DNA of 20,694 bases. Origin: a virus. Location: the IMG/VR virus record IMGVR_UViG_3300022562_000929, positions 1-20,694 of that record, one strand, 5' to 3'. The notes below the pieces were generated by a model that saw nothing but the letters and a program-made list of their open reading frames with translations, had not been told where the DNA came from and did not search any database. Of this stretch, positions 1-20,694 are shown one piece after another (the stretch's first letter is position 1; every line of letters begins with the position of its first letter). The position numbers were made by a program, and so were the translations under genes.

Positions 1-149
1 CACAAAGAGAAGTGTTGACAAATATATATAATAATACAGAATTATCAGATAAGAAAAGAAGAAATGCTTTTTTGAAATTACAATCAGTGGAGAAAAACAT
101 TAAAGTACTAAAACCAAAATTAAACGATGGAAATGTCGAAAATATATGA
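1..149 (+). CDS. 3' end of an unidentified upstream gene (partial)
   Basis: An open frame runs in from the left edge (first whole codon at base 3) and stops at TGA 147-149, giving the last 48 residues of a protein. The tail is polar and lysine/asparagine-rich and looks helical. I do not recognise the family from this fragment. The frame has no stop before 147 and its codon use matches the downstream genes. Its end overlaps the start of the zinc-ribbon gene by 17-23 nt, typical of the tight packing here, so it is probably a co-transcribed phage gene. Confidence 0.6.
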   Translation, partial: QREVLTNIYNNTELSDKKRRNAFLKLQSVEKNIKVLKPKLNDGNVENI

Positions 150-417
150 AGGATGGAAAAATCATTTACATCCTAGTATAAAACTAAAGAAGATAATTAA
201 ATCAACAAGTGAGGAAAGATTAAGGATATGTAAAAAATGTCCATTTCATTCTTTAAATAGAGAAAATTATGTTACGTTGAGAATGGATGCCCATTGTACA
301 AAATGTGGATGTACATTAATTGCAAAAACAAAATGTCTTTCTTGTGAATGTCCAGAACAAAAATGGAAAGCTATAGTAACGGAAGATGAATATAATATAA
401 TGAAAAATGGAAAATAA
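127..417 (+). CDS. Small zinc-ribbon-like phage protein
   Basis: A 96-aa protein (94 aa if it starts at the second ATG, 133, which shortens the overlap with the preceding gene). The sequence shows Cys pairs around residues 34-37 (CKKC), 57-62 (CTKCGC) and 71-75 (CLSCEC), followed by a PEQKW segment. Four or more pairs of this kind fit a zinc ribbon or small treble-clef fold. From memory, similar small Cys-rich proteins with a C-terminal CP..KW signature lie near terminase or structural genes in many Bacteroidota phages; their function is not established to my knowledge. It heads a run of four small genes leading into terL. A structural or DNA-binding role is inference. Confidence 0.75.
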   Translation: MEMSKIYEGWKNHLHPSIKLKKIIKSTSEERLRICKKCPFHSLNRENYVTLRMDAHCTKCGCTLIAKTKCLSCECPEQKWKAIVTEDEYNIMKNGK

Positions 418-694
418 GCTAACAATTTCAAAGATTCCAATTGAAACACTATTAAATATATTGACAGATTTGTATGAGAAAGGTGTGGATTATGTTGATT
501 TGATTGCACATCAAGATGAAGAATCAAAAGAAGATAGAATAGGAATTGCTGTATACAAGGATTATATGGCAGAAGACGCTCCAGACAGAGATGCACTTGA
601 ATTTGAAAACGGGATTGTTGAATTAAAGGATAAAGACGATGATATTTCTGAAAATAACACATTATCAGAAGATGATTTAAACCAATTGATATGA
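407..694 (+). CDS. Small acidic hypothetical protein
   Basis: A 95-aa protein with no family that I recognise. The N-terminal half is mixed alpha/beta in character. The C-terminal part is strongly acidic, with a KDKDDD run and an EDDLNQLI end. The start overlaps the previous gene by 11 nt and the TGA stop overlaps the next ATG (ATGA at 691-694), so translation of this group is probably coupled. It sits between the zinc-ribbon gene and the 109-aa gene next to terL. Acidic phage proteins can be chaperones, scaffolds or DNA mimics; nothing here decides between these. Confidence 0.7.
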   Translation: MENKLTISKIPIETLLNILTDLYEKGVDYVDLIAHQDEESKEDRIGIAVYKDYMAEDAPDRDALEFENGIVELKDKDDDISENNTLSEDDLNQLI

Positions 695-975
695 GAAAAC
701 AAAACCACCATCGTCAAATATTAAAGATATTTGAAGAATTAAAGAAGTCACATCCAAAGATAGAATTAGGAAACCACATTGCAACAGCATTAGATGGACA
801 TGATGTTTGGGGGATAAGTGACAAATCATTCCTTGATGCTCTAAAGGAATATAAAAACGAGCTTGATATAGATGTTCCACATGATGATGACGAATTGGAA
901 AAAATAATAAAAGGTGGAATGAATTTGACATTGACAGCAGATGATGATGATGATGATGAATTTTATGATTTATAA
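691..975 (+). CDS. Small acidic hypothetical protein with Asp-run C-terminus
   Basis: A 94-aa protein that starts in the ATGA overlap with the preceding gene. The first 70 residues look helical (EELKKSHP..., FLDALKEYKNEL). The end carries a run of Asp residues encoded by a GAT repeat at about 940-957, then EFYDL. I do not recognise the family. Together with its acidic neighbour it forms a pair of small acidic genes just upstream of the terminase genes. The GAT repeat is a possible slippage site, in steps of whole codons. Confidence 0.7.
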   Translation: MRKQNHHRQILKIFEELKKSHPKIELGNHIATALDGHDVWGISDKSFLDALKEYKNELDIDVPHDDDELEKIIKGGMNLTLTADDDDDDEFYDL

Positions 976-977
976 TT

Positions 978-1307
978 ATGGCACTAAAAAAATCTACATA
1001 TATTAATGCCGAATTAGATTGGGCTGAACAACAATTAACTTCTTGGAAAGCTTATGTTGATGCAAATCCATTACATGAACTAAAGGATAGGATTGAGTGG
1101 AAACCTACAGCAAAAGGAGGTATGATTCCTATGGTGATAGCAAGTATAGAATCACAAGGAAAATTTGTACAGGATACAATGAAAAATTATTTAGCTCTTT
1201 TAGAACAAGTTGATAAACTTAGAGAAAAAGAAGAAGCAAAAGTTGAAGTGAGAGGAAAAGGAGAACTTGGTTCAATGGCAGAAGATTTCCTTAAAGCAAG
1301 AAAATGA
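978..1307 (+). CDS. Candidate small terminase subunit (position-based)
   Basis: A 109-aa, mostly helical protein. It has an N-terminal segment with WAEQQLTSWKAYVD, a central segment around residues 55-75, and a charged helix (LLEQVDKLREKEEAK) that could form a coiled coil. It ends in ATGA (1304-1307), overlapping the start of terL. Small terminase subunits are usually encoded directly before terL, are of similar or somewhat larger size, and oligomerise through helices. I see no clear helix-turn-helix, so the assignment rests on position and helical character only. It could instead be another small helper of packaging. Confidence 0.35.
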   Translation: MALKKSTYINAELDWAEQQLTSWKAYVDANPLHELKDRIEWKPTAKGGMIPMVIASIESQGKFVQDTMKNYLALLEQVDKLREKEEAKVEVRGKGELGSMAEDFLKARK

Positions 1308-3325
1308 AACTATATAATGTTGATTATAAGGATTGGTTTATAAACCAAAAACGTATTCCTGATAAAACATCAGAAGAATATAAACCATTCTTTGAATATC
1401 ATAAAGAATTATGTATAAATGGATGTATGATGGATGGTGTTTATATCAATCCATTTTTATATTGGCATTTAAACATATGGCACACAGAGGTTGATATAAT
1501 AGATGATTATGGGCGCATCAACCAAAAATATGCAAATCCTTATTTACGTGATAATGAATGGATTATTACAAATGAAATAGATAGGGCTCAAAAAGAAAGA
1601 AAAGGACTTGTCATACTTGGTATAAGACGTTTGGCAAAATCTGTAATAGAATCTTCATATATTGGACATGGTGCAACATTTGATCAAAACTCACAAAATA
1701 TTATAGCAGGACTAAATGCTGCAGATATAAAACTTATTACAGATAAAATAGATAAAGGGTTAAATTTTATTCCTGAAGCATGGAGATGGCAAAGAGTTGA
1801 GGACAACTGGAAAAATCAAGTGACTCTTGGAATAAAAACAAAAGCTGGAGAAAGAATACCGTTTTCACAAATTCTTATAAGGAACTTAGATGGTGGTAAT
1901 AATGAAGAAGCTATTGCAGGTACAAAACCTAGAAGACTTATAATTGATGAGATAGGAAAGGGATCTTTTCTTAGAGGATTACAAGCTGCCATTCCAGGAT
2001 TTACAACACCTTTTGGTTGGGGATGTTCTCCAATTCTTACAGGTACAGGTGGAGATATGAAAATGTTCATGGATGCAAAATCTTTAATGTTTGATGTAGA
2101 AAATTTTAATTTTCTTTCATATAAAAGTAAAGATGATACAAAGATTCATGGATTGTTCATTGGACATAAGTATAGAATGGAAGCCAAAGAAACATCATCT
2201 TTAGGAAAGTTTTTGGACAAACCAAAATCTTCTCCATTATATGATGTAGAAATGCTTGTGTCGAATGAAGAAAAAGCTACAGAGATTACAGATGGTAATT
2301 TAGAAAGACTTAAGAGAGCAGGAGATAGAATGGCATATCTCAAGGAAAAAATGTACTATCCAAAAGAAGTGGATGATATATTTTTAAATGAAGATACAAA
2401 TATATTTGATATAGAATCAGCAAAAAGACAAAAAGCAAGACTCCTATATCAAGAAAGAACAGGAACTCCTGTAGTGTTATATGATGATGGAGATGGTGTA
2501 AAACATCAATTTACAGATAAACTACCTATTACAAATTTTCCATTACGTAACACAGATGCAAAAGATGCTCCTGTTGTTATATATGAGTTTCCAATATCAA
2601 ACCCTCCATATGGACTCTACGTTGCAGGGGTGGATCCATATAGGCAGGGTAAGGCTGCATATAGTTCTTCTCTTGGTTCTGTATACATATATAAACGTAT
2701 GCATTCCATAACAGGAGAAAAATATCAAGATATGTTTGTAGCTAGTTATTCAGCAAGACCAGATAAAAAGGAAACTTGGGAAGAACAAGCTCGTCTATTG
2801 ATTAAATATTATAATGCTAGGACATTATGTGAAAATGATGAAATTTCCTTTATAGATTATATGATAGCTAAAGGAGATAGTCATTATCTGGAACGTCAAC
2901 CTTCATGGTTACAAGAAATAGTTCCAAATACAACAGTTAGACGTGATTTTGGCATACATAGGAGTGCTGAAAAGATAAGAAACTTTTTACATACATGTTT
3001 AAAGAAGTATACAGAGGAAGTGGTGCATATTGAAAAAAATGAAGAAGGAGAAGAAATTTCAAGACAAGTGGGAATGGCAAAAATATTTGATCCTGTCCTA
3101 TTGGAAGAAATTATACAATATAATGAAGATGGAAACTTTGATAGAATTATAGCAGCAGAATTAGCTATAGCATTAGCTATGAAAATGGACCCTATAATGG
3201 GAAAAATTGGAGGAGAAGAAGATGTTAGGGTTAAATCATTATATAATGGAAAAAAACAAAAAGGTAAGATGTTTACATCTTCAAATAAAATATTCAGTAA
3301 TAGAAAAAATAAATTATTTAGATAA
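1304..3325 (+). CDS. terL: Terminase large subunit (ATPase-nuclease DNA packaging motor)
   Basis: A 673-aa protein with the two-domain layout of phage large terminases. In the ATPase domain, a Walker A-like loop GIRRLAKS lies at 106-113, a Walker B RRLIIDE at 210-216 (Asp215, Glu216), and a coupling-motif candidate SPILTGTGG at 242-250. In the RNase H-like nuclease domain, AGVDPYRQG at 441-449 supplies the first acidic residue (Asp444), CENDE at 509-513 the second, and DRIIAAELA at 613-621 the third. Known role: it docks on the portal, pumps DNA into the prohead and cuts the concatemer. Ala replaces the usual Gly before Lys-Ser in Walker A, a variation seen in other terminases. It overlaps the previous gene by 4 nt and shares TAATG with the portal gene. 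Confidence 0.93.
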   Translation: MKLYNVDYKDWFINQKRIPDKTSEEYKPFFEYHKELCINGCMMDGVYINPFLYWHLNIWHTEVDIIDDYGRINQKYANPYLRDNEWIITNEIDRAQKERKGLVILGIRRLAKSVIESSYIGHGATFDQNSQNIIAGLNAADIKLITDKIDKGLNFIPEAWRWQRVEDNWKNQVTLGIKTKAGERIPFSQILIRNLDGGNNEEAIAGTKPRRLIIDEIGKGSFLRGLQAAIPGFTTPFGWGCSPILTGTGGDMKMFMDAKSLMFDVENFNFLSYKSKDDTKIHGLFIGHKYRMEAKETSSLGKFLDKPKSSPLYDVEMLVSNEEKATEITDGNLERLKRAGDRMAYLKEKMYYPKEVDDIFLNEDTNIFDIESAKRQKARLLYQERTGTPVVLYDDGDGVKHQFTDKLPITNFPLRNTDAKDAPVVIYEFPISNPPYGLYVAGVDPYRQGKAAYSSSLGSVYIYKRMHSITGEKYQDMFVASYSARPDKKETWEEQARLLIKYYNARTLCENDEISFIDYMIAKGDSHYLERQPSWLQEIVPNTTVRRDFGIHRSAEKIRNFLHTCLKKYTEEVVHIEKNEEGEEISRQVGMAKIFDPVLLEEIIQYNEDGNFDRIIAAELAIALAMKMDPIMGKIGGEEDVRVKSLYNGKKQKGKMFTSSNKIFSNRKNKLFR

Positions 3326-5910
3326 TGGCTATAATTAGATATACAAAAGATGCTACAATTAAGTATGCATATTTAAATATTTTTCCTGATCAATTCAAGA
3401 CAGAAAAACAAAAACAAAATGAGGGTTGGATAAAGAATACAATGGATTATTTTTCCAATAGGGCATATGCTGAATATATTAAAAATAAAAAAGGTTTTGT
3501 AAAAAACTATGATTATTTAAAAGGTATAATGACTCCAGAAGATTTCTATGAAGAGCCAGATGTAAAAAGTTTTATGGATATATTACAGGCAGATATGGAT
3601 TTGCCAAAATATGTACAAATGTATTCTATTATGACTACACCTATAAATGAACTTGTAGGAGAGGTTACAAAAAGACCAGATACATATAAAGTGAAAGCAT
3701 TTGATGATGATAGTAAGGCAGAAGAGCTTGAATTCAAAACAGAACTTTTACAACAATTCATTATACAACAAGCTAAAGAAAAAATATTACAAAAAGCTGC
3801 ATTGGAAGGAGAAGATCTTTCTGATGATGATGTTGAAAAATTAACATTGGATAAAGTTAAAGATGAACTTGATTCATATACATCTGTAGCTGAAAAATGG
3901 GCAAATCATATTCTTACAGCATGTAAAGCTGATTTTAATATAAAAGAAAAAAGTGAAGATACATTTAGAGATTTAACAATTTCTAATAGAGAATTCTATC
4001 ATATATATGAAGATAATTCAAAATTAGGATTTAATGTTGAGGTGGTTAATCCAAAAAATGAATGGCACCTCACCACTCCCGATAAGAAATATATTTCTGA
4101 TCCAACAGGAAGAATGCAAGGAGCTTATGCTGCTGGTACAGTACAAGTTATGGAACTTTCTGAAATAATAGAAAACATTCCTGATTTAACAAAAGAAGAA
4201 ATAGATCACTTAAGAACAGCATTAGAAGATTATGGACTTATTAATGTAAGAGAATCAAACCTTGGAAATGAAAGTGTATCTCCAGGAATAGATTCAATAA
4301 CATATGATACATATGATCCATTAGTGCTACAGACACGAATGATGATTGAATCTGAAATGAAAGAAAACAATGATGGGTTAAAAGATTTCTTAGGACTTAC
4401 ATCAAATGTTTCTTCTTTTGGATATAAATATGTTGTTGTAAAAGCTTATTGGGTGAGCAAAAAGAAAATAGGACAATTAACATATATAGATGAATTAGGT
4501 AATGAACAAACAATATTAGTTGATGAAACATATAAATCTGGAACTATTCCTACACAAATATCATTAAAATGGGGATGGATAAATCAATTAATGCAAGGAA
4601 CTAAAATTGGTCCAGATATATATCATGTCAAAAATTTTAATATGCTTCCATATATTCCAATTATAGGAACTATTCATGAGATTAAAAATACAGAACCTAA
4701 ATCACTGGTTGATTTAATGAAACCATTCCAAGCTATTTATAATGTATGCATGAACCAATTATGGGAACTATTACAAAAAGAAATTGGTAATGTTGGTGTA
4801 ATAAATATAAGAAGAGTTCCTGTTCCTAAAGATGGAGATGCTAAAGATGCATTGGAAATGTGGGAAGCTGAAGCCAGAGAGAAAGGTATTTTGTTTGATG
4901 ATGATAGTCCAGAAAATACAAAAGCTCCAATGAGCAATACATCTGTAGCCAGAAATATAGATTTGACAAGAACAAATGAAATACAATCAAGATATAACTT
5001 AGCACAACAAATTAAACTTGAATGTTGGGAATTAATTGGAATGTCAAAACAACGTATGGCTAAAGTTGCTGCCAGTGAAACAGCTACAGGAACAAATACA
5101 GCTATGCAACAAAGTTATTCACAAACAGAACCATTATTTGTTGCACATGAGTATGTATTAGGACAATTATATCAAGCTATTGTAGATACAGCATTATACA
5201 TAGAAAGTGCAAAACCAGAAAGTACACTATCATATATCACATCTGAAGGAGAAAGTGCATTTATAAAAGTTAATGGAGCAGATTTAAAATTACGTGATCT
5301 AAAAGTGTTCTTGACAAATAGACCAGAGGATCAACAAATGTTCAATGAACTTAGACAACTTTCTCAAGCTATCATTCAAAATGGTGGTACATTATATGAT
5401 GTTGTAGAATTGTATTCAATGAAATCTCAAAGAGAAATGAAGAAAACCTTTAAAGAACTTAGAGATAGACAAATTGCAATACAACAACAAGATATGCAAT
5501 TGAAACAACAACAATTGAAACAACAACAAGAAGTAGCACAAGCTCAATTGCAACAAGCTCAACAACAAAAACAAATGGAAATGGAGAATGATAATTATAA
5601 CAAACAACTTGATAGAATAAACAAAAAAGAAGTTGCTGTAATACAAGCTCTAAGAAATAATGAGAATGCAACAGCAGATGTTGATAATAATGGTGTAGCT
5701 GATGCTCTTGAAATAACAAATATGTCATTAGAACAAGCAAAAGCGAATAGAGAACATCAATTGAAAGTTTCTGAAATAAATTCTAAAAATCAATTAGAAG
5801 CTAAAAAACTTGAAATTGAAAAAGAGAAAAATCAAATAGCTCGTGAAAATATGAAAAATGATTTACAAGTGGCTAAAGAAAATGCTAAAGGAAGAAATAA
5901 AAATAAGTAA
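3325..5910 (+). CDS. Portal protein (crAss-like, long C-terminal helical extension)
   Basis: An 861-aa protein starting in TAATG shared with the terL stop. Position directly after terL, size and overall character fit the large portal proteins of crAss-like phages; the portal dodecamer forms the DNA channel at the capsid vertex. Residues 30-700 contain the body, including SETATGTNTAMQQSYSQTEP near 591, a typical portal stem/wing type segment. From about 705 the protein is a long coiled coil very rich in Gln and Lys. That helix is interrupted at 785-796 by DVDNNGVADALE, a calcium-loop-like motif, before a further charged helix to the end. P22-type portals also end in a long helical barrel, so the extension may project into the head. 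The family call is inference from context. Confidence 0.85.
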   Translation: MAIIRYTKDATIKYAYLNIFPDQFKTEKQKQNEGWIKNTMDYFSNRAYAEYIKNKKGFVKNYDYLKGIMTPEDFYEEPDVKSFMDILQADMDLPKYVQMYSIMTTPINELVGEVTKRPDTYKVKAFDDDSKAEELEFKTELLQQFIIQQAKEKILQKAALEGEDLSDDDVEKLTLDKVKDELDSYTSVAEKWANHILTACKADFNIKEKSEDTFRDLTISNREFYHIYEDNSKLGFNVEVVNPKNEWHLTTPDKKYISDPTGRMQGAYAAGTVQVMELSEIIENIPDLTKEEIDHLRTALEDYGLINVRESNLGNESVSPGIDSITYDTYDPLVLQTRMMIESEMKENNDGLKDFLGLTSNVSSFGYKYVVVKAYWVSKKKIGQLTYIDELGNEQTILVDETYKSGTIPTQISLKWGWINQLMQGTKIGPDIYHVKNFNMLPYIPIIGTIHEIKNTEPKSLVDLMKPFQAIYNVCMNQLWELLQKEIGNVGVINIRRVPVPKDGDAKDALEMWEAEAREKGILFDDDSPENTKAPMSNTSVARNIDLTRTNEIQSRYNLAQQIKLECWELIGMSKQRMAKVAASETATGTNTAMQQSYSQTEPLFVAHEYVLGQLYQAIVDTALYIESAKPESTLSYITSEGESAFIKVNGADLKLRDLKVFLTNRPEDQQMFNELRQLSQAIIQNGGTLYDVVELYSMKSQREMKKTFKELRDRQIAIQQQDMQLKQQQLKQQQEVAQAQLQQAQQQKQMEMENDNYNKQLDRINKKEVAVIQALRNNENATADVDNNGVADALEITNMSLEQAKANREHQLKVSEINSKNQLEAKKLEIEKEKNQIARENMKNDLQVAKENAKGRNKNK
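5677..5712 (+). other. EF-hand/dockerin-like Ca2+-binding loop in the portal C-terminus
   Basis: Codons 785-796 of the portal gene encode D-V-D-N-N-G-V-A-D-A-L-E. This has Asp at loop positions 1 and 3, Asn at 5, Gly at 6, Asp at 9 and Glu at 12, which matches the DxDxNGxxD...E pattern of calcium-binding loops. It lies between two long coiled-coil segments. Ion binding is inferred from pattern only. Confidence 0.55.
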
Positions 5911-6055
5911 AAAAGTTATTCAAATTTAAGTGAAAAAATAGTTAATGCTATATTATCAAAAAAAATGGAACTAAATAATAGATATTCCTTTGATATTATG
6001 AAGCTTTGATATACTTTTATACTAAAATAAACCAATATTTTATAAAAACTACATT
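5911..6055 (+). other. Leader region between portal and scaffold-like genes
   Basis: A 145-nt AT-rich gap with no supported gene. It holds the promoter candidate at 5990-6019 and ends in the leader element shared with 9113-9141. The octamer TTTGATAT occurs twice (5990-5997 and 6006-6013). I found no clear terminator hairpin after the portal stop, so the portal transcript may read through. Confidence 0.5.
5990..6019 (+). promoter_or_regulatory. Candidate Bacteroidota-type promoter upstream of the scaffold/capsid genes
   Basis: TTG at 5990-5992, a 19-nt spacer, then TACTTTTA at 6012-6019. The Bacteroidota housekeeping consensus is TTG, about 19 nt, TAnnTTTG, so spacing is ideal and the -7 box has one mismatch at its last base. 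Transcription would begin near 6025, about 30 nt before the ATG at 6056. AT-rich DNA gives chance matches, so this is moderate evidence. Confidence 0.45.
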
Positions 6056-6058
6056 ATG
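6028..6058 (+). repeat. Shared leader element, copy 1
   Basis: TAAACCAATATT (6028-6039), 8 nt, then ACTACATT directly followed by ATG (6048-6058). The same two blocks, 6 nt apart, precede the gene at 9139. It lies immediately downstream of the promoter candidate, so it would be the 5' untranslated leader of that transcript. Confidence 0.6.
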
Positions 6059-7354
6059 GAATCAAATTTAGATAACCCATTGAATAATTTTAGTATTCAA
6101 GAAACAATGGATATGGGAGCAGGAGATTCTCAATTAATAAATGATTTAATGGCTCCAGAAACATCAACTTCTAATCCAGATGATATCGAGGAAATTGTAA
6201 AAACAGTTGACTCAGATGATGTTGAAGAAAAAGAAAAATCAATTAAAGTTAAGGAAATATCTCCAAAAATCAAATCTAAACCTCAAAAAACAGAAGAAGG
6301 AAATGAGGAAGATGAAGAAGAGGAGTCTTCAAATCCTTTAGAAGATTTTTTACTTGGAGGAGATGATGAAGAAGAGGAAGAGGAAGATGATAATAGTTCT
6401 ATAGAAAAAGAACAGGAATCTGACGAAGATGATGATGATGATGATGATAAAGGAGATGATGAAAATCAATTTACAGCATTATCAAACGATTTATTCAAAT
6501 TAGGGGTTTTTACAAAAGAAGAAGATGAAGATGAAGATGTTAAAATAACATCTGCTGAAGAATTCAGGGATAGATTTATTGCTGAAAAGAAAAAAGGAGC
6601 AATTGAAGTTGTAAATAATTTTATTGGTCAGTTCGGTGAAGATTATCAAAAAGCATTTGATGCCATATATGTAAAAGGTGTAAATCCAAAAGAATATTTT
6701 AACGCATTCAATAACATATCAAATTTCTCTGAATTAGATCTATCTGAGGAAAAAAATCAAGAATCTGTATTAAGACAAGCTTTATCAGACCAAGGTTTTG
6801 AAGATGAAGATGTTGAAACAGAAATTGAAAGATTAAAAAATTATGGTGATTTAGAAAGTGTAGCAAATAAACACCATAAAGTGCTAATTAAAAAAGAAGC
6901 AGCCAAATTACAACAAATGGAACTTCAAGCACAACAACAATTACAACAAAAAGCTGCATTTAAGAATCAATATATTGGTAATGTACAAAACATCATCCAA
7001 GATAAGCTAAAAACAAAAGAGTTTGATGGAATCCCTTTAAACCCTAAATTAGCAAACGAACTACAAGACTTTTTATTAGTGGATAAGTATAAAACTGTTT
7101 CAGGAGAAACTTTAACAGATTTTGATAAAACCATTTTAGATTTGAAAAAACCTGAAAATCATGAATTAAAAGTGAAATTTGGTTTATTGCTAAAAATATT
7201 GGAAAAGGATCCAACACTATCAACAATTCAAAAAAGCGGTGTTACAAAAGAATCTAAACAACTTTTTGGAAATCTTGCAAAACAAGTAACCACTGATAAA
7301 ACGTTAAAAAAACAAAGACAACAAAAACAACAACCTAAATCGTGGTTTCAATAA
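6056..7354 (+). CDS. Acidic scaffold-like head assembly protein
   Basis: A 432-aa protein between portal and major capsid protein, the usual place of a scaffolding protein. Residues 80-165 are extremely acidic, with runs such as EEDEEEEE (84-91), DDEEEEEEDD (103-112) and DDDDDDDD around 125-131. Residues 170-270 look folded and helical. Residues 275-310 form a Gln-rich coiled coil (KLQQMELQAQQQLQQK), and the C-terminus is basic (KKQRQQKQQPKSWFQ). An acidic, coiled-coil protein with a basic capsid-binding tail is typical of scaffolds, although no catalytic protease motif is visible. Assignment is by position and composition, and it could instead be an internal head protein. The start follows the leader element shared with 9139. 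Confidence 0.6.
   Translation: MESNLDNPLNNFSIQETMDMGAGDSQLINDLMAPETSTSNPDDIEEIVKTVDSDDVEEKEKSIKVKEISPKIKSKPQKTEEGNEEDEEEESSNPLEDFLLGGDDEEEEEEDDNSSIEKEQESDEDDDDDDDKGDDENQFTALSNDLFKLGVFTKEEDEDEDVKITSAEEFRDRFIAEKKKGAIEVVNNFIGQFGEDYQKAFDAIYVKGVNPKEYFNAFNNISNFSELDLSEEKNQESVLRQALSDQGFEDEDVETEIERLKNYGDLESVANKHHKVLIKKEAAKLQQMELQAQQQLQQKAAFKNQYIGNVQNIIQDKLKTKEFDGIPLNPKLANELQDFLLVDKYKTVSGETLTDFDKTILDLKKPENHELKVKFGLLLKILEKDPTLSTIQKSGVTKESKQLFGNLAKQVTTDKTLKKQRQQKQQPKSWFQ
6300..6465 (+). repeat. Low-complexity GAA/GAT/GAG tract (acidic coding repeat)
   Basis: Purine-rich trinucleotide runs inside the scaffold-like gene encode poly-Glu and poly-Asp, densest at 6361-6391 and 6421-6450 where GAT repeats. 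Strand slippage would add or remove whole codons without breaking the frame. Confidence 0.7.
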
Positions 7355-7380
7355 AGTTTAACAATTAATAAAAATAACAA

Positions 7381-8934
7381 ATGGCAACTCAAACAATTCC
7401 AGGATTAACTGGCTTTACCTATGCTCGTGTAGCCTCTATGGACAAACGAGCAGTAGGAAAACTTACTGATTCTAATCACTTAGAATCTTTTCATTCCACT
7501 GAGCCTGCTGACTATGATAAAAAAATCATAAGTTTGTACACGCAGAGCTCATTGTATAGTAATGATTTTCTAGACATGATTAACAAATCCACTCCCTATT
7601 ATATAGATAATAATAGTGATGCTTGGAAATGGAAAATCTCAGTACCTTACAAATTTCCAAAAATCATCGATATACCAGATGCTACTACAGCATTAACAAA
7701 ACCTGGTGTCGATGGTCAAGAATTCTCATTAGTATTAGATACAAATGAATTTTCTAAAAATGCTATCATATCAATCGGTTCTCGTCAATATGGTCCAAGA
7801 GCATATGTAGTGAAGGATCCAGTTCCTTATAGTACAGGATATTTATATTCATTTACATTAGTGAGTGATAATCCTACAGTTGATTTCTTGAGTTCAACCT
7901 TCTTACAAGTAGGTATTGAATTAGAATTAGTTGATGCTGCAATTGGAGAATTTGATCAAGATTTACTTGGATTGCCTAGATTAGGTGAAGAAATCACAAT
8001 GTTTGAATCTCTTGGATCTGCATACGGTTTTGAACATGCAATCACTGCTTGGGCTGATGATAGAACTATGAGAGATGCTTCTGGCAAACCTCTTGATATT
8101 TTGGTATATGCTCCTCAACGTAGGAACCAATTACCTCTTACACGCAACGATGTTAAATGGGAGCCATTTGTAGAATATATGATGCGTAAAGCAATGTTAG
8201 AACTTAAGGTTAAACGAATGATTTGGGGTAAACCTGGAACAGTTAAAACTAATGGTTCTAAACAAGAAGTTAAACGTACTTCTGCTGGTGCATATCACAG
8301 AATGCGTAACAACGGTAACTTAGTACAATATAATAGAGGTGAATTCTCTGCAAACTTGATTCGTTCAGTATTTGGAGATTTATTCTATCGTAGAGTGGAT
8401 GTTAAAGATAGACGAGTTAAAATGTATACAAATGAAGCTGGATTCGATGTATTCCAACAAGCTTTGAAAAATGATGCATTAAACTCTGGATTAACCTTCA
8501 TGGCTGATTCTGGAAATAGATATCTACAAGGAGAAGGACAGAACATCACTTATAATTTTGCTTTTGATTCAATGGTAACAAGAGAAACTGGTAAAGTGGA
8601 ACTTGTACATTTGAAAGAACTTGATTTACCACAATCTAATTTAGAATTTGGACAAAACAAAAAATCTACACCTGTATTTATGGTGTTTGATGTTTCTCCA
8701 ATGTCTGATGGTTCAATGGTGAACAACATTCGTGAAGTGAGAATGAAAGGTGCTCCTTCTATGACTTGGGGATATATTGATGGACGTAGACATCACTTAG
8801 GATTTGCTAAATCTCAAGGAATGAGTTCTGCTAACAAATTCCCAGGATACCAAATTTGGATGGAAGATAGATGTGACATTTTTATTGAGGATTTATCTAG
8901 AACTGTGTTAATTGAAGAAATTCCACAATTCTAA
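7381..8934 (+). CDS. Major capsid protein (crAss-like, HK97-fold family expected)
   Basis: A 517-aa protein in the crAss-type capsid position, two genes after the portal. The start gives MATQTIPGLTGF, and the C-terminal part holds segments I associate with crAss-type capsid proteins, such as GAPSMTWGYIDGRRHHLG near 458-475 and the EEIPQF end. Codon use is unlike its neighbours: by hand count about 14 of 29 Arg codons are CGN, against about 4 of 28 in the portal gene, where AGA dominates. That fits selection for very high expression, as for a protein present in hundreds of copies. The leader ACAAATGGC is shared with the 381-aa gene at 10857. The fold is inferred from family and position, since it cannot be read from motifs. 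Confidence 0.85.
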   Translation: MATQTIPGLTGFTYARVASMDKRAVGKLTDSNHLESFHSTEPADYDKKIISLYTQSSLYSNDFLDMINKSTPYYIDNNSDAWKWKISVPYKFPKIIDIPDATTALTKPGVDGQEFSLVLDTNEFSKNAIISIGSRQYGPRAYVVKDPVPYSTGYLYSFTLVSDNPTVDFLSSTFLQVGIELELVDAAIGEFDQDLLGLPRLGEEITMFESLGSAYGFEHAITAWADDRTMRDASGKPLDILVYAPQRRNQLPLTRNDVKWEPFVEYMMRKAMLELKVKRMIWGKPGTVKTNGSKQEVKRTSAGAYHRMRNNGNLVQYNRGEFSANLIRSVFGDLFYRRVDVKDRRVKMYTNEAGFDVFQQALKNDALNSGLTFMADSGNRYLQGEGQNITYNFAFDSMVTRETGKVELVHLKELDLPQSNLEFGQNKKSTPVFMVFDVSPMSDGSMVNNIREVRMKGAPSMTWGYIDGRRHHLGFAKSQGMSSANKFPGYQIWMEDRCDIFIEDLSRTVLIEEIPQF

Positions 8935-9138
8935 CAAATAAACAGTAGTTGCTACGCCAAGAAGAATAATAACTCAAATGCTAAGTAGTTGTAGGCGTAC
9001 CAGAGCAACTGATATACCGAGAAGAATTTTCCCTCCTTTCCCTCCAAAGGAGGATTCTTCTCAAATAGAGTGTTGAGAAAGTCATATCCTTCGATGGAAA
9101 CACTCTACAAAGTAAACCAATATTAAATTAACTACATT
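8935..9138 (+). ncRNA. Highly structured spacer RNA after the capsid gene (three helices)
   Basis: This 204-nt gap has no supported gene but three consecutive strong helices. P1: 8947-8958 pairs with 8994-9010, as AGTTGCT/AGCAACT plus ACGCC/GGCGT with a 5-nt bulge. P2: GAGAAGAAT (9019-9027) pairs with ATTCTTCTC (9054-9062), enclosing CCTCCTTT (9032-9039) paired with AAAGGAGG (9046-9053). P3: TAGAGTGTT (9066-9074) pairs with AACACTCTA (9099-9107), with a small inner TCC/GGA stem. No U-tract follows any helix, so these are not ordinary terminators. GC content is visibly higher than in flanking gaps. It may be a structured mRNA leader, a processing or stabilising element for the abundant capsid message, or a separate small RNA. 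Confidence 0.6.
9019..9062 (+). promoter_or_regulatory. Hairpin pairing a perfect Shine-Dalgarno with an anti-Shine-Dalgarno
   Basis: The upper stem pairs CCTCCTTT (9032-9039) with AAAGGAGG (9046-9053) across a 6-nt pyrimidine loop, on top of a 9-bp lower stem. AAAGGAGG is a full Shine-Dalgarno. CCTCCTTT matches the 3' tail of Bacteroidota 16S rRNA as I recall it. No start codon lies at usable distance. A regulatory function is inference. Confidence 0.5.
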
Positions 9139-9141
9139 ATG
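9113..9141 (+). repeat. Shared leader element, copy 2
   Basis: TAAACCAATATT (9113-9124), 6 nt, then ACTACATT (9131-9138) directly followed by ATG at 9139. It matches the leader before 6056. Here it starts 5 nt after the last helix of the structured spacer and no promoter-like box was found just upstream. Confidence 0.6.
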
Positions 9142-10107
9142 GGTAAGATAGGAAAGATCTCTACGATCAAAAGAGAATATTCAAGTTCTCAATTGCAAAC
9201 TATGCAAAGTGAATTAGCTAAAAAAGGAATGACAAGAGTACCTGGTACAGGAGTGTTTAAATATCCTTATAAAGAGCTAGATGGAAAGTATAGAACAGGT
9301 TTGGATTCAGAAGCTTCATACATTAAGCGAATACAAGATCCAACAGAACAACAATTAGAAATTGAAAGAGTTACAAAACTAAGGAAAAAATTAGAAAATG
9401 CTCTTGGTGGTATAGATTTAGGACCTCGTTCAAAATTTTGGAATCATGGATTATCAACATCAACAGAAGATCAAGCACATGTACAACCTGTTAAATTAAG
9501 AGATGGAGATAATTATTTTGATTTTTCAATTCCTTTTCAAGAATTAGCATTTTCATGGTTAAGAGTACATCCTACAATTGCTTCTTCATATCAAGCATGG
9601 GAAAGAGGAGAATATCCTGCAGATACACAATTTTATGTTGTAGATGATGAAATTGAAAATGCAATAGTTTATCATAAAAAACAACTTATTAATAAGGCAG
9701 TTATTAAATTTGATAAAATGACTCCTGAGAAAAAGAGAAAAGTTGCAAGATTGTTAGGACTTCCTATAACTGATAATACAAAAGAAGAAGTTGTGTATAA
9801 CTCTGTAGATACATTATTAAAACAATCTGAATTTAAATCAGGTTCTAATAAAGGACAAAACCCAATCACTGTATTTAATAAATTTGCAGATATGAAGGAA
9901 GATTTACTTCATATTAAAGATTTGATAAAACAAGCTATAGAACATTCAATATATAGAGTGAAACCAAGTGGTTCAATATATGAAGGAGAATATGAAATAG
10001 GAAAAAATGAAGATGAATTAGTTAAGTTCTTAATTGATGATGATCATCAAGATGAACTATTAACATTAGAAGGAAAATTAAAAACTAAAAAAATAGCTAG
10101 TACATGA
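9139..10107 (+). CDS. Conserved crAss-like virion protein of unknown role
   Basis: A 322-aa, mainly helical and charged protein without a recognisable catalytic motif. Visible features are a basic N-terminus (MGKIGKISTIKREY), a segment with PYKELDGKYRTGLD near 45-58, a central region with FQELAFSWLRVHP (134-146) and an acidic/basic C-terminal end. Crassvirales genomes generally carry one or two conserved uncharacterised genes directly after the capsid gene, and this one fits by position and size. It overlaps the next gene by ATGA (10104-10107), pointing to translational coupling with the ring-type protein. It could be an internal cargo or neck component, but the sequence does not decide. Confidence 0.6.
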   Translation: MGKIGKISTIKREYSSSQLQTMQSELAKKGMTRVPGTGVFKYPYKELDGKYRTGLDSEASYIKRIQDPTEQQLEIERVTKLRKKLENALGGIDLGPRSKFWNHGLSTSTEDQAHVQPVKLRDGDNYFDFSIPFQELAFSWLRVHPTIASSYQAWERGEYPADTQFYVVDDEIENAIVYHKKQLINKAVIKFDKMTPEKKRKVARLLGLPITDNTKEEVVYNSVDTLLKQSEFKSGSNKGQNPITVFNKFADMKEDLLHIKDLIKQAIEHSIYRVKPSGSIYEGEYEIGKNEDELVKFLIDDDHQDELLTLEGKLKTKKIAST

Positions 10108-10835
10108 TACCTGTAGATAGTTTATTATATAAAATAGATCAAAAACTAAATAAACTATCAACAAATGTTCATCAACAAATTCAATTAGAAGATAAGATTT
10201 TAGCTTTAAATGAAGCTCAAATAAAGTTGATAAAACAAAAAGTTGATGGATTTAGTGCTCCTAATGGTATGGGAATGGATGCTTTTAAAAAGCGTTATGA
10301 AGATTTAGAAAATTTTGTAATACCATATAATAAAAAACCATTAACGTTATCAAAAAAAGATAATAATTTAAATGAATATGGTACAAAATTATCTCAATTA
10401 GATCCAGATTATATGTTCTATATAGATGCTTATATAAAAGCTGATAAAGGAAAATGTAAAGATAGAATTATATGGATAAATAGAGAACTTGCAAAACATG
10501 GAGATTTACAATTTATATTAAATAATAAACATTACACTCCAAGTTTTGAATATCAAGAAACATTTAACACTCTATCAGAAAATGAAATAAATATTTACAC
10601 TGATGGAACTTTTACACCAACTAAAATATACATAAGCTATTTAAGATATCCAGCTTATATAAATAAAGAAGGATATACAGATTTTGATGGAAACGCATCT
10701 AAAAATCAAAATTGTGAACTTGCTTCATATCTGGAAGATGAATTACTTGATCTAACAGTTCAAAATTTAGCAATGTATATAGAAAATTCAAGTGCTGTGC
10801 AAAGTGCACAATTTAGAATACAAACAAATGAATAA
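10104..10835 (+). CDS. Neck/ring-type structural protein
   Basis: A 243-aa protein with an N-terminal helical region (residues 1-75). Its C-terminal half has KIYISYLRYPAYINKEGY (174-191), a short insertion, then CELASYLEDELLDLTVQNL (204-222). A beta-strand segment ending in Y/RYPA, followed by CEL-x(n)-helix, is the pattern of HK97 gp6/adaptor-like and stopper proteins that form rings under the portal. The closing motif resembles that of the 241-aa protein at 17433 (YLEKQVLELTSQKLLQTY), suggesting both are ring components of the head-tail connector, as in the crAss001 virion with its stacked ring proteins. Which ring it forms cannot be told. The start is fixed by the ATGA overlap. Confidence 0.55.
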   Translation: MIPVDSLLYKIDQKLNKLSTNVHQQIQLEDKILALNEAQIKLIKQKVDGFSAPNGMGMDAFKKRYEDLENFVIPYNKKPLTLSKKDNNLNEYGTKLSQLDPDYMFYIDAYIKADKGKCKDRIIWINRELAKHGDLQFILNNKHYTPSFEYQETFNTLSENEINIYTDGTFTPTKIYISYLRYPAYINKEGYTDFDGNASKNQNCELASYLEDELLDLTVQNLAMYIENSSAVQSAQFRIQTNE

Positions 10836-10856
10836 TAACTTAATAACAAAAAACAA

Positions 10857-12002
10857 ATGGCTGATTTTTCATTAACGACATTATTTGTCGTGCCAGTAGG
10901 ACAGACTACTCTTCCTAGCTCTGGTTCAACGCAGGATTTAACTGCAGGTCAAGTGGGTATTTTCAAAAATGATTATACTGTAGCAACAGCAGGTAATATT
11001 GCTGCTGCTCCTTATTTCTACATCGCTCAAGGTAGAGAAAACACTTATTTACAAGGAAGTAAACGATCTGATAAGATTAAAGCTTCTAATATTATCGAAT
11101 GGTATAAAGTTGTTGGATGTCCAACTCCTATTAACCAAGTTACAGATGTAAGTGGATTTAGCATTCAATGTGGAGAAGTAGTAACCTTAACGCTTAGAGC
11201 TCATTCCAGTTATATTGATACATTATATTTTAATGGACTTACAAGAAGTGTAACTGTACAAGCTCCATGCTGTGACTGTGGTGCTGATCCATGTACAGAT
11301 GTGGATGTTCCAACACTAATAGATGATTTAATTGCTAAATTGGAACAAGTTGCCCCAGGTAATAATCCAGATAATGTAATTTTAACTGATTTCTTCCAAT
11401 TCCAAAGAATAGGAAATGATGCAAATGCTATTTTACGTATCTCTGGAAAACCTCTAACTGCATATGGAGTACCATGTGATGTTGCTGCTTTCCCTCATGA
11501 ATATGATAGAATGTGGTTCCGTACATTTGTATATGAAGGACCTGCTACCACTGCTGATTTTATTGTTTCTGATTCTTGTAATATTGTTGCAAATAGTGTA
11601 ATCACACAACGTTCTTCTTATCCAATGGGAACTGCTGCTGAAATTTCTCAATTAGAGAAAAATTTCTATAGCTATCAAGCTGGATATTTGAAACATTTAT
11701 ATAGAATGAATGGATTCAATCAAAACTTCGAGTCTCAAGTTGATTCTTCTAGTACATATGATACATTCTATATTAAATTTAATGATTACGATAAAAGTTC
11801 ACAAAACTGGAGCGATTATGTATCAGGTGATAATACAGCGATTATAGCTGCTGTTGCAGGTGGTGCTGCTTCCACTGCAATTCAAACGGTGTTAGAAGCT
11901 GCTCTTGGATCTGTTACAGATACAAATAGTTGTATCACTACAACTTCCACAACCACAACAGTTTGGTCTACAACCACAACTAGCTCTACATTAATACCTT
12001 AA
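10857..12002 (+). CDS. Abundant structural protein, possible capsid decoration/auxiliary protein, Thr-rich tail
   Basis: A 381-aa protein. The N-terminus MADFSLTTLFVVP resembles MADLSLDILVVP of the gene at 12087. Residues 85-135 are beta-rich and are followed by a Cys cluster (CCDCGADPC, near 138-146) and a helix with VPTLIDDLIAKLE. The end, from about 358, is a Thr/Ser-rich tail with TTTSTTTT and WSTTTTSS. Codon choice includes more CGN and C-ending codons than the neighbouring genes, and the leader ACAAATGGC matches the capsid gene, both suggesting high expression. That, and the position after the capsid gene, suggest a high-copy capsid auxiliary or decoration protein. No motif proves this; a fibre base is the alternative. 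Confidence 0.5.
   Translation: MADFSLTTLFVVPVGQTTLPSSGSTQDLTAGQVGIFKNDYTVATAGNIAAAPYFYIAQGRENTYLQGSKRSDKIKASNIIEWYKVVGCPTPINQVTDVSGFSIQCGEVVTLTLRAHSSYIDTLYFNGLTRSVTVQAPCCDCGADPCTDVDVPTLIDDLIAKLEQVAPGNNPDNVILTDFFQFQRIGNDANAILRISGKPLTAYGVPCDVAAFPHEYDRMWFRTFVYEGPATTADFIVSDSCNIVANSVITQRSSYPMGTAAEISQLEKNFYSYQAGYLKHLYRMNGFNQNFESQVDSSSTYDTFYIKFNDYDKSSQNWSDYVSGDNTAIIAAVAGGAASTAIQTVLEAALGSVTDTNSCITTTSTTTTVWSTTTTSSTLIP
11933..11998 (+). repeat. Thr/Ser codon tract at the end of the 381-aa gene
   Basis: ACA/ACC/ACT-rich sequence encoding a Thr/Ser tail broken by Val-Trp-Ser. It is the first of several such tracts in the fibre block (also 13055-13110, 14422-14500, 14688-14710 and 15989-16019). Confidence 0.75.
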
Positions 12003-12032
12003 TAAGTAGAATAGAATTTTAATATAAAACCT

Positions 12033-12079
12033 ATGCCAGAGGGTGAGAGGATTCTCATAATCCTCTGGCATTTTTATTA
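12033..12079 (+). terminator. Rho-independent terminator after the 381-aa gene
   Basis: ATGCCAGAGG (12033-12042) pairs with CCTCTGGCAT (12062-12071), with an inner TGAGA/TCTCA stem (12044-12048 and 12053-12057), followed by TTTTTATTAT. It lies just before the ATG at 12087, so it separates the abundant structural genes from the fibre block, perhaps only partly since no promoter was seen in the gap. Confidence 0.8.
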
Positions 12080-12086
12080 TAAAGAT

Positions 12087-12650
12087 ATGGCAGATTTAAG
12101 TTTAGATATATTAGTAGTTCCTACATATTCATCATTAACTTTAGGAATATTGGATAATTCTGTTTATGTAACAGATCCTCCAACAGTAACCACTCCAACT
12201 ATCAATATAACACCTCCAGGTTTTGATGATGTAAATTTAACATTTACATTTAATGAAACTAATATATTTGATTCTGCTGATTTAGGAATAACAGAAGCAG
12301 GAGTTAGTCAACCTTTACCAGATGGTATATATTATTTAAGTTATTCTGTATATGATTCTGGAACAACCGTTACAGTGAAAAAATCAATAATGCGTACAGA
12401 AAATATACAAGAAAAGTTTGATGAAGCATTTATGACATTAGATATGATGGAATGTGATGGAAAAATAAAAAAACAATCAAAGGTTGATTTAATGAGTATT
12501 TATTTTTTCATACAAGGAGCTATTTCAGCAGCAAACAATTGTGCAACAGACCAAGCAGCTAAATTATATAATAAAGCTGATTCTATGTTGAATAATTTTA
12601 TAAATAATGATTGTGGTTGTTCAGGAAGTAATTATATTTATAATGGATAA
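12087..12650 (+). CDS. Putative appendage/virion protein with Ig-like N-terminal and helical C-terminal part
   Basis: A 187-aa protein. I take the ATG at 12087 because the ATG 54 nt upstream lies in the terminator stem, and because MADLSLDILVVP then aligns with the N-terminus of the 381-aa protein. Residues 35-100 are beta-rich with an alternating hydrophobic pattern (NLTFTFNETNIFD, GIYYLSYSVYD) like an immunoglobulin-type fold. Residues 105-175 are helical (EKFDEAFMTLDMME..., KLYNKADSMLNNF), and the protein ends with a CGC motif. From memory, such a two-part protein recurs in crAss-like fibre blocks with no known function. It is followed after 2 nt by the 30-aa Cys-rich gene. A role as adaptor for appendages is inference. 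Confidence 0.6.
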   Translation: MADLSLDILVVPTYSSLTLGILDNSVYVTDPPTVTTPTINITPPGFDDVNLTFTFNETNIFDSADLGITEAGVSQPLPDGIYYLSYSVYDSGTTVTVKKSIMRTENIQEKFDEAFMTLDMMECDGKIKKQSKVDLMSIYFFIQGAISAANNCATDQAAKLYNKADSMLNNFINNDCGCSGSNYIYNG

Positions 12651-12652
12651 TA

Positions 12653-12745
12653 ATGAAAGCAACGTGTAAAACTTGTGGAGCAAAGGTGGGATGTGGATGT
12701 CAATTAGTAAATGGACAATGTTCTTCTTGTGCTTCTAAAACATAA
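12653..12745 (+). CDS. 30-aa Cys-rich microprotein
   Basis: The ATG at 12653 opens a 30-codon frame ending TAA at 12743-12745. It sits 2 nt after the previous stop and 5 nt before the next ATG, so the spacing alone supports a gene. The product has six Cys in the order CKTC, CGC, CSSC, with Gly and Lys between. This would suit one zinc site or a small disulphide/metal knuckle. It is too small for standard gene callers. I do not know a function. The strict packing and the non-random Cys pattern make a chance frame unlikely. Confidence 0.6.
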   Translation: MKATCKTCGAKVGCGCQLVNGQCSSCASKT

Positions 12746-12750
12746 ATAAG

Positions 12751-13113
12751 ATGATGTTAACCCAACGATTGAATGATTGTATAAGTTGTACTGAAATACA
12801 ATCATTGTTAAATGACATAGACAGAAAGATATTTAAACTTTCTAAAGATATGTATAATAATCTTGTATTTATGTTAAATAAAAATATATCAGGAGAGGTG
12901 ATGTCTGATTTATTGAATTATAAAAGAATATTAATATACAGATATCATAATTCAGATTATGCAAGTGATTATTTAATAGAATTAATTGCTACAAAAGTAA
13001 AAAAATTAATAATTGGTGGAATTGAAGATTGTTATTGTGAGGATAATATAACATATGAAACAACAACAACTACCACCACAGTTTTAACCACCACCACAAC
13101 AACAACTATTTAA
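12751..13113 (+). CDS. Small helical virion-block protein with poly-Thr tail
   Basis: A 120-aa protein; two Met codons at the start (12751 and 12754) make the exact start uncertain by one residue. Residues 1-90 are helical with CISC (10-13) near the start, and DCYC near 92-95 marks the end of the folded part. The last 20 residues are nearly all Thr in two runs separated by Val-Leu. I do not recognise the fold. It lies between the Cys-rich microprotein and the collar fibre gene and shares the Thr-tail habit of the neighbouring appendage proteins, so a virion or fibre-assembly role is likely but unproven. Confidence 0.6.
   Translation: MMLTQRLNDCISCTEIQSLLNDIDRKIFKLSKDMYNNLVFMLNKNISGEVMSDLLNYKRILIYRYHNSDYASDYLIELIATKVKKLIIGGIEDCYCEDNITYETTTTTTTVLTTTTTTTI
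13055..13110 (+). repeat. Poly-Thr codon tract
   Basis: ACA/ACC repeats encode two runs of seven Thr at the C-terminus of the 120-aa protein. Mixed synonymous codons (ACA, ACT, ACC) show it is not a simple microsatellite, which argues for selection on the Thr residues. Confidence 0.75.
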
Positions 13114-13125
13114 TAATAAAAAGAT

Positions 13126-14190
13126 ATGTCTTGTTCAAATTGTTTTAATGGATGTTCAGATATAACATCAGATAAATGCGTTAAATACACAGGAGTAGAT
13201 GTACCATCCTTAGGAATATCAAAAGGAGATACATTAGCATCAGTAGAAAATGCAATAACAACTTATTTAATAACAGCATTAGATGGAACAGGAATAGTTC
13301 CATATATAGATCCTGGATCTCTATGCTCACTCATATCAGGATATCTCCCTGGAAGTGGTACAATTACATTAATAGATGTTATTGATGCTTTAATTAAGAG
13401 TTTATGTGATTTACAAACTCAAATAACTTCAATTTCAGACAATATTACGACATTAAACGCAGATTATAGTATTAGTTGTCTATCTGGAGTTACAAATAGT
13501 TCTGATACACACGAGGTATTACAAGCAGTAATTGATAAAATATGTACATTAGAAACAGGACTTGCAGATGTTGTGTTAGATGTAGATACAAATTATGTTA
13601 AAGTTTCTGAGGTTGATACATATATTTCAAATTATATTACAACATCTGGAGCAAGCACATTAATAAGTTCTAAAATGATACCTTATGTAGCTGTTGAATA
13701 TTATGGACCTTTAACAAATTTTGATGTTACAGGAGCTGGTACAGGAGATTGGGATAAAATATATTTATGTAATGGTAATAATGGAACTCCTGACAAAAGA
13801 GGACGTACAACAGTTGGTGCTATAACAGGAATGGGTGGTGGAACATTAGATACAGCAGTTGATTCTGCTTATTCTGGAAATCCATTATATGCATTAGGTA
13901 CAAAAGCTGGAGCAAATACAATTACATTAACAGAACAACAAATTCCTAATCATACACATACAGCAAGTACAAATACAACTGGGGCACATACACATACAAT
14001 AACAGGATATATACAGTCTGGAAGTAATGATGGTTCTAGAGGAGAAGTTGCTGGTTATTTTGATACGAAAACAACATCTTCTGCAGGAGACCATTCACAT
14101 ACAGTTACAGTTGATTCAACTGGAGGAGGACAATCACATAGTAATATACAACCAAGTATAGCTGCATATTATATAATTTATATTCCTTAA
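13126..14190 (+). CDS. Tail-collar type fibre protein
   Basis: A 354-aa protein. Residues 1-50 contain four Cys (3, 6, 10, 18) and KYTGVDVPSLGI, an N-terminal signature that I recall from fibre proteins of Bacteroidota phages. Two helical segments near 80-100 and 128-145 look like a repeated trimerising unit (VIDALIKSLCDLQ and VLQAVIDKICTLE). From 187 to the end it resembles the phage tail collar domain (PF07484): PYVAVEYYGPL, DKRGRTTVG (223-231), then His pairs at 276/278, 288/290 and 323/325 with His338, and the closing SIAAYYIIYIP. In T4 gp12-like fibres such His pairs bind metal along a trimer axis. Likely role: virion fibre contacting the host or covering the collar. Whether it sits on head or tail is not visible. 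Confidence 0.8.
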   Translation: MSCSNCFNGCSDITSDKCVKYTGVDVPSLGISKGDTLASVENAITTYLITALDGTGIVPYIDPGSLCSLISGYLPGSGTITLIDVIDALIKSLCDLQTQITSISDNITTLNADYSISCLSGVTNSSDTHEVLQAVIDKICTLETGLADVVLDVDTNYVKVSEVDTYISNYITTSGASTLISSKMIPYVAVEYYGPLTNFDVTGAGTGDWDKIYLCNGNNGTPDKRGRTTVGAITGMGGGTLDTAVDSAYSGNPLYALGTKAGANTITLTEQQIPNHTHTASTNTTGAHTHTITGYIQSGSNDGSRGEVAGYFDTKTTSSAGDHSHTVTVDSTGGGQSHSNIQPSIAAYYIIYIP

Positions 14191-14200
14191 TATAAACCAA

Positions 14201-14416
14201 ATGACTGTTTTAATAACATTAACTATTGCTGGTGCTGATACAGGACCTTTCGATCTATATTCTGATGTAGATGGATTTACAACACCTTTTGAAACAGATG
14301 TTGATAAAACTTCTCTAACATCTGGATATTCATCTGTATTAGTTCCTGATTATACAACTGTGATAAAAGTACAATCTAAAGGAAATTGTATAGATTATTT
14401 AAATATAAATGTACAA
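14201..14416 (+). repeat. Duplicated N-terminal domain, copy 1
   Basis: Encodes residues 1-72 of the 170-aa protein. It aligns without gaps with 14715-14930: both have M-T-x(2)-I-T-(L/I), GPF(D/N)(L/I)YSDVDG(F/Y), a central SGY/TGY and a closing C(I/L)xxLNI. Confidence 0.75.
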
Positions 14417-14713
14417 GAAAGTACAACAACAACTACTTCCACTTCTTCAACAACAACCACTAGCACATCTTTAACAACAACTACTACTACGACATTAGCT
14501 TATACAACATATTGTTATACAGGAGTATACACTGAACCAGATCCAGTTCATCCAAATGGAGGATCGGTCAATTATATTGATAATTTTGGAAATGAGTATA
14601 CAATTCAATATATTTGGACTGACGATTATGTTCAAATACAGGCAAGTAGTATAATTAAAGTAACTGGAGCTGGAGTTATACCTTGTACCACAACAACAAC
14701 AACTACAGTATAA
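14201..14713 (+). CDS. Putative appendage protein with duplicated N-terminal domain and two Thr tracts
   Basis: A 170-aa protein. Residues 1-72 form a beta-rich domain (DTGPFDLYSDVDGF..., ending GNCIDYLNI) that aligns without gaps to the start of the next protein. A Thr/Ser linker of about 25 residues follows (14422-14500). Then comes a small domain of about 60 residues bounded by Cys (CYTGVY... to GVIPC), with GGSVNYIDNFGNEYTIQY in between, and a final run of seven Thr. The layout domain-linker-domain-Thr tail suggests a bead-on-string surface protein. No enzyme motif is seen. The shared N-terminal domain probably docks both proteins to the same virion site; this is inference. Confidence 0.65.
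   Translation: MTVLITLTIAGADTGPFDLYSDVDGFTTPFETDVDKTSLTSGYSSVLVPDYTTVIKVQSKGNCIDYLNINVQESTTTTTSTSSTTTTSTSLTTTTTTTLAYTTYCYTGVYTEPDPVHPNGGSVNYIDNFGNEYTIQYIWTDDYVQIQASSIIKVTGAGVIPCTTTTTTTV
14422..14500 (+). repeat. Thr/Ser linker tract
   Basis: ACA/ACT/TCT-rich sequence coding an almost pure Thr/Ser linker between the two domains of the 170-aa protein. A second shorter Thr run closes the gene at 14688-14710. Confidence 0.75.
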
Positions 14714-14714
14714 T

Positions 14715-14930
14715 ATGACAGGAGTTATAACAATATCAACAATAGGAACAGATTCTGGACCATTTAATATATATTCAGATGTAGATGGATATGTTTCTCC
14801 TTTTGCATTAAATATAAGTAGAGCAGAATTATTAACTGGATATATAACAAATTCAATTCCTGATGGTACACAACAAGTTAGAGTTGTTTCAACAGGAACA
14901 TGTTTAAATTCATTAAATATAATAGGAAAT
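14715..14930 (+). repeat. Duplicated N-terminal domain, copy 2
   Basis: Encodes residues 1-72 of the propeller protein, the second copy of the domain found at 14201-14416. DNA identity is patchy while the protein pattern is retained, so the duplication is not recent. Confidence 0.75.
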
Positions 14931-16025
14931 TTAATATTATGTTATAAAATACTTCCAGAGTTAACATATTATTATACAGATCTTATTTTTAAAGAAAATA
15001 AAACTTATCTATATGGAAATATAACAAGTTATGAAAATGGTATAGATACAGTTTCTTCTAATGGTATATTGGTGTTAAATGAAGATTTAACAAAAAATGA
15101 TATACTTGCTACAGGAACAGGATTTAATTCTACACTATATGTAGGAACTTCATTAATTGAACAATCAGATGGTAAATTAATTGCTACGGGAGTGTTCACA
15201 TCATATAATGGAACTTCTGCTAATAGAATAATTAGATTAAATCCAAATGGAGAGGTAGACACAACATTTGTATATGGGACAGGATTTAATAATTTTACAC
15301 AGCATCCAGCAATAGATTCATTGGGAAGAATAATTGTCCCAGGATTGTTCACATCATATAATGGATCAAGTAGTAATAGAATAGTAAGACTATTGACAGA
15401 TGGAACTAAAGATACAACTTTTTCAATAGGTAGTGGATTTAATAACACTGTTTTGGATATATTAATAAATCCTGACGATTCTATGATTATAGTAGGATAT
15501 TTTAATACATATAATGGAATAGGAGGATTAGGAGGAATTATAAAATTAGATTCGACTGGAGCTAGAGATTTAAGTTTTGTTTCTGGTACAGGATTTAATC
15601 CTTATTTACAAAATAATTATCGTTGTATTGCAAGAATTCCAGGAGAAACCTCATTTTATGTAGGAGGATATTTTACTTCTTATAATGGAACAAGTGCTAA
15701 TTATATTATAAAATTAAATGAAGATGGTACAGTTGATGGAAGTTTTACATATGGTACAGGATTTAATGGAAATCTATTTATGATAAAAGTTATATGGGAA
15801 AATAAATTATTAATATATGGAAATAATTTTACAGACTATAATGGAACAACGAGTTATAATAGTATTATATTAAATGCTGATGGTAGTGTATTTCTTAATT
15901 TTTTAACAAATGCCTACAATCAACCTTTTCCAATAGGAAATAAATTATATGGAGCTGTATATGGAGATTGTTTAGAATTAATTTATGAATACACAACAAC
16001 AACAACTACTACTACATCTCCATAA
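14715..16025 (+). CDS. Putative host-contact protein: shared N-terminal domain plus six-bladed propeller
   Basis: A 436-aa protein. Residues 1-71 repeat the N-terminal domain of the preceding protein. Residues about 97-402 consist of six repeats of about 50 residues with the pattern G-x-F-T-S-Y-N-G-x(3)-N-x-I-(I/V)-(R/K)-L-x(3)-G-x(2)-D-x(2)-F-x-x-G-x-G-F-N. The FTSYNG-like sites start near 102, 161, 212, 263, 320 and 372. This is the delta-60/DUF5122 repeat (PF17164, TIGR02608), which folds as beta-propeller blades, so one six-bladed propeller is expected. The end is a run of eight Thr then SP. A propeller on a virion-docking domain fits a receptor- or glycan-binding appendage; the ligand cannot be inferred. 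The gene is followed by a terminator. Confidence 0.75.
   Translation: MTGVITISTIGTDSGPFNIYSDVDGYVSPFALNISRAELLTGYITNSIPDGTQQVRVVSTGTCLNSLNIIGNLILCYKILPELTYYYTDLIFKENKTYLYGNITSYENGIDTVSSNGILVLNEDLTKNDILATGTGFNSTLYVGTSLIEQSDGKLIATGVFTSYNGTSANRIIRLNPNGEVDTTFVYGTGFNNFTQHPAIDSLGRIIVPGLFTSYNGSSSNRIVRLLTDGTKDTTFSIGSGFNNTVLDILINPDDSMIIVGYFNTYNGIGGLGGIIKLDSTGARDLSFVSGTGFNPYLQNNYRCIARIPGETSFYVGGYFTSYNGTSANYIIKLNEDGTVDGSFTYGTGFNGNLFMIKVIWENKLLIYGNNFTDYNGTTSYNSIILNADGSVFLNFLTNAYNQPFPIGNKLYGAVYGDCLELIYEYTTTTTTTTSP
15193..15365 (+). repeat. Identical 20-nt direct repeats in adjacent propeller blades
   Basis: TGTTCACATCATATAATGGA occurs at 15193-15212 and again at 15346-15365, exactly 153 nt (51 codons, one blade) apart. 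Recombination between the copies would delete or add one blade in frame. Confidence 0.8.
15989..16019 (+). repeat. Poly-Thr codon tract ending the propeller gene
   Basis: ACA/ACT repeats encode eight Thr before the final Ser-Pro. The tract begins right after the predicted propeller. Confidence 0.75.
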
Positions 16026-16037
16026 TATAAAAATATA

Positions 16038-16106
16038 AAAATCTTGTTTTGTTGGTTTTACAAGATTTTGCTCCCAGAGATAAATCATCTCTGGGAGTTT
16101 TTATTT
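16038..16106 (+). terminator. Tandem hairpins with rho-independent terminator after the fibre block
   Basis: First hairpin: AAAATCTTGT (16038-16047) with ACAAGATTTT (16060-16069). Second: CTCCCAGAGAT (16071-16081) with ATCTCTGGGAG (16087-16097), an 11-bp perfect stem with a 5-nt loop, followed by TTTTTATTTT. The second is a textbook intrinsic terminator. A promoter candidate follows about 50 nt downstream, so this is a transcription-unit boundary. Confidence 0.9.
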
Positions 16107-16152
16107 TATAATCAAAATAGTTATACTAAATAACAATTTTAATTAAATAAAT

Positions 16153-16184
16153 TTGTTATTTTTAAAATTAATTACCTATCTTTA
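16153..16184 (+). promoter_or_regulatory. Bacteroidota-type promoter for the phosphoesterase/neck genes
   Basis: TTG at 16153-16155, a 21-nt spacer, and TATCTTTA at 16177-16184, one base from the TAnnTTTG consensus. It lies between a strong terminator and the ATG at 16210, giving a leader of about 20 nt. It implies that 16210 onward is a separate transcription unit. Confidence 0.65.
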
Positions 16185-16209
16185 CAATAATTTTAATAAA
16201 TTTAAGCGT

Positions 16210-17430
16210 ATGTCTGATAATGAATTATTATTACAGAAGCTAGAAAAGTTACTTAAATGGAAAAAAAGTAAAAAATTCTATGCTGAAAAATTAGAAATTA
16301 GTGAATCTGAAGTTGATGATTTACTAACAGAACTTAGAAACAAAGTGGGGGAAGATGATGAATATGATGTTTCAAAATATATTGAAAAAGTAAATATCGA
16401 AAAAGGAACAAGAGAATCAACTATAGTTACAGACTTTGAACCAAAAAACGATAAAAAATTAGCTAAATTACATAAAATCAATCTTGATAAATATGTAATT
16501 ACAAACTATTGGTCAAAACAACTTCCTAGTGGAAAATTTACATCTTCTGTATTTTCTAAATTAAAAAAACCAGAAGATTATTCAGCAGAAGATTTTTCTA
16601 AGTTTTTGGAAAAATTTAAACCAAAAAATCTAGAAATACATAAATGTGTATGTAATAATTCAAAAGAACATATTGATGTTGAATTATCCATTTCTGATTA
16701 TCATTTAGCAAAAAGATATATAAATGATGGAAATAATAATATTAAAGATAGAGCTTTAGCATTTTTTGATATTGCAAAAGATTTAATAAGTAAAGTAAAA
16801 TCTGCATACAATTTAAATACAGTTATATTTCCAATTTCAAATGATTTCTTTCACACCGACAATTATCAAAATAGTACAACAAATGGTACACCACAAGATA
16901 TAATTGCTGAATATGATAATGAATATGAAGTAGGATTTGAACTATTGGTTAATACTATTAATATGCTTAGGCAAAATGCAAATGATGTTAAAGTAGTGTT
17001 AGTTCAAGGAAATCACGATAGAACAAAATCATTTTATTTAGCACATGGATTGGATGTATTCTTTAAAAATGATTTAGATGTTGAATTTATAAGACATCAC
17101 AGTACAACTAAAGGTATAGTTACAGGAAATACCTTTATAGGGTATCATCATGGAAATTGTAAAATAGATGAACTTCCTTTAATATTTGCAACAGATCCTG
17201 ATTATAGTGAAGCTTTTGGAAAATGTAAATATAGAGAAGTCCATACAGGAGATAAACACCATTATATGGCTAAAGAAATAAAAGGTGTTAGAATACAACA
17301 AATGCCTAGTTTATCTGGAACAGATAGGTGGCATAAGGATAATAATTATGTAAACAATGTACGAGCAGCATTATTACTTGGATATAATTCCACAGAAGGA
17401 AAATGTTGTGAGTTTGAGAAAAGAATTTAA
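16210..17430 (+). CDS. Calcineurin-like metallophosphoesterase with N-terminal helix-turn-helix-like segment
   Basis: A 406-aa protein from the ATG at 16210. The longer TTG reading at 16153 would use the promoter -33 box as start, so I reject it. Residues 1-45 are helical with a pattern like a winged helix or HTH (FYAEKLEISESEVDDLLTEL). Residues 155-400 hold the metallophosphoesterase motifs: SDYHLAK (162-168; Asp163, His165), NDFFHTDN (211-218), GNHDR (267-271), GYHHGN (311-316) and HTGDKHH (345-351). Family members hydrolyse phosphodiesters or phosphomonoesters with two metal ions; nucleases of the SbcD/Mre11 type belong here. The substrate is unknown. DNA processing during packaging or a capsid-associated role are possibilities. 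It leads the unit with ring, HU-like and muzzle genes. Confidence 0.8.
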   Translation: MSDNELLLQKLEKLLKWKKSKKFYAEKLEISESEVDDLLTELRNKVGEDDEYDVSKYIEKVNIEKGTRESTIVTDFEPKNDKKLAKLHKINLDKYVITNYWSKQLPSGKFTSSVFSKLKKPEDYSAEDFSKFLEKFKPKNLEIHKCVCNNSKEHIDVELSISDYHLAKRYINDGNNNIKDRALAFFDIAKDLISKVKSAYNLNTVIFPISNDFFHTDNYQNSTTNGTPQDIIAEYDNEYEVGFELLVNTINMLRQNANDVKVVLVQGNHDRTKSFYLAHGLDVFFKNDLDVEFIRHHSTTKGIVTGNTFIGYHHGNCKIDELPLIFATDPDYSEAFGKCKYREVHTGDKHHYMAKEIKGVRIQQMPSLSGTDRWHKDNNYVNNVRAALLLGYNSTEGKCCEFEKRI

Positions 17431-17432
17431 AA

Positions 17433-18158
17433 ATGAGCACAGGAAGGAAATTGGTCAGTGATGTTCGTAGTACACATAAGTTATTGGGAACTGATTCTCT
17501 TATCACAGATAGAGTGATTTTATCTGAAATAAGAAATAATGCATTATTATTAATAAAAAGAGAAACCAATTTAAGAAAACTCTGGGCAACAGATACTATA
17601 TTTACTACAATTCCATGTTTAGAAATGTGTGAAGTGAGTATATCTGAATGTTGTGATTATGTAGATGAATGTACAATATCAAGAAGTGTTAATAAACTCC
17701 CAAGTATAGCAGAAGGTAATTATCAATATGTTATACAAGGAGTTTATTCTATTAATGCTCTCAGTGGAAAAGGTAAAAAATTAAAGGAAATTACAATTAA
17801 TAGATATTTAAATCTTTTAAGTCTTCCAATTATAAAGAATGAGCATTATTATTGGATTGCCAATGATTATTTATATGTAACAAATCCAAATTTAAAAGGA
17901 ATTAGAATTGTAGCATTATTTGAAGAAGATGTTCCAAATGAAGTGATGTATTCTGATTGTGGATGTGGAAATTCATATGAGTTAGAAGAATTATGTAAAA
18001 ATCCTTTAGATAAAGAATTTCCTCTTCCTGGATATCTAGAAAAACAAGTGCTTGAATTAACCTCTCAAAAATTATTACAAACATACTTCAGTCTTAAAAC
18101 AGATATTTCTTCTGAAGGAATAGATGAACAAGCTCCAAATTCAAATAGGAAAAAATAA
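17433..18158 (+). CDS. Ring-type neck protein
   Basis: A 241-aa protein starting 2 nt after the phosphoesterase stop. Residues 45-90 show WATDTIFTTIPCLEMCEV and a Cys cluster (62, 66, 73, 74, 80). Residues 138-165 are beta-rich (YYWIANDYLYVTNPNLKGIRIVALFEE in pieces), then CGCG (176-179), and FPLPGYLEKQVLELTSQKLL (197-216) followed by a polar tail. The beta-strand/helix order and FPLP-helix ending are those of adaptor or stopper-like ring proteins, and the final motif resembles that at 204-226 of the protein at 10104. Its place before the HU/IHF-like and gp4-like genes matches the conserved crAss neck cassette. The exact ring position is unknown. Confidence 0.65.
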   Translation: MSTGRKLVSDVRSTHKLLGTDSLITDRVILSEIRNNALLLIKRETNLRKLWATDTIFTTIPCLEMCEVSISECCDYVDECTISRSVNKLPSIAEGNYQYVIQGVYSINALSGKGKKLKEITINRYLNLLSLPIIKNEHYYWIANDYLYVTNPNLKGIRIVALFEEDVPNEVMYSDCGCGNSYELEELCKNPLDKEFPLPGYLEKQVLELTSQKLLQTYFSLKTDISSEGIDEQAPNSNRKK

Positions 18159-18160
18159 AT

Positions 18161-18643
18161 ATGAGTAGAGTAAAAGTTGATTGGAGATCAAATAGCAAAG
18201 AAACATATAACGACTTCTGTAAAAAATATCCTTCTATGGATATATCATTTGAAAAATGGAAGAAAATACTATATGAGTTCAATAATTTATTCAGAGAACA
18301 TATATTAGAAACAGGTGAGAAAGCAAAACTTCCATATGGATTTGGAGAATTTTCAATAAATAAAAAGAAAAGAAGAAAAAAGAAATTAAATCCTGATGGT
18401 ACAGAATTTATAAATCTTCCTATTGATTGGAAAAAAACAAGAGAAAAAGGAAAATATATATATAATTTCAATTATCATACAGAAGGATATTTTTTTGGAT
18501 GGTTATGGTTTAAAGAAACAGCAAGGTTTAAACATGCAAATCTTTGGTATTTTAAACCCTCAAGAAATACATCAAGAATGATAACACATTATTTAAATGC
18601 AGATAATAAATATCAACACATTTATCACGAATGGAAAAAATAA
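18161..18643 (+). CDS. HU/IHF-like protein of the crAss neck cassette
   Basis: A 160-aa basic protein. Residues 30-55 form a helix pair (FEKWKKILYEFNNLFREHIL). They are followed by LPYGFGEFSINKKKRR (57-72) and a strongly basic stretch up to NPDG (77-80), much like the strand-arm region of HU/IHF proteins with their GFGxFxxxxRxxRxGxNPxTG signature. The C-terminal half (100-155) is aromatic and basic, and not part of the usual 90-aa HU. Published crAss comparisons describe IHF-like genes next to the tail stabilisation and tail tubular genes, exactly this context. DNA binding is probable; whether it works in the virion or in the cell is not known from sequence. Confidence 0.65.
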   Translation: MSRVKVDWRSNSKETYNDFCKKYPSMDISFEKWKKILYEFNNLFREHILETGEKAKLPYGFGEFSINKKKRRKKKLNPDGTEFINLPIDWKKTREKGKYIYNFNYHTEGYFFGWLWFKETARFKHANLWYFKPSRNTSRMITHYLNADNKYQHIYHEWKK

Positions 18644-18649
18644 AATATT

Positions 18650-19588
18650 ATGTCATATTATTATAAATATAATTTTATTAGCCCAGAACCAATATATGCT
18701 ATTATAAAGGAAGAATTAAAATCTTATTTTGATACAGGAGCAATTGATGATTTAATGTTCCCTACATATTTAAATAAATGTTTAAATAAACTAGGAAGAA
18801 CAACTTATTCAGTAATTTCAAAACCTTTATATGTAGAAGATTTTGAAGCTAGACTTCCTGATAATTTTTATGCTGTAAAAGAAGCATGGATGTGTTCAGA
18901 AATTCCCATTAGTTCATATAAAGTGGATAGTTCATTTTATAGTCAAAGTGAATCTTGTGCTACAGTACAAATAAGTCCTGTTACGGTAGATGGAGAATGT
19001 TATAATCCAATATGTGAAGATGTAACCTGTGGAGGATGTGCACCAGAAATAGTTAAAGCTGTGTATAAAACTACAGGACAAATAGATAGACTTTATGTAA
19101 AAAAATATTTATTAAAACCTGGAAATATTTCAGCAAAAGAAAGATGTGATGTATCATATACAGATCAATGGAGAGATCCAGAAAGTACATTTTCTTCTTC
19201 TTATGATAGTTTTGATATTAGAGATAACAAATTTGTAACATCTTTTAGAACTGGAATAGTACATTTAAATTTCTATGCAGAAGATTATGATGAGTTAGGA
19301 AACCAAATGATTCCAGACGATTATAGAATAAAAGAATATGTAGAGGCTTTTATTAAATATAAAATGTTTGAAACATTATTTAATCAAACTAACGATGAAA
19401 CCTTTAATCAAATTGAAAAAAAATACATGATGTATAAACAAATGTCTGATGAAGCATTTATTTTAGCAAGTAATGAAACAAAAAAACAAACAGTTTGGGA
19501 AAAACAAAGAGGAATCATCAAAAGTAAAAATAGATTAAATATGTACAAATTTCCAAATCAAAGATATGGAAGAAGACGTAATAGTTAA
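18650..19588 (+). CDS. Ring/stopper protein (P22 gp4-like tail stabilisation family)
   Basis: A 312-aa protein. Residues 10-75 are helical then strand-rich, ending in ARLPDNFYAVKEAW (67-80). Residues 95-135 contain several Cys (103, 117, 122, 126, 129), with CEDVTCGGC. From about 205 the segment GIVHLNFYAEDYDE, then MIPDDYRIKEYVEAFIKYKM, then a long helix, resembles the C-terminal half of P22 gp4-type head completion proteins, where strands are followed by IPxx(Y/H)-helix. In crAss comparisons this family directly precedes the muzzle or tail tubular gene, as here. It would form the ring joining the portal to the muzzle. The basic tail (RYGRRRNS) is polar. It starts 6 nt after the HU-like gene. 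Confidence 0.75.
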   Translation: MSYYYKYNFISPEPIYAIIKEELKSYFDTGAIDDLMFPTYLNKCLNKLGRTTYSVISKPLYVEDFEARLPDNFYAVKEAWMCSEIPISSYKVDSSFYSQSESCATVQISPVTVDGECYNPICEDVTCGGCAPEIVKAVYKTTGQIDRLYVKKYLLKPGNISAKERCDVSYTDQWRDPESTFSSSYDSFDIRDNKFVTSFRTGIVHLNFYAEDYDELGNQMIPDDYRIKEYVEAFIKYKMFETLFNQTNDETFNQIEKKYMMYKQMSDEAFILASNETKKQTVWEKQRGIIKSKNRLNMYKFPNQRYGRRRNS

Positions 19589-19593
19589 TTGAG

Positions 19594-20694
19594 ATGGCTG
19601 ATAACAAAGAGCAAGGTAATATAAAGCAAGAGTATAATAATGCAACAATAGGATTAAACCTAGATCAATCCCTAACACAATTAAAAAAGGGAACTTTAAC
19701 TTACGCATTAAATGCGACAGTTGATGATTTTAGTTCTAATTCTGTAAATTATCAAAATGAACCAGGGAATGAATTATGTATTCAATTTCCAGATAATTTT
19801 GTATTAATAGGAAAGCATTTTATTCCAGAACAAACAAAGCATATATTTCTTATTACAAATCCTATAACAGGAGATTGTCAAATAGGATATATGATAAACA
19901 ATGATTGTCAATATCAAAAATTAGTCGATGATGTATGTTTAGGATGGGATCTAAATTATCCAATACATAAAATTGTTCATAAAATAACAAATTGCTCTAC
20001 AGAAATTTATTGGGCTGATAATATTGCAAGAAGACATCTTGATTTAGATAATATTCCATATAAATTAAAATCAGGAACAAAATTATGTGATCCTATATAT
20101 TCAGATGAAATTGATTGTAATCAATTAAAAATACAACCAAATTTCAATATTCCAAATATAGATGTAGTGGATATTAAAACTGGAGGAGACTTAATTTCTG
20201 GAACATATCAATTTACAGCACAATATTCTGATTCTCAAGGAAATGGATATACATCTTATTATTCTATTACAAATCCAACACCCATTGCTGATTTACAAAT
20301 AACTTCTCCTAATTTTAATTATCCTGTAGGTAAATCAATTGTTGTAGAGGTTAGTAATTTAGATATTACAGGACAGTTTCAGTATTTTAATCTTTCTGTA
20401 ATAAAAACAATAAATAATATTTCTTCTGTAGAATTGGTTGGAACATATTTTATTGATAATGATAATAAACAAATTACATATACAGGACAATCTAATACAG
20501 ATATTAGACTTTCTATAAATGATATTTTTGAAAAGTTCCCATATTATGAACTTGCAGATGATATTACAGCAGTGCAAGACATATTAGTTTGGAAAGGACT
20601 CACATCCGTTGATAGAGTAAACTATCAAAAAATTGCAAACCAAATAAGTTTACAATGGCAATCTTATAGAATTCCTGCAGATGAAGATTATTCA
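19594..20694 (+). CDS. Muzzle/tail tubular protein, N-terminal part (cut by window end)
   Basis: An open frame from the ATG at 19594 has no stop through 367 codons and leaves the window. The start gives MADNKEQGNIKQEYNN, and residues 20-60 read LNLDQSLTQLKKGTLTYALN then VNYQNEPGNELC, the opening typical of large crAss muzzle proteins (P22 gp10-like), in which propeller-like beta repeats follow. Further segments such as EIYWADNIARRHLDLD (near 138-153) and GTYQFTAQYSDSQGNGYTS (near 217-235) fit a beta-rich structural protein that also lists phage-typical trait strings. The muzzle closes the tail tube. Family members are often longer than 1000 residues, so much is missing here. Confidence 0.75.
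   Translation, partial: MADNKEQGNIKQEYNNATIGLNLDQSLTQLKKGTLTYALNATVDDFSSNSVNYQNEPGNELCIQFPDNFVLIGKHFIPEQTKHIFLITNPITGDCQIGYMINNDCQYQKLVDDVCLGWDLNYPIHKIVHKITNCSTEIYWADNIARRHLDLDNIPYKLKSGTKLCDPIYSDEIDCNQLKIQPNFNIPNIDVVDIKTGGDLISGTYQFTAQYSDSQGNGYTSYYSITNPTPIADLQITSPNFNYPVGKSIVVEVSNLDITGQFQYFNLSVIKTINNISSVELVGTYFIDNDNKQITYTGQSNTDIRLSINDIFEKFPYYELADDITAVQDILVWKGLTSVDRVNYQKIANQISLQWQSYRIPADEDYS

Follow-up and report, generated by a model that had tools for sequence, protein, structure and literature searches.

The window analysed here is the whole 20,694-base IMG/VR virus record IMGVR_UViG_3300022562_000929, part of the genome of a tailed phage with kinship to the crAss-like phages. No DNA similarity match was found among phage records. 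The following genes frame the locus:

1304-3325: terminase
3325-5910: portal
6056-7354: scaffold-position gene, a label taken from gene order only
7381..8934, + strand: major capsid protein gene, directly 5' of the spacer (PHROG 11589 major head protein, E 1.2e-33)
9139..10107, + strand: next gene 3' of the spacer, probably a virion gene (PHROG 16383, unknown function)

Further downstream, several genes between 10857 and 16025 have threonine-rich tails (TTTTTTTT) at their ends and short gaps between them; they perhaps form a tail or appendage module.

At 204 nt, the spacer that separates the capsid gene from gene 9139 (8935-9138) is the longest intergenic gap in the window. A preliminary description of this DNA had set it against gaps of only a few bases; the spacer does stand out in length, but two other gaps are sizeable (5911-6055, 145 nt; 16026-16152, 127 nt). 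Its folding energy is -48.6 kcal/mol, compared with -30.7 +/- 4.1 kcal/mol for shuffled sequences (z -4.37; 0/200 as good), and both strands fold better than chance. The fold consists of three adjacent domains, in agreement with the three neighbouring helical structures of the preliminary description. P3 is a three-way junction and no simple hairpin. The parts of the fold are:

8946..9011, + strand: P1, the 5' hairpin domain, AGTTGC..GCAACT and TACGCC..GGCGTA, from the fold and the spacers of relatives
9019..9062, + strand: P2, a long hairpin, GAGAAGAAU..AUUCUUCUC, with top strands C-rich on the 5' side and G-rich on the 3' side, from the fold and relatives
9066..9107, + strand: P3, the three-way junction, a core supported by covariation and by covariance model R1
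9066..9072, + strand: P3a 5' strand of the closing helix, acceptor-like, pairing with 9101-9107
9074..9084, + strand: P3b, the inner arm, here UGA(GAAAG)UCA, read from the sequence and longer in relatives
9087..9098, + strand: P3c, a T-arm-like stem with the hexaloop UUCGAU at 9090-9095

The domains differ in how they vary among relatives. P1 is variable and absent from some. In seven relatives, its loop shares CC(A/G)TAAGAAC or a close variant on stems of varying sequence, a second conserved loop motif. P2 is present in nearly all relatives, with its outer stem 95% paired. In at least six of them the P2 loop contains CUCCC(U/A)CC, which could pair with the GGGAGG strand that also pairs with the 5' arm; P2 is possibly a two-state hairpin in several members, with two partners competing for the GGAGGG strand. 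A role of the CCUCC loop of P2 as an anti-Shine-Dalgarno sequence was dropped, as the loop is absent from many relatives. P3b has 3 bp in the window (9074-9084), compared with about 7-9 bp in relatives. Four relatives contain an extra hairpin between P2 and P3, with AGTGC..GCACT or ACTTAGT..ACTAAGT as its closing helix, which is possibly a degenerate second P3.

A first set of relatives comprised 80 IMG/VR loci with capsid proteins about 90% identical or more. In all 80, a structured spacer, very different in sequence and the same in plan, separates the capsid gene from the gene-9139 homologue. Likewise, the spacers behind capsids of 88-93% protein identity are divergent in sequence and keep the fold. 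Covariance model R1, built from nine P3s with the window left out, finds the window P3 at 9065-9108 (E 7.8e-7). The same model detects P3 in 62 of the 80 relatives, each time in the capsid-downstream spacer; one weak match outside the spacer (E 0.67) was discarded as spurious. Most of the relatives that it misses are from a group in which P3 is shortened and a U-tract hairpin replaces P2. The larger collection of 330 loci, which includes repeat contigs, gave 171 unique spacers, six of them from a distant family.

Base-pairing in P3 is maintained through extensive sequence change. Across 47 distinct sequences, 93.7% of cells are paired and 19 of the 21 pairs have changed on both sides; the covariation score in this structure-fitted alignment is 0.579, compared with 0.192 for shuffles and 0.05-0.12 for slid controls. 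As the alignment had been fitted to the structure, the test was redone on a sequence-only alignment, with the structure itself drawn from the same sequences: 94.1% of cells are paired, and 0/500 shuffles score as high on any measure. For well-varying pairs, parsimony on a tree of the two flanking genes (109 spacers) requires at least 10 changes on each side of P3a pair 5 and 10 of the pair, and at least 22 and 20 changes on the sides of P3c pair 3 and 22 of the pair. These changes are therefore coupled and recurrent. The covariance check on relatives that the preliminary description had called for was thus passed decisively, and compensatory base changes exceed chance, as expected of a conserved structured RNA. 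In P3, G.U pairs outnumber A.C mismatches by 66 to 20 on the + strand, which favours an RNA in the gene direction. On the coding strand, the spacer element forms an RNA fold that is conserved and covaries.

These data bear on the idea that the fold works as DNA, for example as a cruciform or an integration or homing site, and carries no RNA signal. Several lineages have HNH-like endonuclease genes or tRNAs inserted next to P3, which is consistent with such a role. However, most of these inserts lie on the 3' side of P3, in the conserved leader; the sequence beneath the fold is free to diverge, and a homing site would need it to be conserved; and the excess of G.U over A.C speaks for RNA. We consider a DNA-level role very improbable.

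P3 is confined to one gene junction. Among 20 records scanned whole, 16 contain one significant copy each and the four without are from the short-P3 group. A context-blind pattern search of IMG/VR returned 86 loci, all in the capsid-downstream spacer. The capsid gene is upstream in 81/81 loci with enough sequence and the next gene downstream in 85, and the loci not showing both neighbours are contig ends. No record examined has more than one significant P3, and its site is invariably the junction of the capsid gene with the gene that follows. The pattern had no match in a collection of genomes from 84,980 bacterial and archaeal species, and the P3 model had none in seven distant phage records. 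The spacers of distant relatives (capsid 24-29% identity) are 49-103 nt long and hold at most simple hairpins, several of them followed by T-rich tracts. No capsid families of 29%-87% identity were retrieved.

The 3' end of the spacer is shared with a second site in the window:

5989..6018, + strand: predicted Bacteroidota-type promoter TTTG-N19-TACTTTT, with a predicted start near 6024
6029..6055, + strand: leader AAACCAA...ACTACATT behind this promoter, before the scaffold-position gene
9114..9138, + strand: the same leader, AAACCAA...ACTACATT, directly before the start codon of the next gene

This repetition of the leader was missed in the preliminary description, as was the tRNA-like junction discussed below. 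AACCA occurs in 164/165 post-capsid spacers of relatives. In the records examined, the full AAACCAA...ACTACAT form is limited to the two genes flanking the scaffold-capsid pair, and the leader was rejected as a genome-wide signal on this basis. The promoter pattern follows the Bacteroidota consensus TTTG/TAnnTTTG (PMC6847099). It precedes the scaffold-position gene in 49/49 relatives, compared with 2.7% of control tiles, and four of the 49 drop out under the stricter form TAHHTTT. The A+T-rich window has 13 matches to the pattern against 7 expected by chance, so the weight of the prediction rests on its conservation. The region 5911-6055 and the same place in the 49 relatives are highly conserved, with TTAATGCTATATTAT followed by TTTG-N19-TAnnTTT and the AAACCAA leader; the region is late-promoter-like, and the upstream TTAATGCTATATTAT block may be a regulator site.

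The post-capsid spacer lacks the promoter pattern (0/151 spacers), yet has the same start-codon leader as the promoter-bearing scaffold-position gene. The dimensions of the two leaders are also similar. Before the scaffold-position gene, AACCA lies 2-6 nt past the predicted transcription start, giving a predicted leader of 23-34 nt; after the capsid gene, it is mostly 4-8 nt past the base following P3, with a leader mostly of 25-36 nt. Cleavage at the 3' edge of P3 would consequently yield a leader similar to the one on a primary transcript. The leader could also be conserved for translation alone.

The absence of the promoter pattern also weakens the case for a free small RNA, released from the capsid 3' region and acting in trans. 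The fold is stable and compact with conserved edges, features that such an RNA would share. However, the element is strictly tied to one gene junction, and there is little conserved unpaired sequence beyond the P3 loops, since P1 is dispensable and the P2 top is free to change. A function in trans is accordingly improbable.

A further possibility is that P3 controls translation of gene 9139, being bound by a phage or host protein, such as a virion protein, that represses or times translation. In nearly every spacer, 25-36 nt separate the end of P3 from the start codon, and the conserved hexaloop, the bulged G and the CAGA/UCUG base suggest a specific partner. Three observations run counter to this. 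The scaffold-position gene uses the same leader without P3; HNH-like inserts separate P3 from gene 9139 and bring another AACCA leader; and the predicted fold of the window leaves the start site clear of P3. We regard translational control as doubtful. ORFs read by eye as HNH-like apparently lie between P3 and gene 9139 in eleven relatives. In two of these (L028, L229), they take over the original leader and its ATGGG(T/C)AA start, and provide gene 9139 with its second AACCA leader.

P2 offers a different account of the spacer, namely partial termination. P2 would act as a terminator or attenuator behind the capsid gene that lowers downstream transcription, with P3 and P1 assisting or modulating. 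We judge this unlikely, but it is the main rival because a U-tract, terminator-like hairpin occupies the place of P2 in about 15/151 related spacers (one group). The distant relatives, with at most simple hairpins and several T-rich tracts, point the same way. The preliminary description had seen no U-tract; this is correct for the whole P2 stem, but the P2 top followed by AUUCUUCUC is flagged by a lax terminator scan. However, the G+C-rich stem is followed in most members by a CUCUUCUC-like tract with 3-5 U in 8. This tract drifts to C while still paired with the purine-rich 5' strand of P2, GAGAAGAG, which a U-tract terminator would not tolerate. A canonical U-tract terminator is found elsewhere in the same phage (16070-16108, behind gene 14715-16025). 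In addition, attenuation would leave the far better conserved P3 unexplained.

The geometry of P3 resembles that of the acceptor stem and T-arm of a tRNA. In tRNAs, 5+7 or 5+8 nt separate the T-loop from the acceptor end. The P3 hexaloop, UU[CU][AG]N[UG], was parsed in 145/171 unique spacers. Its distance to the outer end of P3a is 12 or 13 nt in 125 of these (12 nt in the window), and most of the others are evidently parsed wrongly or mismatched at the helix end. The length of the P3b domain meanwhile ranges from 12 to about 31 nt. In a more divergent relative (L186, capsid 87%), GAGA-UUCGAU-UCUC is kept on an unrelated P3a. P3 therefore looks like an acceptor stem and T-arm with a UUCRNU loop, the two stems together spanning about 12 bp up to the T-like loop; the distance is measured on the secondary structure, and coaxial stacking is a prediction. 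The conserved unpaired bases of P3 are those of the hexaloop and a bulged G; at the foot of P3a, CAGA/UCUG hardly varies.

Genuine tRNAs are found at this site. In one relative (L252), an Rfam tRNA (45.7 bits; gathering score 29) sits in the place of P3, between P2 and the leader; ARAGORN makes no call for this tRNA and its T-loop looks degenerate. A second relative (L286), with a capsid 99% identical and the same flanks, has a three-armed element at that position. A close relative of the window phage (L001) and one other (L026) have a tRNA-Met directly 3' of P3. These tRNA insertions could be incidental, because HNH-like genes enter the same spot.

P3 is not a tRNA in the strict sense. Its loop differs from the T-loop consensus UUCRANY closed by G53-C61, having six bases (UUCRNU) and mostly a C-G closing pair, and the A equivalent to A58 is only about 77% conserved in P3c. 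P3 has neither a D-arm nor a CCA end. No tRNA was called in 8935-9138, and the P3s of relatives do not match the four-arm cloverleaf of the Rfam tRNA model (RF00005). An Rfam scan of the window at E<=1 placed no family in the spacer; with Rfam 15, in nine and six relatives, only real tRNA inserts reached gathering scores, and no known ribozyme family was found in the scans of window and relatives. The suggestion that the spacer matches no named RNA family is borne out.

On this basis, we interpret the spacer RNA as a cis-acting intercistronic element that would process the transcript, or mark a 3'-end/5'-end boundary, between the capsid mRNA and the next virion cistron. We give this reading a probability of roughly 0.55. 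It is favoured by the covariation, the strict position, the tRNA-like geometry, the replacement by a tRNA, the leader match and the precedent of RNase P. The preliminary description had listed protection or processing of the capsid mRNA, attenuation and a free small RNA; the first fits best, and attenuation is a live rival.

A specific form of this reading can be outlined. Transcripts would start before the scaffold-position gene, traverse the capsid gene and enter the spacer, where P3 would be recognised as a tRNA-like acceptor/T-arm. Cuts would then fall at its edges, by RNase P at the 5' edge and by RNase Z or a similar enzyme at the 3' edge. The capsid mRNA would retain P1 and P2 as protective 3' hairpins, and the downstream mRNA would receive a leader of ~24-35 nt resembling that of a primary transcript. 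As a result, the abundances of the capsid and minor virion proteins could be set separately. Cleavage of P3 by tRNA nucleases is the more tentative step, to which we assign somewhat less than even odds. Slightly more tentative again is the full proposal that P3 is a minimal tRNA mimic, evolved by the phage, that draws the host's tRNA-processing nucleases to the capsid transcript for cleavage at one gene junction. The departures of P3c from a T-arm, the lack of a D-arm and CCA, and the lack of an Rfam tRNA match count against tRNA nucleases. Likewise, CAGA/UCUG at the foot of P3a is nearly constant, which points to a sequence-specific partner that would be superfluous for RNase P.

There are known systems with which P3 may be compared. 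RNase P is reported to process tRNA-like structures and some mRNAs; its substrates include a polycistronic mRNA, the phage T4 gene 32 mRNA and the 3' end of TYMV (PMC11143913). P3 shares with these substrates an acceptor/T-arm-like helix inside an mRNA, with ~12 nt from loop to end, and its site holds real tRNAs in relatives. It differs in its hexaloop, C-G closing pair and lack of CCA, in being a predicted substrate, and in being conserved at a single gene junction throughout a phage family. Canonical tRNA (RF00005) has the same distance from T-loop to acceptor end and the same UUCR start of the loop, and replaces P3 in L252; in contrast, P3 is three-armed, has no anticodon or D arm and does not match the tRNA model.

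Other parallels concern position. Intrinsic terminators occur behind phage capsid genes. They resemble the spacer RNA as hairpins behind a highly expressed message, and are present in one group of relatives, whereas most members have no U-tract and have the additional conserved junction. A 2017 study of 224 candidate structured RNAs reportedly described a Mu-gpT-DE RNA motif, of unknown function, directly 3' of a phage major head gene. The likeness is that of a conserved RNA structure directly downstream of such a gene; the motif belongs to other phages, and the spacer RNA differs as a three-way junction with tRNA-like geometry. If Mu-gpT-DE is in Rfam, permissive thresholds yielded no match to it, either in the window or in relatives. 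The openly licensed literature gave no account of an RNA behind the crAss-like capsid gene, nor a named family.

The covariance data are sufficient to define a new RNA family that can be used for annotation. Tailed phages need far more capsid than minor virion proteins, from genes that are transcribed in series. A conserved RNA at the capsid junction, sampled here at ~300 loci, is a concrete candidate for setting the ratio of capsid to minor virion protein. Cleavage of P3 by tRNA nucleases, if it occurs, would represent tRNA mimicry as mRNA punctuation in a DNA phage, achieved without a tRNA.
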